Shown piece after piece: positions 1-64,000 of a stretch of 64,000 nt of DNA (positions are counted from its first letter, which is position 1; every line of letters starts with the position of its first letter). The position numbers and the translations under genes are program-made. The DNA comes from Streptomyces sp. TN58 (lineage in GTDB: Bacteria; Actinomycetota; Actinomycetes; Streptomycetales; Streptomycetaceae): contig NZ_CP018870.1 in assembly GCF_001941845.1 (NCBI RefSeq), positions 2,971,501 to 3,035,500 of the forward strand. The letters are read 5' to 3'. The notes under the pieces are model-generated. The model saw only the letters and a list, made by a program, of their open reading frames with translations. It searched no databases and was not told where the DNA came from.

Positions 1-471
1 ACGAAGCTGACGATCGTCTCCCCGGACGCCGGCCGTGTGCGCGTGGCGGACCGCTGGTGCGACCGGCTGGACGCGCCGCTGGCGATCGTGCACAAGCGCC
101 GCGACAAGGACGTCGCCAACCAGGTGACGGTCCACGAGGTCGTCGGCGAGGTCAAGGGCCGCGTCTGCGTCCTGGTCGACGACATGATCGACACCGGTGG
201 CACGATCTGCGCCGCGGCCGAGGCGCTCTTCGCGCACGGTGCGGAGGACGTGATCGTGACGGCGACGCACGGCATCCTGTCGGGCCCCGCGGCGGACCGC
301 CTGAAGAACTCCAAGGTGAGCGAGTTCGTCTTCACGAACACCCTGCCGGACCCGTCCGACCTGGAGCTGGACAAGATCACGGTGCTCTCGATCGCCCCGA
401 TGATCGCGCGTGCGGTGCGCGAGGTCTTCGAGGACGGTTCGGTGACGAGCCTCTTCGAGGAGCAGCAGTAG
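1..471 (+). CDS. prs: Ribose-phosphate pyrophosphokinase, C-terminal part (5' end outside window)
   Basis: The reading frame is open from base 1, so this is the last 156 residues of a longer protein. It makes PRPP from ribose-5-phosphate and ATP for nucleotide, His and Trp synthesis. The PRPP-binding loop VLVDDMIDTGGT is clear around residues 57-68 of the visible part, preceded by the typical AIVHKRRDKDVANQ stretch and followed by ATHGILSGPAADRL. The tail ends LFEEQQ. The order prs-rplY-pth is common in actinobacteria and supports the call. Only the start is missing, because of the window edge. Confidence 0.96.
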   Translation, partial: TKLTIVSPDAGRVRVADRWCDRLDAPLAIVHKRRDKDVANQVTVHEVVGEVKGRVCVLVDDMIDTGGTICAAAEALFAHGAEDVIVTATHGILSGPAADRLKNSKVSEFVFTNTLPDPSDLELDKITVLSIAPMIARAVREVFEDGSVTSLFEEQQ

Positions 472-491
472 TCGCTGCCGCGTAGATCCTT

Positions 492-521
492 TTGAAGTGC
501 GGCCTTCCCGCCGGGTAGACT
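492..521 (+). promoter_or_regulatory. HrdB/sigma70-type promoter for rplY
   Basis: TTGAAG (492-497) and TAGACT (516-521) are separated by 18 bases, close to the vegetative promoter consensus. The predicted transcript starts near 528 and gives rplY a leader of about 120 nt. An inverted repeat (494-509 with 540-554) flanks the -10 region, and the leader can fold a CCGCAC/GTGCGG hairpin at 546-563. No experiment is available. Confidence 0.7.
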
Positions 522-648
522 CATGAAGTTGCTCGGCGAGGGAGGCCGCACTTCTGTGTGCGGACACTCCGTTATCGACGCGCTCTTCGTAGCAGGCCGT
601 TCAGGCCGGGTGACTGTGTCCTTTTCCATCACCCCACGAGGAGTGAGC

Positions 649-1236
649 ATGTCCGAGGTCAAGCTTTCCGCCACCCTGCGCGACACCTTCGGCAAGGGTT
701 CCGCCCGCCAGGCCCGTCGTGACGCCCTGACCCCCGGTGTCATCTACGGCCACGGCACCGCCCCGAAGCACGTCAACGTCGAGGCCCACGGCCTGATGAT
801 GGCGCTGAAGACCCCGAACGTCCTGCTCTCCCTGGACATCGCGGGCGGCGGCAACGAGCTGGTCATCCCGAAGGCCGTGCAGCGCCACCCCCTCAAGCGC
901 ACCATCTCGCACGTCGACTTCCTGATCGTCAAGAAGGGCGAGAAGGTCGTCGTCGAGGTTCCCGTCGTGACCGAGGGCGACCTGGCCGCCGGCGGCAACC
1001 TGCTGGAGACCCTGCTGACCTCGATCTCCGTCGAGACCGAGGCCACCCACATCCCGACCGAGATCACCGTCTCCATCGAGGGCCTGGAGGCCGGCGCCAC
1101 CGTGCACGCCTCCGACCTGAAGCTGCCGGCCGGCACCGCTCTGGCCGTCGACGGTGAGACCGCCGTCCTGCAGGTCGTCGCCCCGCAGGCCGAGGAGCCG
1201 GCCGCCGACGCGGAGGCCGAGGGCGCCGAGGCCTGA
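649..1236 (+). CDS. rplY: 50S ribosomal protein L25 (general stress protein Ctc family)
   Basis: This 195-residue protein is a 5S rRNA-binding large-subunit protein of the longer two-domain CTC type. The N-terminal L25 domain (about 1-90) begins SEVKLSATLRDTFGKGSARQ-like and contains VIYGHG and HVDFLIV. The beta-rich C-terminal domain follows, then an acidic Ala/Glu tail (about 180-195). The ATG at 649 is chosen because ACGAGGAG lies just upstream; an in-frame upstream extension from 523 has no ribosome site. It is transcribed from its own promoter at 492-521 and ends at a strong hairpin at 1269-1305. Confidence 0.94.
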   Translation: MSEVKLSATLRDTFGKGSARQARRDALTPGVIYGHGTAPKHVNVEAHGLMMALKTPNVLLSLDIAGGGNELVIPKAVQRHPLKRTISHVDFLIVKKGEKVVVEVPVVTEGDLAAGGNLLETLLTSISVETEATHIPTEITVSIEGLEAGATVHASDLKLPAGTALAVDGETAVLQVVAPQAEEPAADAEAEGAEA

Positions 1237-1268
1237 GCCTCGCCCCTTCCTCTCAGCAGTTGCTGACC

Positions 1269-1305
1269 GACCGCCGTCCGGCTCCACTGGAGCGGGACGG
1301 CGGTC
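1269..1305 (+). terminator. Rho-independent-type terminator after rplY
   Basis: The left arm GACCGCCGTCC (1269-1279) pairs with GGACGGCGGTC (1295-1305), and the loop holds a smaller GGCTCC/GGAGC pairing. GTCTTCGTT follows. As usual in Streptomyces there is no long U tract. Confidence 0.75.
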
Positions 1306-1341
1306 GTCTTCGTTCCGGGCGGTACGGGTAAGGAGCTTTTG

Positions 1342-1932
1342 ATGTCGGACGACGCGGCGCCCTGGTTGATCGTGGGTCTGGGCAATCCGGGTGCGGAGTA
1401 TGCCGGGAACCGCCACAACATCGGGTTCATGGTGGTCGATCTGCTGGCGGAGCGGATCGGCGGGAAGTTCAAGGCGCACAAGGCGCGAGCGCAGGTGGTG
1501 GAGGGCCGGATGGGTCCGCCGGGGCCGGCGAACCGGCGGGTGGTGCTGGCGAAGCCGATGTCGTTCATGAACCTGTCGGGTGGCCCGGTGACGGCCCTGC
1601 GGGACTTCTACAAGGTGCCGTCGGAGCGGATCGTCGCCGTCCACGACGAGCTGGACATCGACTACCCGACGCTGCGTCTGAAGCTGGGCGGCGGGGACAA
1701 CGGGCACAACGGCCTGAAGTCCATGACGAAGTCGATGGGCGCGGACTACCACCGGGTGCGGTGCGGCATCGGGCGGCCCCCGGGCCGTATGCAGGTCGCG
1801 GACTTCGTGCTGAAGGACTTCTCCTCCACGGAGCGCAAGGAGCTGGACTGGTTCGTGGACCGGGCGGCGGACGCGGTGGAGTGCCTGGTGGCGGAGGGTC
1901 TGGAGCGCGCGCAGTCGGCGTACAACGGGTAG
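1342..1932 (+). CDS. pth: Peptidyl-tRNA hydrolase
   Basis: This 196-residue enzyme cleaves peptidyl-tRNA released from stalled ribosomes. The family signature [18 protein letters not shown] sits at residues 12-29 with catalytic His25. FMNLSGGPV, the HDELDID segment and [12 protein letters not shown] also match the family. The ATG at 1342 has AGGAG at 1331-1335; a TTG codon directly before it is less likely. It lies behind the rplY terminator but has the usual rplY-pth neighbourhood. Confidence 0.95.
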
Positions 1933-2089
1933 TGCGTCACGCATCTTCACAGGGGACAAGCAGCCCGGAGCAGGTCAGTTCGTGGCAAACGTGTACGCCT
2001 GGCTCTTGACCGGGGCGGTGTCGCGTCAGCATGCTTGCGCCGCCGCCCCCCATGGCCCCATGTTTCCCTCCCTCCCCAGAGGTGCCTCG

Positions 2090-2854
2090 ATGCTCCGTTC
2101 CCGTAAGCGCTGGGCGGCTGTTGCCACTGCGCTGCTCCTCTCCGCGTCCGCCGGCCCGGCGTTCGCCGCCGACTCCTACGAGGTGCCGCTGCACCAGGCG
2201 AAGGACCTGCCGATCTACGCGGCGCAGTTCAAGGGCAAGCCCGGCGAGACCTGCGCCTCCATACCCGCCACGAAGGACGGCTGGCACTTCATCGCGCCGG
2301 GCAGCCCCAACGAGGTCTCCTTCGTCAAGCTGACGGTGAAGTTCGAGCCGGGCGGCGAGCAGGTCATCACCACCTTCGGTCCTCCGAACGAGAACCACGC
2401 GTACGCGGCTTCGGAGCCCGGCGCGAAGCTGGTCTCCGCGGTCGCCCTGGTCGAGGGCACCACGGGCGGCGGCAAGAAGCTGGAGTGGTTCAACCTCTCG
2501 CACACCTGCCCGTCGACGGCGACCACCGAGCCGACGCCTTCGCAGTCCTCCACCACGCCGGCTCCGTCGACCTCGACCTCCGCTTCGACGTCGCCGAGCT
2601 CCAGCACGTCCGCTTCGCCGTCGGCGTCGGCTAGCACGAGCGCGAGCCCGTCGTCGTCGGGGAGCACGTCGCCCTCCTCGTCCCCGTCTTCTCCCGTTCC
2701 GTCCGCGTCGGCCTCGGGCGGTACGCCGGGTGGTGACCTGGCGAAGACCGGTTCGGACGCTCCGGTCGGGCTGCTCGCCACGCTGGCGGCCGCACTGGTC
2801 GCGGCCGGTGCGCTCCTGCTGGTCCGCCGCCGCAGGTCGGGCGCCGAGGGCTGA
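2090..2854 (+). CDS. Secreted sortase-anchored surface protein (LAXTG type), unknown function
   Basis: This 254-residue protein has a signal peptide (1-24; RSRKR, a hydrophobic core, then AFAAD). A compact domain (about 25-142) contains two Cys (CASIPATKDGWHF and SHTCPS) and an NEVSF-type beta-rich segment. A long Ser/Thr/Pro linker follows (about 143-215). The sorting signal at the C terminus is LAKTG, a hydrophobic helix and an RRRR tail, which fits Streptomyces class E sortase substrates. I chose the ATG at 2090, which starts directly at the signal peptide; the upstream in-frame extension looks non-coding. The role of the folded domain is not known to me. Confidence 0.85.
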   Translation: MLRSRKRWAAVATALLLSASAGPAFAADSYEVPLHQAKDLPIYAAQFKGKPGETCASIPATKDGWHFIAPGSPNEVSFVKLTVKFEPGGEQVITTFGPPNENHAYAASEPGAKLVSAVALVEGTTGGGKKLEWFNLSHTCPSTATTEPTPSQSSTTPAPSTSTSASTSPSSSTSASPSASASTSASPSSSGSTSPSSSPSSPVPSASASGGTPGGDLAKTGSDAPVGLLATLAAALVAAGALLLVRRRRSGAEG

Positions 2855-2870
2855 TCCTCCCGGTGACAGC

Positions 2871-2910
2871 AGAGGGGTCCCCCGCGCCGGTCGGTGCGGG
2901 GGACCCCTCT
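2871..2910. terminator. Bidirectional terminator between the surface protein and ppc
   Basis: AGAGGGGTCCCCCGC (2871-2885) and GCGGGGGACCCCTCT (2896-2910) form a perfect 15-bp stem with a 10-nt loop. It sits between two convergent genes, so it can serve both strands. Confidence 0.85.
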
Positions 2911-2930
2911 TGCGTGGGTGGGGCGGTGGG

Positions 2931-5699
<2,769 letters not shown>

Positions 5700-5960
5700 A
5701 GGTGCGGCTCCTTGCAGTGTTCGAGCGCTACTGGGCGGTGGGCTCCCGGCCGTACGCGGCGTGGACCCTCGGACTCCGTCCGGGGGACCGCCGCCGGTGA
5801 GGTGTGGCTCGGGCTGCCCGTGCGGACCGCGCTGTCCGACGGGGAACAGGATAGGTGTCCGACCCGTGTGCCTGGGCAAACGTCTCATAGGCCGAGTCGT
5901 CCGGGGTCGGCCGACCGGCGGGGGCGCGGGCGCACTCCGGTTGCCGTGGCCGCGCTCCTC

Positions 5961-5988
5961 TTGTCCCCGGCCCGGGCTTTGCCATACT
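5961..5988 (+). promoter_or_regulatory. Candidate promoter of the desaturase gene
   Basis: TTGTCC (5961-5966) and CATACT (5983-5988) are 16 bases apart. The -10 abuts the tandem repeat at 5988-6017, so a protein bound there would block transcription initiation. Confidence 0.5.
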
Positions 5989-6017
5989 TACGATGCCGTA
6001 GGTTACGGACCCGTAGG
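5988..6017. promoter_or_regulatory. Tandem operator-like repeat in front of the desaturase-TetR operon
   Basis: Two 15-base units lie head to tail: TTACGATGCCGTAGG (5988-6002) and TTACGGACCCGTAGG (6003-6017), identical at 12 of 15 positions. They contain nested palindromes, CCGTA-GGT-TACGG and TACGG-AC-CCGTA. The position just after the -10 and the co-transcribed TetR gene suggest an autoregulated repressor site. The link to that TetR is inference. Confidence 0.55.
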
Positions 6018-6068
6018 GTTTCGTGGCCGCGAGCCTGCCGACTTCCCTCACCCCCCAGGGGACCCTTC

Positions 6069-7049
6069 ATGACCACCAGTCCCGATCTGAAAGAGGGTGC
6101 GTCCGCGCCCTCCGAGACATCCGTGCCGTCCGCGACGCTGGGCGGCGAGAGCAAGCGGTCGATCGAGCAGATCGCGCTGCTCCTGTTCATCACCGTCCCC
6201 TTCGTGGCGCTGCTGGCGGCGGTGCCGCTGGCGTGGGGCTGGGGGGTGAGCTGGCTGGACCTGGGCCTGATGGTGTTCATGTACTTCCTGGCCTGCCACG
6301 GGATCACCATCGGCTTCCACCGCTACTTCACGCACGGGTCCTTCAAGGCGAAGCGGCCGCTGCGCATCGTGCTCGCGGTGATGGGTTCGATGGCGGTGGA
6401 GGGTCCGCTGGTGCGGTGGGTGGCCGACCACCGCAAGCACCACAAGTTCTCGGACCACGAGGGCGACCCGCATTCGCCGTGGCGGTTCGGTGAGACGGTG
6501 CCGGCGCTGATGAAGGGCCTGTGGTGGGCGCACATCGGCTGGCTGTTCGACGAGGAGCAGACCGATCAGCAGAAGTACGCCCCGGACCTGATCAAGGATC
6601 CGGCCATCCGGCGGATCTCGCGGGACTTCATCTTCTGGACGATCTTCTCGCTGGCGATTCCGCCGCTGGTGGGCGGCCTGGTGACGATGTCGTGGTGGGG
6701 GGCGTTCACGGCGTTCTTCTGGGGCTCGCTGGTGCGGGTGGCGCTGCTGCACCATGTGACGTGGTCGATCAATTCGATCTGTCACGCGGTGGGCAAGCGG
6801 CCGTTCAAGTCCCGGGACCGGTCGGGCAACGTGTGGTGGCTGGCGGTGCTGTCGTGCGGCGAGTCGTGGCACAACCTGCACCACGCCGATCCGACGTCGG
6901 CCCGGCACGGGGTGCTGCGGGGGCAGGTCGATTCCAGTGCGCGGCTGATCCGCTGGTTCGAGCAGCTGGGGTGGGCCACTGACGTGAGGTGGCCGTCCGC
7001 GGCCCGTATCGACGCCCGACGCAGGGAAAACCGGCCGAACGCGGCATGA
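6069..7049 (+). CDS. Acyl-CoA (delta-9 type) fatty acid desaturase
   Basis: This 326-residue integral membrane di-iron desaturase introduces a double bond into acyl chains. The three histidine boxes are H84-RYFTH, H121-RKHH and HNLHH at about 267-271. Membrane helices lie near 34-58, 63-82, 98-118 and two more around 195-240. The ATG at 6069 has AGGGGAC upstream; the very long open frame running back over ppc is a GC-bias artefact. Its TGA overlaps the ATG of the next gene, so the TetR is translationally coupled. The operator-like repeat at 5988-6017 suggests control by that TetR. Confidence 0.93.
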   Translation: MTTSPDLKEGASAPSETSVPSATLGGESKRSIEQIALLLFITVPFVALLAAVPLAWGWGVSWLDLGLMVFMYFLACHGITIGFHRYFTHGSFKAKRPLRIVLAVMGSMAVEGPLVRWVADHRKHHKFSDHEGDPHSPWRFGETVPALMKGLWWAHIGWLFDEEQTDQQKYAPDLIKDPAIRRISRDFIFWTIFSLAIPPLVGGLVTMSWWGAFTAFFWGSLVRVALLHHVTWSINSICHAVGKRPFKSRDRSGNVWWLAVLSCGESWHNLHHADPTSARHGVLRGQVDSSARLIRWFEQLGWATDVRWPSAARIDARRRENRPNAA

Positions 7050-7717
7050 TGGGGGGCGTGGCGATCGACGGCGGTACCAGCAGCGACAAGCCCAGGCGTG
7101 GCCGCCGGGTGCGGATGACGGGCGCGGAGCGGCGCCAGCAGTTGCTGGACATCGGCCGGGCCCTGTTCGCGGAGAAGGGTTTCGAGGGCACGTCGGTGGA
7201 GGAGATCGCGGCGAAGGCCGGGGTGTCCAAGCCGGTGGTGTACGAGCACTTCGGCGGCAAGGAGGGGCTGTACGCGGTCGTCGTGGACCGGGAGATGCGC
7301 CAGCTGCTGGACGGGGTGACGGGCGCGCTGACGGCGGGGCATCCGCGGGAGCTGCTGGAGCAGGCGGCGTTCGCACTGCTGGACTACATCGAGTCGTACA
7401 CGGACGGTTTCCGGATCCTTGTGCGGGATTCGCCGGTCGCGCAGTCGACGGGTACGTTCGCGTCGCTGATCAGCGACATCGCCACGCAGGTCGAGGACAT
7501 CCTGGGGCTGGAGTTCAAGGCCCGCGGTTTCGATCCGAAGCTGGCGCCGCTGTACGCGCAGGCGCTGGTCGGGATGGTGGCGCTGACGGGCCAGTGGTGG
7601 CTGGACGTGCGCAGGCCGAAGAAGGCCGAGGTGGCGGCGCATCTGGTGAACCTGGCGTGGCACGGGCTGGACGGCCTGGAGTCGAAACCGCAGCTGGTGG
7701 GACGCCGCAAGAGCTGA
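7046..7717 (+). CDS. TetR-family regulator, coupled to the desaturase
   Basis: This 223-residue protein has an N-terminal HTH (about 26-72) with GTSVEEIAAKAGVSKPVVYEHFGGKE, typed here only in part: GTSVEEIAAKAGVSK then PVVYEHF. A helical ligand domain follows. The ATG at 7046 overlaps the desaturase stop (ATGA); a second ATG at 7049 is possible. Being in one operon with a desaturase suggests it senses an acyl-CoA or fatty acid and represses its own operon through the 5988-6017 repeat. The ligand cannot be told from sequence. Confidence 0.9.
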   Translation: MMGGVAIDGGTSSDKPRRGRRVRMTGAERRQQLLDIGRALFAEKGFEGTSVEEIAAKAGVSKPVVYEHFGGKEGLYAVVVDREMRQLLDGVTGALTAGHPRELLEQAAFALLDYIESYTDGFRILVRDSPVAQSTGTFASLISDIATQVEDILGLEFKARGFDPKLAPLYAQALVGMVALTGQWWLDVRRPKKAEVAAHLVNLAWHGLDGLESKPQLVGRRKS

Positions 7718-7734
7718 CGTCCCCTGCGGCGTGG

Positions 7735-7772
7735 CGTCGCCCCGCCACCGGTGGTCCGGCGGCGGGGCGACG
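7735..7772. terminator. Bidirectional terminator between TetR and VOC genes
   Basis: CGTCGCCCCGCC (7735-7746) pairs perfectly with GGCGGGGCGACG (7761-7772) around a 14-nt loop, between convergent genes. Confidence 0.75.
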
Positions 7773-7784
7773 CGGCTCCGCGTC

Positions 7785-8162
7785 TCAGTGGCCGGGCTGC
7801 GCTTCGTACGGTTCCAGGAATTCGAGCCGGTTGCCGACGGGGTCCTCGGAGTAGAAGCGGCGGTGGCCCGGCAGGTTCTCGTCCCAGACGACCTTGGCGC
7901 CGCGCTCCTCCAGTCTGTGCGCGTACTCCTCGATGCCGGTCACCCGCAGGCCGGGGTGCGCCTTGCGGGCGGGCCGGAAGTCGTCCTCGACGCCGAGGTG
8001 CAGCTGTACGGGTCCGGCGGCGAACCAGCAGCCTCCGCGGGCGGCGAGAACGGGCGGTTTGGGGATCTCGGTCATGCCCAGTACGTCGGTGTAGTAGGCG
8101 CGCAGCCGGTCCTCCGAGTTCGGCGGTGCGGCGAGTTGCACGTGGTCGACGGCGGTGAGCAC
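7785..8162 (-). CDS. VOC (glyoxalase/bleomycin resistance-like) protein
   Basis: This small 125-residue protein has one betaalphabetabetabeta-type VOC module. It begins LTAVDHVQLAAPP and later contains YYTDVLGM, GVQLHLGVEDDF-like metal-site regions (PVQLHLGVE) and the closing FYSEDPVGNRLEFLEP with the C-terminal Glu ligand. The substrate is not evident. The GTG at 8162 has GGGAGG upstream and lies two bases after the stop of the methyltransferase gene, so the two form an operon. Confidence 0.82.
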   Translation of the reverse strand: MLTAVDHVQLAAPPNSEDRLRAYYTDVLGMTEIPKPPVLAARGGCWFAAGPVQLHLGVEDDFRPARKAHPGLRVTGIEEYAHRLEERGAKVVWDENLPGHRRFYSEDPVGNRLEFLEPYEAQPGH

Positions 8163-8164
8163 GG

Positions 8165-9022
8165 TCAGGCCTCCCTGCGGGCTACGGCGAAGATCCTTCG
8201 GAACGGGAAGACGGTTCCGCGCGGCCCGCTCGGGTAGGCCGCGCGCAGCCGGTCGCGGTATTCGGTGAGAAAGGCGTCGACGGCTTCGCGGTCGTCGCCG
8301 AGGGCGGTGAGAACGGGTCGCAACGCTGTGCCCTTGACCCACTCCAGCACGGGGTCGGGGCCGTGGAGAAGCTGGTGGTAGGTGGTTTCCCAGACATCGG
8401 CGGTGCAGCCCAGCGCGGTGAACCGGGCGAGGTATTCGGCGGGTTCGAGGAGGTGGATGTAGCGCGCGCCGTGTCCGGCGAGGCGGGAGCGCCAGCGCGG
8501 GGTGTCGCACTGCTCGGCGAGCAGGGCGTGGCTGGGGGCGGTGAAGTTGCCGGGGATCTGGAAGGCGAAGGTGCCGCCGGGGCGCAGGCCGTTGATCCAG
8601 GTGCCGAAGGAGCCGGGGTGGCCGGGGACCCACTGGAGGGCCGCGTTGGAGACGATCAGGTCGTAGGGCTCTTCGGGAAGCCAGTCGGCGATGTCGCCGC
8701 GGCGGAAGTCGAGGCTGCCGCCGCCGGCGGTGGGGCCGGCGTGCTGGTCGGTGGCGCGCTGGAGCATCTCAGGGGAGAGGTCGAAGCCGGTGATGGCGGC
8801 CTCGGGCCAGCGGGTGGCGAGGAGTTCGGTGACGTTGCCGGGGCCGCAGCCGAGGTCGGCGATGCGGGCGGGCCGGTTGGGGAGTTCGGGTATGCGGGCG
8901 AGCAGGTCGAGGAAGGGCCGTGTGCGGTGGCCCGCGTGCCGGAGGTACTGCTGGGGGTCCCAGGTGGGTGCGGACGGCGCGGTGGACGTGGGGGTCCCTG
9001 CACGCGCGGTATCGGAATACAT
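8165..9022 (-). CDS. tam: SAM-dependent methyltransferase, trans-aconitate 2-methyltransferase type
   Basis: This 285-residue protein is a class I methyltransferase. Motif I ADLGCGPGN is at 55-63, followed by the GFDLSPEML acidic loop and YDLIVSNAALQWVPGH, which is characteristic of Tam enzymes. YLRHAGHRTRPFLDLL at the N terminus also fits. Tam methylates trans-aconitate, an inhibitor of aconitase. The ATG at 9022 has GGGAGG seven bases upstream. It is divergent from a MarR gene, and a MarR-type palindrome lies between them, so it may be the regulated partner. Confidence 0.82.
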   Translation of the reverse strand: MYSDTARAGTPTSTAPSAPTWDPQQYLRHAGHRTRPFLDLLARIPELPNRPARIADLGCGPGNVTELLATRWPEAAITGFDLSPEMLQRATDQHAGPTAGGGSLDFRRGDIADWLPEEPYDLIVSNAALQWVPGHPGSFGTWINGLRPGGTFAFQIPGNFTAPSHALLAEQCDTPRWRSRLAGHGARYIHLLEPAEYLARFTALGCTADVWETTYHQLLHGPDPVLEWVKGTALRPVLTALGDDREAVDAFLTEYRDRLRAAYPSGPRGTVFPFRRIFAVARREA

Positions 9023-9102
9023 GTTCGAGCCTCCCTGCTGGCGGGGCGGTCGGAAGCGGAATCTGTTCCGGCCCCCTCCATGCCCCATGCTCACTTCATT
9101 TA

Positions 9103-9120
9103 TATCTCGATGTCAAGATA
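9103..9120. promoter_or_regulatory. MarR-type operator palindrome
   Basis: TATCTCGATGTCAAGATA is an imperfect 18-bp dyad in the common MarR-operator style of actinobacteria, lying between the divergent tam and marR-type genes. Related half-sites (TCGAGATA at 9128-9135) follow. Assignment to the adjacent MarR protein is inference. Confidence 0.6.
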
Positions 9121-9170
9121 CTTGTGATCGAGATACTCGGTATGAAGAGACTTCACATCGACAGATCCCT

Positions 9171-9184
9171 TACACTGAGCGGCA
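9171..9184 (+). promoter_or_regulatory. -10 element and leaderless start of the MarR gene
   Basis: TACACT (9171-9176) lies seven bases before the ATG at 9184, and no ribosome site is visible. This spacing places the transcription start at or next to the start codon. Confidence 0.5.
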
Positions 9185-9681
9185 TGGAGGACGAGGTCGA
9201 CCGACTGGTGGCGGCATGGCGGCGGGAGCGCCCTGACCTCGACGTGGAACCGCTTGAGGTCCTGAGCCGCGTGAGCAGGCTCGCGCGCCATCTCGACCGT
9301 GCCCGCAGGCTGGCCTTCTCCGAGCACGGCCTGGAGCCCTGGGAGTTCGACGTCCTGACGTCGCTGCGACGCGCGGGCGCCCCCTACCAGCTCTCCCCCG
9401 GCCAGTTGCTGACCCAGACCCTCGTCACCTCCGGCACCATGACCAACCGTATCGACCGGCTCGCCAAGAAGGGCCTCGTCGAGCGGCTCCCGGACCCCAA
9501 CGACCGCCGCGGGGTCCTGGTGCGGCTCACCCCCGAGGGCCGGGACCGCGCCGACCAGGCCCTCGCCGGGCTGCTGGCCCAGGAACGGGCCATCCTGGCC
9601 CAGCTCTCGCATAGCCAGCGCGGCGATCTCGCCGGACTGCTACGCCAGTTGACCGCTCCGTTCGACAACATCCCCGGCTAG
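9184..9681 (+). CDS. MarR-family transcriptional regulator
   Basis: This 165-residue protein has a winged helix with the recognition helix in QTLVTSGTMTNRIDRLAKKGL and the wing in PDPNDRRGVLVRLTPEGR, both classical MarR features (about 75-120). The N-terminal dimer helix carries LEVLSRVSRLARHLDRARR. The start at 9184 is supported by a -10 seven bases before it. Its last 42 bases overlap the convergent response-regulator gene. It likely controls itself and the divergent tam-VOC operon through the palindrome at 9103-9120. Confidence 0.9.
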   Translation: MEDEVDRLVAAWRRERPDLDVEPLEVLSRVSRLARHLDRARRLAFSEHGLEPWEFDVLTSLRRAGAPYQLSPGQLLTQTLVTSGTMTNRIDRLAKKGLVERLPDPNDRRGVLVRLTPEGRDRADQALAGLLAQERAILAQLSHSQRGDLAGLLRQLTAPFDNIPG

Positions 9682-10407
9682 GTCGGCGGGTCGTACGCCG
9701 GCCCGCCGGGCCAGGGCCACCGCGGCCAGGGTGGAGTGCACGCCGAGCTTGCCGAGCACGTTCTGCATGTGCGTGCGGACGGTGTGCGGGGACAGGAACA
9801 GTCTGGCCGCCACGTCCTTGCGGCCCAGCCCGGCCACCATGCAGCGCAGCACCTCGTGTTCGCGCGGGGTGAGGGACTCCACGAGCCGTTCGCTGTCCGT
9901 ACGGTGCTTGCGCGCCGCGGTCAGTTCGCGGAGCACTCCGGTGAGCAGGGCGGGCGGGAGGTGCGTCTCCTCCCGCAGCACCCCGCGGACGACGGCCAGC
10001 AGGCGCGAGAGCGAGCAGTCCTTGGCCACCCAGCCCGAGGCACCCGCCTGCAGGGCGAGGGCGGCCCGGCGCGGCTCGTCGCGCTCGGCGAGGACGACCG
10101 TACGGACCCCGGGATGGGCGGCCCGTACTCCGGCCACGAGCGTGATGCCGTCCGCGGCGGGCGGCGGCGGCCCGGCCCCCGGCTCCCGCCGGCCCGGCAC
10201 GGCCCCGGGGGCGGCGCCGAGGTCGGCGTCGACCAGCAGGACGTCGAAGCGGCGGCCCTCGGCCACCGCGCGTTCGAGGCAGCGCAGCGCGGCGGGGCCG
10301 CTGCCGGCCGCGGACACGTCCACGTCCGGCTCGGCCGCGAGCGCGGCTGCGAGCGATTCGGCGAAGATGCGGTGATCGTCGACGACGAGAACCCGGATAC
10401 GAACCAC
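9640..10407 (-). CDS. LuxR/NarL-type response regulator (orphan)
   Basis: This 255-residue protein has a receiver domain (1-150) with acidic pocket D10-D11, phospho-acceptor D60 in VLLVDADLG, and the switch Lys in GWVAKDCS. A proline-rich insert (about 65-88) follows the phospho-acceptor. The C-terminal LuxR HTH contains LTPREHEVLRCMVAGLGRKDVA and the helix SPHTVRTHMQNVLGKLGVHS. No kinase gene is near. The GTG at 10407 starts directly at the receiver; only a weak GGGGG ribosome site is seen. Its 3' end overlaps the MarR gene by 42 bases in convergent orientation. A paralogous regulator lies beyond galE. Confidence 0.88.
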   Translation of the reverse strand: MVRIRVLVVDDHRIFAESLAAALAAEPDVDVSAAGSGPAALRCLERAVAEGRRFDVLLVDADLGAAPGAVPGRREPGAGPPPPAADGITLVAGVRAAHPGVRTVVLAERDEPRRAALALQAGASGWVAKDCSLSRLLAVVRGVLREETHLPPALLTGVLRELTAARKHRTDSERLVESLTPREHEVLRCMVAGLGRKDVAARLFLSPHTVRTHMQNVLGKLGVHSTLAAVALARRAGVRPADLAGDVVERSGQLA

Positions 10408-10933
10408 AAAACCCCCAAGGGTAGGGGAACGGACGGCGGCGGGTACGGCGCCAGGACCGGGCGATCCGCAGGCCCCCGGCCGCCGCCGAGACATATCTGC
10501 ACTACCCCGGACCGGACGCCGTACCCGACTTGTCTCGACCCCTGAACCAACACCGGCCCCCACCGGTGTCACGCATCAGCGTAGGGCCGGGGGCGGCTCG
10601 TGGTTGGCCGAATAGCAGAAGTTTTCCCCGCGGTTCTGGGGAGTGTGCGGGGTGAACGGGCTCGGCCGTGGCTGGAAACCGCCTGAATCGGGGGCCGTGG
10701 GGCGACTTCTGCGCGGGCGCGTGCCATGGGCAGTTGCACGGAGGGCATTTCACCCGGCGCGCACACGCCGGGCGCCCGCGCACAGCGCCCACCCAAGGCG
10801 CGCACCCCCAACACACACGCCCCCGCCGAGCACCGGCCCATCCCCGCCCGCCCTCGCCGACACCGCTGCACCGGCGAGTGAGCCGAAGGGGCGCGCCGGG
10901 GAGTGGGGGCGAGCGCGCGGAGGAAACCGCGAG
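10408..10933. other. Non-coding stretch upstream of the response regulator
   Basis: I see no credible gene here. ORFs on the minus strand are arginine/proline-rich shadows. One dyad, ACACCGG-N6-CCGGTGT, spans about 10550-10569. The stretch leads into the repetitive tract at 10934-11146. Confidence 0.5.
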
Positions 10934-11146
10934 GAACGAGCGGTTTACGAGCACGCACGACCCCACGAGCCGGCAACAGCCGCCCCGCAGGCGAACCGAG
11001 CCACGAAAGAAGGCGCGAGTGAGCCGGCAAAAGGCGCCCGTCCCGGAGGCGAACCGAGCCCGCGAAAAAAGGGGGAACGAGCGGTTTACGAGCACGCACG
11101 CCCTCACGAGCCGGCAACAAGCGCCCCGGAGGCGAACCGAGCCCTA
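10934..11146. repeat. Imperfect tandem repeats downstream of galE
   Basis: A module starting GAACGAGCGGTTTACGAGCA occurs at 10934-10959 and again, identical over 26 bases, at 11075-11100. Each copy continues through CACGAGCCGGCAACA-like sequence to GGCGAACCGAGCC, which occurs three times (10990-11002, 11048-11060, 11131-11143). A central copy (about 11011-11073) lacks the first part. The last copy runs up to the galE stop codon. There are no unique equal-length spacers, so it is not a CRISPR. Function is unknown. Confidence 0.85.
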
Positions 11147-12100
11147 AGAACGGGCCCGGGCGAAGTTCCAGGCGTCCTGGATGATGCCGGTGAGGTCCGA
11201 GCGGTTGGGGGTCCAGCCGAGGCGGTCGTGGGCGGTGCGGGCGGAGGCGACCAGCATGGCCGGGTCGCCGGCGCGGCGCGGGGCGATGACTTCGGGGATC
11301 TCGCGGCCGGTGACCTTGCGGACGGTTTCGATGACCTCGCGTACCGAGAAGCCGTTGCCGTTGCCGAGGTTGCAGATGAGGTGTTCTCCGGCGGTGGCGG
11401 AGCGGAGGGCGGCGAGGTGGGCTTCCGCCAGGTCGGCGACGTGGATGTAGTCGCGTACGCAGGTGCCGTCGGGGGTCGGGTAGTCCTCGCCGAACACGGA
11501 GATCGACTCGCGTTCGCCGAGGGCGACCTGGAGGACCAGGGGGATCAGGTGCGTTTCGGGGCTGTGCCGTTCGCCGTACTGGCCGTAGGCGCCGGCCACG
11601 TTGAAGTAGCGCAGGGACACGGCGGCCAGGCCGTGCGCCACACATTCGCCCGCGATCATGTGGTCGACGGCGAGTTTGGAGGCGCCGTACGGGTTGGTGG
11701 GCGCGGTCACGGAGGCTTCGGTGAGCAGGCCTTCGGTCGGCTCGCCGTAGGTGGCGGCGGTGGAGGAGAAGACGAGCCTGCGTACGCCCGCTTCGCGCAT
11801 GGCGGTGAGCAGGGCGAGGGTGCCGCCGACGTTGTTCTCCCAGTACTTGCCCGGGTTCACCACGGATTCGCCGACCTGTGAGGAGGCGGCGAAGTGGAGT
11901 ACGGCTTCGTAGGAGGGGTCGAAGTGTCGGGCGGCGTCCTGGATCCGGCCCTCGATGAAGGTGGCGCCCGCCGGGACGCCGACGCGGAAGCCGGTGCTGA
12001 GGTCGTCGAGGACGGTGACTTCGTGGCCGGCCTCCAGGAGGTGGGCCGCGACCACGCTGCCGACGTATCCGGCGCCACCGGTTACCAGGTACTTGCTCAC
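11144..12100 (-). CDS. galE: UDP-glucose 4-epimerase
   Basis: This 318-residue extended short-chain dehydrogenase interconverts UDP-glucose and UDP-galactose. It has the NAD-binding GGAGYVGS at 8-15, the acidic [10 protein letters not shown] after beta 2, catalytic Tyr138 and Lys142 in YGASK, and [10 protein letters not shown]. The GTG at 12100 (VSKYLVTGG) starts at the Rossmann fold; only a weak AGGCGA precedes it. Galactose-pathway partners galT and galK are not in the window. The stop codon abuts the repeat tract at 10934-11143. Confidence 0.94.
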
Positions 12101-12248
12101 TCGCCTACTGCCTCTCGCGGGGGACCATGCGCGTGTACGTGCGCATGCTTCGGGCACTGGCTTACCCGATGTGGCACCCGCGGGGGAAATCGGCGGCCTG
12201 AGCGGTGGCCGACGGCAGCCTCACCGGCGGCCCTCCCCGGCCGCCCGC

Positions 12249-12941
12249 TCAGGTCTGCGGCGAGGTGGGCGGCGGCTCGGGGAGGGCCCGGTCGAGGAGG
12301 CCGGTTCGGGCGGCCAGCGCGGCCGCCTCCAGCCGTGATCCGACGCCCAGCTTCATCAGGACCCGCTGTACGTGCGTACGGGCGGTGCTCGGTGCGATCG
12401 CCATCCCGGCGGCGATCAGCCGGGTGTCCTCGCCTTCGGCGACCCGCACCAGCACTTCCACCTCGCGCGGGGTGAGCAGCCGCAGCAGCCGGCTGCCCTC
12501 GTCGTCGGGCTGGACGGCGGGGTTGAGGAGTTCCGCGAAGGCGCCTTGGAGGAGTTGGGGGGCGATGGCCGCTTCTCCCGACCTCGCCTTGGCCAGCGCC
12601 CGCTCGACGCCTTCGATGCGCTCGTCCTGGCGTACGTATCCGCAGGCGCCGGCGGCGAAGGCTGCGGCGATCCCGCGCGGGCTGGGCACCGGGCCGAGGA
12701 CGACCACGGCTGTCTGCGGGCGTTCCCGTTTGATGCGGACGACGGGTTCGAAGGCTCCGGGCTCGGCGGGGTTGGCGGTGCCGAGGAGGCAGACCTCCGG
12801 GGCTCGGCTGATGACGAGTTCGGCGGCGCCGGCGGCCGGGGCCGCGGCGGCCAGTACCCGGTGGCCGCGCAGTTTCAGGGCAGAGGCCAGCGCCTCGGCC
12901 AGCAGTCGGTGGTCGTCGACCACCACGACGCGTACGCCCAT
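12249..12941 (-). CDS. Atypical LuxR-type response regulator lacking the phospho-acceptor Asp
   Basis: This 230-residue protein has a receiver-like domain (VVVVDDHRLLAEALASAL at 5-22) and a C-terminal LuxR HTH (LTPREVEVLVRVAEG, then STARTHVQRVLMKLGVGS). At the position of the phosphorylated Asp the sequence reads PEVCLLGTAN, so Gly54 replaces Asp, and the switch Lys region reads GYVRQD. It is therefore probably not controlled by phosphorylation. The ATG at 12941 is chosen because it begins the receiver. It is similar in layout to the regulator at 9640-10407; galE lies between them. Confidence 0.87.
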   Translation of the reverse strand: MGVRVVVVDDHRLLAEALASALKLRGHRVLAAAAPAAGAAELVISRAPEVCLLGTANPAEPGAFEPVVRIKRERPQTAVVVLGPVPSPRGIAAAFAAGACGYVRQDERIEGVERALAKARSGEAAIAPQLLQGAFAELLNPAVQPDDEGSRLLRLLTPREVEVLVRVAEGEDTRLIAAGMAIAPSTARTHVQRVLMKLGVGSRLEAAALAARTGLLDRALPEPPPTSPQT

Positions 12942-13014
12942 TGAGGACCACCCCCCACCCTTCTGACCCGGCAAGCTACACGCTTGTTCGACGGCGTGAA
13001 GGGGTTACCGCGCA

Positions 13015-13050
13015 GAAGCCCCCGAACGGTACGGACCGTTCGGGGGCTTC
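13015..13050. terminator. Strong terminator after the PQQ-propeller gene
   Basis: GAAGCCCCCGAACGGT (13015-13030) and ACCGTTCGGGGGCTTC (13035-13050) form a perfect 16-bp stem with a 4-nt ACGG loop, 17 bases beyond the stop of the gene ending at 13067. Confidence 0.85.
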
Positions 13051-13066
13051 GGTGGTGCTGTGCGAG

Positions 13067-14788
13067 TCAGCTCGCGGTGTACGAGACGAAGAGGTACTCC
13101 GGGTCGTCCGAGTACGGCTTGCTGACGTTCTGCTTGGCCATGAAGAGCTTGCCGTTGCGGTAGCGGAACTCGGAGGAGAACTCGGGCGAGAAGCTGGTCT
13201 CGATGCGCCGGAGGTCCCTGTCGGCCGGGTTCTCCATGAGGAGGGTCTCCTTCATGGTGCTGCCGTCGATGCTGACGATCTGGCCGCCCTTGTCGTACGG
13301 GGGGACCTTGTAGGCGATGATGTTCGACCCGTCCATGCGCAGCGGGTAGATGGTGTACCGCTCGCCCGCGTCGGCGCGGTCGGTGGTCTGCTTGCCGGTC
13401 TCCAGGTCGAAGGAGAGCAGTTCGTTGGTGCGGCCGCTGCTGGACTGGCCCTGGTGCTCGGCGGAGGGTACGTAGATCTTGCCGTTGCCGACGACCATGT
13501 TCGAGCACTTCTCGACGTCGGTGGAGGCGCACTTGGCGGCGAAGGTGCCCGCGGCGAGCGGGATGCGGGCCTTCAGCTCGCCCTTGGGGTCGACGACGAA
13601 GAGGTCGCTGACGCCCTTGCCGCCCTTGGCGTTGTCGCCGACGTCGGCACCGACGACGAAGGGCTTGGTGGAGACGATGTGCGCGTACTCGATGCCCTCG
13701 GACAGCTTGTACGAGGCGGTGGGTGCGCCGGTGGCCGGGTCGAGGATCTGTGCGTGCAGCGTGTAGTTGGGGTGCCGGCCGCACTTGCGGATGGCACCGA
13801 GGGCTTCGCCGCCCGCGTAGCCGGTGTCGCGGCAGCTCTCGCCGTCGACCTTGGGCTGCCACAGGTTCTTGCCGTCGGCGAGGTTCCAGGCGGCGCCGCC
13901 GCCGGAGACGCCGCCTGCGGCGACGGTCTTGCCGCTGATGGTGATCTCGGAGAACTGGACGGGCTTGTCGCCGCCGTTGGCGCTCTTGACGTTGCCGGAC
14001 CAGACGAGCTTGCCGGCTTCCAGGTCGATGACGCCGACCTCGGTGCACGGCGGGTACTTGTTCTCGGGCGTGGACTGGGCGGGCCTGAAGAGGACCGCGC
14101 TCTTGTTCTCGCTGATGTGGTGGGTGGCGCCGCAGATCTCGCCGTTGAGGGGGATCTCCCACTTCTTGGCGCCGTCGACGAGGTTGTAGCCGACGACCTT
14201 CGACACGTCGGACTTGACGTAGGTGGTGTCGGTCAGCCAGGAGCCGTTGGCGGAGACCAGGTCGGTGACGGCGGGGGCCGGATGGTTGTAGAGAATCTTC
14301 GACTTGGGGTTGCCGGGTACCTTCTCGCTGCCGGGCGTGGAGGGCTGGTTCTTGTCGCCGCCCGGGGAGGTGCTGGGGTCGCCCTGCGCGGTGGTCCCGC
14401 CGCCTGCGTCGCCGGAGGCGTACCAGAGGCCGCCGCCGACGATCAGGACGATGGCCAGGAGGGCCGCGCCGACGATCGTCAGCTGGGTGCGCTTGTCGCC
14501 GCCGGTGCCGGCCGGCGGGGCGGGGGGCACGGGCGCGCTGTACGGGGCGGGCGCGGGCTGCTGCGGGTAGCCGTAGCCGGGGTCGGCCTGCGGGTAGCCG
14601 TACGCGGGCTGCGCGGCCGGCGGCTGCGGGGCGGCCGCGGGCGGTCCGGCAGGCGGGCTGGGCGGTCCGGCAGGCGGGCTGGGCGGTCCGGCGGGCGGCG
14701 TGGGCGCTCCGAACCCGCCCGGCGCGGGATCCTGCGGCGCTCCGAAGCCGCCGGACGGCGGCTGGTTGGGGGGCGGCGGGGTACTCAT
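13067..14788 (-). CDS. Proline-rich single-pass membrane protein with PQQ-like beta-propeller (copy 1)
   Basis: This 573-residue protein has a Pro/Gly/Gln-rich cytoplasmic N terminus (1-98) with YGYPQ motifs and three GPPSPPA heptads, one membrane helix (about 102-123), a Ser/Pro linker, and a large extracellular domain (about 165-573). The outer domain has repeated blade-like strands (KKWEIPLNGEICG, GKLVWSGNV, NLWQPKV) and Cys pairs, as in PQQ-type propellers of the BamB/quinoprotein fold. No catalytic residues of alcohol dehydrogenases were recognised. It is 67 bases downstream of a paralogue. Function unknown; a sensor or cell-wall role is only a guess. Confidence 0.82.
   Translation of the reverse strand: MSTPPPPNQPPSGGFGAPQDPAPGGFGAPTPPAGPPSPPAGPPSPPAGPPAAAPQPPAAQPAYGYPQADPGYGYPQQPAPAPYSAPVPPAPPAGTGGDKRTQLTIVGAALLAIVLIVGGGLWYASGDAGGGTTAQGDPSTSPGGDKNQPSTPGSEKVPGNPKSKILYNHPAPAVTDLVSANGSWLTDTTYVKSDVSKVVGYNLVDGAKKWEIPLNGEICGATHHISENKSAVLFRPAQSTPENKYPPCTEVGVIDLEAGKLVWSGNVKSANGGDKPVQFSEITISGKTVAAGGVSGGGAAWNLADGKNLWQPKVDGESCRDTGYAGGEALGAIRKCGRHPNYTLHAQILDPATGAPTASYKLSEGIEYAHIVSTKPFVVGADVGDNAKGGKGVSDLFVVDPKGELKARIPLAAGTFAAKCASTDVEKCSNMVVGNGKIYVPSAEHQGQSSSGRTNELLSFDLETGKQTTDRADAGERYTIYPLRMDGSNIIAYKVPPYDKGGQIVSIDGSTMKETLLMENPADRDLRRIETSFSPEFSSEFRYRNGKLFMAKQNVSKPYSDDPEYLFVSYTAS
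14641..14700 (-). repeat. 21-bp tandem repeat coding GPPSPPA heptads
   Basis: Three near-identical 21-base units in the proline-rich part of the PQQ-propeller gene encode repeated GPPSPPA. In-frame copy-number change would alter the length of the cytoplasmic tail. Confidence 0.7.
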
Positions 14789-14855
14789 CGGTTGCTGTTG
14801 CCTCTCGCTGGGCGGCTCGTCGGGCGGATCGTCGGGCGGGTCGTTGGACGGTTTC

Positions 14856-16490
14856 TCACTTGCCGAAGACCATCAGGAGCTTCTCGTCCTTGTCCTGGGC
14901 GAGCAGGCGGGAGGTGGAGATGAAGAAGCGCCCGTCCGCGTAGTCGACCTGCGGGGAGTAGAAGGAGCTCTCGATCGGTGCGGAGGGGCCCGACGGGTGG
15001 CGCAGGAGTGCGGTGGGCGTGCTGCCGTCGGCCGGGATGGACAGGACCTCGCCGCCCGTGTTCGCCTCGGCCTTGCGGTAGGCGATCAGCTGGCCGTTCG
15101 CGGCCTTCACCGGTTCGAGGGTGCGGCCCTCTCCCGCCGGTACGCGCCACTTGGCCTTGCCGGTGGTGAGGTCGAAGGCGACGATCTCGTTGGCCTTGCC
15201 GATGGCGGCCTTGGTGGGCAGGTAGAGGGTGCCCGCGTCGGCGACGGCGGTGGCGCAGCCCTGGAGGCTGTCGTCGTAGCTCATGCTGCACTCGGTGGAG
15301 AAGCTGCCCTCGCCGGAGAGCGTGGTGCGCTGCTTGCCGTCGGGTCCGAGGACGACGACGGAGTTCTCCTTCGAGGAGGCGTTCTTGAGGTGCAGGACGA
15401 CCGGGTCGACCGAGTAGACGCGGGAGACCTTCCAGCCCTTGGGGAGGCGGTAGGTCCAGGTCTTCTTGCCGGTGGCCGGGTCGGCGTCCTGGATCTCGAC
15501 GGTCATGTCGGCGTCGTTGCAGGTGGCGATGCCGATCAGTTTGCCGCTGCCGGCGGCGTAGGCGCCGGGCACGCAGCCCTCGGAGGGGCTGCCGAAGAGC
15601 TTCTCACCGGTGCTGATCTTGAAGGCGGTGGCGCGGGTGAGCCGGTTGACGGTGACGACGTCCCCGGTCATGGCCAGGCTGGGGTCGAGGAACATGTCGA
15701 AGGCGCTCTCCTTCGCCACCTCCTTCGACCAGCCTTCCTTGCCCGCCTTGAGGTCGACCATCCGGATCTGGTTGCAGTTGGCGGTGTCGGAGGGGCCGTC
15801 GGCGTACATGACGACGGTCTTGCCGTCGTCGGTGGTCGCCCGGGTCGTGCCGCAGATCTTCGCAGGGAAGGTGATCGTCCACTTCTCTTTGCCGTCGGCC
15901 ACCGCGTAGCCCTTGATCGTCTTGTCGACGGTCTTGGCCACGGTGTCGCCGACGACCCACTGCCCCTTGGCGGGCACCCCGGCACCCGGGCCGTCGATCT
16001 TGGTGGTCTTGAGCCAGAGGACCTTGTCCTCGCCCTGCTTGCGGCCGGCGTTGAGGTCCGTCTGCTGGTTGCCGCCGGGGCCGCTGCCGTCGCCCATGTC
16101 CACGGACGGGGAGGCGGAGGGCTTGGCGTCGCCGGACTCCTGGGCCACGGGCTGCTTGGGGTCCTCGTCGCCGCCGAAGGCTACGTAGCCGACGCCGCCG
16201 AGGACGAGGACGGCCGCGACCGAGGCGGCGACGATCAGCGTCAGCTTCTTCTTCGGCGGCATACCGGGCGCGCCGGGTGTGCCGGGCGCGGGCGGCTGCA
16301 GGTTGTGGGCCGGGTACGCCGCGACGGTGGGCGGCTGCTGCGGGTAGGGCTGCTGGTGCCCCGGGGCGGGCTGCTGCGCGTAGGGGTTCTCGCCCTGCGG
16401 GTATCCGTAGCCCTGTTGCGGGGGGCCCGGCAGGTGTCCGTAACCGGAAGGGGTCGGTGGCTGGTTCGGCGGCTGGGGCGGCTCGGTCAT
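14856..16490 (-). CDS. Proline-rich single-pass membrane protein with PQQ-like beta-propeller (copy 2)
   Basis: This 544-residue protein has the same architecture as the next gene. It has a Gln/Pro/Tyr-rich N terminus (1-80; GYGYPQG, NPYAQQPAPGHQ), a membrane helix at about 83-105, a linker, and a propeller domain (about 140-544) with blade motifs such as EKWTITFPAKICG, KEGWSKEV, KKTWTYRLPKGW and KAKWRVPAG. The ATG at 16490 begins TEPPQPPNQPP. It is the first gene of a two-gene tandem; the pair probably arose by duplication. Function unknown. Confidence 0.82.
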   Translation of the reverse strand: MTEPPQPPNQPPTPSGYGHLPGPPQQGYGYPQGENPYAQQPAPGHQQPYPQQPPTVAAYPAHNLQPPAPGTPGAPGMPPKKKLTLIVAASVAAVLVLGGVGYVAFGGDEDPKQPVAQESGDAKPSASPSVDMGDGSGPGGNQQTDLNAGRKQGEDKVLWLKTTKIDGPGAGVPAKGQWVVGDTVAKTVDKTIKGYAVADGKEKWTITFPAKICGTTRATTDDGKTVVMYADGPSDTANCNQIRMVDLKAGKEGWSKEVAKESAFDMFLDPSLAMTGDVVTVNRLTRATAFKISTGEKLFGSPSEGCVPGAYAAGSGKLIGIATCNDADMTVEIQDADPATGKKTWTYRLPKGWKVSRVYSVDPVVLHLKNASSKENSVVVLGPDGKQRTTLSGEGSFSTECSMSYDDSLQGCATAVADAGTLYLPTKAAIGKANEIVAFDLTTGKAKWRVPAGEGRTLEPVKAANGQLIAYRKAEANTGGEVLSIPADGSTPTALLRHPSGPSAPIESSFYSPQVDYADGRFFISTSRLLAQDKDEKLLMVFGK

Positions 16491-16556
16491 CAGCGCACTT
16501 TCGGCTTCGGGGGGTCGGGGAGTTTGACCTTTCTATCACTGACGCCGCGCATACAA

Positions 16557-16593
16557 CGGACCGGTCCGCCCCCTGTTCCCAAGGGAGGACCGG
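16557..16593. terminator. Possible hairpin between ABC-F and PQQ genes
   Basis: CCGGTCC (16561-16567) pairs with GGACCGG (16587-16593), with an inner TCCC-AA-GGGA. The left arm is also part of a perfect 12-bp palindrome, CGGACCGGTCCG (16557-16568). It could end ABC-F transcription or act in the promoter region of the PQQ pair. Confidence 0.35.
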
Positions 16594-16643
16594 CCCGTGA
16601 TGCCCTCGTTATCCGGCCAGTTGGCTCCGAGGACCGGCGGAAT

Positions 16644-18446
<1,803 letters not shown>

Positions 18447-18474
18447 CAGACGCGCTCCAGGGAAAGGGTGTGGA

Positions 18475-19806
18475 TCAGCCCCTCAGCCTAACCCTCCGGA
18501 CCGTGGCGGACCGTTCCACCAGGAAGGCGCCGCCCAGCGCCATGGCGATCGCGGCGGGTGCGGTGACCGGGACGGCGACGAGGGTGGCGGTGTGGCCGTC
18601 GAGGAGGCCGCCGAGGCCGGTCATGGAGACCCCCAGGACGCCGAGGAGGCACAGGGTGATCCCGAGGGCGGCGACGGGGCCGGCGGCGGATCCCGTGGGC
18701 CCGGCCGGATGGGCGGGCGCGGGGGCCTCGAAGCGGCGGAACAGGGCCACGAACAGGCCGGTCAGCGCCGCCGCGGCCAGGAGCCGTACGGGGACCTGCG
18801 CCCACCAGGCTGCGCCGGCGGGGGCGGGGAGGTCCCTGCCGAGGGCGAGCTGGGCCCCGTACACGGCGAGCATCGCGGTGAGGTGCCAGAGGAAGGCGGT
18901 CATGGCGACCCCGTTGGCGGCGACGACCGTCCGCCACACGCGGGGGCGCCGCAGCCAGGCGCCCGCTGGCCGGGCGGCGAGCTGTACGGCGCCGACGAGC
19001 CACAGGCCGTGGCAGAGCAGGGCGAGGGTGGGCGGGGCCATGTTGGAGACCTTCTCGCCGGGCATTCCGACCATGGACAGCGGGTACGGGCCGCAGGCGA
19101 CCAGCAGCACGGCTCCGGAGAGTCCGCCGGCGGCGAGGAGGGCCGGCCGGCGGATCCGGCCGTCGGCGCGCAGGAAGCCGAGCTGGTGGACGGCGAGCCA
19201 GACGAGGGCGAAGTTCAGGAACTCCACGTACGGGACGCCGAGCGCGAAGCGCAGTACGTCGACGAGCGCGGCGGCGCCGGCCAGCGCGGCGAAGGCCGCC
19301 CAGCCGTGGCGTTCGTGGAGCTTCAGCAGCGGCGGGGTGAAGGCGACCATGGCCAGGTAGATCCCGATGAACCACAGCGGCTGGGTGACCAGCCGCAGCG
19401 CGGCGCCGGTCAGGGTGCCGCCGCCGTGGCCGGCGAGCTGCACGGCGAGCGCGACCACCGCCCACACCAGGACGAAGGCGAGGGTGGGGCGCAGCAGCCG
19501 GCGCAGCCGGGCCCGCAGGAAGGCGGCGTAGACGGAGCCTTCGCCGCGGCGGGCCAGGGAGCGGTAGGAGAGCGCGTGCGAGAAGCCGCCGACGAAGAAG
19601 AAGACGGGCATGACCTGCAGCGCCCAGGTGAGCGGTTGCAGGGCGGGCACGAGGGCGAGCAGGTTCCCTATGCCGTCCGTGCTGACGGCGGCCATCAGCC
19701 AGTGCCCGGCGATGACGGTGCCGAGCGAGGCGACGCGCAGCAGGTCGACGTACCGGTCGCGGTCGGCTGGGGTGGCGGCGGCGATGTCGCGTGCGCTGGC
19801 TGTCAT
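18475..19806 (-). CDS. Acyltransferase-3 family membrane protein
   Basis: This 443-residue protein has about ten to twelve hydrophobic helices. It begins with the family hallmark RYVDLLRVASLGTVIAGHWL, in which the Arg and the catalytic-type His (GHW) are conserved, and has VFFFVGGFSHALSY. Family members acetylate or acylate surface polysaccharides and antibiotics. It is 28 bases downstream-facing from ABC-F, with the same direction. The ATG at 19806 precedes a short polar N terminus. The acceptor is unknown. Confidence 0.85.
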   Translation of the reverse strand: MTASARDIAAATPADRDRYVDLLRVASLGTVIAGHWLMAAVSTDGIGNLLALVPALQPLTWALQVMPVFFFVGGFSHALSYRSLARRGEGSVYAAFLRARLRRLLRPTLAFVLVWAVVALAVQLAGHGGGTLTGAALRLVTQPLWFIGIYLAMVAFTPPLLKLHERHGWAAFAALAGAAALVDVLRFALGVPYVEFLNFALVWLAVHQLGFLRADGRIRRPALLAAGGLSGAVLLVACGPYPLSMVGMPGEKVSNMAPPTLALLCHGLWLVGAVQLAARPAGAWLRRPRVWRTVVAANGVAMTAFLWHLTAMLAVYGAQLALGRDLPAPAGAAWWAQVPVRLLAAAALTGLFVALFRRFEAPAPAHPAGPTGSAAGPVAALGITLCLLGVLGVSMTGLGGLLDGHTATLVAVPVTAPAAIAMALGGAFLVERSATVRRVRLRG

Positions 19807-19888
19807 GGGACCACGGTGTCCGCGACGGGGTGCCCCCCGACAGGGCGCGGATACTCAACTCCGGCCTAGGTACCGCCCCGCGGGCGGG

Positions 19889-19982
19889 CCTCGAACGCCG
19901 ACGGGGCCGGGCGGGGCCGGGGATTTCAGCCTCGCCGGCGTTCGAAGGCGCGGGGGTCCGGGGGCGGCGCCCCCGGCAGCGG
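19889..19982. repeat. Dispersed GC-rich palindromic element, copy A
   Basis: The stretch 19930-19982 matches 46877-46927 nearly base for base (core GCCGGCGTT, GGCGCGGGGGTCCGGGG, GGCAGCGG). In addition, CCTCGAACGCCG (19889-19900) is an inverted partner of CGGCGTTCGAAGG (19936-19948), and CCGGGGGC/GCCCCCGG forms a second hairpin. It lies between the acyltransferase and ispE genes, so it may also end transcription. Confidence 0.75.
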
Positions 19983-19991
19983 TCCGTGGGG

Positions 19992-20933
19992 TCAGGACGG
20001 CAGGGCCGTGGCGCCCGGGGCCGGGGAGGTCGCCACGCGGGTGGCGCGGCAGGTGCCCGAGGCTTCGAGGGCCGCGGCCGCCTTCAGGGCGGCCTCCTCG
20101 TCGGTGACGAGGAAGGCCGTCGTGGGGCCCGAGCCGGAGACCAGGGCGGCCAGGGCGCCGGCGGCGAGCCCGGCGTCGAGGGTCGCCCGCAGCGAGGGCC
20201 GCAGCGACAGGGCGGCCGGCTGGAGGTCGTTGGCCAGGGTGGCGGCCAGCGCCTCCGGGTCACCGGAGGCGAGGGCCGCGAGGAGGGCCGGGGAGGCCTG
20301 CGGCTCCGGGACCTCCGTGCCGGCGGTGAGGCGGTCGAACTCGCGGAAGACGGCCGGGGTGGACAGCCCGCCGTCGGCCACCGCGAACACCCAGTGGAAG
20401 GAGCCGGCGGGGACCGGGGTGAGGACCTCGCCGCGGCCGGTGCCGAGGGCGGCGCCGCCGACGAGGCTGAAGGGGACGTCGCTGCCCAGCTCCGCGCAGA
20501 TGTCGAGCAGTTCCTCGCGCGGGGTGTTCAGGCCCCACAGGGTGTCGCAGGCCAGGAGGGCCGCGGCGCCGTCGGCGCTGCCGCCCGCCATGCCGCCCGC
20601 GACCGGGATGTTCTTGGCGATGTGCAGGTGGACGTCCGGGGCCAGGCCGTGCCGGGCGGCGAGGATCTCGGCGGCCCGCGCGGCGAGGTTGGTGCGGTCC
20701 AGCGGGACCTTGTCGGCGTCCGGGCCCTCGCAGGTCACCGTGAGCGCGTCGGCCGGGGTCGCCGTCACCTCGTCGAAGAGCGAGACGGCGAGGAAGACGT
20801 TGGCCAGGCCGTGGAAGCCGTCGGGCCGGGCCGCGCCCACCGCCAGCTGGACGTTGACCTTCGCCGGGACCCGTACGGTGACGGGCGCCGTGCGCGTGCT
20901 CTCGACGCGCGTGGTCTCGGGGCGCGTGCTCAC
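19992..20933 (-). CDS. ispE: 4-diphosphocytidyl-2-C-methyl-D-erythritol kinase
   Basis: This 313-residue GHMP kinase phosphorylates CDP-methylerythritol in the MEP isoprenoid pathway. It has the N-terminal [11 protein letters not shown], the GHMP ATP loop [18 protein letters not shown] (about 108-125) and the C-terminal [11 protein letters not shown]. The GTG at 20933 overlaps the ksgA stop codon by four bases (GTGA), so the two are translationally coupled. The ksgA-ispE pairing is standard in actinobacteria. Confidence 0.95.
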
Positions 20934-21841
20934 AGGGCGGGCCTCTCCGGTGCGGGCTTGTGCTCGGCGATCGCGGCGAACTGCTCGACGGTCAGGGACT
21001 CCCCGCGGGCCTGCGGGGAGACGCCCGCGGCGACCAGCGCGGCCTCGGCGCCTGCCGCCGAGCCGGCCCAGCCGGCCAGGGCGGCGCGCAGGGTCTTGCG
21101 GCGCTGCGCGAACGCGGCGTCGACGACGGCGAAGACCTCTTCCTTCGAGGCACTGGTCTTGATCGGCTCGATGCGGCGTACGAGGGAGACGAGCCCGGAG
21201 TCGACGTTCGGCGCGGGCCAGAAGACCTTGCGGCCGATGGCTCCGGCGCGCTTGACGTGCGCGTACCAGTTGGCCTTGACGGAGGGCACCCCGTAGACCT
21301 TGTTGCCGGGCTCGGCGGCCAGCCGGTCGGCGACCTCCGCCTGGACCATGACGAGGGTCCGCTCGATGCTCGGGAACCGGTCGAGCATGGTCAGCAGGAC
21401 GGGCACGGCCACGTTGTACGGCAGGTTCGCCACCAGTGCGGTCGGCGGCGGGCCGGGCAGCTCGGTGACCAGCATCGCGTCGGAGTGGACCAGCGCGAAG
21501 CGGTCCTGCTTCGCCGGCATGCGGGCTTCGATGGTGGCGGGCAGGGCGGCCGCGAGGATGTCGTCGATCTCGACGGCGACGACCCGGTCCGCGGCCTCCA
21601 GCAGCGCGAGCGTCAGCGAGCCCAGGCCGGGACCGACCTCGACGACCACGTCGTCCGGGCGGACCTCGGCGGTGCGCACGATCCTGCGCACCGTGTTGGC
21701 GTCGATGACGAAGTTCTGCCCCTTCTGCTTCGTCGGACGTACGCCGAGGGCGGCGGCCAGCTCCCGGACGTCGGCGGGGCCGAGGAGGGCGTCGGGGGTG
21801 CTGGGCGCGGAATTGTCGGGCTGCTGCTCTGCGGTGCTCAC
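20930..21841 (-). CDS. rsmA: 16S rRNA (adenine 1518/1519-N6) dimethyltransferase
   Basis: This 303-residue protein (KsgA) dimethylates two adjacent adenines in helix 45 of 16S rRNA. It has [18 protein letters not shown], the SAM motif [24 protein letters not shown], and the catalytic [11 protein letters not shown]. The C-terminal helical domain includes RRKTLRAAL. The start is GTG at 21841 (VSTAEQQ). It is coupled to ispE downstream. Confidence 0.95.
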
Positions 21842-21916
21842 CGGTAAAGCGTCTCAGATCGGCCGAGCGGTCCCGACGACGACGTGGACCTGCCGCGCCG
21901 GACGGGGCCCCGCGGC

Positions 21917-23695
21917 CTACGAGGTCAGCCTGCGGCCGCAGTGCGGCCACGGGCTCGCGCCCCGCTGCACGTAGAGCTTCTTCGCCCGGTAGGTCTGCTC
22001 GGCGGCCGGGGCATCCTGGGGGCGGCCGCTGCCGCCGAGGCCCTGCCAGGTGCGGACGTCGAACTGGTACAGGCCGCCGTACGTCCCCGAGGCGTCGGTG
22101 GCGGAGGGGCGCCCGCCGGACTCGCAGCGGGCCAGGGCGGCCCAGTTGAGGCCGTCCGCACCGGAGACGGAGCTCGGCAGCGGCCTGGTGCCGACCCGGA
22201 CCAGCTGGGTGACGGGCTCGCGCACGACCTCGTCGGCGACGGCGCGGGGCTTCTGGCGGACCCCGTTGACGGTGCGCAGGCTGTAGGTGACCCGGCGCGC
22301 CCCGGGCCGGCCGGCGCGCTCGACGACCATGGTCCCGGCGAACAGGTCGCCGTCCTCGACCCGCTCCGTCTCGAAGGGGATGCGCTCCTCGCGGACCTCG
22401 CGGGTGCCGGTGATCCGGAGCACGGTGACGGTCTGGCCGTCGCGCGGGAAGGCGGTGGGCGGCACCGAGGTGGTGTCCTGGCCCCGGAGGGTGATGCCGG
22501 CCTGGTCCAGGGCCTCCTGGACGGTGGCGGCGTTGGTGCGGATGGTGCGTTCACGGCCGTCGGCCATGAAGGTGACGCTGCGCTCGGTACGGACGCTGAG
22601 GGTCAGGCCGGCGCGCGGTACGGCTGCGGTGCGCGGGGCGGAGAGGTAGGCACCCTCGGCGCGGATGCCGAACTGGCGCAGGGCGCCCTCGACGGTGCGG
22701 GCGGTGGTCCAGACCTGGCGCTGCTGCCCGTCGAGGGTCAGCCTCAGGGGGCGGCCGTAGCGGACGACGACGTCCTCGCCGTCGTCGAGGGGTTCGCCGG
22801 GGGCGGGGGCGACGAGGTCGTGGGGGCCGATGGCGAGGCCTTCGGCGGCGAGCAGGTCCTCGACGTCGCCGGCGAAGGTGTGCAGCTCCCGCGGGACGCC
22901 GTCCACGGTGAGGCGTACCGATTTGTCGGCGGCGACGAAGGCGGTCGTGCCGCCCGCGAGGAAGGCGACGACCAGGGCCTGCGGCACGATCCGCCGCCAG
23001 GTACCGGTGGCGGCCGCGGGCGGGGTGGGGCCTAGGAGCACCGGTCCCTCGGCCCGGCGGCGGCCGGTGCCGGCCGGGGGCTCCTCGACGGCGGTACGGC
23101 CGCGGGGCCGTCGGCCCGCGGCGAACCCGTCGGCGAGGGTCGGCGTCGGCGCGGGGGCGCGGCGGCGGCCGGTTCCCGGGCCGGATGCCGGCCCGGGCCG
23201 TTCGCCGTCCCGGCCCGCGGTGTCCGGGCGGGCGGCGGGGACCGCGGCGCGCCGGCGGCGTACGGCCGGCCGGTCGTCGACGCGGGGGACGGGGGCGGGG
23301 ACGGTGACGGCAACGGGGACGGCGGGCTGGGTGTCCCAGGAGGAGGGGCCGGTGTCGGCCGGCACGGGGTCCACGGGCCCGGGACCGGCCAGCCCGTGCC
23401 CACCGGCCCAGGGATCCGCGGGCCCGGGACCGGCGAGCCCGGGAACCGCCGGCCACGGATCCCCGGGCCCTGGGTCGGCGGGCCCGTGCGCGCCGGCCCA
23501 GGGATCACCGGGCCCCGGATCACCGGACCAGGGATCACCGGGCCCGGGATCGGCGGACCGGGGATCAGCCGGCCGGGGATCCCCCGTGCCGGAATCGGCG
23601 GGCCAGGCGGGCCAGGCCGGCCACGCCGGGGATCCGCCCCCGTACGCCTCCGGGACGGGAGCGCCCCGGCGGTGACTGCCCTGCGTATCGCTCAC
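21917..23695 (-). CDS. rpfB: Resuscitation-promoting factor RpfB-like transglycosylase
   Basis: This 592-residue protein is a membrane-anchored, cell-wall-cleaving enzyme. An unusual Asp/Pro/Gly/Trp-rich cytoplasmic tail (1-230) contains repeated GDPGP/GDPWS pentads. A membrane helix follows at about 235-256. Then come three DUF348 (ubiquitin-like) modules (about 258-425; VTFMADGRERTIRT is typical), a G5 domain (about 430-505) and the Rpf lysozyme-like domain (about 515-592; ADGLNWAALARCESGG with catalytic Glu, YQFDVRTWQGLGG). The GTG at 23695 has GGAG eight bases upstream. Rpf enzymes promote germination and exit from dormancy. The neighbours ksgA and tatD match the common rpfB setting. Confidence 0.92.
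   Translation of the reverse strand: MSDTQGSHRRGAPVPEAYGGGSPAWPAWPAWPADSGTGDPRPADPRSADPGPGDPWSGDPGPGDPWAGAHGPADPGPGDPWPAVPGLAGPGPADPWAGGHGLAGPGPVDPVPADTGPSSWDTQPAVPVAVTVPAPVPRVDDRPAVRRRRAAVPAARPDTAGRDGERPGPASGPGTGRRRAPAPTPTLADGFAAGRRPRGRTAVEEPPAGTGRRRAEGPVLLGPTPPAAATGTWRRIVPQALVVAFLAGGTTAFVAADKSVRLTVDGVPRELHTFAGDVEDLLAAEGLAIGPHDLVAPAPGEPLDDGEDVVVRYGRPLRLTLDGQQRQVWTTARTVEGALRQFGIRAEGAYLSAPRTAAVPRAGLTLSVRTERSVTFMADGRERTIRTNAATVQEALDQAGITLRGQDTTSVPPTAFPRDGQTVTVLRITGTREVREERIPFETERVEDGDLFAGTMVVERAGRPGARRVTYSLRTVNGVRQKPRAVADEVVREPVTQLVRVGTRPLPSSVSGADGLNWAALARCESGGRPSATDASGTYGGLYQFDVRTWQGLGGSGRPQDAPAAEQTYRAKKLYVQRGASPWPHCGRRLTS
23381..23626 (-). repeat. 15-bp coding minisatellite in rpfB
   Basis: Degenerate 15-base units of the type GGATCACCGGGCCCG run head to tail and encode pentapeptides GDPGP/GDPWS and variants; WPA tripeptides repeat at the 5' side. 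The array makes up much of the cytoplasmic tail of the Rpf protein. Confidence 0.75.
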
Positions 23696-23810
23696 GACGC
23701 TCGCTCCACTGCTGATCCGGCACCCGCGGGTCGGGGGAGGGCACCTTAACGGAGGAGGCGTCACGGAACAAAGTCGTACGACTACCCTACGTGTCGACCG
23801 GATGGGCCGG

Positions 23811-24692
23811 TCAGTAGTCGAAGGCGCGGGCGGTGTTGGCCGCCAGGGCAGTGGCCATCGCGTCCTCGTCGATGCCGCGGACGGCGGCCATCGCGCGCAC
23901 CGTCAGCGGAATGAGGTACGGGGCGTTCGGCCGTCCGCGGTACGGCGCGGGCGTCAGGTACGGCGCGTCCGTCTCGACGAGCACCAGCTCCAGCGGGGCC
24001 ACGGCCAGCGCCTCGCGCAGCGGTGCGGCGTTCTTGAAGGTGACGGTTCCGGCGAAGGACATGTAGTAGCCGGCGGCGGCGCACTCGCGGGCCATGTCGG
24101 CGTCCCCGGAGTAGCAGTGGAAGACGGTCCGCTCCGGGGCGCCCTCCTCGCGCAGGACGCGCAGCACGGCGGCGTGGGCGTCACGGTCGTGGATGACGAG
24201 GGCCTTGCCCTGACGCTTGGCGATCTCGATGTGGGCCCGGAAGGAACGCTCCTGCGCGGCCATGCCCTCGGGCCCGGTACGGAAGTGGTCCAGGCCGGTT
24301 TCACCGACGGCCTTCACATGGGCCAGGGCGGCCAGGGCCTCGATCTCGGCGAGCGCCTCGTCCAGGGCGGCGTCTCCGCCGCCGGCCCGGGCGCCCTGGC
24401 GGGACCATCCGTCGGGATCCCCGTGCACGATGCGGGGGGCTTCGTTGGGGTGGAGCGCCACAGCGGCGTGGACGTTGTCGTGGGCGGCCGCCGTCTCGGC
24501 CGCCCACCGGGAGCCCTTCACGTCGCAGCCGACCTGGACGACGGTGGTCACGCCGACCGAGGCCGCCTTGGCGAGGCCCTCCTCGACGGTCCCCGACTGC
24601 ATGTCCAGGTGGGTGTGCGAGTCCGCGACCGCCACCCGGAGGGGTTCGGGCAGCGGCGGCGGTGCGTCCTTGGAGGCGGAGGAAGGGCTCAT
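23811..24692 (-). CDS. tatD: TatD-family metal-dependent DNase
   Basis: This 293-residue TIM-barrel hydrolase has the metal ligands HTH in VADSHTHLDM, Glu in AVGETGLDHFR, His in LVIHDRDAH, His in VFHCYSGD and Asp in VETDAPYL. TatD proteins are 3'-5' nucleases implicated in DNA repair or turnover. The ATG at 24692 lies 10 bases after the zinc-ribbon gene, with a possible -10 (TAAGAT at 24700-24705) seven bases before it. An operon with rpfB downstream is likely. Confidence 0.92.
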   Translation of the reverse strand: MSPSSASKDAPPPLPEPLRVAVADSHTHLDMQSGTVEEGLAKAASVGVTTVVQVGCDVKGSRWAAETAAAHDNVHAAVALHPNEAPRIVHGDPDGWSRQGARAGGGDAALDEALAEIEALAALAHVKAVGETGLDHFRTGPEGMAAQERSFRAHIEIAKRQGKALVIHDRDAHAAVLRVLREEGAPERTVFHCYSGDADMARECAAAGYYMSFAGTVTFKNAAPLREALAVAPLELVLVETDAPYLTPAPYRGRPNAPYLIPLTVRAMAAVRGIDEDAMATALAANTARAFDY

Positions 24693-24702
24693 GGGGCCGA
24701 TC

Positions 24703-25197
24703 TTATGACCGGCGGAAGAACCCCATCAGCCGGGAGACCAGGCCCCCGCGCTTCTCGGCCTCGCTGACGGCGACGGGTCCGGGGGCGTCGTGGAGTCCGG
24801 CGGCCCGGCGCGGCTCGGGGGTGCGGGGGACGTTCGCTCCGGCCGGCACCGGTCCGGCGATGCCGGGCGCGATGCGGTGGTGGTAGAGGTGGTCGATCAT
24901 GCCGAGCACCGAGGAGACCTGGCCCGCCCGCATGATCCGCACGACGTGGCCGCCGCAGTTCATGCAGGTGGGGTTGGACAGAGGGGAGGGCACCCGCTCG
25001 CCGCCGATTGTGTAGATGATGAAGGGCTCGCCCCGGCCGTCGACGTGGTGCTCGATCCGGTACTCCTGCTCCCAGCCGTACGCGCAGCGCATGCACGCGA
25101 AGGAGTAGGCCTCCTGCACGGTCTCCACGTCGGGGCCGGAGAAACGCGCGGGGGCCGACGCCTGGACCGGTACCGGGGTGTCTGCGATCTCACTCAT
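24703..25197 (-). CDS. Zinc-ribbon hypothetical protein
   Basis: This 164-residue protein of unknown function has two CxxC knuckles, CMRCAYGW (about 38-45) and CMNCGGH (about 79-85), which probably bind one zinc. EYRIEHHVDGRGEPFIIYTIGG lies between them and GMIDHLYHHRIAPG follows; here only GMIDHLYHH is quoted as conserved-looking. The C terminus ends in basic FFRRS. The ATG at 25197 has GAGGAG five bases upstream. It is 10 bases from tatD, so it is likely co-transcribed. I do not recognise a named family. Confidence 0.8.
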   Translation of the reverse strand: MSEIADTPVPVQASAPARFSGPDVETVQEAYSFACMRCAYGWEQEYRIEHHVDGRGEPFIIYTIGGERVPSPLSNPTCMNCGGHVVRIMRAGQVSSVLGMIDHLYHHRIAPGIAGPVPAGANVPRTPEPRRAAGLHDAPGPVAVSEAEKRGGLVSRLMGFFRRS

Positions 25198-25212
25198 GCC
25201 AGCTCCTCTTGT

Positions 25213-25236
25213 TCCACTGGTGCCTCTGCCAGTGGA
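25213..25236 (-). promoter_or_regulatory. Leader hairpin upstream of the zinc-ribbon gene
   Basis: TCCACTGG (25213-25220) and CCAGTGGA (25229-25236) form a perfect 8-bp inverted repeat with an 8-nt loop, 16 bases upstream of the ATG at 25197. It could be an operator or a 5' leader structure. Confidence 0.5.
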
Positions 25237-25357
25237 CGCCTCTTCGGGCGGGAGCGCATCAGGCCCGGTCCAGTGTTGGACGACCTTTGGGCCACTCATG
25301 CCCGAAGCGCCCGGCGCACGGTCTGAGCTTTGCCTTTCAGGTTATCCCTTTACCCGT

Positions 25358-26254
25358 TCACGGCGCCTTTCGTGCCGCGTTCTTTGCCGCCACGACGGCG
25401 TCGAAGACGTCGCGCTTGGGTACGCCCGCCTCGGCGGCGACGGCCGCGATGGCCTCCTTGCGGCGCTCCCCCGCCTCCTCGCGGACCCGTACCCGGCGCA
25501 CCAGCTCCTCGTCGTCCACGTCGCCGGGCCCGGCCGCCGGGGCACCCTCCACCACGACGGTGATCTCCCCGCGCACGCCCTCCGCGGCCCAGGCGGCGAG
25601 CTCGCCGAGCCCGCCGCGCTTGACCTCCTCGTACGTCTTCGTCAGCTCGCGGCAGACCGCGGCCCGCCGCTCGGCGCCGAAGACCTCGGCCATCGCGGCC
25701 AGGGTGTCGTCGAGCCGGTGCGGGGCCTCGAAGTAGACGAGCGTGCGCCGCTCGCCCTCGACCTCGCGCAGCCGGCCGAGGCGCTCGCCGGCCTTGCGCG
25801 GCAGGAAGCCCTCGAAGCAGAACCGGTCCACGGGCAGCCCGGACAGCGCCAGCGCGGTGAGCACGGCGGACGGCCCGGGGACGGCGGTGACCTTGATGTC
25901 CTTCTCCACGGCGGCGGCGACCAGCCGGTAGCCGGGGTCGGAGACCGACGGCATGCCGGCGTCCGTCACCAGCAGGACGCGCGCGCCGCCGGCCAGGGCC
26001 TCGACCAGTTCCGGCGTGCGGGCCGACTCGTTGCCCTCGAAGTACGACAGGACGCGCCCGGTGGTGTGCACGCCGAGCCCCTGGGTCAGCCGGCGCAGCC
26101 TGCGGGTGTCCTCGGCGGCGACGACGTCGGCCCGCTCCAGCTCCGCCGCAAGGCGCGGCGGGGCGTCGGCGAGGTCGCCGATGGGGGTGCCGGCAAGGAC
26201 GAGGACGCCTGCCGGGGAGGTGGGCTCGGTACCGCGGGGCTGGTCAGTTGTCAC
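25358..26254 (-). CDS. rsmI: 16S rRNA (cytidine 1402-2'-O)-methyltransferase
   Basis: This 298-residue tetrapyrrole-methylase-fold enzyme methylates C1402 in the ribosomal P site. The N-terminal motif is VLVLAGTPIGDLADAPPR (about 17-34), followed by AAEDTRRLRRLTQGL, SYFEGNE and DAGMPSVSDPGYRLV. The start is GTG at 26254, with a GAGAGGATGGGCG ribosome site. It is divergent from pmt, a conserved arrangement in actinobacteria. Confidence 0.94.
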   Translation of the reverse strand: MTTDQPRGTEPTSPAGVLVLAGTPIGDLADAPPRLAAELERADVVAAEDTRRLRRLTQGLGVHTTGRVLSYFEGNESARTPELVEALAGGARVLLVTDAGMPSVSDPGYRLVAAAVEKDIKVTAVPGPSAVLTALALSGLPVDRFCFEGFLPRKAGERLGRLREVEGERRTLVYFEAPHRLDDTLAAMAEVFGAERRAAVCRELTKTYEEVKRGGLGELAAWAAEGVRGEITVVVEGAPAAGPGDVDDEELVRRVRVREEAGERRKEAIAAVAAEAGVPKRDVFDAVVAAKNAARKAP

Positions 26255-26320
26255 CCGCCCATCCTCTCAGTCCCGCAGCCCGTCACCCCACGCCGCTGGG
26301 GCGCACACAGATCTCTTCCC

Positions 26321-26335
26321 TACGATGTGCCGGTG
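26321..26335 (+). promoter_or_regulatory. -10 element and leaderless start of pmt
   Basis: TACGAT (26321-26326) lies six bases before the GTG at 26333, with no ribosome site, which predicts a leaderless mRNA. Confidence 0.5.
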
Positions 26336-28099
26336 ACCAGTACCGCGACGCCGCCGCCCAGCCCCGCGGGGGCCCTGTCCTCCGCAACGGCCGGGGGCGC
26401 AGAAGAGCCGTCCACCTGGCTGCGCGACCTGCGCCGCTTCGGCTACGCGCGCGCCGGCGCGTCGCCGCACGTGGACGTCCGCACCCGCCTGGTGCCCCCG
26501 TACACCAGGCCGTCCCGGCAGCTGTGGATGACCTTCGGGCTTCCGCCCGAGGTATGGGGGACCTGGCAGCGGATCGTTTCGTGGGCCGGGCCGCTGCTGG
26601 TGGCACTGGTCGCGGGCGTGCTGCGGTTCGTGCACCTGGGCAGCCCGAAGGCGGTGATATTCGACGAGACGTACTACGCCAAGGACGCCTGGGCCACGAT
26701 CAAGCAGGGCTACGAGGCGAACTGGCCCAAGGACATCGACAAGTCGATCCTCGCCAACCCGGACGGGGTCGCCCTGCCGGTGGACCCGGGCTACGTCGTG
26801 CACCCGCCCGTCGGCAAGTGGGTGATCGGGCTCGGCGAGTGGATGTTCGGCCTGACGCCGTTCGGCTGGCGGTTCATGACGGCCGTGCTCGGCACCCTGT
26901 CGGTGCTGATGCTGTGCCGGATCGGGCGGCGCCTCTTCCGCTCGACGTTCCTGGGCTGCCTGGCGGGCGCGCTGCTGGCGGTGGACGGCCTGCACCTGGT
27001 GATGAGCCGCACGGCGCTGCTGGACCTGGTGCTGATGTTCTTCGTGCTCGCCGCGTTCGGGGCGCTGCTCATCGACCGGGATCGGGCCCGGGCCCGCCTC
27101 GCGGACGCGCTGCCGGTGGACGAGGAGGGCCGGACGCGGCCCGACGCGAGGATCGCCGGGACGCTGCGGCTCGGCTGGCGCCCGTACCGGATCCTGGCCG
27201 GGGTCTGCCTGGGGCTGGCCGCGGGCACGAAGTGGAACGGCTTCGTGATCCTGGCCTTCTTCGGCATCCTCACCGTGCTGTGGGACGCCGCCGCGCGCCG
27301 CACCGCGGGCGCGGGCGCCCCGTACGCGGCGATGCTGCGCCGTGACGCGCTGCCCGCCTTCGTCTCCACGGTGCCGGTGGCGATCGTGACGTACGTGGCC
27401 TCGTGGTCGGGGTGGATCCTCAGCCCGGACAACGGCAAGGGCGGCTACCTGCGCGACTGGGCGGCCAAGAACGACCGGGACAGCTCGCTGTCGTTCCTGC
27501 CGGAATGGGTGCGCAGCCTGTGGCACTACGAGACCGAGGTCTACAACTTCCACGTCGGCCTGACCTCGGGGCACACCTACGAGTCCAACCCGTGGAGCTG
27601 GCTGGTGCTGGGCCGGCCCGTCTCGTACTTCTACGAGTCCCCCGAGCCCGGCACCGACGGCTGCCCGGCGACGGCGGCGGGCAAGTGCGCCCGCGAGGTC
27701 CTGGCCCTGGGTACGCCGCTGCTGTGGTGGGCGGGCTGCTTCGCGCTGCTGTACGTGCTGTGGCGGTGGTTCTTCCGCCGTGACTGGCGGGCGGGCGCGA
27801 TCGCGTGCGCGCTGGCCGCGGGCCTGCTGCCCTGGTTCAACTACCAGGAGCGGACGATCTTCTACTTCTACGCGGTGGTCTTCGTCCCGTACCTGTGCCT
27901 GGCGGTGGCGATGATGATCGGCGCCCTGCTGGGCCCGGCGGGCTCGACGGAGCGCCGCCGGGCCCTGGGCGCGATCGGCGCGGGTGTGCTGGTCCTGCTG
28001 ATCGTGTGGAACTTCATCTACTTCTGGCCGATCTACACGGGCCAGACCCTCCCCATGGACTCCTGGCGCGGCCGCATGTGGCTGGACACCTGGGTCTAG
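26333..28099 (+). CDS. pmt: Dolichyl/polyprenyl-phosphate-mannose protein mannosyltransferase
   Basis: This 588-residue GT39 membrane enzyme transfers mannose from polyprenyl-phosphate-mannose to secreted proteins during Sec export. After a cytoplasmic N terminus (1-80) there are about ten helices. The first extracytoplasmic loop contains the catalytic acidic pair in VIFDETYYAKDAW. VDGLHLVMSRTALLDL and GTKWNG are also typical, and a C-terminal four-helix domain follows. The GTG at 26333 is preceded by a -10 at six bases, so translation is probably leaderless. In Streptomyces, Pmt glycosylates lipoproteins and the phage receptor. Confidence 0.94.
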   Translation: MTSTATPPPSPAGALSSATAGGAEEPSTWLRDLRRFGYARAGASPHVDVRTRLVPPYTRPSRQLWMTFGLPPEVWGTWQRIVSWAGPLLVALVAGVLRFVHLGSPKAVIFDETYYAKDAWATIKQGYEANWPKDIDKSILANPDGVALPVDPGYVVHPPVGKWVIGLGEWMFGLTPFGWRFMTAVLGTLSVLMLCRIGRRLFRSTFLGCLAGALLAVDGLHLVMSRTALLDLVLMFFVLAAFGALLIDRDRARARLADALPVDEEGRTRPDARIAGTLRLGWRPYRILAGVCLGLAAGTKWNGFVILAFFGILTVLWDAAARRTAGAGAPYAAMLRRDALPAFVSTVPVAIVTYVASWSGWILSPDNGKGGYLRDWAAKNDRDSSLSFLPEWVRSLWHYETEVYNFHVGLTSGHTYESNPWSWLVLGRPVSYFYESPEPGTDGCPATAAGKCAREVLALGTPLLWWAGCFALLYVLWRWFFRRDWRAGAIACALAAGLLPWFNYQERTIFYFYAVVFVPYLCLAVAMMIGALLGPAGSTERRRALGAIGAGVLVLLIVWNFIYFWPIYTGQTLPMDSWRGRMWLDTWV

Positions 28100-28112
28100 C
28101 AGGCAGAACGAC

Positions 28113-28140
28113 GGGCCCGGCACCGAAAGGTGCCGGGCCC
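28113..28140. terminator. Terminator between pmt and the small secreted protein
   Basis: GGGCCCGGCACC (28113-28124) and GGTGCCGGGCCC (28129-28140) form a perfect 12-bp stem with a GAAA tetraloop, between convergent genes. Confidence 0.88.
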
Positions 28141-28160
28141 TCGTGCGTTGCGGGGCGGCG

Positions 28161-28424
28161 TCAGCGGGAGGCTTCGCAGGCGGTGTTCGCCGTGTCCTTG
28201 CTCGCGCCCACCGCGGTGAGGCTCGCGACGCAGCTGGTCTGGTTGCCGATCCGGCCCTCGTAGCACGCCTCGGCGGCGCCGTCCGCGGCCTTCGGGGCGT
28301 GCTGGGCGACGTACTGCTCGCAGGCCTTGACGTCGGCCTGGGCGGACGGGGCGGCGGCCACGGCGCCGCCGAGGGCCAGGGCCAGGCCGGCGAGGATGCC
28401 GGGGATACGAGCCGACGGACGCAT
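28161..28424 (-). CDS. Small secreted Cys-containing protein
   Basis: This 87-residue precursor has a signal peptide (1-30; MRPSAR, a Leu/Ala core, then APSAQA) and a mature part of about 57 residues beginning DVKACEQYVA. Four Cys (in KAC, EAC, TSC, TAC) suggest two disulfides. No family is recognised; small proteins of this kind are frequent in Streptomyces. The ATG at 28424 is chosen since it begins the signal peptide; a longer frame upstream looks non-coding. Confidence 0.72.
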   Translation of the reverse strand: MRPSARIPGILAGLALALGGAVAAAPSAQADVKACEQYVAQHAPKAADGAAEACYEGRIGNQTSCVASLTAVGASKDTANTACEASR

Positions 28425-28681
28425 GCGGATGCACCTGCTCTCTCGGTCGGTCGCGCGATCCGCGGATGCGCCGGACCACGGGCGGGGGCGGCGGCGCGAA
28501 GCGGGCTCCGAGGCGGGCGACCGGCTCGGCGCATCGGTCATCCTCGCCCTTCCGACGCTAGAACAGAGCCGGGGTGCCTGCATGTCGGCCCGTCAGGACG
28601 GCTCCGCTTTAGCGAGGTTCCGGTCCGGTAACGAGCGCGCATCGGGCGAATGCGCAGAGTAAGGTCGACGCCAAGGGCCTT

Positions 28682-28693
28682 TGAACGCGTTCA
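28682..28693. promoter_or_regulatory. 12-bp palindrome upstream of the PBP gene
   Basis: TGAACGCGTTCA is a perfect palindrome 30 bases before the GTG at 28724. It may be an operator; no promoter elements are clear next to it. The rest of 28425-28681 shows nothing I can name. Confidence 0.35.
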
Positions 28694-28723
28694 GGGGTCG
28701 CGGGTCGCGGGGGAGGACGAGAA

Positions 28724-30355
28724 GTGAACGGGGCGGCAAAGGGAGCCATCATCGGCGGGGTGTTCCTCGCGATGGTCGGCGGTGCCGGATACGGGGTGTA
28801 CGCGCTGGTCGGCGACGCGGGCGGGGGCGGCGGCGCGGACGAGGCCGCCGCCCTGTCCGAGGGCAGCGGGCCGGTCAGGGAGAAGGAGGCCGAGGCGGCC
28901 GCGAAGGCGTTCCTCGCCGCGTGGGCGGCCGGGGACGAGCGGCGGGCGGCCGACCTGACCAACAACGCCGCCGCCGCGCAGACCGCGGTCGGGGGTTTCC
29001 GGACGAAGGCGCACGTCTCCAAGGCCGTGATCACCCCCGGCAAGGCGAACGGCACGACCGTGCCCTTCAAGGTCGAGGCGGAGATCACCTACGAGGGCAC
29101 GACCAAGCCCCTGGCCTACGACTCCCAGCTCACGGTGGTGCGCGGCCTGACCACCGGCAAGCCGCTGGTCGACTGGCAGCCCTCGGTGATCCACCCGCAG
29201 CTGCAGAAGGACGAGCAGCTGCGCGCCGGCGCGCCCGCGAGCCCGCCCGTCAAGGCCGTGGACCGCAACGGCGAGGAGCTGACCGCGGAGAAGTACCCCT
29301 CCCTGCGCCAGGTGCTGGACGAGCTGCGCCAGACCTACGGCGGCAAGGCGGGCGGCAGGGCCGGGGCCGAGGTGTGGATCGAGCCGGCGGCGAAGGACGC
29401 TCCCCGGCGGACCCTGCTGACTCTGGTCGAGGGCGAGCCCAGCACCCTCAGGACGTACCTCGACGCGAAGGTTCAGGCGGCGGCGGAACAGGCGGTCGCC
29501 AGGTTCCCGGAGGCGTCGGTGGTCGCCGTGCAGCCGAGCAGCGGGCACATCCTGGCCGTCGCGAACAACCGCAAGGACGGCTTCAACGCGGCGATGAGGG
29601 GCAACCGCGCCCCCGGTTCGACGATGAAGATCGTGACGGCCGCGATGCTGTTGGACCGCGGCCTGGTGGCGGCCGACAAGCCGGCGGAGTGCCCGAAGAC
29701 GGTGACCTGGGGCCGGGAGTTCCACAACCTGAAGAACTTCGACCTGCCGCCCGGCACCAGCTTCGCCACCTCCTTCGCCCGGTCCTGCAACACCGCCTTC
29801 ATCAAGCAGATCAAGCCCGTCGACGACGACTCGGCCCTGCCGAAGGAGGCCGCGGAGGTCTTCGGCATAGGCCTCGACTGGAAGACCGGCATCAAGTCCA
29901 CCGACGGCAAGGTCCCGCCCGCGACGGGCGCGTCCGCGGCCGCCGCGTACATCGGGCAGGGCCAGATCACCATGAACCCGCTGAACGTCGCGTCGATCAC
30001 CGCGACCGCCCGTACCGGCGTCTTCCGCCAGCCCCTGCTGGTCTCGCCGGAGCTCGACGGCCGGACGGTCGCGACGGCCAAGCGCCGGATGAAGTCCTCC
30101 GTGCAGCAGCAGCTCGTCTCCATGATGAAGCTGACGGCGGCCGGCGGCACCGCGAGCGGGGCCATGGCCCCCGTCCGCGGCTCCGACAAGGGCGCGAAGA
30201 CCGGCTCGGCGGAGGTCGGCGGGGCCGACGCCAGCCCGGACAGCTGGTTCACCGGCTTCAGCGGCGACGTCGCCGCGGCCGCGATGGTCGAGGGCGGCGG
30301 CCACGGCGGCGAGGCGGCCGGCCCGATCGTGGCGACGGTACTGAACGCACGCTGA
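28724..30355 (+). CDS. Class B penicillin-binding protein (transpeptidase)
   Basis: This 543-residue D,D-transpeptidase cross-links peptidoglycan. An N-terminal membrane anchor (about 5-30) is followed by an NTF2/MecA-N-like domain (about 50-160), a linker domain, and the transpeptidase domain. Active-site motifs are S299-TMK, S354-CN and K492-TG. The GTG at 28724 has GGGAGG upstream. It is longer than elongasome PBP2 core homologues only at the NTF2-like part, as in MecA-like Streptomyces PBPs. Low-affinity resistance cannot be judged from sequence. Confidence 0.9.
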   Translation: MNGAAKGAIIGGVFLAMVGGAGYGVYALVGDAGGGGGADEAAALSEGSGPVREKEAEAAAKAFLAAWAAGDERRAADLTNNAAAAQTAVGGFRTKAHVSKAVITPGKANGTTVPFKVEAEITYEGTTKPLAYDSQLTVVRGLTTGKPLVDWQPSVIHPQLQKDEQLRAGAPASPPVKAVDRNGEELTAEKYPSLRQVLDELRQTYGGKAGGRAGAEVWIEPAAKDAPRRTLLTLVEGEPSTLRTYLDAKVQAAAEQAVARFPEASVVAVQPSSGHILAVANNRKDGFNAAMRGNRAPGSTMKIVTAAMLLDRGLVAADKPAECPKTVTWGREFHNLKNFDLPPGTSFATSFARSCNTAFIKQIKPVDDDSALPKEAAEVFGIGLDWKTGIKSTDGKVPPATGASAAAAYIGQGQITMNPLNVASITATARTGVFRQPLLVSPELDGRTVATAKRRMKSSVQQQLVSMMKLTAAGGTASGAMAPVRGSDKGAKTGSAEVGGADASPDSWFTGFSGDVAAAAMVEGGGHGGEAAGPIVATVLNAR

Positions 30356-30376
30356 CGGCGCGGAGGAGCGTGAGCG

Positions 30377-31534
30377 TCAGAGGGCCGACCGCAGGGCCCG
30401 TACCAGGGCCTGGGCGCGGGGGTCGGCGGTGACCGACTTGGCCAGGGCGTTGGTGACGTAGCCGAAGCCGACGCCGGCCTCCGGGTCGGCGAAGGCCAGG
30501 GAGCCGCCGCGGCCGGGGTGGCCGAAGGAGGCGGGCGAGAGCAGCGGCGAGGCCGGGCCGTGCAGCATGTAGCCGGCGCCGAAGCGGGTGTTGACGACCA
30601 GGACCCGGTCGGGGCCCGCGGAGCGCTCCCGGGCGGCGAGTGCGGTGGTGGCCGGGGTGAAGATCCGGGCGCCGTCCTCGACCACGCCGATGGTGGCCCC
30701 GTAGAAGCGGGCCAGGGCGCGGGCCGTGCCGATGCCGTTGGAGGCGGGCAGTTCGGCGGCCCGGTAGGCGGGGGCGTTCTCGTCGGGCAGCGGATCGATG
30801 GCGGCGAAGGCGCGGCGGGTGAGGGACGCGGGGTCGGCGTAGGCCTCGGACACGTTCCTGCGCGGCCTGGTCCGCAGCATCCCGGCGCTCTCCGGCGGAT
30901 CGACGGGTGCCACCCGGCCCACCCGGCCGGCCTCCGCCTCCGGCAGGCCGATCCAGAAGTCCAGGCCGAGCGGCTCGGCGATGTCCTCCGCCAGGACGGA
31001 TCCCAGCGTGCGACCGGTCGCCCGGAGCACCAGCTCGGACAGCAGCCAGCTGTAGGTCTGCGCGTGGTAGCCGTGCCCGGTGCCGGGCTCCCAGAAGGGG
31101 CGCTGCGCGGCGACGGCGCGCGGCCCGGACACCCCGTCCGCGGCCTCGGCGGCGGTCAGCCCGCGGTCCAGGGCCGGTATGCCCGCGCGGTGCGCGAGGA
31201 GGTCCCGTACGAGGATCCCCTCCTTGCCGCCGGCCTTGAACTCCGGCCAGTACGTGCCGACCGGCGCGTCCAGGTCGAGCAGTCCGCGCTGGTGCAGGAG
31301 CAGCGGGACGGCCGCGGCCACGCCCTTGGTGGCGGAGCGCACGATCTGCGCGGTGTCCTCGGTCCACGGTTCGGTGCCGTCGGCGTCGCGGGTGCCGCCC
31401 CACAGGTCGACGACCTTGCGGCCGTCCCGGTAGACGGCCACGGCCGCGCCCCGGTCCCCGAGCACCTCGAAGTTGCGTACGAACGCGTCTCTGACGGGCT
31501 CGAAGCCCTCCGCCACCACACCCTGGATGTCCAC
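30377..31534 (-). CDS. Beta-lactamase/class C-like serine hydrolase (esterase EstB type)
   Basis: This 385-residue protein has the serine beta-lactamase fold. The SxxK motif is SATKG in IVRSATKGVAAAVPLL (about 66-70), and the YxN-like motif is in GYHAQTYSWLLSEL. RDLLAHRAGIPALD is characteristic of family VIII esterases and EstB. It has no signal peptide, so it is probably cytosolic and an esterase rather than a drug-resistance enzyme. The GTG at 31534 begins VDIQGVVAEGF. It is convergent with the PBP gene. Confidence 0.88.
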   Translation of the reverse strand: MDIQGVVAEGFEPVRDAFVRNFEVLGDRGAAVAVYRDGRKVVDLWGGTRDADGTEPWTEDTAQIVRSATKGVAAAVPLLLHQRGLLDLDAPVGTYWPEFKAGGKEGILVRDLLAHRAGIPALDRGLTAAEAADGVSGPRAVAAQRPFWEPGTGHGYHAQTYSWLLSELVLRATGRTLGSVLAEDIAEPLGLDFWIGLPEAEAGRVGRVAPVDPPESAGMLRTRPRRNVSEAYADPASLTRRAFAAIDPLPDENAPAYRAAELPASNGIGTARALARFYGATIGVVEDGARIFTPATTALAARERSAGPDRVLVVNTRFGAGYMLHGPASPLLSPASFGHPGRGGSLAFADPEAGVGFGYVTNALAKSVTADPRAQALVRALRSAL

Positions 31535-31562
31535 GTGCGGTCCAACAAACCCGGACGGGTGC

Positions 31563-32323
<761 letters not shown>

Positions 32324-32336
<13 letters not shown>

Positions 32337-33085
32337 CCCATCAGACAGACGGCGAGGGCCGTCACCGGGAGCGCGGCCGCGTAGGCCCACTGGCCGCGGG
32401 TGGCCACGGCCTCGTCGATCACCGGCATGGAGCCGGCGTAACCGCGGCTGACCATGGCCAGGTAGACCCGCTCGCCGCGTTCGTAGGAGCGGATGAAGAG
32501 CGCTCCGGCGGTCTTCGCCAGCACTCCCCAGTGCCGGATTCCGCTCGCCTCGAAGCCGCGCGAGCGGCGGGCGACCGACATGCGGCGCAGCTCGTCGCCG
32601 ATCACGTCGGCGTAGCGGATCATGAAGGAGGCGATCTGTACGAGCAGGGACGGCAGCCCCAGCCGCTGGAGGCCCAGCAGCAGGGCCCGCAACTCGGTGG
32701 TCGAGGCGAGCAGGACGGACGCGGCGACGCCGAGGGTGCCCTTGGCGAGGACGTTCCAGGCGCCCCACAGGCCGGAGACGCTGAGTGACATGCCCAGTAC
32801 CTCGACCCGCTCGCCCTCGGCGACGAAGGGCATGAGCACGGCGAAGGCGACGAAGGGGACCTCGATCAGCAGCCTGCGCAGCAGGAGGCCCGCCGGGATC
32901 CGGGCCGCGGCGGCGACCCCGGCGAGGAGGAGGGCGTACAGGCCGAAGGCCCACACCGCCTCCCGCGGCGTGGACACGACGACGAGGACGAAACCGAAGG
33001 TCGCGGCCAGTTTGCAGTGCGGGGGCAGGGTGTGGACCGGCGACTGGCCCGGGCGGTAGAGCCTGTGGGCGTGGCCGGCACCCAT
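32324..33085 (-). CDS. cbiQ: ECF-type Ni/Co transporter T-component (CbiQ/NikQ)
   Basis: This 253-residue membrane protein couples the ATPase to the substrate-binding subunit. It has five or so helices and the two coupling motifs MSVARRSRGF and YLAMVSRGY (Ala-Arg-Gly type) of CbiQ/EcfT proteins. HTLPPHCKL at the N terminus is also family-like. The ATG at 33085 follows the cbiM stop by one base. Confidence 0.93.
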
Positions 33086-33086
33086 G

Positions 33087-34157
33087 TCAGACGACCGGGG
33101 TGGAGGTCGCGGCGGTGGTGGCGGCCGGGTCGTCCGTGCGGCGGCGGCGCACCGCCCAGAAGATCCCGGTGCCGGCGGCGACGGTCACGCCGACGCCGAT
33201 GACGCCGGCGAGGCCGCCGGAGAGGCGGGCGTCGTCGACGTCCTCGACGCCGTAGTCGGCGAGCGGCGAGCCGGCGGCGGCGTGCTCCTGGACCTTCTCG
33301 TCGATGCCCTTGTCGGCGGCGACCTTCTCCAGGCCGTCGGGGGCGGCGGAGGCGTAGAAGGAGACGAACCCGGCGAGGACGAGGGCGGTGACCAGGCCGG
33401 TCGCCCACACCTTCTTCGTCGAGCCGGCTCCGGCCCCCGCGGACGCGGCGGCGGGCGCCGCGGCGGGCGCGTCGACGAGGACGCCGTCGACGCGGAGCTT
33501 GAGCGGCGCGGCCAGTCCGCGGGCCCCGTGCACCAGGTCGGGCCGTACGGCGATCACGGCGCCCACGGTCGCGGCGGTGATGACGCCCTCGCCGATGCCG
33601 ATGAGGACGTGTACGCCGAGCATGGCGGTGAGCACCTTGCCGAGGGGGACGTCGGTGGTGCCGCCGACGGCGTAGAGGGCGGTGAAGGCGGCGGCCGAGG
33701 CGGGTACCGAGAGCAGGGCCGCCACGAAGCCCGCCGCGGTCACGGAGCGGCGGGTGGGCGGCAGGACACGCAGGAGGCCGCGGAAGAGCAGGTGCGCGGT
33801 GACGACGGTGACGACGCCCATGACGGTGATGTTCACGCCGAGGGCGGTCAGGCCGCCGTCGGCGAAGAGGATGCCCTGCATGAGCAGGACGACGGACACG
33901 CAGAGCACGCCGGTGTAGGGGCCGACGAGTATCGCCGCGAGCGCGCCGCCCAGCAGGTGGCCACTGGTGCCGGCGGCGACGGGGAAGTTGAGCATCTGTA
34001 CGGCGAAGATGAAGGCGGCGACGAGTCCCGCGAGCGGCGCGGTCCGCTCGTCGAGTTCGCGGCGGGCGCCGCGGAGGCTGACGGCCACCGCCGCGGCCGC
34101 CGCCACTCCGGCGGCCACCGACACGGGTGCGTTGATGAATCCGTCGGGCACATGCAT
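33087..34157 (-). CDS. cbiM: ECF-type Ni/Co transporter substrate component, CbiM fused to PDGLE (CbiN-like) domain
   Basis: This 356-residue protein starts MHVPDGFINAPV, the metal-binding N terminus of CbiM/NikM in which the amino group and His2 bind the ion. Six helices cover about 10-215, with MLNFPVAAGTSGHLLGG. After an Ala-rich linker (about 235-255) comes a CbiN/NikN-like part with a helix, AAPDGLEKVAADKG, and a last helix. The fusion makes a separate CbiN unnecessary. A palindrome matching the Nur box lies 57 bases upstream. Confidence 0.92.
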   Translation of the reverse strand: MHVPDGFINAPVSVAAGVAAAAAVAVSLRGARRELDERTAPLAGLVAAFIFAVQMLNFPVAAGTSGHLLGGALAAILVGPYTGVLCVSVVLLMQGILFADGGLTALGVNITVMGVVTVVTAHLLFRGLLRVLPPTRRSVTAAGFVAALLSVPASAAAFTALYAVGGTTDVPLGKVLTAMLGVHVLIGIGEGVITAATVGAVIAVRPDLVHGARGLAAPLKLRVDGVLVDAPAAAPAAASAGAGAGSTKKVWATGLVTALVLAGFVSFYASAAPDGLEKVAADKGIDEKVQEHAAAGSPLADYGVEDVDDARLSGGLAGVIGVGVTVAAGTGIFWAVRRRRTDDPAATTAATSTPVV

Positions 34158-34173
34158 GGAGTGGGCTCCGCTT

Positions 34174-34205
34174 CTTATACGGCGGTCTTTAACCGTTCAA
34201 GAATA
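34174..34205 (-). promoter_or_regulatory. Candidate promoters of the cbiMQO operon
   Basis: On the minus strand TTGAAC (34195-34200) and TATAAG (34174-34179) are 15 bases apart. Another -10, TATTCT (34200-34205), lies 19 bases from TTGCCA (34225-34230), which is inside the Nur-box-like site. I cannot choose between them. Confidence 0.45.
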
Positions 34206-34213
34206 GTGCCCAG

Positions 34214-34230
34214 TTGCAAACCATTGGCAA
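34214..34230. promoter_or_regulatory. Nur-box-like operator (nickel-responsive Fur family)
   Basis: TTGCAAACCATTGGCAA is TTGCAA-N5-TGGCAA, a dyad with every TTGC/GCAA position conserved. It fits the published Streptomyces coelicolor Nur consensus (tTGCaa-N5-ttGCAA, as I recall it). It sits just upstream of cbiMQO, so nickel-dependent repression is predicted. ssgE lies on the other side. Confidence 0.68.
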
Positions 34231-34328
34231 GAGCGAGCCCGTCACAAAAAGCGTCGCGCACTTTCGTGGGAATGTGCGAGGCTGGAGGACAAACGGACGG
34301 GTTTGTTCCGATTCGAGGAGTCTGGTCG

Positions 34329-34736
34329 ATGTCCGCCACCGCCGAGAATCCCCCAGCGACCACGACCGCGACGACGACCGCGGCACCCGTCGAGGAGCGG
34401 GTCCGCGCCCGTGTCATCACGGACGACCCCCTCTACCGGGCGATTCCCGTCGCCCTGCGCTTCGCCCCCGCGGAACCCCTGGCCGTCCGGATCGTGTTCC
34501 CCGCAGGCCTGTCGCCCGAGGGCACCGAGAACGAGTGGGTCTTCCCCCGGGCCCTGCTCGAAGCGGGCCTCCAGGCTCCGACGGGGACCGGGGACGTACG
34601 CGTGTGGCCCTGCGGCCGCGTCCAGGCGGTCGTGGAGTTCCACTCCCCCGAGGGTGTCGCGGTGGTCCAGTTCGACATCGCGGCCCTGCGCCGCTTCCTG
34701 CGCCGTACGTACGCCGCCTCCGCCCCCACCCGGTAG
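34329..34736 (+). CDS. ssgE: SsgA-like sporulation protein, probably SsgE
   Basis: This 135-residue protein belongs to the SsgA-like (SALP) family, restricted to sporulating actinomycetes. It has the family pattern VTDDPLYRAIPVALR-like start, DPYA-type region, NEWVFPRALL, GDVRVWPC and the hydrophobic C-terminal FDIAALRRFLRRTYA. SALPs control septum placement and cell-wall remodelling during sporulation; SsgE is linked to spore-chain length. The symbol rests on the gene neighbourhood (next to the Ni/Co transporter, as around SCO3158 in S. coelicolor from memory). The ATG at 34329 has GAGGAG upstream. Confidence 0.85.
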   Translation: MSATAENPPATTTATTTAAPVEERVRARVITDDPLYRAIPVALRFAPAEPLAVRIVFPAGLSPEGTENEWVFPRALLEAGLQAPTGTGDVRVWPCGRVQAVVEFHSPEGVAVVQFDIAALRRFLRRTYAASAPTR

Positions 34737-34744
34737 GCGCAACG

Positions 34745-34790
34745 GCCCCGGCCCCGTACTCCCGAGTCGTCGGGGGTACGGGGCCGGGGC
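34745..34790. terminator. Bidirectional terminator between ssgE and the MMPL gene
   Basis: GCCCCGGCCCCGTAC (34745-34759) pairs perfectly with GTACGGGGCCGGGGC (34776-34790). The 16-nt loop can form a small CCCGA/TCGGG hairpin of its own. Confidence 0.85.
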
Positions 34791-34809
34791 GTTCCGGCGC
34801 GGTGGTCGG

Positions 34810-37011
34810 TCAGGCGTTGACCAGCTCGCGGTCCTTGTCCGGTCCGTCGCCCTGGGCGGTCCGGGCTTCGAGGTGCTTGCGCAGGCTCTCACCCTCCACG
34901 TCCACGTTCGGCAGCAGCCGGTCCAGCCACTTGGGCAGCCACCAGGCCTTGTGGCCGAGCAGCGCGAGCACGGCCGGGACGATGGCCATGCGGACGACGA
35001 AGGCGTCGAAGAAGACCGCGACGGCGAGACCGAAGCCGATCATCTTGACCATCTGCTCGCTGGCCCCGATGAAGCCCGCGAACACCGCGATCATGATGAC
35101 GGCGGCCGCCACGACGACCCGCGCGCTGTACTGGAAGCCGGTCACGACCGCCTGGCCCGGGCGCTCGCCGTGGACGTACGCCTCGCGCATGCGGGTGACG
35201 AGGAAGACCTCGTAGTCCATGGCCAGGCCGAAGACCACGCCGACCATGAAGATCGGCATCATCGACATGATCGGGCCGGTCTGCTCCACCCCGAAGACCG
35301 AGCCGAGCCAGCCCCACTGGAAGACCGCGACGACCGCGCCCAGGGCCGCGACGACCGAGAGCAGGAAGCCGAGGGCCGCCTTGAGGGGGACCAGGATCGA
35401 GCGGAAGACGAGCATCAGCAGCAGGAAGGCGAGGCCGACGACGAGGGCCAGGTAGGGCAGCAGCGCGTCGTTCATCTTCTGCGAGAAGTCGATGTTCATC
35501 GCGGTGGCGCCGGTGACGAGGACGTCGTCGCCGCTGCCGTCGCGGATCTCGTGGACCAGGTCCTCGGTCTGCGTCGAGGACGGCCGGTCCTTCGGGACGA
35601 CGGTGATCACCGCGGCGTCGCCCGCCTCGTTGGAGGTCGCCGGCATGACCGCGGCGACGCCCTTCAGACCCTTGATCCGGTCGACGGTGGAGTCGGCGAG
35701 GGCCTTGTCCCCGTCGACGACCACCATCAGCGGGCCGTTGAAGCCCGGGCCGAAGCCCTCCGACAGCAGGTCGTACGCCTGGCGCTGGGTGGTGGAGACC
35801 GGCTGGGCGCCGTCGTCGGGCAGGCCCATCTCCAGCTTGCTCGCCGGGACGGCGATGACGCCGAGGCCGATCACGCCGGCCAGCAGCACCATGACGGGGC
35901 GGCGCAGGACGAAACGGGCCCAGCGGGTGCCGCCGTTGGCCTTCTTCTCGGCGCCGGCCGGCTTGCCCTTGCCGAACAGCCTGCTCTTCTGGCCCGCGGG
36001 CAGGACCTTCTTGCCGGCGAAGCCGAGGATGGCCGGGACCAGGGTGAGCGCGACGAGTACGGCGATGACCACGGTGCCCGCGGCCGCGACGCCCATCTTG
36101 GTCAGCATCGGGATGTTCACGACGGCCAGGCCCACGAGGGCGATGACGACGGTCAGACCGGCGAAGACCACGGCGGAACCGGCGGTTCCGGCGGCCCGTC
36201 CGGCGGCCTCGTCGCGTTCGCGGCCCTCGGCGAGCTCCGCGCGGTAGCGGGAGACGATGAAGAGGGCGTAGTCGATGCCGACCGCGAGGCCGATCATCGT
36301 GGCGAGGGTGGCGGTGGTGTTGCCGAGGTCCAGCACGTTGGCGAGCGCGGTGATGGAGGAGACGCCGATGCCCACGCCGATGATCGCGGTCAGCAGCGGC
36401 AGGCCGGCCGCGACGAGCGAACCGAAGGTGATCACGAGGACGATCGCGGCGACGAGGATGCCGATGATCTCGCCGGAGCCGGTCTCGGGGGCCACCATCA
36501 GCGCGTCACCGCCGATCTGCACGTTCAGGCCCGCGGCCTTGGCGCCGTCGCCGGACTCCTTGAGCGCGTCGCGGGTGGCGTCCTTCAACTCCATGCCGCT
36601 GACGGTGTACTTGGCGCTGACGTAGGTGGTGGAGCCGTCCTGGCTGACGGCCTGCACCTCGTACGGGTTGACCACGGAGGCGACCTGCTCCGCGCCCGGG
36701 CCGGTCTTCAGCCCGTTGACGATCTTCTCGACCTCGGCCTTGGGGCCGGGGTCGGTGACCTTCGCGCCCTCGGGGGCCTTGACGACGATGCGCGCGGTGG
36801 CGCCGTCGGCGGCCATGCCCGGGAACTTCTTGTCCAGCAGGTCGAAGGCCTTCTGGGCCTCCGTGCCGGGTATCGAGAACGATCCGGAGGTCGGGGCGGC
36901 CGCGGAGGCGGCGCCGAATCCGGCGGCGAACAGCAGCGCCACCCAGAGGAGGGCGACGAGCCCGCGGCGCCTGAAGGCGCCCCGGCCGAGTCGGTAGAGG
37001 AAGGTGGCCAC
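34810..37011 (-). CDS. MMPL-family (RND superfamily) membrane transporter
   Basis: This 733-residue protein has two similar halves, each with one helix, a large extracytoplasmic loop and five helices. The proton-relay-type Asp-Tyr pairs are in VGIDYALFIVSRYR and LAMDYEVFLVTRM. GxxxD-rich helix 4 segments and cytoplasmic loops rich in Lys (GKGKPAGAEKK) are present. MMPL proteins export lipids or drugs; in Streptomyces the cargo is usually unknown. It lies 130 bases downstream of a TetR gene in the same direction, so it is probably the regulated efflux gene. Confidence 0.92.
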   Translation of the reverse strand: MATFLYRLGRGAFRRRGLVALLWVALLFAAGFGAASAAAPTSGSFSIPGTEAQKAFDLLDKKFPGMAADGATARIVVKAPEGAKVTDPGPKAEVEKIVNGLKTGPGAEQVASVVNPYEVQAVSQDGSTTYVSAKYTVSGMELKDATRDALKESGDGAKAAGLNVQIGGDALMVAPETGSGEIIGILVAAIVLVITFGSLVAAGLPLLTAIIGVGIGVSSITALANVLDLGNTTATLATMIGLAVGIDYALFIVSRYRAELAEGRERDEAAGRAAGTAGSAVVFAGLTVVIALVGLAVVNIPMLTKMGVAAAGTVVIAVLVALTLVPAILGFAGKKVLPAGQKSRLFGKGKPAGAEKKANGGTRWARFVLRRPVMVLLAGVIGLGVIAVPASKLEMGLPDDGAQPVSTTQRQAYDLLSEGFGPGFNGPLMVVVDGDKALADSTVDRIKGLKGVAAVMPATSNEAGDAAVITVVPKDRPSSTQTEDLVHEIRDGSGDDVLVTGATAMNIDFSQKMNDALLPYLALVVGLAFLLLMLVFRSILVPLKAALGFLLSVVAALGAVVAVFQWGWLGSVFGVEQTGPIMSMMPIFMVGVVFGLAMDYEVFLVTRMREAYVHGERPGQAVVTGFQYSARVVVAAAVIMIAVFAGFIGASEQMVKMIGFGLAVAVFFDAFVVRMAIVPAVLALLGHKAWWLPKWLDRLLPNVDVEGESLRKHLEARTAQGDGPDKDRELVNA

Positions 37012-37141
37012 GTCGGTGGTTCTCCCGTTCAGGTCGTGGGATGGATCCGGAGGGATCAGGGCATGGGGAGCCGGCCCGACGACGAGAGCGGCGTGTCAGG
37101 AGCAGCAAGCCGGCACGGATGCCGGGGACTGGGGCGGGGGC

Positions 37142-37732
37142 TCAGACGCCGAGGGCGGGGAAGACCACGGCGTCGATGAAGTCACCGAGGAACGCCCGGT
37201 CCACCGGCCGGTCCTCGATCAGCGGGAGCGCGATGAACGCGCCGATGAGCATGTGCGGTACGAAGCCCAGCGCCGGGCACCCCGGGGCGATCTCGCCCCG
37301 GTCCACCGCGCGCTGCAGCATCACCTGCAGCCCGGTGATCTCCGGGTCGACCAGGAGGTCCCGCAGCGCCTTGTGGAGCTCCGGGCTCTCGTGGACCGCA
37401 TGGGCCAGGCCCCGCATGAGCGCGGTGTCCTTGGCCATCTGCGCGTCGTCCGAGTGCTCCACCATGAGCGCGAAGTCCCCGCGCAGGCTGCCCGTGTCGA
37501 TTTCGCGCAGCGAGACGGGCTGCGTGCATCGCAGGGCCTTGGCGACCAGCTCCGGCTTGCTCCCCCACTGGCGGTAGAGGGTGGCCTTGCTGGACTTCGT
37601 ACGGGCGGCGACCGCGTCCATGGTCAGCGCCTCGTAGCCGACGTCACGCAGGAGGTCGAGGACCGCCTCGTGCAGTTCGGCCTGCCGTTCGGGGGTGATC
37701 CGGCTGCGCCGGGCCGCCATCGCCTCGGTCAT
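37142..37732 (-). CDS. TetR-family regulator of the MMPL transporter
   Basis: This 196-residue protein has an HTH at about 10-55 (LTMDAVAARTKSSKATLYR, then QWGSKPELV) and a helical ligand domain of the TetR_C type. The ATG at 37732 has GGAGG six bases upstream, which is better than a longer start at 37792. It leads an operon with the MMPL gene. Two 15-bp palindromes around its promoter are likely its operators. The efflux arrangement suggests that the substrate is also the inducer. Confidence 0.9.
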   Translation of the reverse strand: MTEAMAARRSRITPERQAELHEAVLDLLRDVGYEALTMDAVAARTKSSKATLYRQWGSKPELVAKALRCTQPVSLREIDTGSLRGDFALMVEHSDDAQMAKDTALMRGLAHAVHESPELHKALRDLLVDPEITGLQVMLQRAVDRGEIAPGCPALGFVPHMLIGAFIALPLIEDRPVDRAFLGDFIDAVVFPALGV

Positions 37733-37750
37733 CTCCGTGCCTCCGTCCGA

Positions 37751-37812
37751 ACGAAACTGTTCCGTACGCTCAAGACGATACCCCTCCCTCAAGCGAAACG
37801 AAACCGTTCCGT
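37751..37812. promoter_or_regulatory. Two TetR-type operators around the tetR-MMPL promoter
   Basis: ACGAAACTGTTCCGT (37751-37765) and ACGAAACCGTTCCGT (37798-37812) differ at one base and are palindromic around AAC-N-GTT. A -10 like TATCGT for the minus strand lies between them (37775-37780). The second site is in the loop and inner arms of a larger perfect inverted repeat whose 15-base arms are 37786-37800 and 37810-37824. Confidence 0.65.
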
Positions 37813-37883
37813 TTCGCTTGAGGGGGTGGCGTGGATCACCAGTACGAGTTGCCGCGCCCCCCTCACGCGGAAAGCATTGGGGG

Positions 37884-40800
37884 GTGAGTCACGACGTCGC
37901 GTACCTCCGATTCCCGCACCTGCACGACGACCTCCTGTGTTTCGCCACCGAGGACGACCTCTGGGTCGCCCCGCTGGTGCCCGACGGCCACACACCCGGG
38001 CGGGCCTGGCGGGTCACCGTGGACCGGACCCGGGTCGGCCACCCCCGCTTCTCCCCCGACGGCCGCCACATCGCCTTCACCACCTGGCGCAGCCTCGACC
38101 CCGAGATCCACCTGGCGCCCGTCGACGGCGGCCCCGCCCGCCGCCTGACCTACTGGGGCGCCACCGACACCCGCGTCTGCGGATGGGACCCCGACGGCAA
38201 CATCCTGGCGGTCTCCTCGCACGAACAGCCGTTCTCCTACTTCTCCTGGGCCTACAAACTGCCCACCGACGGCAGCCCCGGCGGCCGCCTGCCCTGGGGG
38301 CCGGTGTCCGACATCCAGGTCGCCGACGTCGACGGCGAGCACAGGAGCCTGCTGCTCACCGGCAAGCCGCCGCACGAGCCCGCGGCCTGGAAGCGCTACC
38401 GGGGCGGCGCCATGGGCCGGCTCTGGCTGCACGGGCGCCAGCTCCTGGAAGGCCTCGAAGGACACCTGGACGCCCCGATGTTCGTCGGCGGCCGGATCGC
38501 CTTCCTCTCCGACCACGAGGGCGTCGGCAACCTCTACTCCTGCCTGCCCGACGGCACCGACCTGCGCCGCCACACCGACCACGACGAGTTCTACGCCCGG
38601 CACGCCTCCAGCGACGGCTCCCGGGTCGTCTACCAGTGCGCCGGGGACCTCTGGCTCGTCGACTCCCTGTCCCCCGACGCCGCTCCGCGCAAGCTCCAGG
38701 TCCGCCTCGGCGGCCCGCGCGCCGGCCGGCGCACCTACCAGGTGCCGGCCGCCAGCCACGTCGACTCGCTCTCCGTGGACGCCACCGGGCGGGCCAGCGC
38801 GGTCGTGGTGCGCGGCAGCCTGTACTGGCTGACCCACCGCGACGGCCCGGCCCGGACCATCGCCGACACCCCGGGCGTACGGGTGCGGCTGCCGGAGATG
38901 CTGGGCAGCGGCGGACAGGTCGCCTACGTCACCGACGCCGAGGGCGAGGACGCGATCGAGATCGCCTACCTGCCCCGGGCCTCCGGGGAGCGGCAGCCGC
39001 GCCGGCTGGCGTCGGGCGGGCTGGGCCGGGTGACCGAACTGCTCGCGGACCCGGACGGGGAGCGCCTCGCCATCGCCTCGAACGACGGACGGCTGCTGCT
39101 CGTCGACGCGACGGAGGAGTCCGACGGCGAGGTCACCGAGCTGATCCGGTCCGTCAACGGTCCCGTCACCGACCTGGCCTTCTCCCCCGACGGGGCCTGG
39201 CTGACCTGGTCGCACCCGGGGATCGGGCGCTCGCTGCGGCAGATCAAGATGGCCCGCATCTCCGGGCCCGGCGCGCGCACCGTCGTCGACGTCACCAACG
39301 GCCGCTTCGTCGACGAGAATCCGGTCTTCACCCGCGACGGGCGCTACCTGGCCTTCCTGTCCTGGCGCGGCTTCGACCCGGTGTACGACGTGCACACCGG
39401 CGACCTGTCCTTCCCGCTGGGCTGCCGCCCGTACCTGGTGCCGCTGTCCTCCGCGACCCCCTCGCCCTTCGCGCTGTCCGCCGAGGGAAGGCCCGCGGCG
39501 GGCGGACTGGACCCGGGCGAGGGCGAGTCGGAGAACACGGGCGAGGGCGGCACCGTGACCGTGGAGGTGGAGGGGCTGGAGAGCCGGGTCACCCCCTTCC
39601 CGGTCAGTGCGTCCAAGTACTCGGCCCTGTACCCCGTCCACGGCGGCGGGCTGGTCTGGCTGCGCTGGCCGATCTCGGGCGCGCTCGGGGAGACCTTCGC
39701 CAACCCCAACGACGTCAGCGGCAAGCCCACCCTGGAGCACTTCGACCTGACGAAGGCCCGCAAGAGCGAACTGGCCTCGGGGCTGGACTGGTTCGCGGTG
39801 AGCGGCGACGGAACCCGGCTGGTGATCAACGACGACGGAGACCTGCGCGCGGTCCCCGCGACCGAGTCCGGTGACGGCGACTCCACGGTCTACCTGGACC
39901 TGCGGCGCATCCTGCACGAGGTGGACCCGGCGGCCGAGTGGCGCCAGGCCTTCGAGGAGGCCGGGCGGATCATCCGCGCCTACTTCTGGGAGCCGAACCT
40001 GTGCGGCATCGACTGGGACGGGATCCTGCGCCAGTACCGCCCCCTGGTCGAACGGGTCGCCTCACCCGACGAGTTCGCCGACCTGCTGCGCGAGGTCCTC
40101 GGCGAGCTCGGCACCTCCCATGCCTACGTCTCCCCCGCCCGCCGCAACGAGGGCCCGCCGCACTACCAGCGGGCCATCGGCCTGCTCGGCGCCAACCTGG
40201 TCCCCCGGGACGGGACATGGGTGGTCCGCAGGATCCTGCCCGGCGAGTCCTCCGACTCCAAGGCCCGCTCCCCGCTGGCCGGTACCGGCATCCGGGAGGG
40301 CGCGGTGCTCACCCACGTCGACGGCCGGCCCGTGGACCCGGTCACCGGCCCCTACCCGCTGCTTGCGGGGGCGGGCGGCACCACGGTCGAGCTGACGTTC
40401 CAGCCGGAGGAGGGCTCGGGCCGCTCCCGCCGGGTCGCCGTCGTCCCGCTGATCGACGAGCGGCCGCTGCGCTACCAGGACTGGGTTGCCAAGCGCCGGC
40501 AGGTGGTCCGGGAGCTCAGCGGCGGCCGGTGCGGCTACCTCCACATCCCCGACATGGGCGGCTCGGGCTGGGCCCAGTTCAACCGCGACCTGCGCGTGGA
40601 GATGTCCCGGCCCGCGCTGATCGTGGACGTACGCGGCAACGCGGGCGGCCACATCAGCGAGCTGGTGGTGGAGAAGCTGACCCGGTCCATCCTCGGCTGG
40701 GACCTGACGCGCGACGCGCAGCCCGTCAGCTACGCCTCCGACGCGCCCCGCGGCCCGATCGTGGCACTGGCCGACGAGGCGACCTCCTCGGACGGGGACA

Positions 40801-41153
40801 TGATCACCGCGGCGTTCAAACTGCTGGGCCTGGGCCCGGTGGTGGGCCAGCGCACCTGGGGCGGGGTGGTCGGCATGACGGGCCGGCACACTCTCGGCGA
40901 CGGCACGGTGATCACGGTGCCGATGAACGCCGCCTGGTTCCCCGAGTACGGCTGGTCGGTGGAGAACCACGGTGTGGAACCGGACTTCGAGACCCTGCGC
41001 ACCCCGCTGGACTGGGCGGAGGGGCGGCACGCCGGGATGGACGACGCCGTGCACCTGGCGCTGGAGCTGCTCGAACAGGACCCGGCCGCGATGCCGCCCG
41101 GCTACACGGACGTACCGGACCGGCGTCGTCCGAAGCTGCCGCCGCGTGAGTGA
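37884..41153 (+). CDS. Tricorn protease homologue
   Basis: This 1089-residue cytosolic protease trims proteasome or other peptide products. It has a six- to seven-bladed beta-propeller (about 1-310), a second propeller (about 315-650), the C1 helical domain, a PDZ domain (about 770-860), and the C2 catalytic domain. The catalytic His is H746 in LGTSHAYVSP. The nucleophile is S968 or S969 in DEATSSDGDM, close to the H746/S965 pair of the Thermoplasma enzyme as I recall it. AGGHISELVVEKL and GQRTWGGVVG complete the C2 signature. The GTG at 37884 begins VSHDVAYLRFPHLH. A proteasome gene set is not in the window. Confidence 0.94.
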   Translation: MSHDVAYLRFPHLHDDLLCFATEDDLWVAPLVPDGHTPGRAWRVTVDRTRVGHPRFSPDGRHIAFTTWRSLDPEIHLAPVDGGPARRLTYWGATDTRVCGWDPDGNILAVSSHEQPFSYFSWAYKLPTDGSPGGRLPWGPVSDIQVADVDGEHRSLLLTGKPPHEPAAWKRYRGGAMGRLWLHGRQLLEGLEGHLDAPMFVGGRIAFLSDHEGVGNLYSCLPDGTDLRRHTDHDEFYARHASSDGSRVVYQCAGDLWLVDSLSPDAAPRKLQVRLGGPRAGRRTYQVPAASHVDSLSVDATGRASAVVVRGSLYWLTHRDGPARTIADTPGVRVRLPEMLGSGGQVAYVTDAEGEDAIEIAYLPRASGERQPRRLASGGLGRVTELLADPDGERLAIASNDGRLLLVDATEESDGEVTELIRSVNGPVTDLAFSPDGAWLTWSHPGIGRSLRQIKMARISGPGARTVVDVTNGRFVDENPVFTRDGRYLAFLSWRGFDPVYDVHTGDLSFPLGCRPYLVPLSSATPSPFALSAEGRPAAGGLDPGEGESENTGEGGTVTVEVEGLESRVTPFPVSASKYSALYPVHGGGLVWLRWPISGALGETFANPNDVSGKPTLEHFDLTKARKSELASGLDWFAVSGDGTRLVINDDGDLRAVPATESGDGDSTVYLDLRRILHEVDPAAEWRQAFEEAGRIIRAYFWEPNLCGIDWDGILRQYRPLVERVASPDEFADLLREVLGELGTSHAYVSPARRNEGPPHYQRAIGLLGANLVPRDGTWVVRRILPGESSDSKARSPLAGTGIREGAVLTHVDGRPVDPVTGPYPLLAGAGGTTVELTFQPEEGSGRSRRVAVVPLIDERPLRYQDWVAKRRQVVRELSGGRCGYLHIPDMGGSGWAQFNRDLRVEMSRPALIVDVRGNAGGHISELVVEKLTRSILGWDLTRDAQPVSYASDAPRGPIVALADEATSSDGDMITAAFKLLGLGPVVGQRTWGGVVGMTGRHTLGDGTVITVPMNAAWFPEYGWSVENHGVEPDFETLRTPLDWAEGRHAGMDDAVHLALELLEQDPAAMPPGYTDVPDRRRPKLPPRE

Positions 41154-41185
41154 GCGGCGGCCACGGCGCAAGGGCGCCAGGGCGT

Positions 41186-41216
41186 GGGGCGCGACCGTCC
41201 GTGACGGCCGCGCCCC
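41186..41216. terminator. Bidirectional terminator after tricorn
   Basis: GGGGCGCGACCGTC (41186-41199) pairs with GACGGCCGCGCCCC (41203-41216) with one mismatch and a 3-nt loop, between convergent genes. Confidence 0.7.
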
Positions 41217-41241
41217 CTTCTCGTGCGCCGGGTGCCGGCGG

Positions 41242-42126
41242 TCAGTGGCTGCGGGCGCGCTCCTGCTCGTCCGCGGCGCCGCCCGCCCCGACGAGCCCCT
41301 TGGAGACGCCGGAGAGGCGGGGCTCGAAGCGCTTCATCTCGCGCCGCCCGACCGTCGCGATGATCCCGGGCAGGTAGCCGCGTACCCCCTGCATCCCGCG
41401 CAGCCACCACTGCGCGTACACGTGCGGGGAGCGCCGCTCGATGCCCGCGACGATCCGGTCGACGGCCGGGCCCAGCGGATAGGTGCGGTTGGACGGCCAC
41501 GGCAGCCGCTGCCGCAGCTCCCGCATGACCTCGTCCTGGTCGGCGCCGCGCACCATGTCGGTGTCGGTCCACGACAGGTAGCCGACGCCGACCCCCACGC
41601 CCTTGTGGCCGACCTCGGCGCGCAGGCAGTGGGCGAAGGCCTCGACGCCGGACTTGGAAGCGCAGTAGGCGGTCATCATCGGCGCCGGGGTGATCGCGGC
41701 GAGCGAGGCGATCTGGAGGAAGTAGCCGCGGCTCCGGGCCAGCGCGGGCAGGAAGGCCCGGGCGGTGACGGCCCCGCCGATCAGGTTGACCTCGATCACC
41801 CGGCGCCAGGCGGCGGGGTCGGATTCCGCGAACGGGCCGCCCGCGGCGACGCCCGCGTTGGCGACGACGATGTCGACCTTCCCGAAACGCTCCTCCACCT
41901 CCTGCGCCACGCGCGCCATCGCCTCGTGGTCGGTGACGTCGGCGTGCCAGTGCTCGCTGTCGGTGTGCAGCCGCTCGGAGACCTCCTTGAGGGCGTCCGG
42001 CTCCAGGCCCACGAGCGCGATCCGCGCGCCGCGTGCGGACAGCTTGCGGGCCAGCAGCTCGCCGACCCCGCGGGCGGCTCCCGTGACGACGGCGACCTGG
42101 CCTTCCAGACTCCTGCGAGCACTCAC
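41242..42126 (-). CDS. Short-chain dehydrogenase/reductase (SadH-like)
   Basis: This 294-residue SDR has the NAD(P) motif TGAARGVGELLA (about 14-25), NAG in VVANAGVAAGGPF, and the catalytic Ser-Tyr-Lys with YCASKSGVEAFAHCLR. The C-terminal extension (about 225-294; WWLRGMQGVRGYLPG) is typical of the group that includes mycobacterial SadH (Rv3085). The GTG at 42126 overlaps the hydrolase stop by four bases, so it is translationally coupled. The operon order monooxygenase, hydrolase, SDR matches mymA-lipR-sadH. Confidence 0.88.
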   Translation of the reverse strand: MSARRSLEGQVAVVTGAARGVGELLARKLSARGARIALVGLEPDALKEVSERLHTDSEHWHADVTDHEAMARVAQEVEERFGKVDIVVANAGVAAGGPFAESDPAAWRRVIEVNLIGGAVTARAFLPALARSRGYFLQIASLAAITPAPMMTAYCASKSGVEAFAHCLRAEVGHKGVGVGVGYLSWTDTDMVRGADQDEVMRELRQRLPWPSNRTYPLGPAVDRIVAGIERRSPHVYAQWWLRGMQGVRGYLPGIIATVGRREMKRFEPRLSGVSKGLVGAGGAADEQERARSH

Positions 42127-43049
42127 GGTGTCTTCTCCTTCTCGGTGGTGTCGAGATAGCGCGCGGTCAGTTCGCACACGGCGCGGGTGACGGCCTCGGG
42201 AGCCTCGATCGGGGTCATGTGGCCCGTGCCGGTGAGCTCGGTGAGGCCGACGCAGTCCGGCAGGGCAGCGGCGAGCCCGCGGGCGTGGACGATCGGCGTG
42301 AGCCGGTCGGCGGTGCCGCCGAGCACCGCGGTGGGGACGTTCAGCCGTGCCACGTCGGCGTCGAGGTCCAGCCCGGCCAGCACCCGGGACCAGGCGTGCC
42401 GCACCCCGGTGGGGCAGGCGTGGACGATACGGGCACACGCCTCGACCTTGTCGGGCGCCGAACCGGGGCCCATGGTGGCGTACTTCAGGACGGAACGGGC
42501 GACGGGCGTGACCGGCCCGAGGGGAGCGCGTGATCCGAGGAACGCGCCGGTGATCCGGGTCCGGGTGCGCCCGGCGCGTACGGGCAGTACCCGCGCCTGC
42601 GCGACCAGCGCGGAACTGCCGGTGCTGCACAGCAGCGCGGCCGCGGCGTGCTCGGTGAACTCCGGCCGGGCCGCGGCCGCCATGATCGTCATGCCGCCCA
42701 TGGAGTGCCCGGCGAGGACCGCGCGCTCGCCCGGGGCGAGGGTGGCGCCGAGCACCGCCACGAGGTCGTCCGCGAGCGCGGTGGTGCTGTGCTCCCGGGC
42801 GGCGGGGCTGCGGCCGTGTCCGCGCTGGTCGTAGGCGACGACCCGGTGGGTGGCGGCCAGGGCCCGTATCTGCGCGGCCCAGAAGGCCGTGGAGCAGGTC
42901 CAGCCGTGGGACAGCACCACGGGCGGCGCCCCCTCCTCCCCGTGCACCTCGACGTGCAGGCGGGCCCCGTCGGCGGAGACGGCGACGAGCTCGCGCCGCG
43001 GGGCGGGCGGGGCGTAGGGGCCGGCGGTGACGTGCGCCGGGCGGCTCAC
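42123..43049 (-). CDS. Alpha/beta hydrolase (LipR-like position)
   Basis: This 308-residue alpha/beta-hydrolase has the oxyanion motif LSHGWTCS, YDQRGHGRSP, the nucleophile elbow LAGHSMGGMT, the acid in GGTADRLTP and the His in GTGHMTPIEAP. No signal peptide is visible. The GTG at 43049 overlaps the monooxygenase stop by four bases. It would fit hydrolysis of an ester made by the Baeyer-Villiger-type enzyme next to it; the substrate is unknown. Confidence 0.9.
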   Translation of the reverse strand: MSRPAHVTAGPYAPPAPRRELVAVSADGARLHVEVHGEEGAPPVVLSHGWTCSTAFWAAQIRALAATHRVVAYDQRGHGRSPAAREHSTTALADDLVAVLGATLAPGERAVLAGHSMGGMTIMAAAARPEFTEHAAAALLCSTGSSALVAQARVLPVRAGRTRTRITGAFLGSRAPLGPVTPVARSVLKYATMGPGSAPDKVEACARIVHACPTGVRHAWSRVLAGLDLDADVARLNVPTAVLGGTADRLTPIVHARGLAAALPDCVGLTELTGTGHMTPIEAPEAVTRAVCELTARYLDTTEKEKTP

Positions 43050-44659
43050 GCGGCGCTCTCGGCAACCGTGCCCGCGCCGGCCTCGGCGGCCTCGGGTGCG
43101 CCGGCCTGGGCGGCCTCGGGTGCGGCGGCAGCGGCCACCGGCACCCGCTCCCTCACCCGCACGACCTCGTACTCCGCCAGGTCGACGCTGCGCGTCTCGC
43201 GGCGGAACTCGCCGGTCGTGCCGGGCCAGACGGTGGTGTTGCGGCCGTTCTCGTCCAGGTACCAGCTGGTGCAGCCGCCGGTGTTCCAGACGGTCCGCTC
43301 CATCCGCGCCTGCACCCTGCGGTTCCAGGCGTTGACGGCGGAGGGGCGGGCGGCCAGGGCGACCCGTCCGCCGCTCCCGCCGAGGACGGTGAGCTGGCGC
43401 AGGTAGTCGGCCATGTAGTTGAGCTGCGACTCGATCATCAGGATCATCGAGGTGTTCCCCAGCCCCGTGTTCGGGCCGATGATCGTCATCCAGTTGGGGA
43501 AGCCGGCCGCGGTCGCGCCGCGCAGCGAGGCCATCCCGTCCTTCCACGCGACCGCGAGGGAGCGGCCGTCGGCGCCCACCACCCGCTCGGCGATCGGCAG
43601 GTCCGTGACGTGGAAGCCGGTGCTGAAGACGATCGCGTCGGCCTCGGCCTCCGTCCCGTCGGCGGCGACCAGGACCGAGCCCCGGACCTCCTTCAGCCCG
43701 GAGGCGACCAGGTCGACGTTCGGGCGGGCCAGCGCCGGGTAGAAGGTGCTGGAGAGCAGGATCCGCTTGCAGCCGATCCGGTAGGAGGGCGTCAGCTTGG
43801 CGCGCATCGCCGGGTCCTTGACCGACCGGGCCATGTTGGCCTTGGCCAGTGCCTCGACGAAGCCCAGCTGGTTGGGCCGCTTGGTGAAGGCGCCGACCTG
43901 GAGGTCCCGGACCGCCCAGGTAAGCCCGCGGCGTGCCGCCTGGGTGAAGGGCAGTTGGCGGTGCAGCCAGCGCTCGACCGCCGTGATGGCCCGGTCGGTG
44001 CGCGGCATCACCCAGGCCGGGGTCCGCTGGAAGAGGGTCAGGCGCTCCACGTCGGGGGCGATGGCGGGCACGATCTGGACGGCGGAGGCGCCCGTACCGA
44101 TCACGGCGACGCGCTTGCCGCGCAGCTCGTAGTCGTGGTCCCAGCGCGCGGAGTGGAAGACCTTGCCGGGGAAGCCCGCCAGGCCCGGGATCTCCGGGAG
44201 CTTCGGCTCGGACAGCGGGCCGGTGGCCGACACCACGACGTCGGCGGTGAGCTCCCCGCTCTCCGTCTCGATCTCCCAGCGCAGTTCGGCCTCGTCCCAG
44301 CGCATCATCCGGACCTCGGAGTCGAGCCGGATGTGGGGGCGCAGCCCGAACGTGTCGGCGACGTGCTCCAGGTACGCCCGGATGTGCGGCTGCCCGGAGA
44401 AGGAGCGGGGCCAGTCGGGGTTGGGTGCGAAGGAGAAGGAGTACAGGTGCGAGGGGACGTCGCAGGCGCACCCCGGGTAGCTGTTGTCGCGCCACGTGCC
44501 GCCGACCGAGCCGGCCCGCTCCAGGACGACGAAGTCGGTGATCCCCTCGCGCCGCAGCCGTACGGCGGCGCCCAGGCCGCTGAAGCCGGAGCCGATCACC
44601 GCCACGCGCACGTGCTCGCGCGTCCTCCCCGTACCGCCCGTACCGCCCGTACCGCCCAT
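43046..44659 (-). CDS. Baeyer-Villiger-type flavin monooxygenase
   Basis: This 537-residue FAD/NADPH enzyme has the FAD-binding GSGFSGLGA near the N terminus, the NADPH-binding GTGASAVQI, and between them the Baeyer-Villiger fingerprint FxGxxxHxxxWD (FPGKVFHSARWDHD). FSTGFHVTD and GPNTGLGNTS are typical of this branch, which includes mycobacterial MymA. Ala/Glu-rich low complexity ends the protein. I chose the ATG at 44659 with GGAAGG five bases upstream; an ATG at 44680 is possible. It is first in a three-gene coupled operon. Confidence 0.88.
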   Translation of the reverse strand: MGGTGGTGGTGRTREHVRVAVIGSGFSGLGAAVRLRREGITDFVVLERAGSVGGTWRDNSYPGCACDVPSHLYSFSFAPNPDWPRSFSGQPHIRAYLEHVADTFGLRPHIRLDSEVRMMRWDEAELRWEIETESGELTADVVVSATGPLSEPKLPEIPGLAGFPGKVFHSARWDHDYELRGKRVAVIGTGASAVQIVPAIAPDVERLTLFQRTPAWVMPRTDRAITAVERWLHRQLPFTQAARRGLTWAVRDLQVGAFTKRPNQLGFVEALAKANMARSVKDPAMRAKLTPSYRIGCKRILLSSTFYPALARPNVDLVASGLKEVRGSVLVAADGTEAEADAIVFSTGFHVTDLPIAERVVGADGRSLAVAWKDGMASLRGATAAGFPNWMTIIGPNTGLGNTSMILMIESQLNYMADYLRQLTVLGGSGGRVALAARPSAVNAWNRRVQARMERTVWNTGGCTSWYLDENGRNTTVWPGTTGEFRRETRSVDLAEYEVVRVRERVPVAAAAAPEAAQAGAPEAAEAGAGTVAESAA

Positions 44660-44722
44660 GTCCGCCGCCTTCCGCCTCATCGCAGTCCCAGCCACGCAAC
44701 GCCGCACACAACATCGAAACAC

Positions 44723-44740
44723 TGCCAGCAATCACTGGCA
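44723..44740. promoter_or_regulatory. Inverted repeat upstream of the monooxygenase operon
   Basis: TGCCAG (44723-44728) and CTGGCA (44735-44740) are perfect 6-bp arms with a 6-bp centre, 64 bases before the monooxygenase ATG. It is a candidate operator for that operon. Confidence 0.5.
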
Positions 44741-44757
44741 CAATCGGGAGGGTAGAG

Positions 44758-44784
44758 CAGCCCCGTACCCATGGGTAGGGGCTG
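44758..44784. promoter_or_regulatory. Large palindrome in the divergent monooxygenase/MerR region
   Basis: CAGCCCC (44758-44764) and GGGGCTG (44778-44784) flank a perfect 12-bp palindrome TACCCATGGGTA (44766-44777); one unpaired G breaks the symmetry. It may bind the divergent MerR regulator or another protein. Confidence 0.5.
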
Positions 44785-44837
44785 GACCCGGAAAGTTACT
44801 GCGGGTACACCCTCCGGACACCCCCGGGGTCAGCCCG

Positions 44838-44852
44838 TAGGCTGCTTCCGTG
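44838..44852 (+). promoter_or_regulatory. -10 element and leaderless start of the MerR gene
   Basis: TAGGCT (44838-44843) is six bases before the GTG at 44850; CGGACA (44815-44820) is 17 bases farther upstream. No ribosome site is visible. Confidence 0.5.
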
Positions 44853-45539
44853 GCGAAGGACGAGATGCGGGCGAGGACGGTGCGCGAGTACCGGACCGAG
44901 GAACTGGCCGAAGCGGCCGGCATACCGGTGCGCACCCTGCGCTTCTACCGTGAGCGCAAACTGCTCCCGCCGCCCCGCCGCGAGGGCCGTATCGCCTGGT
45001 ACGACGACCACCACCTGGCGCGCCTGCGCACCATCGCCGGCCTGCTGGAACGCGGCCACACCCTCGGCGGTATCGCGGAGCTGACCGTCGCCTTCGAGAA
45101 GGGCCGCGACGTCGGCCAGCTGGGCGAGCTGCTGGGCATCGGCGGGTCGGAGGAGACCCCGGTGCGGCTCACCCCGGAGGAGCTGGCCGACTACTTCGAG
45201 GGCGAGGTCACCCCGGAGAACCTGGCGGCCTCACTCGACCTGGGCTACCTCGCCGTCGACGGCGACACGATCGTCCACGTCAGCCGCCGCCTGCTGGACG
45301 TCTCCTCGGCGCTGGTCCGCGAAGGGGTTCCGCTGGCGGAGGTCCTGGAGACCGGGCGGCGCGTCCGCGAGCACGCGGACGCGCTGGCCCTGCTGTTCAC
45401 CGAGCTGATCTCGCGACACATCGCGCCGGAGGCGCTCACGCGGCTGCGCCCGCTGGCCAAGAGCGTGGTCGAGGCGGAGCTCACGATGGCCATGGACCGT
45501 CTTTCGGCCTCCGCGCCGGGTCAGGCTCCGAGCTCGTAG
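44850..45539 (+). CDS. MerR-family transcriptional regulator
   Basis: This 229-residue protein has the N-terminal MerR winged helix YRTEELAEAAGIPVRTLRFY, the RERKLLPPPRREGRIAWYDD wing and the helix HHLARLRTIAGLLERGHTLGGI. The C-terminal part (about 90-229) is a helical sensor domain without Cys, so it is not a metal-thiol sensor. It is divergent from the monooxygenase operon and may regulate it. Its last 19 bases overlap xthA. Confidence 0.88.
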   Translation: MAKDEMRARTVREYRTEELAEAAGIPVRTLRFYRERKLLPPPRREGRIAWYDDHHLARLRTIAGLLERGHTLGGIAELTVAFEKGRDVGQLGELLGIGGSEETPVRLTPEELADYFEGEVTPENLAASLDLGYLAVDGDTIVHVSRRLLDVSSALVREGVPLAEVLETGRRVREHADALALLFTELISRHIAPEALTRLRPLAKSVVEAELTMAMDRLSASAPGQAPSS

Positions 45540-46324
45540 ACGACGGTCACGGGCGCGTGGTCGGACCAGCGCTCGGGGTGCGTCTCGGCCCGCTCGACGA
45601 AGGCCTTCACAGCCTTCGCGGCCAGCCCCGGGGTCGCCACCTGCAGGTCGATCCGCCAGCCGGCGTCGTTGTCGAAGGCCCGCCCGCGGTAGGACCACCA
45701 GGAGTACGGCCCCTCGGTGTCGGGGTGCAGCTCGCGCACCACGTCGACGTAGCCGGCCTGCGCGTACACCTTCCCCAGCCACTCGCGCTCCTCGGGGAGG
45801 AAGCCGGCGCTCTTGCGGTTGGTCTTCCAGTTCTTCAGGTCGGCTTCCTGGTGGCAGATGTTCCAGTCACCGCAGACGACGACCTCGCGCCCGTCGGCGG
45901 CGGCCCGCACCCTCAGCTCGGCGAGGTAGGCCAGGAACTCCCCCATGAACCGGTACTTCTCGTCCTGCTTCTCCGTCCCCGCCTCACCGGAGGGCAGGTA
46001 GAGGCTGGCCACGGTCACACCGGGCAGGTCGACCTCCAGGTACCGCCCGGAGGCGTCGAACTCCGCGCTGCCGAACCCGACCCGCACCTGCTCGGGCGCG
46101 CGCCGCGTGTACAGCGCGACCCCGGCGCGCCCCTTCACGGCGGCCGGGGCGAAGACGGTGTGCCAGCCCTCGGGAGAGCGCACCTCGTCCGGGATCTGCC
46201 CCTCCTCGGCGCGTACCTCCTGCAGGCAGACCACGTCGGCGTCCGTTCCCGCGAGCCACGCCCCGAAGCCCTTCTTGGCGGCGGCCCGAATCCCATTCAC
46301 ATTCACGGAGGTCACAGTGAGCAT
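45521..46324 (-). CDS. xthA: Exodeoxyribonuclease III
   Basis: This 267-residue AP endonuclease/3'-exonuclease acts in base-excision repair. The family residues are in SVNVNGIRAAAKKGF, CLQEVRAEEGQIP, YLPSGE, CGDWNICH, WRIDLQVATPG and ERWSDHAPVTV. The ATG at 46324 is preceded by TAAGGT (46331-46336) with six bases between, suggesting a leaderless mRNA. It overlaps the convergent MerR gene by 19 bases. Confidence 0.94.
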   Translation of the reverse strand: MLTVTSVNVNGIRAAAKKGFGAWLAGTDADVVCLQEVRAEEGQIPDEVRSPEGWHTVFAPAAVKGRAGVALYTRRAPEQVRVGFGSAEFDASGRYLEVDLPGVTVASLYLPSGEAGTEKQDEKYRFMGEFLAYLAELRVRAAADGREVVVCGDWNICHQEADLKNWKTNRKSAGFLPEEREWLGKVYAQAGYVDVVRELHPDTEGPYSWWSYRGRAFDNDAGWRIDLQVATPGLAAKAVKAFVERAETHPERWSDHAPVTVVYELGA

Positions 46325-46330
46325 CCCAGC

Positions 46331-46356
46331 ACCTTAGCGGGATGGTTCCGTACGAT
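46331..46356. promoter_or_regulatory. Back-to-back -10 elements for xthA and the GNAT gene
   Basis: The gap between the two start codons is only 38 bases. It holds TAAGGT for xthA on the minus strand (46331-46336) and TACGAT for the GNAT gene on the plus strand (46351-46356). Each is six bases from its start codon, so both messages should be leaderless. Confidence 0.55.
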
Positions 46357-46362
46357 GTTCGG

Positions 46363-46893
46363 ATGTCTCATGGGATCGACCTCCGCACCGTGCCGTACGA
46401 CCACCCGGACGCGGTCAAGCTCAACGACCAGGTCCAGCTCGAATACCAGGTGCGGTACCAGGGCGAGGGCGACGCCACCCACCTGGACCCGGCGATGTTC
46501 GCCCCGCCGCGGGGCCTGTACATCGTGGCGTACGACACGTCGGGCGCCCCGGTGGCGACCGGCGGCTGGCGCAGCCAGGAGCAGAACGACGAGGGCTACT
46601 CGGACGGCGACGCCGAACTCAAGCGGATGTACGTCGTCCCGGAGGCCCGCGGCCTGGGCCTGGCCCGCCGCATACTGGCGACGCTGGAGGAGGACGCCCG
46701 CGCGGCGGGCCGCCTGCGGATGGTCCTCGAAACGGGCGACCGGCAGCCGGAGGCGATAGCCCTCTACCTCTCGGCGGGCTACACCCCGTCGCCGAAGTTC
46801 GGCTTCTACCGCTTCTACGACTCCAGCCGCTGCATGGCCAAACCCCTCCAGACGTCCAGCCCCGCCGCACCCCCCAGCCCCGCCGGCGTTTGA
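46363..46893 (+). CDS. GNAT-family N-acetyltransferase
   Basis: This 176-residue protein has the acetyl-CoA-binding motif A, ELKRMYVVPEARGLGLARRILA (quoted in part: VVPEARGLGLARR), at about 85-100, then LETGDRQPEAIALYLSAGY and FGFYRFYDSSRC near the end. The ATG at 46363 follows a -10 by six bases. The C-terminal SSPAAPPSPAGV and the stop codon are encoded by the dispersed repeat at 46877-46927, so the tail is probably acquired. The acceptor substrate is unknown. Confidence 0.88.
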   Translation: MSHGIDLRTVPYDHPDAVKLNDQVQLEYQVRYQGEGDATHLDPAMFAPPRGLYIVAYDTSGAPVATGGWRSQEQNDEGYSDGDAELKRMYVVPEARGLGLARRILATLEEDARAAGRLRMVLETGDRQPEAIALYLSAGYTPSPKFGFYRFYDSSRCMAKPLQTSSPAAPPSPAGV

Positions 46894-46927
46894 GGCGCGG
46901 GGGTCCGGGGCGGCGCCGCCGGCAGCG
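46877..46927. repeat. Dispersed GC-rich palindromic element, copy B
   Basis: This copy matches 19930-19982. Here the element overlaps the end of the GNAT gene and supplies its last codons and TGA. The CGGCGCC/GGCGCCG stretch can form a hairpin that may terminate both convergent genes. Confidence 0.75.
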
Positions 46928-46941
46928 GCGCCGCGGCCGCC

Positions 46942-48300
46942 CTACCGCGGGAGCCAGACGGCCCGGTCCGTCCCCCACCGCGACGGCCCGCCGCCCCACT
47001 CCCCGCACGGGCTGACCGCATGCCGCAGCACCCCGTACCCCGACCCCGTCTCCCGCAGCCACGGCTCCGCCGAGTACTCCGCGGCGCGAGCGCACCCGTC
47101 CCCACGAGCCGGCGGCAGCCCCCGCACCAGCCACGACCCCGTTCCGGCCAGGGAGAACCGCAGCCCCTGCCCGCCGCCCCCGGCCAGGGCCCGCATCACG
47201 CCGGCCGCCACCAGGTACCCCGTGCCGTGGTCCAGCGCCTGCGCCGGCAGCACCCCCGGCGTCCCGTCGGGCCCCGCACACGCGGCGGCGATCCCGTAGC
47301 CCGCCTGCACGAGCGAGTCGAACCCCCGCCGCCCCGCCCACGGCTCCGGCGCCCGCCACCCCCACGCGCACAGTTCGGCCACCACCAGGCCCGGCCACCG
47401 CTCCAACAGCTCCCGCGCCCCGAGCCCGTGGCGTTCCAACGCCCCGGGCCGGTACCCGGTCACCACCACGTCCGCCTCGGCCAACAGCCCCTCGAACACC
47501 GCCCGGTCCCCGGCCCGCGCCAGATCCAGCAGCGCCGACCGCTTCCCGAAGCCGGTGTCCGCGTAAGCGTCGTCCGCCTCCGGCAGGCCCGGCGGGTCGA
47601 TCCGCAGCACGTCCGCGCCCAGCAGCCCGAGCGTGCGCGTGGCGACGGGCCCGGCGATGACCCGCGTCAGGTCCAACACCCGCACGCCCGCGGCGGGTCG
47701 CCCCTGCGGAGCTCCGCCGAGCACCCGCACCCGCGCCCCGGTCGTGCGTACGGTCTCCACCAGCGGCTGCGGAGCCCCGTACCGCTCCGCCACGGCGACC
47801 GCGAGACCGCCCGCCCCGTACGCGAGTTCCTGCACCTCCACGGCCGTCCGCCCGGCGACCTCGGCGCGCAGCGCCTCCGGTGTCGCGGACGGCAGCCGCA
47901 GCGCCCGTACGAGCGCGGCTTCGTGGTGCGGGTAGTTGGCGTGCGTGCGGACCCAGCCGTCGGCGGCCCGCCAGAAGCCGGACAGCGGCGCGAACACCAT
48001 CGGGGCCCGGCCGGCGACCCGCAGGTGCCGCTCGCTGACGAAGGCCGTGGCGACCGCCCCCTCGTCCACCACGAGCGACGGGCGATCCCCCGCCGAACCC
48101 CCGGCCCGCACCGCGCCGAGCTCCCCGGCCGCGAGCCCGCAGACCGCTACGGCCGCCCGCGCCAACTCCCGTACCGGCAGCGGCCCTTCCCCGAGGTTCC
48201 CGCCCCCCACGAACCGGACCCGTTCCACGAGCTCCGGTGCGCCGCCAAGCGCCTCCCAGGCCTGGCCCGTCCCGAAGTCCCGCTCACCACCGATCGTCAT
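46942..48300 (-). CDS. CoA-transferase family III (CaiB/BaiF) protein
   Basis: This 452-residue protein has the family core RVLDLTRVIAGPVATRTLGLLGADVLRIDPPG in its middle (quoted in part: DLTRVIAGPVATRTLG) and further DVVVTGYRPGALERHGL. About 220 residues before the core are less typical. Family members move CoA between carboxylic acids, with a catalytic Asp usually in the C-terminal half. The substrate is unknown. The ATG at 48300 begins TIGGERDFG; no ribosome site is clear. Confidence in the exact start is lower than in the family. Confidence 0.82.
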   Translation of the reverse strand: MTIGGERDFGTGQAWEALGGAPELVERVRFVGGGNLGEGPLPVRELARAAVAVCGLAAGELGAVRAGGSAGDRPSLVVDEGAVATAFVSERHLRVAGRAPMVFAPLSGFWRAADGWVRTHANYPHHEAALVRALRLPSATPEALRAEVAGRTAVEVQELAYGAGGLAVAVAERYGAPQPLVETVRTTGARVRVLGGAPQGRPAAGVRVLDLTRVIAGPVATRTLGLLGADVLRIDPPGLPEADDAYADTGFGKRSALLDLARAGDRAVFEGLLAEADVVVTGYRPGALERHGLGARELLERWPGLVVAELCAWGWRAPEPWAGRRGFDSLVQAGYGIAAACAGPDGTPGVLPAQALDHGTGYLVAAGVMRALAGGGGQGLRFSLAGTGSWLVRGLPPARGDGCARAAEYSAEPWLRETGSGYGVLRHAVSPCGEWGGGPSRWGTDRAVWLPR

Positions 48301-48334
48301 GCACGCATCATCGCCCAACCACCCCGGGAAACGC

Positions 48335-48372
48335 CGAGATCCCGCCCCGCCTTTCGGCGGAACGGGATCTCG
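48335..48372 (-). terminator. Terminator downstream of tRNA-Ala
   Basis: CGAGATCCCG (48335-48344) pairs perfectly with CGGGATCTCG (48363-48372). The loop contains a CGCC-TTTC-GGCG hairpin. It lies 38 bases beyond the tRNA 3' end. Confidence 0.75.
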
Positions 48373-48409
48373 TGACGATCCTTGAGAGCTACTCAAGAAC
48401 TGTCGTCTG

Positions 48410-48483
48410 TGGACCTGTGGGGATTTGAACCCCAGACCCCCTCGATGCGAACGAGGTGCGCTACCAGACTGCGCCACAGGCCC
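48410..48483 (-). tRNA. tRNA-Ala (anticodon CGC)
   Basis: The minus strand folds as a cloverleaf. The acceptor arm is GGGCCTG/CAGGTCC, and the D arm has GCGC pairs. The anticodon arm CCTCG-TTCGCAT-CGAGG gives anticodon CGC (Ala, codon GCG). The T arm GGGG-TTCAAAT-CCCC is standard. CCA is not encoded. It has its own promoter (48498-48526) and terminator. Confidence 0.95.
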
Positions 48484-48497
48484 TTGCGACGTGTGAA

Positions 48498-48526
48498 ACA
48501 TTAGCACCCCTGCGCCGGTGCTCCAA
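48498..48526 (-). promoter_or_regulatory. Promoter of tRNA-Ala
   Basis: On the minus strand TTGGAG (48521-48526) and TAATGT (48498-48503) are exactly 17 bases apart, and the tRNA begins 14 bases after the -10. This is one of the cleanest vegetative promoters in the window. Confidence 0.8.
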
Positions 48527-48561
48527 AACGCGTATCCGGGGAGGTCCGCGCAGGTCACCGA

Positions 48562-49599
48562 TCACTCGTTCGCGGCGCGCGGGCGGTCCTCGTTCTCGTA
48601 CTGGTCGAAGAGCGGGGTGCGGCCGCGGCCCTGGCCGCGGGGGCGGGGGTCCTCCTCGGCCGGGGGCTGAGCCGGGGCGGGGACCGCGGGCTGGGCGCGC
48701 AGGCGGGGCTCCGTCGGCTCGGCCGTGCTGGAGCGCGTCGCGCTCCAGGCGTCCGGGGTCACGGGGCCCGTGGCGCGGGGGGCGACCGGGGCCGTCACGT
48801 ACGTCGGCAGCGGGACCGGGACGGGCTCCCAGCTGTCACCGCGGGCGGGGCCGCGTTCGCGTTCGCGCTGCTGGTCCACCCACTCGGCGTGGTCGGTCTG
48901 CTCGACCAGCGCGCGACGTCCGGCCTCCTGCGGGGAGACCGGTGGAGCGGGGTCCGGTTCGCCGGCCGGGTCCGCGCCGTCCTCGGGGTGCCGGCGGCGC
49001 GGGCGGTCCTCCCGAAGCTGTCGGGCGGCCGCCTCGGCGCGCCGCCGGTCCATCGTGAACTCGTAGCGCCGCCGCTCCTGGACCCGCAGGTGGGCGATGT
49101 ACGCGCTCAGCAGGAGGGCGGGTACGGCGGGGGCCCACAGGTAGCGCAGGCCGCCCACGGCGGCGACGACGGCGCCGGCCGTGAAGACCAGGAAGAGGAG
49201 TGCGGTGGTGCGCCGGCGGCGCGCGAGGACCTGGAGGCGTTGTTCCCGCCGGGCCCGCTCCGCCCGGTGCTCCCGCTCGGCGGCCGCCGCGCGCGGCTCC
49301 GCCCTGGTCGGGGACACGCCGAGGGCCCGGGCGTCGGCGTCGACGGAATTCACCGTTTCCGTCGCGGCGTCCGGGTCCGCGTGGGGCTGGGGCTCCGCCT
49401 CCTCGTCACCGCGCTCACGCAGCCCCTTGGCGTAACGGCGCTCCATTCCCGCCCGGCCGGAAAGCAGCCGAATGGCGGTGGAGAAGCGTTCCGTCGGACG
49501 GGCTTCGTTCAGCTCGTCCTGCCTCCGGAGCCACATGGGCACCAAGTAGGCGGCCCAGGCCCCGACAATGACTGCGTAGATGAGGCCGCTGCTGCTCAC
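48562..49599 (-). CDS. sepX: SepX/GlpR-type division membrane protein
   Basis: This 345-residue protein has an N-terminal membrane helix (SSSGLIYAVIVGAWAAYLV, about 2-20) followed by PMWLRRQDELNEARPTERF, a disordered charged region, two more helices (about 137-180; TTALLFLVFTAGAVVAAVGG and WAPAVPALLLSAYIAHL), and a long cytoplasmic disordered tail. This matches the actinobacterial family called SepX in Streptomyces, where it stabilises FtsZ rings, and GlpR in Corynebacterium, where it is the membrane receptor of the gephyrin-like Glp. The GTG at 49599 has TACGGT seven bases upstream. The glp-type gene is four genes upstream in the same direction. Confidence 0.87.
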   Translation of the reverse strand: MSSSGLIYAVIVGAWAAYLVPMWLRRQDELNEARPTERFSTAIRLLSGRAGMERRYAKGLRERGDEEAEPQPHADPDAATETVNSVDADARALGVSPTRAEPRAAAAEREHRAERARREQRLQVLARRRRTTALLFLVFTAGAVVAAVGGLRYLWAPAVPALLLSAYIAHLRVQERRRYEFTMDRRRAEAAARQLREDRPRRRHPEDGADPAGEPDPAPPVSPQEAGRRALVEQTDHAEWVDQQRERERGPARGDSWEPVPVPLPTYVTAPVAPRATGPVTPDAWSATRSSTAEPTEPRLRAQPAVPAPAQPPAEEDPRPRGQGRGRTPLFDQYENEDRPRAANE

Positions 49600-49602
49600 A
49601 CC

Positions 49603-49757
49603 TCACACCGTAGAGGGACGCGGGCGAGGGGATCGGCCAATTGGGCCGGTGTGTCGCGCGATCTCGCTGATATCACGGACTTTTTTTGTGATTCTTCGGA
49701 TCAGGTTATGGGCGAATCGGTTACCTCGGGCCATTAATTCGAACAGATATTCGTTTA
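49603..49757 (-). other. AT-rich gap with a possible 43-codon ORF before sepX
   Basis: This stretch is much poorer in GC than its surroundings, with a T7 tract (49681-49687) and GATATTCGTTTATCGATTC-like sequence. On the minus strand an ATG at 49734 opens 43 codons (MARGNRFAHNLIRR at the N terminus) ending at 49603, four bases from the sepX start. Its third-position GC is only about 57 percent and no ribosome site is seen, so coding is doubtful. Confidence 0.3.
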
Positions 49758-50366
49758 TCGATTCGGCGGGGACGGCGAGTGGCGCGAGCGGTGCCAGCGG
49801 CGCAGCAGCCCCTCCGGCACCTCCTCCGCGGTGATCGCGTAGACGAGGTGGTCGCGCCAGGCGCCGTCGATGTGGAGGTAGCGCGGACGCAGCCCCTCCT
49901 CGCGCAGGCCCAGCTTCTCCACGACCCGCCGGCTCGGCCCGTTCTCGGGGCGGATGCACACCTCGATCCGGTGCAGGCCGACCTTGCGGAAGCAGTGGTC
50001 GACCGCCATCGCGACCGCCGTCGGCATCACGCCGCGGCCCGCCACGTCGCGGTCCACCCAGTAGCCGATGTGCGCCGCGCACATCGAGCCCCAGGTGATC
50101 CCGGCGACCGTCAGCTGGCCCACCAGCCGCCCCTGGTACTCGATGACGAAGGGCAGCATCCGGCCCGCGTTCGCCTCCGCCCGCAGGTGACGGACCATCT
50201 GGCGGTACGTGGGCCGCTGGATCACCGGCCCCCACGGGGCGGGCGGCGGGATCGTGGCCTCCCACGGCCGGAGCCAGTCGCGGTTGCGCTGGTTGACCTC
50301 CCGCCAGTCCTTCTGGTCGCGCTGTCGTATCGGCCGGAGCGTGACATCGCCGTCGGTCAGGACCAC
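49755..50366 (-). CDS. GNAT-family acetyltransferase, RimJ/RimL type
   Basis: This 203-residue protein begins VTLRPIRQRDQKDWREVNQRN and has motif A VDRDVAGRGVMPTAVAMAVD, then HRIEVCIRPENGPSRRVVEKLGL, as in ribosomal-protein N-terminal acetyltransferases. It is 17 bases downstream of mog and probably in the same operon. The GTG at 50366 is the likeliest start. The stop is TAA, uncommon in this genome. The gene is regularly found between sepX/glpR and the mog-moaC-moeA genes. Confidence 0.88.
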   Translation of the reverse strand: MVLTDGDVTLRPIRQRDQKDWREVNQRNRDWLRPWEATIPPPAPWGPVIQRPTYRQMVRHLRAEANAGRMLPFVIEYQGRLVGQLTVAGITWGSMCAAHIGYWVDRDVAGRGVMPTAVAMAVDHCFRKVGLHRIEVCIRPENGPSRRVVEKLGLREEGLRPRYLHIDGAWRDHLVYAITAEEVPEGLLRRWHRSRHSPSPPNR

Positions 50367-50383
50367 GGGCCAGGTGGGGCCGT

Positions 50384-50968
50384 TCAGCTCGGGCTCCCGG
50401 AGGGTGCCGCCGGTCTGGGGTGGTCTCCGCCGCGGATCTGGTCGACCGCGTGCGGCAGGATGCGGGACAGGACCGCGAGGCCGTCGCGCACCCCGCCCGT
50501 GGAGCCGGGGAGGTTGACGACGAGGGTGCGCCCGGCGACGCCCGCCAGGCCCCGGGACAGGGCCGCGGTCGGCACCTTCGCCAGGCCCTCGGCGCGGATC
50601 GCCTGCGGGATCCCCGGGATCTCGTAGTCCAGCACGCGCGCGGTGGCGTCGGGGGTGCGGTCGGTGGGCGAGATCCCGGTACCGCCGGTGGTCAGGATGA
50701 CGTCGTAGGCGGCGGCCACGCCCTCGCGCAGCGCCTGCTCGACGGGGTCGCCGTCGGGCACGACCCGCGGGCCGTCCACGGTGAAGCCGAGCGCCTCCAG
50801 GGCCTCGGCCAGCAGCGGGCCGCCCTTGTCGGCGTACACGCCCTGCGAGGCCCGGTTGGACGCCGTGACGACGAGCGCCCGGCCGAGGCTCCCGGCCGGG
50901 GGCGGGGCGGCCTCCGGCGCCGCCGCCGCGTGGTGGCTGTGCACTTCGCCGCCGCGCGGGGCGTTCAC
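50384..50968 (-). CDS. mog: Molybdopterin adenylyltransferase-type MogA/MoaB protein
   Basis: This 194-residue protein has the MPT-binding motifs ALVVTASNRASQGVYADKGG, ILTTGGTGISPTDRTPDAT and NLPGSTGGVRDGLAVL (each in part). It adenylates molybdopterin in Moco synthesis. An N-terminal extension of about 30 residues (HSHHAAAAPEAAPPP) is His/Ala-rich. The GTG at 50968 overlaps the moaC stop by four bases. Confidence 0.9.
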   Translation of the reverse strand: MNAPRGGEVHSHHAAAAPEAAPPPAGSLGRALVVTASNRASQGVYADKGGPLLAEALEALGFTVDGPRVVPDGDPVEQALREGVAAAYDVILTTGGTGISPTDRTPDATARVLDYEIPGIPQAIRAEGLAKVPTAALSRGLAGVAGRTLVVNLPGSTGGVRDGLAVLSRILPHAVDQIRGGDHPRPAAPSGSPS

Positions 50969-51444
50969 GAGCGGGTCCAGTCGCCGGACTTGCCGCCGGT
51001 CTTCTCCTCCACCCGGACGTCGGTGATGACGGCGCCCTTGTCGACCGCCTTCACCATGTCGATCACGGTGAGTCCGGCGACGGCGACGGCGGTCAGCGCC
51101 TCCATCTCGACGCCCGTGCGGTCGGTCGTCTTCACGGTGGCGAGGATCTCCACGGCGTCGTCGGCGACCGACAGGTCGACCTTCACGCCCGAGACGGCCA
51201 GCGGGTGGCACAGCGGGATCAGGTCGGGGGTCTTCTTCGCCCCCATGATCCCGGCGATGCGCGCGGTGGCGAGGGCATCGCCCTTGGGCACGCCCTCGCC
51301 GCGCAGCAGCTCGATCACCCGGGGGGAGACGAGTACGCGTCCACTGGCGCGCGCCGTCCGGGTGGTGACGTCCTTCGCGGAGACGTCGACCATCCGGGCC
51401 GCACCGGCCTCGTCGATGTGGGTGAGCCTGCTCTCGGTACTCAT
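50965..51444 (-). CDS. moaC: Cyclic pyranopterin monophosphate synthase
   Basis: This 159-residue enzyme acts with MoaA in the first step of Moco synthesis. Conserved stretches are RLTHIDEAGAARMVDVS, GDALATARIAGIMGAKKT, PLCHPLAVSGVKV, TDRTGVEMEALTAV and DMVKAVDKG, including the active-site Lys and His residues. The ATG at 51444 is the family start. It is coupled to mog. Confidence 0.96.
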   Translation of the reverse strand: MSTESRLTHIDEAGAARMVDVSAKDVTTRTARASGRVLVSPRVIELLRGEGVPKGDALATARIAGIMGAKKTPDLIPLCHPLAVSGVKVDLSVADDAVEILATVKTTDRTGVEMEALTAVAVAGLTVIDMVKAVDKGAVITDVRVEEKTGGKSGDWTRS

Positions 51445-51567
51445 TGCTGCGCCGCTCCGCTCTGGGCCCCCGGGGGCCTGTGTGGTGCGACACACGCTAC
51501 CCGCACGGGCCGCCGGAGGGGTGCCCCGGGGGAACGGCTCCGGGCGCGCCCGGACGCCGGTCGCGGC

Positions 51568-52974
51568 TCAGCCGAGCAGGACCACTTCCAGCTCGCTTCC
51601 CGGCTCGACCGAGGTGACGTCCTCCGGTACGACCATCAGCGAGTCGGCGTGCGCCAGTGCGGCGATCAGGTGGGACCCCGATCCGCCGACGGGACTGACC
51701 GTGCCGGTCTCGGGGTCGTACGCGCCGCGCAGGAACTGGCGGCGGCCGGCCGGGGAGCGCAGTGCCGTGTCGGCCTTGAGCACGGCCCGTACGCTCGGCC
51801 GCCGGACCTCGGACTCCGGCAGACCCATGAGGGCGCGGATCGCGGGGCGCACGAACAGCTCGAAGGAGACGTAGGAGGAGACCGGGTTGCCGGGCAGCGC
51901 CAGCAGCGGGGTGTGGTCCGGGCCGATGGTGCCGAAGCCCTGCGGCTTGCCGGGCTGCATGGCGAGCTTGCGGAAGTCGATGCGGGTCGCGTCCACGTCG
52001 ACGTCCGCGTCGCCGTCACCCGGACCGGACGCGGTGGACGTACCGGACGCGGTGGATGTGCCGGACGTGCCGACCGAGGAGAGCGCCTCCTTGACCACGT
52101 CGTAGGCGCCGACGCTGACGCCGCCCGTGGTCACGAGCAGGTCGGCCCGGATCAGCTGGTCCTCGATGGTGGAGCGCAGGGTGTCGGCGTCGTCGGCGAC
52201 GGCGCCCACCCGGTAGGCGATGGCGCCGGCGTCCCGGGCGGCCGCCGCCAGCGCGAAGCTGTTGGAGTCGTAGATCGCCCCGGCGGTGAGCGGCTCGCCG
52301 GGCTGGACCAGCTCGCTGCCGGTGGACAGGACCACCACGCGCGGGCGCGGCCGCACCCGGACGGTGCCGCGCCCGATGGCGGCGAGCAGGGCGATCTGGG
52401 GCGGGCCGAGGACCGTGCCGGCCGCCAGTGCGAGGTCTCCCGCCTGGACGTCACTGCCGCGCGCGCGGACGTGCGCCCTCGCCTCGGCCGCGCGGTGCAC
52501 CCGTACCTCGCCGCCCGCCCGCTCGGGTGCGGCGCTGGCCGGGGTCATCCCGGAGGCGGCGCCGCCTCCGGTGCCGCCGTCGGTCCACTCCACCGGTACG
52601 ACGGCTTCCGCACCGGGCGGCAGCGGGGCGCCGGTCATGATCCGGGCGGCCTCGCCGGGGCCGACGGTGGGCAGTTCACCGCTGCCCGCCGCGACGTCCC
52701 CGATGACAGTCAGCACCGCGGGGAACTCCTCGCTCGCGCCCTGGACGTCGGCCGTTCGGACGGCGTAGCCGTCCATGGAGCTGTTGTCGAAGGGCGGGAG
52801 GGCGACGGGCACGGTGACGTCTTCGACCAGGACACAGCCCTGGGCGTCCAGCAGCTGGAGCTCGATCGGTTCCAGCGGCCGGACGGCCCCGAGGACGTCC
52901 GCGAGGTGCTCGTCCACGGACCACAGACGGTGGCCGTCCGCCGGTCCCGGATGCTGCGGTGCGGAACTGCTCAA
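51568..52974 (-). CDS. glp: Gephyrin-like molybdotransferase (Glp / MoeA family)
   Basis: This 468-residue protein has the four-domain MoeA/gephyrin-E architecture: PPFDNSSMDGYAVR, GEAARIMTGAPLPPGA, VVVLSTGSELVQPGE, LVTTGGVSVGAYDVVKE and LPGNPVSSYVSFELF. It could insert molybdate into molybdopterin. Because a GlpR/SepX gene is nearby, it may instead be the division-associated Glp known from Corynebacterium. A short Ser/Thr/Gly insert (about 305-325) is unusual. A TTG at 52974, five bases after the galU stop, is the likely start, since GGAGGAG precedes it; a GTG at 52917 is an alternative. Confidence 0.88.
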   Translation of the reverse strand: MSSSAPQHPGPADGHRLWSVDEHLADVLGAVRPLEPIELQLLDAQGCVLVEDVTVPVALPPFDNSSMDGYAVRTADVQGASEEFPAVLTVIGDVAAGSGELPTVGPGEAARIMTGAPLPPGAEAVVPVEWTDGGTGGGAASGMTPASAAPERAGGEVRVHRAAEARAHVRARGSDVQAGDLALAAGTVLGPPQIALLAAIGRGTVRVRPRPRVVVLSTGSELVQPGEPLTAGAIYDSNSFALAAAARDAGAIAYRVGAVADDADTLRSTIEDQLIRADLLVTTGGVSVGAYDVVKEALSSVGTSGTSTASGTSTASGPGDGDADVDVDATRIDFRKLAMQPGKPQGFGTIGPDHTPLLALPGNPVSSYVSFELFVRPAIRALMGLPESEVRRPSVRAVLKADTALRSPAGRRQFLRGAYDPETGTVSPVGGSGSHLIAALAHADSLMVVPEDVTSVEPGSELEVVLLG

Positions 52975-52978
52975 GGTG

Positions 52979-53881
52979 CTACATCTCCTCCGTGACGTAA
53001 CGGTGAAGCCAGGTGCGGAACTCGGGGCCCAGGTCCTCACGCTCGCACGCGAGGCGGACGATGGCCCGCAGGTAGTCGCCGCGGTCCCCGGTGTCGTAGC
53101 GACGGCCCCGGAAGACCACGCCGTGCACCGGGCCGCCCACGCTCTCGTCGGCGGCCAGCTTCTGCAGGGCGTCGGTGAGCTGGATCTCCCCACCGCGGCC
53201 CGGCTCGGTCTCCCGCAGTATGTCGAAGATCGCGGGGTTGAGGACGTAGCGTCCGATGACCGCGTAGTTGCTGGGGGCGTCCTGGGGCTCCGGCTTCTCC
53301 ACGAGACCGGTGATGCGGACCACGTCCGCCTCGTCGGTGGCCTCGACGGCGGCGCAGCCGTAGAGGTGGACGCTGGCCGGGTCGACCTCCATGAGGGCGA
53401 TGACGGTGCCGCCGGTGCGGGCGTGGATGTCGGCCATCTGACGCAGCAGCGGGTCGCGCGGGTCGATGAGGTCGTCGCCGAGGAGGACGGCGAAGGGCTC
53501 ACGGCCGACGTGCGGCTCGGCGCACAGCACGGCGTGGCCCAGGCCCCGGGGGTCGCCCTGGCGGACGTAGTGCATGGTCGCGAGGTCGCTGGACTCCTGG
53601 ACCTTCTTCAGCCGGTCGTCGTCACCCTTGGCGATGAGGGCGGACTCCAGTTCGTAGTTGCGGTCGAAGTGGTCTTCCAGCGCACGCTTGTTACGCCCAG
53701 TGATCATGAGGACGTCGTCGAGTCCGGCCGCCACGGCCTCCTCCACCACGTACTGGATGGCCGGCTTGTCCACAACCGGGAGCATTTCCTTCGGGGTCGC
53801 CTTGGTCGCCGGAAGGAAGCGGGTGCCGAGGCCAGCGGCCGGAATGACGGCCTTCTTGATCACGGGGTGCAACATAGTCAT
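52979..53881 (-). CDS. galU: UTP-glucose-1-phosphate uridylyltransferase
   Basis: This 300-residue enzyme makes UDP-glucose. It has AAGLGTRFLPATKATPKEML (about 11-30), the UTP-binding loop, LLGDDLIDPRDPLL, the Lys in GLVEKPEP, and NYAVIGRYVLNPAIFDIL. The ATG at 53881 is preceded by TATCGT (53889-53894) at seven bases, so the message may be leaderless; an ATG at 53875 is also possible. It leads the operon galU-glp-moaC-mog-GNAT-sepX. UDP-glucose also feeds galE at 11144-12100. Confidence 0.94.
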   Translation of the reverse strand: MTMLHPVIKKAVIPAAGLGTRFLPATKATPKEMLPVVDKPAIQYVVEEAVAAGLDDVLMITGRNKRALEDHFDRNYELESALIAKGDDDRLKKVQESSDLATMHYVRQGDPRGLGHAVLCAEPHVGREPFAVLLGDDLIDPRDPLLRQMADIHARTGGTVIALMEVDPASVHLYGCAAVEATDEADVVRITGLVEKPEPQDAPSNYAVIGRYVLNPAIFDILRETEPGRGGEIQLTDALQKLAADESVGGPVHGVVFRGRRYDTGDRGDYLRAIVRLACEREDLGPEFRTWLHRYVTEEM

Positions 53882-53972
53882 GGCCAGAACGATAGTGGGT
53901 CCTGCCGAACGCCCGACGAGTGCATGGCTGCTAGGTCCGCATATGCCCTGATTCGAAGGAAATTTGATTCTC

Positions 53973-54587
53973 GTGGCAGAGAAACCTCCCCCGGCGTCCG
54001 CCAAGTCCGAGCTGCGCCGTGAACTCCTCGCGGCCCGTCGCTCCTTGTCCCCCGACGCCCGCGCGGCGGCGGCCGCCGCGCTCGCCGTCACCGCCCTCGA
54101 ACTGCCCGAACTGGCCGGTGCGCAGACCGTCGCGGCGTACGTCTCGGTCGGCGGCGAGCCCGGCACCCGCGAACTCCTCGACGCCCTGCGGGCGGCCGGG
54201 AAGCGGGTGCTGCTCCCCCTGCTGCTGCCCGACAACGATCTCGACTGGGCGGCGTACGGGGGCCCCGGCAGCCTCTCGGAGGCCGCCCACCCGGGGAAGA
54301 TGCGGCTGCTGGAGCCGTCCGGTCCCGCGCTCGGTCCGGACGCGGTGACGGGGGCCGACGCCGTACTGCTGCCCGGCCTCGCGGTGGACGGGCGCGGCAT
54401 GCGGCTGGGCCGTGGCGGGGGGTCGTACGACCGGGTGCTCCAGCGGCTGGAGCGGGCCGGGGCCCACCCGGCGCTGGTGGTGCTCCTCTACGACGACGAG
54501 GTGGTCGCGCGGGTCCCGGAGGAACCGCACGACCACCCCGTCCAAGCGGTGGCCACCCCGTCGGGGGTGCGCCGCTTCAGCTCATGA
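53973..54587 (+). CDS. 5-formyltetrahydrofolate cyclo-ligase
   Basis: This 204-residue enzyme converts 5-formyl-THF to methenyl-THF. It has KSELRRELLAARRSLSP, YVSVGGEPGTRELLDAL, LLLPDNDLDWAAY, and the signature LPGLAVDGRGMRLGRGGGSYDR with the ATP-binding glycines. The GTG at 53973 has GAAGGA twelve bases upstream; a TTG at 53964 is too close to that site. It diverges from galU and overlaps the convergent acylase stop by six bases, a common setting in Streptomyces. Confidence 0.93.
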   Translation: MAEKPPPASAKSELRRELLAARRSLSPDARAAAAAALAVTALELPELAGAQTVAAYVSVGGEPGTRELLDALRAAGKRVLLPLLLPDNDLDWAAYGGPGSLSEAAHPGKMRLLEPSGPALGPDAVTGADAVLLPGLAVDGRGMRLGRGGGSYDRVLQRLERAGAHPALVVLLYDDEVVARVPEEPHDHPVQAVATPSGVRRFSS

Positions 54588-57443
54588 GGCCGCCGGCTTG
54601 AGGGTCAGGGTGTCGACCGTGGCCTTCTCGACGGCGTCCTTGCCGAAGGGCCACTCCAGCAGCTCGCCCTTGGCCCACATCTGCGTCTGGTCCGTGTAGT
54701 GGGAGTTGTACGCGTGGCCCGAGGCGCCGGTCAGGTTGATCCAGCGGGACTTGTCCAGGTCGCTGAGGTTGACGACCATCCGCATCGACGGCACCCAGGT
54801 GACCCCGTAGCCGCTGGAGGCGTTCCAGCCGGTGGCGTTGACGGTCGCCTCGCCGCCGCCCACGTTCCACGGGCCGCGGTTGAGGAGCCACTGCATGAAG
54901 CCGGGACCCTCGGTGCCGATCGTCTGGTTCTTCAGGTTCAGCTGGTGCAGCCGGCCCCAGCTCCAGGTGGACTGGTCCTTGCCGAGCTTGGCGGTCAGCT
55001 CCCAGCGGGCGTCCGCCATGGCTCGCGCGAACAGCTCGTCGCGGGTGGTGGTGGCCGGCTTGTTCAGGCCCTTCGCGGGCGCGCTCCACCACGCCGACTT
55101 CTCGTCCTTGACCAGGCGGCGGACCACCTCGAACCACCGGTCGCCGCCGTCGGGCTGCGCGGAGTCCGCATCACGGGTGCCGCATTCGCGGACCGTCTTG
55201 GACAGGTCGTCGGCCGGGCCGGTGCCGTTGCCGAGGACGTTCATGCAGCTGCCCTCGATCCGCAGCTCCTTGGGCATCTTGTCGCCGAAGGACAGCTTGA
55301 GGATGTTGCGCCAGACCGCGTTGAAGTAGGCCGCGGCCGCCGAGTCGGACTCCTGCGTGTAGTTCCAGCCGTCCAGCAGCTTCTGCGCGGCGCGCACGCC
55401 CGGGTCCGAGATCTGGATCTTCGACAGCATCGGGGTCAGCAGCGCGGCGATCTCGCTGCTGTTGTCCATCTGCATGGTGCGCATGTCGTCGGTCGAGATC
55501 TTCCCGCCGTCCTTGATCTTCGCCTCGATGAGGTCGTTGATCCGCTGGCTGCGGGCGCCGTATCCCCAGTCGGTGGTCAGCAGGTGCGGGTACTTGCCCG
55601 CGCCGGTCCCGCCCTCGGCGACGGCCTGGTTGGCGGTGACGACGTAGCCGCGCGAGGGGTTCAGGTCCCAGGGCAGCTCGCTCTGCGGGATGTAGCCGGC
55701 GTTGCCGTCCCGGCCGCCCTTCCAGGCGTACTTGGAGTCCCAGCCCGGGGCGGGCATCCGGCCGTCGCCCTGGCCGCGGACCGGGATGCGGCCGGGGGCC
55801 TGGTAGCCGATGTTGTTCTTGTTGTCGGCGTAGATCAGGTTCTGCGAGGGCACGTCGAAGTCGGCGGCCGCCTTGCGGAAGTCGTCGAAGTTCTTGGCCT
55901 GGTTGAGCTTGAAGACGGCGTCCATGGTCCTGCCGGGGTCCAGCGCGGTCCAGCGCAGGGCGATGGCGTATCCGTCGCCGCGGTCGGGGGCGGAGACGTC
56001 CACGGGGGCGCGGGTGCCGACCGTGCCGAGCTCCTCGCTGCGGTCGGAGACGAGCGGGCCGTTGTTGGTGGTGCGGACCGTGATCTTCTTGCTGGCGCCG
56101 CCCGCGACCTTGATGACCTCTTCGCGCAGGCCGAAGGGGAGGACGCGGTTGTCGTAGACGTAGCCCTCGGGCTTGATCTGTTCGAGGTAGAGGTCGGTGA
56201 CGTCGGCGCCGAGGTTGGTCATGCCCCACGCGATGTCGTTGTTGTGGCCGATGACGACGCCGGGCATGCCGGAGAAGGTGAAGCCGGCCACGTCGTACTT
56301 GCACTGGGCCGAGACGGTGCGGCAGTGCAGGCCCATCTGGTACCAGACCGAGGGCAGTTGCGGCGACAGGTGCGGGTCGTTGGCGAGCAGGGGCTTGCCG
56401 GTGGTCGTGTACTTGCCCGAGACGACCCAGGAGTTCGAGCCGATGCCGCTGCCGTTGGGGCCGAGAATGGCGGGGACCTTCTCCAGGGTGTCGGCGAGGG
56501 CGCTCAGCTGGGTGCGCAGGCCCACGCTCGCGCCCTGGGCGGTGGCGTTGCCGGCGAGGCCGGTGGGGTCGCCGGCGCCCGCGGCGGTGGAGGCCTGGGA
56601 CGCGGCGGCGCCGCCCGAGCCGCCGGCGGAACCGGAGCCCGAGCCGGTGCCACTGCCACTGCCCGCGTTTCCGGTCTGGCCCTGGGGGGTGTACTTCCCG
56701 CCGTCGACCTTGCCGCCCTCGACGACCGGCTTGTTGCGGTCGAAGGGGTAGGGCGGGTAGAGCTCGGCGATCTGCGCCTGCGAGAGCTTGCCCGTCATCA
56801 GCGCGCGGTCGATCTCGTCCTGCATGTTGCCGCGCAGGTCCCAGGCCATCGCCTTGAGCCAGGCCACCGAGTCCACCGGCGTCCACTTCTCGGGGGCGTA
56901 GCCGTCGCTGAGCCGCAGGGCGGCGTGCTCGACGGAGAGGTCCTTGCCGGACTTGCCCTTCAGGTAGGCGTTGACCCCGTCGGCGTAGGACTGCAGGTTC
57001 TTCTTCGTCTCGGCGGAGAGCCTGGTGTCGTACTCCTCCTGCGCGACCTGGCGCCAGCCCAGCGTGCGCAGGAAGGCGTCGGTCTCGACCTGGCCGGCGC
57101 CGAACATCTCCGAGAGCCGCCCCGAGGTCATGTGGCGGCGTACGTCCATCTCCCAGAAGCGGTCCTGCGCGTGGACGAAGCCCTGCGCGCGGAAGAGGTC
57201 GCCGTCGTTGTCCGCGTAGAGCTGCGGAATGCCGTTGGCGTCGCGCTTGACCTCGACCGTCCCGGTCAGGCCGGGCACGTCGAGGGAGCCGGTCGTCTGG
57301 GGGAAGGAGGCGCGCACGCCGTCCACGCTCCAGTACGCCCCGTAGCCGAGGCCCGCGACGAGACCCAGGACGAGTACGAGCACGATCAGACGGGCGCGTC
57401 GTCCCTTCTTCTTGGCGGGAGGAGCGGTTTCGTTGGCGGGCAT
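54582..57443 (-). CDS. Penicillin acylase family Ntn-hydrolase
   Basis: This 953-residue precursor has a membrane or signal anchor (about 17-38). The alpha part (40-235) is followed by a Gly/Ser/Ala-rich spacer (about 255-292), then the autocleavage site G335/S336 in GIGSNSW, where Ser336 becomes the N-terminal nucleophile of the beta subunit. NDPHLSPQLPSVWYQMGL, GVVIGHNNDIAWGMTNLGAD and NNGPL are family features. It could hydrolyse N-acyl amides such as acyl-homoserine lactones or beta-lactam side chains; the true substrate is unknown. The ATG at 57443 has AAGGA six bases upstream. Confidence 0.92.
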   Translation of the reverse strand: MPANETAPPAKKKGRRARLIVLVLVLGLVAGLGYGAYWSVDGVRASFPQTTGSLDVPGLTGTVEVKRDANGIPQLYADNDGDLFRAQGFVHAQDRFWEMDVRRHMTSGRLSEMFGAGQVETDAFLRTLGWRQVAQEEYDTRLSAETKKNLQSYADGVNAYLKGKSGKDLSVEHAALRLSDGYAPEKWTPVDSVAWLKAMAWDLRGNMQDEIDRALMTGKLSQAQIAELYPPYPFDRNKPVVEGGKVDGGKYTPQGQTGNAGSGSGTGSGSGSAGGSGGAAASQASTAAGAGDPTGLAGNATAQGASVGLRTQLSALADTLEKVPAILGPNGSGIGSNSWVVSGKYTTTGKPLLANDPHLSPQLPSVWYQMGLHCRTVSAQCKYDVAGFTFSGMPGVVIGHNNDIAWGMTNLGADVTDLYLEQIKPEGYVYDNRVLPFGLREEVIKVAGGASKKITVRTTNNGPLVSDRSEELGTVGTRAPVDVSAPDRGDGYAIALRWTALDPGRTMDAVFKLNQAKNFDDFRKAAADFDVPSQNLIYADNKNNIGYQAPGRIPVRGQGDGRMPAPGWDSKYAWKGGRDGNAGYIPQSELPWDLNPSRGYVVTANQAVAEGGTGAGKYPHLLTTDWGYGARSQRINDLIEAKIKDGGKISTDDMRTMQMDNSSEIAALLTPMLSKIQISDPGVRAAQKLLDGWNYTQESDSAAAAYFNAVWRNILKLSFGDKMPKELRIEGSCMNVLGNGTGPADDLSKTVRECGTRDADSAQPDGGDRWFEVVRRLVKDEKSAWWSAPAKGLNKPATTTRDELFARAMADARWELTAKLGKDQSTWSWGRLHQLNLKNQTIGTEGPGFMQWLLNRGPWNVGGGEATVNATGWNASSGYGVTWVPSMRMVVNLSDLDKSRWINLTGASGHAYNSHYTDQTQMWAKGELLEWPFGKDAVEKATVDTLTLKPAAS

Positions 57444-57747
57444 CGCTGTCCTTAGAGGGGCAGGGTGGTCCTGGGAGTGCTGGGAGCAACCATAGGCGCA
57501 GGACCGACTGCGTTGATCCGCCAGGGGTGGAGGCCGTGTGGAGGGCATGTATCGCACGACGGCCCGGGCGGCGGCCCGGAAACGATCCGGCGACGGGTCC
57601 GGCGGTCCCGGAGACAGGGGCGAAACACCGTTCACAATGTGGTTATCGCGTAAAGGGCGCGTCAAAGATTAGGTAAGGTAACGAATTACTTGCCGAACTT
57701 GCCGCCGGGAGGATCGATCCACCGGGCGCATTGAGGAGGGCCGCCCG
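57444..57747. other. Divergent intergenic region, acylase / antiporter
   Basis: About 304 bases. The middle (57628-57700) is AT-rich for this genome and has the dyad GTAA-CGAA-TTAC (about 57679-57690), probably part of the antiporter promoter. I looked for a ydaO-type (c-di-AMP) leader and did not recognise one. Confidence 0.45.
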
Positions 57748-59256
57748 CTGACTGTCCACACGCTCAATGAGCTCCTGCTGGTCTGCTCGCTCGTACTGCT
57801 CGTCGCGGTGGCCGCGGTGCGGCTCTCGTCCCGCAGCGGCCTGCCCAGCCTGCTCATCTACCTCGGCATCGGCGTCGCCATGGGCCAGGACGGGATCGGC
57901 AACATCGGCTTCGACAACGCCGAGCTGACCCAGGTCATCGGCTACGCCGCCCTCGTCGTGATCCTCGCCGAGGGTGGTCTGGGCACCAAGTGGAAAGAGA
58001 TCAAGCCGGCCCTGCCGGCCGCGATCATGCTCTCACTGGTGGGCGTCGCGATCAGCGTGGGCGTGACGGCGGCGGGGGCGCACTACCTCGTCGGGCTGGA
58101 ATGGCGCCAGGCGCTGCTGATCGGAGCGGTCGTCTCCTCGACGGACGCGGCGGCCGTCTTCTCCGTGCTGCGCAAGGTCCCGCTGCCCTCCCGGATCACG
58201 GGCGTCCTGGAAGCCGAGTCGGGCTTCAACGACGCACCCGTCGTCATTCTGGTGGTGGCCTTCTCCACGGTCGGCCCGGTCGACGAGTGGTACGTCCTGC
58301 TCGGCACGATCGCCCTGGAGCTGGCCATCGGCGCCGCGATCGGCCTGGCCGTGGGCTTCGTCGGCGCCTACGGCCTGCGGCACGTCGCACTGCCCGCCTC
58401 CGGCCTGTACCCGATCGCCGTGATGGCCATCGCGATCACGGCGTACGCGGCCGGCGCGATGGCGCACGGCTCCGGCTTCCTCGCGGTCTACCTGGCGTCG
58501 ATGATCCTGGGCAACGCCAAGCTCCCGCACTGGCCCGCCACGCGCGGTTTCGCCGACGGGCTCGGCTGGATCGCCCAGATCGGCATGTTCGTGCTGCTGG
58601 GCCTGCTGGTCACCCCGCACGAGCTGGTCCGGGACTTCTGGCCCGCGGTGGTGATCGGCCTGGTGCTGACGATGGTGGCGCGGCCCCTGGAGGTCTTCGT
58701 CAGCCTGCTGCCCTTCCGGATCCCGTGGCAGGAGCAGGTCCTGATGTCGTGGGCGGGCCTGCGCGGCGCCGTGCCCATCATCCTGGCGACCATCCCGATG
58801 GTGTCCGGGATCGAGGGCAGCGACCGCGTCTTCAACATCGTCTTCGTGCTGGTCGTCGTCTACACCCTGGTGCAGGGGCCGACCCTGCCCGGGCTGGCGC
58901 GCAGGCTGGACCTCGGGCAGGGCATGGAGACCGCCTCCGACCTCGGCATCGAGTCGGCTCCGCTGGAGAAGCTGCGCGGGCACCTGCTGTCCTTCGCCAT
59001 CCCGGCCGCCTCCCGGATGCACGGCGTCGAGGTGAGCGAGCTGCGGCTGCCGCCGGGGGCGTCGGTCACGCTGGTCGTCCGGGAGGGCAAGAGCTTCGTG
59101 CCGGCGCCGTCGACCGTGCTGCGGCGCGGTGACGAGCTGCTGGTGGTGGCCACGGACCCGGTCCGGGACGCGGCGGAGGCGCGGCTGCGGGCGGTGGCGC
59201 GGGGCGGCAAGCTGGCGGGCTGGCTGGGGACGGGCAACGGCTCCGCCCACCGTTAG
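57748..59256 (+). CDS. K+/H+ antiporter, CPA1 type with C-terminal TrkA-C domain (CTG start)
   Basis: This 502-residue antiporter has about twelve helices from the first residues to about 395. IGVAMGQDGIGNIGFDN, VSSTDAAAVFSVLR with the ion-site Asp, AESGFNDAPVVIL and WAGLRGAVPIILA are typical of NhaP2-like proteins. The C terminus (about 415-490) is a TrkA-C/RCK-C domain (VEVSELRLPPGASVTLVVR, DELLVVATDPV). No ATG, GTG or TTG lies between the GAGGAGGG ribosome site (57733-57740) and helix 1. CTG at 57748, seven bases after that site, is therefore the likely start; a later GTG at 57808 would cut the first helix. Confidence 0.88.
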   Translation: MTVHTLNELLLVCSLVLLVAVAAVRLSSRSGLPSLLIYLGIGVAMGQDGIGNIGFDNAELTQVIGYAALVVILAEGGLGTKWKEIKPALPAAIMLSLVGVAISVGVTAAGAHYLVGLEWRQALLIGAVVSSTDAAAVFSVLRKVPLPSRITGVLEAESGFNDAPVVILVVAFSTVGPVDEWYVLLGTIALELAIGAAIGLAVGFVGAYGLRHVALPASGLYPIAVMAIAITAYAAGAMAHGSGFLAVYLASMILGNAKLPHWPATRGFADGLGWIAQIGMFVLLGLLVTPHELVRDFWPAVVIGLVLTMVARPLEVFVSLLPFRIPWQEQVLMSWAGLRGAVPIILATIPMVSGIEGSDRVFNIVFVLVVVYTLVQGPTLPGLARRLDLGQGMETASDLGIESAPLEKLRGHLLSFAIPAASRMHGVEVSELRLPPGASVTLVVREGKSFVPAPSTVLRRGDELLVVATDPVRDAAEARLRAVARGGKLAGWLGTGNGSAHR

Positions 59257-59333
59257 GGTCTGCATCGAGTTGCCCCGCGGCGTCGCGACGCCCGGCACGC
59301 GCCCTGCTCCACGGGGCGACTCGATACAGACCC
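59256..59333 (+). terminator. Long hairpin terminator after the antiporter gene
   Basis: The 22-base arms 59256-59277 (beginning GGGTCTGCATCGAG) and 59312-59333 (ending ACTCGATACAGACCC) pair at 20 of 22 positions with a 34-nt loop. The left arm starts at the last base of the stop codon. Confidence 0.7.
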
Positions 59334-59724
59334 CAGGGCGCATGGCGCCGCTCCATCAGAGCGGCGCTCTCGTCCGGCCGGATGGTGCGAGACAGGACCG
59401 CCCTTGTCCCGACATGTACGGTCTTTCGGGCGCGGAGCTCCCGTCAATCACAGGTGGAGAGTCGCCTTGTCGGCACAATCACAGGGCGTGATATCGGCTT
59501 CCCCTGTACGATGAAGGCACAACAGATCGAACCAACTCTGCCTGACGCAGAGCTGGCGCGACCGCAAAGCGGCCGTGGCCCCCGCAGTGGGCGCCCAGGT
59601 ATCACTCGGTTATGCGCAAGAGGACAGCTCTCGGGGCTCCCAACACGTACGGGTGCGACCGCTCACAAAGCACGGCACCGTCCGCAGACGGGGATGCTCT
59701 ACCAGGCAGCGGAAAGGCAAGGCC
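59334..59724 (+). other. Long leader region of the MFS gene
   Basis: This is about 390 bases without a convincing gene. It contains a possible 15-codon leader ORF (TTG at 59467 with GGTGGAG upstream, ending TGA at 59512-59514), TACGAT (59507-59512), a CTCTGC-CTGAC-GCAGAG hairpin near 59536-59552, and further GC stems. This could be an attenuation-type 5' leader, which would be inference. Confidence 0.35.
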
Positions 59725-61158
59725 GTGACATCCGCGGTCACGTCCGACAAGTCCGCCCGCCCCGGCTACGGGCAGCTCCTGCGCACGCCGGGCGCCCTCG
59801 GCTTCGTACTCCCCGGCTTCGCCGCCCGGCTCCCCTTCGGCATGCTGACCATCAGCATCCTGCTGCTGGTGCAGCACACCACCGGTTCCTACGGCAGCGC
59901 CGGCATCGTCGCCGCCGTCACCGGCATCTCGATGGCCCTCTCCGCCCCGCTGATGGGCATCTTCACCGACCGGTACGGCCAGAGCGCCGTGCTGGTGCCC
60001 GTGGTCCTCGCGCACGCCGCCGCCGTCACCGGCCTCGCCGCCCTGGCCCTGGCCGACGCGCACGTCTGGGTCCTGGCGCTGGCCGCGGTCCCGGCCGGCG
60101 CCTCGGTGCCGCAGGTCGGCCCGATGGTCCGCGCACGCTGGGCGGCCCGGCTTGAGGGCTCGCCGCTGCTGCCGACGGCCGCCGCCTTCGAGTCCGTCAC
60201 CGACGAGTTCACCTTCGTCGTCGGCCCGGTCCTCGCGACCGCGCTGTGCACCGGCGTCCACCCGGCGGCCGGCCTGGTCACCGAGGCCACGCTGACCCTG
60301 CTCGGCGGCCTGCTCTTCGCGGCCCGGCGGGCCTCCCAGCCCACGACGCACGCCCCGTCGGCCACCGGCGAGAAGCGCGCCTTCGCTCTCTCCCACCCGG
60401 GGCTGCGCGTCCTGATTTTCGCCTTCCTCGGGATCGGCGCCGTCTTCGGCGGCATGCAGGTCTCGCTCGCCGCCTTCTCCAACGAGATCGGCAACCCCGG
60501 CGCCAACGGCCTGCTCTACGGCGTCTTCGCGGCCGGCAACATGATCGCGGGCATCGCCATGGGCGCCGTCGCGTGGAAGATCGGCCCGCGCCGCCGGCTG
60601 GTCCTGGGCTACGCCGGCCTCACCGCCGCCGCGTCCGTCCTGTGGGCGGCGAACTCGGTGATCCTGCTGGGCGCGCTCGGCCTGGTCGTCGGCCTGTTCA
60701 TCGCCCCCGCCCTGATCACCGGCTACACGATGGTCGAGCAGCTGGTCCCCGCGAACGCCCGGACCGAGGCCTTCACCTGGCTGACCGGTTCGATCGCCTT
60801 CGGTCAGGCCATCGCGGTCATCCTGGCCGGCCGGCTGACCGACGCGCACGGGGCCTCGTACGGCTTCCTGGTGCCGATGGCGGCCACCGCGCTGGCGCTG
60901 GCGACGCTGCTGGCGCTGCGGGCGAAGCTGGCCCCGAAGCCCGCGAAGGCCCCGAGCCGGATCGTGAACGCGTCGGCGTCCGCGCCCGCGCCCGCTTCCG
61001 CGCCTGGTGTCGCGCCCGGTGTCTCGTCTGCTGTCGCGCCCGGTGCCGAGGCCGCCGGACCGGCCGCCGTGAGGCCGGCCGCCGCCCCCTCGCAGGCCCC
61101 CCGTAACCGGGTGAACGAGCGTGGGATGGGTCACCGCGTGCCGGTGACGGTGGACTGA
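59725..61158 (+). CDS. MFS-family transporter
   Basis: This 477-residue protein has twelve predicted helices in two sets, with the loop 2-3 motif LMGIFTDRYGQSAVL and a cytoplasmic middle loop around residue 205-225. A disordered Ala/Pro-rich tail (about 405-477) ends the protein. The pattern is that of drug-efflux type MFS proteins without a recognisable substrate. The GTG at 59725 (VTSAVTSDKSARPG) has GGAAAGG seven bases upstream. A long leader precedes it. Confidence 0.87.
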   Translation: MTSAVTSDKSARPGYGQLLRTPGALGFVLPGFAARLPFGMLTISILLLVQHTTGSYGSAGIVAAVTGISMALSAPLMGIFTDRYGQSAVLVPVVLAHAAAVTGLAALALADAHVWVLALAAVPAGASVPQVGPMVRARWAARLEGSPLLPTAAAFESVTDEFTFVVGPVLATALCTGVHPAAGLVTEATLTLLGGLLFAARRASQPTTHAPSATGEKRAFALSHPGLRVLIFAFLGIGAVFGGMQVSLAAFSNEIGNPGANGLLYGVFAAGNMIAGIAMGAVAWKIGPRRRLVLGYAGLTAAASVLWAANSVILLGALGLVVGLFIAPALITGYTMVEQLVPANARTEAFTWLTGSIAFGQAIAVILAGRLTDAHGASYGFLVPMAATALALATLLALRAKLAPKPAKAPSRIVNASASAPAPASAPGVAPGVSSAVAPGAEAAGPAAVRPAAAPSQAPRNRVNERGMGHRVPVTVD

Positions 61159-61188
61159 TCCGCCGGAATACGTCACCATGGAGCGTCG

Positions 61189-61215
61189 TTAGCACTCATT
61201 GAGTGAGAGTGCCAG
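61189..61215. promoter_or_regulatory. CIRCE-like element (HrcA operator)
   Basis: TTAGCACTC (61189-61197), nine bases, then GAGTGCCAG (61207-61215). The left arm matches the general CIRCE consensus exactly. The right arm matches the GAGTGCCAG form seen at Streptomyces groE genes. The arms pair at seven of nine positions. The right arm runs into the AGGAGGA ribosome site of the next gene, so HrcA binding would cover the leader. Confidence 0.72.
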
Positions 61216-61225
61216 GAGGAAATTC

Positions 61226-61540
61226 GTGCCGACCTACCAGTACCAGTGCACCGAGTGCGGTGAGGGCCTTGAGGCCGTGCAGAAGTTCACCGATGACGCG
61301 CTGACCGTGTGCCCGAACTGCGACGGACGCCTGAAGAAGGTGTTCTCCGCGGTCGGCATCGTCTTCAAGGGCTCCGGTTTCTACCGGAACGACAGCCGTG
61401 GCGCCTCGTCGAGCAGCACCCCCGCCTCGAAGCCCGCCGGCTCGTCGTCGTCCTCGACGTCGACCGCCGCCGCCGCTCCCGCCGCCTCGTCCTCCTCGAC
61501 GTCGTCGAGCACGAGCAGCAGCTCCACGTCGGCCGCCTGA
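61226..61540 (+). CDS. FmdB-family zinc-ribbon regulatory protein
   Basis: This 104-residue protein begins PTYQYQCTECGEGLEAVQKF and has the second knuckle CPNCDG and then LKKVFSAVGIVFKGSGFYRND, all hallmarks of FmdB/CxxC_CXXC_SSSS proteins. The last 45 residues are almost only Ser, Thr, Ala and Pro. The GTG at 61226 has AGGAGGA. The gene lies behind a CIRCE-like element, which suggests HrcA control. Function of the family in bacteria is poorly known. Confidence 0.9.
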   Translation: MPTYQYQCTECGEGLEAVQKFTDDALTVCPNCDGRLKKVFSAVGIVFKGSGFYRNDSRGASSSSTPASKPAGSSSSSTSTAAAAPAASSSSTSSSTSSSSTSAA

Positions 61541-61552
61541 CCGCTCCTTCCC

Positions 61553-61590
61553 GAGGCCCCGCCCGCCCCCACACCGGGCAGCGGGGCCTC
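61553..61590 (+). terminator. Terminator after the FmdB gene
   Basis: GAGGCCCCGC (61553-61562) pairs perfectly with GCGGGGCCTC (61581-61590) with an 18-nt loop, 12 bases beyond the stop codon. Confidence 0.75.
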
Positions 61591-61603
61591 AGGCATGCCC
61601 GGT

Positions 61604-61619
61604 TAGGGTGAGCGGCATG
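61604..61619 (+). promoter_or_regulatory. -10 element and leaderless start of mtnP
   Basis: TAGGGT (61604-61609) is seven bases before the ATG at 61617, with no ribosome site. Confidence 0.45.
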
Positions 61620-62450
61620 GTGAACGCAGAGATCGGTGTCATCGGCGGCTCGGGCTTCTACTCCTTCCTGGAGGACGTCTCCGAGATCCAGGTGGAGACC
61701 CCGTACGGGCCTCCGAGCGACTCCCTGTACGTGGGTGAGCTGGGCGGCCGCTCGGTGGCCTTCCTGCCCCGGCACGGGCGCAGCCACACGGTCCCTCCAC
61801 ACAAGATCAACTACCGGGCGAACCTCTGGGCCCTGCGCTCGGTCGGTGTCCGCCAGGTGCTGGGCCCGTGCGCGGTCGGCGGCCTGCGAGCCGAGTACGG
61901 GCCGGGCACGCTGCTCGTTCCCGACCAGCTGGTCGACCGTACGAAGTCCCGCGCGCAGACCTTCTTCGACGGGGAGGCGCTGCCGGACGGTTCCATGCCG
62001 AACGTCGTGCACACCACCTTCGCCGACCCCTACTGCCCGGTGGGCCGGTCCGTGGCGGTGGCCGCGGCGCGCGGGCGGGGCTGGGAGCCGGTCGACGGCG
62101 GCACGATGGTCGTCGTCGAGGGGCCCCGCTTCTCGACCCGGGCGGAGTCGCGGTGGCACGCGGCGGCGGGCTGGTCGGTGGTCGGCATGACGGGGCACCC
62201 GGAGGCGGTCCTCGCCCGTGAGCTGGGGCTCTGCTACACCTCGATGGCGCTGGTCACGGACCTGGACGCGGGGGCCGAGACCGGGGAGGGCGTCTCCCAC
62301 ACGGAGGTGCTGAAGGTGTTCGGCGAGAACGTCGGCCGCCTTCGCGAAGTCCTTTTCGACGCGGTGGCGGCGCTGCCGCCCACGCAGTCCCGCGACTGCC
62401 TGTGCACGCACGCGCACGACGGCTGGGACCTGGGCATCGAGCTTCCGTAG
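61617..62450 (+). CDS. mtnP: S-methyl-5'-thioadenosine phosphorylase
   Basis: This 277-residue purine-nucleoside phosphorylase-type enzyme splits MTA, a polyamine and quorum-compound by-product, into adenine and methylthioribose-1-phosphate. It has GVIGGSGFYSFL, FLPRHGRSHTVPPHKINYRANLWAL (in part), MVVVEGPRFSTRAES, VGMTGHPEAVLARELG and YTSMALVTDLDAG. It is of the MTAP/MTIP subgroup. The ATG at 61617 follows a -10 by seven bases. Confidence 0.94.
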   Translation: MVNAEIGVIGGSGFYSFLEDVSEIQVETPYGPPSDSLYVGELGGRSVAFLPRHGRSHTVPPHKINYRANLWALRSVGVRQVLGPCAVGGLRAEYGPGTLLVPDQLVDRTKSRAQTFFDGEALPDGSMPNVVHTTFADPYCPVGRSVAVAAARGRGWEPVDGGTMVVVEGPRFSTRAESRWHAAAGWSVVGMTGHPEAVLARELGLCYTSMALVTDLDAGAETGEGVSHTEVLKVFGENVGRLREVLFDAVAALPPTQSRDCLCTHAHDGWDLGIELP

Positions 62451-62476
62451 TCCGGCGCCACGTGCAGGGCCCAGAC

Positions 62477-62516
62477 GCCCGGGTGCCCGGATGCCCGGAT
62501 GCCCGGGTGTCCGGGT
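62477..62516 (+). repeat. 8-bp tandem repeat array
   Basis: Five units follow each other: GCCCGGGT, GCCCGGAT, GCCCGGAT, GCCCGGGT, GTCCGGGT. The array lies between mtnP and the AhpD-like gene, in or upstream of the latter's promoter region. Confidence 0.85.
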
Positions 62517-62595
62517 GTTGTCACATCCGGGGCGGCTGTCCTGTCTTCCTCTGTGAAGGCCCCATCGGGACAGTCCGCTCCGGGAGATGACAGTC

Positions 62596-63177
62596 GTGCC
62601 CCGTATCTCGCTCACCCCGCCCCGCACCCTGCTGACGCGCATCGGCGCCTGGTACTCGCGACGCACCTACGGCAAGGTGCTCGACCCCGTCCAGGGCTAC
62701 GGGCACAACACGCGCGTGCTGTTCTCGTACGTACGCCTGGAACAGCGGGCGGCCAAGTGGAACGCACTGGACGCCGGTCTCAAGCACCTCGCCGTGATGG
62801 CGTCGGCGGCCCGCATCAACTGCTCGTGGTGCATGGACTTCGGCTACTGGGAGGGCCTTGAGCAGGGGATGACGGCGGAGAAGATCGAACGGGTGCCGCG
62901 GTGGCGGGAGGCCCGCGAGGTGTTCGACGAGCTGGAGCTGCTGGTCATGGAGTACGCCGAGGCCATGACCGAGACGGAGCCGACGGTCACGGACGAGCTC
63001 GCCGGGACCCTGGTCGCACGGCTCGGGGAGGCGGCGTTCGTCGAGCTGACGGCGGTGGTCGCACTGGAGAACTGGCGCTCGCGCGTCAACAGCGCCTTCG
63101 GCCTGACCAGTCAGGGCTTCTCGGAGTCCTGCCGGGTGCCGGGCGGGCGGGCGGGGGCGCCGACAACGACGGCGTGA
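62596..63177 (+). CDS. Carboxymuconolactone decarboxylase/AhpD-like protein
   Basis: This 193-residue helical protein has the CxxC motif in AARINCSWCMDFG (about 75-87) preceded by HLAVMASA, as in AhpD-like peroxidase/disulfide proteins. The His expected three residues after the second Cys is not seen, so the activity may differ. The GTG at 62596 has GGGAG nine bases upstream; an ATG at 62587 is too close to that site. A redox function is likely but unproven. Confidence 0.85.
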   Translation: MPRISLTPPRTLLTRIGAWYSRRTYGKVLDPVQGYGHNTRVLFSYVRLEQRAAKWNALDAGLKHLAVMASAARINCSWCMDFGYWEGLEQGMTAEKIERVPRWREAREVFDELELLVMEYAEAMTETEPTVTDELAGTLVARLGEAAFVELTAVVALENWRSRVNSAFGLTSQGFSESCRVPGGRAGAPTTTA

Positions 63178-63443
63178 ACACCGACTCCCCCGGCTCCACC
63201 GGATCCCCCGGCTCCGTCGGCACCTCCGGCTCCGTCGGCTGCTCCGGCTCGCGCGGTGCCCGGGGCTCGTGCGGCTCCTGCGACGGGGGCGGGGGTCCGT
63301 CACTCCGGAGGGTGAGCGGGTTGTCCACAGGCTGGGGACCGTCCACAGGCGCGGGCGGGATCCCGGAGGGAGGCCGGATCGTGGGGTGTGTCCGGACGGC
63401 GGGTCCGGGCACAGGAACTCTCCCCGTCTGGTGGTGACTCGTC
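63174..63443. other. Undecided region: two overlapping small ORFs
   Basis: On the plus strand a GTG at 63174 overlaps the previous stop (GTGA) and opens 87 codons rich in Gly/Ser to 63437. On the minus strand an ATG at 63445 opens about 119 codons rich in Pro/Glu (EPEQPTEPEVPTEPGD in part) to 63086. Both have about 85 percent GC at third positions. I cannot decide whether either is real. Confidence 0.3.
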
Positions 63444-64000
63444 ATGTCCCGTCCGCCCATGCCCTCTTCGTACTCCCCCGTTCCGGCTTCCCCCGCTCCG
63501 GCTTCCTCCGCTTCCACGCCCTGCGCCCCCGCGTCCCGCGCTCGTACGTCCTGTGCTCCTGCGTCCTCTTCCGCGTCCTGCCTGCGGGGAGCCTGTGCGG
63601 CTGCGGACCCGGCCGTCCCTGCGGGCCTGCCCTCCCGTTCCCTGCCCGTGGGTGCGACCTCCTCCACGTGTCCGCCCCTGCGTCCTGTCCCGCCGTTCCC
63701 GCCGCTGCGGGTGGGGCGGGGATCCGGCCGGTTGCGCCGGGCGGTGCGGCGCCGGCGGCGGGCCGCCTCGGCGGCCCTGGCCGTCGTGGCGGCGGCGGTG
63801 GCCGTGGGAGGCACCGAGGCGCAGGCCTCGCGGGGCGCGCCGCCGCCTGTGGTGAAACCGCCGCCCGCGGCGGTGCGGATGGTCTCGGCGCCCGTGCGCA
63901 TCGCGGACGCCGCGACCGTACGGCTGCTGCGGCCCGGGGACCGGGTCGACGTGGTCGCGGCGGAGCGGGAGCAGCCGCCCCGGGTGGTGGCTGCGGGGGC
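63444..64000 (+). CDS. SAF-domain (RcpC/CpaB pilus assembly-type) protein, 3' end outside window
   Basis: The frame is open to the window end. After a Pro/Ser/Ala/Cys-rich stretch (about 1-90) there is an Arg-rich segment, a signal or anchor helix (AALAVVAAAVAVGG, about 109-125), and the beginning of a periplasmic-type domain with VSAPVRIADAATVRLLRPGDRVDVVAA, quoted here in part as RLLRPGDRVDVVAA. This resembles RcpC/CpaB SAF proteins of Streptomyces. The start is unsure; the ATG at 63444 has a poor ribosome site and the first 90 residues look unlike a protein domain. Confidence 0.6.
   Translation, partial: MSRPPMPSSYSPVPASPAPASSASTPCAPASRARTSCAPASSSASCLRGACAAADPAVPAGLPSRSLPVGATSSTCPPLRPVPPFPPLRVGRGSGRLRRAVRRRRRAASAALAVVAAAVAVGGTEAQASRGAPPPVVKPPPAAVRMVSAPVRIADAATVRLLRPGDRVDVVAAEREQPPRVVAAG

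Follow-up and report, generated by a model that had tools for sequence, protein, structure and literature searches.

Within the window, which is the whole stretch of 64,000 nucleotides (64 kb) that was analysed, the inverted repeat at 61189-61215 is probably the HrcA operator of a Streptomyces ruc gene, and HrcA and the sigma factor sigmaR would act on this gene at one site. Based on the conserved sequences around the gene, we place the probability of this reading at roughly 80%. Sequence comparison makes the gene itself (61226-61540) the orthologue of Rv0991c (Ruc) from Mycobacterium tuberculosis. A 2020 study described Ruc as a chaperone under redox regulation, with HrcA as its repressor and SigH as the sigma factor that drives its expression (PMC7448276). 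The first-pass annotation had suggested that the gene encodes a new heat-shock or protein-quality factor. This suggestion fails, since the gene is a Ruc orthologue with the reported promoter-operator layout and is therefore of a known kind.

Gene, predicted operator and candidate promoters in the window

The box at 61189-61215 reads TTAGCACTC ATTGAGTGA GAGTGCCAG and matches the CIRCE consensus TTAGCACTC-N9-GAGTGCTAA at 16 of the 18 arm bases, with a spacer of exactly 9 bases. Both mismatches are confined to the outer part of the right arm (TAA to CAG). No other site in the 64-kb window has three or fewer mismatches to this consensus, and such a site was present in none of 100 dinucleotide shuffles of the window. 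The CIRCE-like element that had been noted before the gene is thus borne out; the exact CIRCE layout of arms and spacer that was claimed for it is correct, and the sequence of the right arm departs from the consensus. On the forward strand, as are the candidate promoters and ruc itself, the predicted operator TTAGCACTC-N9-GAGTGCCAG is followed by the Shine-Dalgarno-like sequence AGGAGG (61214-61219), which is conserved in the genus and whose first two bases are the last two of the right arm, and ten bases separate the end of the box from the GTG start codon at 61226. Within the 9-base spacer (61198-61206), GAGT is kept in 92 of 98 genomes of the genus, giving an extra half-site-like arrangement, GAGTGA-GAGTGC, which an ordinary CIRCE does not need. 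GAGTGA also occurs in the spacer of one of the two groEL boxes in the same genome (L003, G000:C1:3332130-3332156).

The gene runs from the GTG codon to a stop codon at 61538-61540 and encodes a protein of 104 amino acids. As had been noted, it belongs to the FmdB-type zinc ribbons, with matches to Pfam Zn_ribbon_8 (PF09723) and to NCBIfam TIGR02605 ('FmdB family zinc ribbon protein'). Two CxxC pairs, Cys 8, 11, 29 and 32, are present in the N-terminal zinc ribbon, and 24 of the 49 residues of the tail are serine. The M. tuberculosis Ruc mutants are named C8S C11S and C29S C32S (PMC7448276), so the residue numbers of the cysteines coincide in the two proteins. In addition, the stretches of Ruc that can be read from the primers in that paper share PTY-Y, DDALT, GRL-K-F and AVG-VFKG with the protein in the window. 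The four cysteines and FKG-GFY are kept in twelve proteins sampled across the phylum, within this genus as well as in other classes. A structure model of the protein is weak (mean pLDDT of 56.9), with strands at residues 3-8, 14-18 and 35-39 and a tail without secondary structure, and it is no more than consistent with this orthology. Downstream of ruc lies a gene for a phosphorylase-superfamily enzyme (61617-62450, PF01048), which is probably S-methyl-5'-thioadenosine phosphorylase.

Directly upstream of the gene, GGAAT (61165-61169) and GTT (61188-61190), separated by 18 bases, exactly match the sigmaR promoter consensus GGAAT-N18-19-GTT (PMC9205884), and the GTT shares two bases with the HrcA box. 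Joined into one motif, GGAAY-N18-GTTNGCACTC, the two elements are found at a single place in the genome, and the reversed control has no match. A second arrangement, TGGACT (61151-61156)-N17-CACCAT (61174-61179), lies in a conserved block and could, from its sequence, be a promoter of the housekeeping type. Every base of TGGACT is kept in at least 93 of the 98 genomes of the genus, and the consensus of the second hexamer, CACTAT, is kept less strictly. The upstream gene, an MFS transporter gene (59674-61158, PF07690), ends inside this promoter region with its stop codon at 61156-61158, and the -35 part of the housekeeping-type promoter overlaps its 3' end. The conserved GTGGACTGA block represents the last codons of this MFS gene. 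The range given in the first-pass annotation, 61189 to 61540, includes the box and the gene, and since it starts at the box, it leaves out the promoter region at 61151-61190. In terms of regulation, the HrcA box was seen there and the sigmaR-type promoter merged with it was missed.

Distribution of the box in the genome, genus and phylum

In the genome of 7,585,034 bases, the pattern GCACTC-N9-GAGTGC is found at six sites, compared with one for the reversed control pattern. The same six are the only sites in the genome with three or fewer mismatches to the full box (reversed control, one). They precede hrcA (one box), a gene for GroES/Cpn10 (two boxes), a gene for GroEL/Cpn60 (two boxes) and ruc (one box). 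The comparison with groES sites proposed earlier thus finds the same dyad and spacer length before groES, there with two boxes. No groES was seen among the open reading frames listed at the two-box GroEL/Cpn60 locus. HrcA is encoded in the same genome (PF01628, locus L001). GGAAY-N18-GTT leads directly into the box of ruc and into none of the other five. The HrcA targets reported for M. tuberculosis are groEL2, groES-groEL1, rv0991c-rv0990c and hrcA-dnaJ2 (PMC8557902), and the set of boxes in this genome agrees with that target set as reported (PMC7448276, PMC8557902).

Across the genus, 101 genomes were sampled and ruc was found in 98, all of whose upstream regions were read; the genomes without a gene match are G001 (79% complete), G050 (82%) and G032 (99%). 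Both arms of the box are identical in all 98 ruc-bearing genomes, and its start lies 35-39 nucleotides upstream of the GTG codon. Loss of the element, which would have spoken against its role, was never met in this search of Streptomyces orthologues. Boxes with at least 14 of 18 arm bases number 98 in the last 100 nucleotides before the gene versus 0 further upstream at the same loci. The sigmaR motif with a spacing of 17-19 bases is found in 96 of the 98 genomes (exceptions L037 and L077), and its N18 form has 95 copies in the last 100 nucleotides versus 0 in the 29,400 nucleotides further upstream. Among the named loci listed, at least 15 are from Streptomyces and all carry both the box and the sigmaR motif; these possibly overlap the 98 genomes and were kept out of that count. 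It is because of the conservation in 98 of 98 genomes, together with the position of the other five boxes before hrcA, groES and groEL, that the box is read as a CIRCE element and HrcA operator, and the earlier proposal to this effect is strongly supported at the level of sequence.

At the family level, the strict pattern of box plus gene start is present in 60 of 61 genomes and in 17 of 17 genera. The sigmaR motif is more varied among the 30 family loci outside the genus: 18 have the strict form, 7 have GGAAA, 1 has CGAAT and 4 have nothing similar. These last four (L271-L274) belong to one genus, and the box is present in them.

The ruc gene was found in 285 of 296 genomes of the class. For the class sample, 106 loci were taken from 105 genera other than Streptomyces, with one locus per genus and two for one of them, which covers 105 of the 107 such genera with a gene match (g82 and g103 were left out). 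A box with at least 14 of 18 arm bases lies upstream of ruc at 85 of these 106 loci, made up of 51 of 58 loci plus L129, for which the start was assigned by a looser rule, and 32 of 47 loci plus L184, in which the box lies about 170 nucleotides upstream. At one member of the class (L179), near-identical tandem box regions precede ruc, with GGCACTCGACACCCGAGAGTGCCAG occurring twice and then a further GGCACTCGA. The remaining 21 loci have no box within reach, so the link between operator and gene is not universal; they include all five genera of f25, a family with small genomes, and all three genera of f36. Loss of hrcA was considered as the cause of the missing box and rejected. The hrcA gene was found in all 22 genomes searched, namely the 21 box-less ones and G226, and ruc would therefore have left the HrcA regulon in these lineages, or never joined it. 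In two of the f25 genomes (G124 and G312), the HrcA match is partial, from about position 123 to 214 of a profile with 215 positions, and CIRCE cores are few or missing, as if HrcA were reduced in this family.

Of 396 genomes searched in the phylum, 29 have the strict box-plus-gene pattern, 12 of these belonging to the 358 that lie outside the class, and the reversed control is found in none. The sigmaR motif is rarely at the box outside the family of Streptomyces and family f4, which is taken, by inference, as Mycobacteriaceae. At four of four f4 loci (L165, L166, L177 and L178), GGAAY-N18-GTT overlaps or touches the box, the layout described for Ruc, and at a fifth (L320), the sigmaR motif lies downstream of the box start. 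The reach of the operator-gene link into most of the class members sampled and, by the strict pattern, beyond the class into 12 of 358 genomes, may be new.

A changed left arm at many ruc boxes

In 42 of the 85 class boxes of ruc (33 and 8 from two class batches, plus L184), the left arm reads GCAGTC instead of GCACTC. Catenulispora, Nonomuraea and Frankia, the further named genera among the matches listed with one locus each, also carry GCAGTC at ruc. In 30 genomes, the groES and hrcA loci were read as well. GCAGTC was present at 21 of the 30 ruc loci and at none of the 36 groES and hrcA boxes (24 and 12, respectively) of the same genomes, a contrast with a Fisher p value of 1.6e-10 when relatedness is ignored. 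Boxes were detected at 17 of 29 groES loci (L222, the thirtieth, was left out) and at 12 of 30 hrcA loci, in both cases at most 400 nucleotides from the domain start, a limit that puts some of the groES and hrcA boxes out of reach. The presence of GCAGTC at the ruc box and its absence from these 36 boxes may be new. The idea that GCAGTC is the general spelling of CIRCE in these lineages is unsupported by the 0 of 36 boxes. In G125, G324 and G331, given as examples, a GCAGTC dyad and a canonical GCACTC dyad are 34-48 bp apart, and since GCAGTC dyads lie near other dyads in several of 22 genomes, ruc is not the only place where the variant occurs.

In 30 of 33 GCAGTC boxes, a -10-like hexamer precedes the changed base by 6-7 nucleotides, a distance at which the base could serve as the purine of a transcription start site. 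The unchanged C is equally spaced, at 6 nucleotides in 10 of 13 boxes, which makes the start-site idea weak. The change may thus provide a start-site purine or a weaker half-site, and both are possible. In a wider picture, which we hold tentatively and regard as somewhat doubtful, ruc would be an ancient part of the HrcA regulon of actinobacteria that has been widely retained, with a -10 element and an operator that share bases, so that protein misfolding and thiol oxidation are read at one spot; the GCAGTC arm of many families, unseen at their own groES and hrcA boxes, would then be either a start purine or a means of derepressing ruc before the chaperonins.

Proposed control, alternatives and known systems

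HrcA binding, use of the sigmaR promoter, the start site, the combined control and the chaperone activity are what we infer from these arrangements and from Ruc. In unstressed cells, HrcA would occupy 61189-61215, covering the sigmaR -10 element up to the Shine-Dalgarno sequence, and ruc expression would be low. HrcA leaves its operators when the chaperonins are occupied by unfolded proteins; in the same way, chaperonins busy with unfolded proteins would cause HrcA to release the ruc box. Thiol oxidation would free sigmaR from its anti-sigma factor RsrA, and transcription would start from GGAAT-N18-GTT. The protein would hold zinc through its four cysteines and act as a holdase once these are oxidised, passing its clients on to the DnaK system in the manner described for Ruc (PMC7448276). 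This mode of action is carried over from Ruc by analogy.

The box could also be an HrcA operator with ruc driven by TGGACT-N17-CACCAT, in which case sigmaR would not use GGAAT-N18-GTT and heat shock would simply derepress the gene. TGGAC blocks upstream of the box are also found in other families, 40 of the 46 class boxes tallied have a -10-like hexamer whose end coincides with the box edge, and the genus of L271-L274 keeps the box without the sigmaR motif. However, the fixed place of the sigmaR motif in 96 of 98 genomes of the genus and its absence from the background count against this, as does the reported use of SigH at the M. tuberculosis gene (PMC7448276, PMC4803200), and we consider such simple derepression quite unlikely. 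A different objection accepts the operator and questions the protein, which may be a zinc ribbon with another stress-controlled task. FmdB-type zinc ribbons form a broad family, the chaperone function is transferred from a single characterised relative, and the structure model adds no support to it. On the other hand, Ruc and its relatives have the same cysteine positions, core and kind of serine-rich tail as the Streptomyces protein, and sites for the same regulators are present at the ruc genes of both organisms, which leaves a non-chaperone role unlikely.

Much less probable is that the dyad works in the mRNA, as a leader hairpin or thermosensor. The two arms could form a stem, and the Shine-Dalgarno-like sequence begins within the right arm; however, a sigmaR promoter starts transcription 5-8 nucleotides after GTT, and such a start would exclude most of the left arm from the mRNA. 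The arms are invariant in the genus and hence show no compensating changes, and the same dyad precedes hrcA, groES and groEL. All Rfam families score below their cut-offs; the two best matches, mir-3154 (E of 0.71) and Pseudomon-groES (E of 0.74), lie elsewhere. That the resemblance to CIRCE arose by chance has a negligible probability and is already refuted at the sequence level: single cores do arise by chance, as the one reversed 12-base core in the genome shows, but the conservation in the genus, the empty shuffles of the window and the 29 phylum genomes with box plus gene, against none for the reversed control, leave it no room. Operation of the box as an HrcA operator merged with a sigmaR promoter is the reading that we retain.

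No paper linking HrcA, CIRCE and FmdB was found in a limited literature search. The passages of PMC2687793 that deal with HrcA targets in Streptomyces name groES/EL1 and groEL2 without this gene, so the link between ruc and HrcA may be unrecorded in Streptomyces, though published sigmaR target lists may contain the gene. The control of Ruc would be carried from one pathogen into a harmless, genetically easy genus that allows separate changes to the box, the promoter and the gene. Why a chaperone answers both to a repressor linked to unfolded proteins and to a sigma factor of thiol stress would then be directly testable, as would any difference in tuning between the operators of ruc and of the chaperonins.

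In Streptomyces, the groES-groEL1 and groEL2 CIRCE elements have the same dyad and spacer length, in the same genome, as the ruc box, and differ in number, with two boxes at groES and two at groEL against one at ruc. The S. coelicolor sigmaR regulon is comparable through its promoter consensus, GGAAT-N18-19-GTT, with which ruc agrees exactly (PMC9205884, PMC4921905). SigR of S. coelicolor and SigH of M. tuberculosis share 72% identity (PMC4921905). Hsp33 is reported to work in a similar way to Ruc, as a zinc-cysteine switch that becomes a holdase once oxidised, and has no sequence kinship with the Ruc family (PMC7448276). Another close system is M. tuberculosis ruc itself. Its product is also a zinc ribbon with Cys 8, 11, 29 and 32, the tail may be unstructured in both proteins, SigH and HrcA sites overlap before the gene, and SigH induces it under heat stress (PMC7448276); Rv0991c also appears in a table of genes adjoining SigH binding sites (PMC4803200). 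The two genes differ in their neighbours, Rv0990c in M. tuberculosis (PMC8557902) and the phosphorylase-superfamily gene in Streptomyces, and Streptomyces is another genus, in which the proposed control is read from the sequence. They are alike in having an HrcA site that overlaps a promoter of the SigH/sigmaR type, within the same genomic set of HrcA targets.
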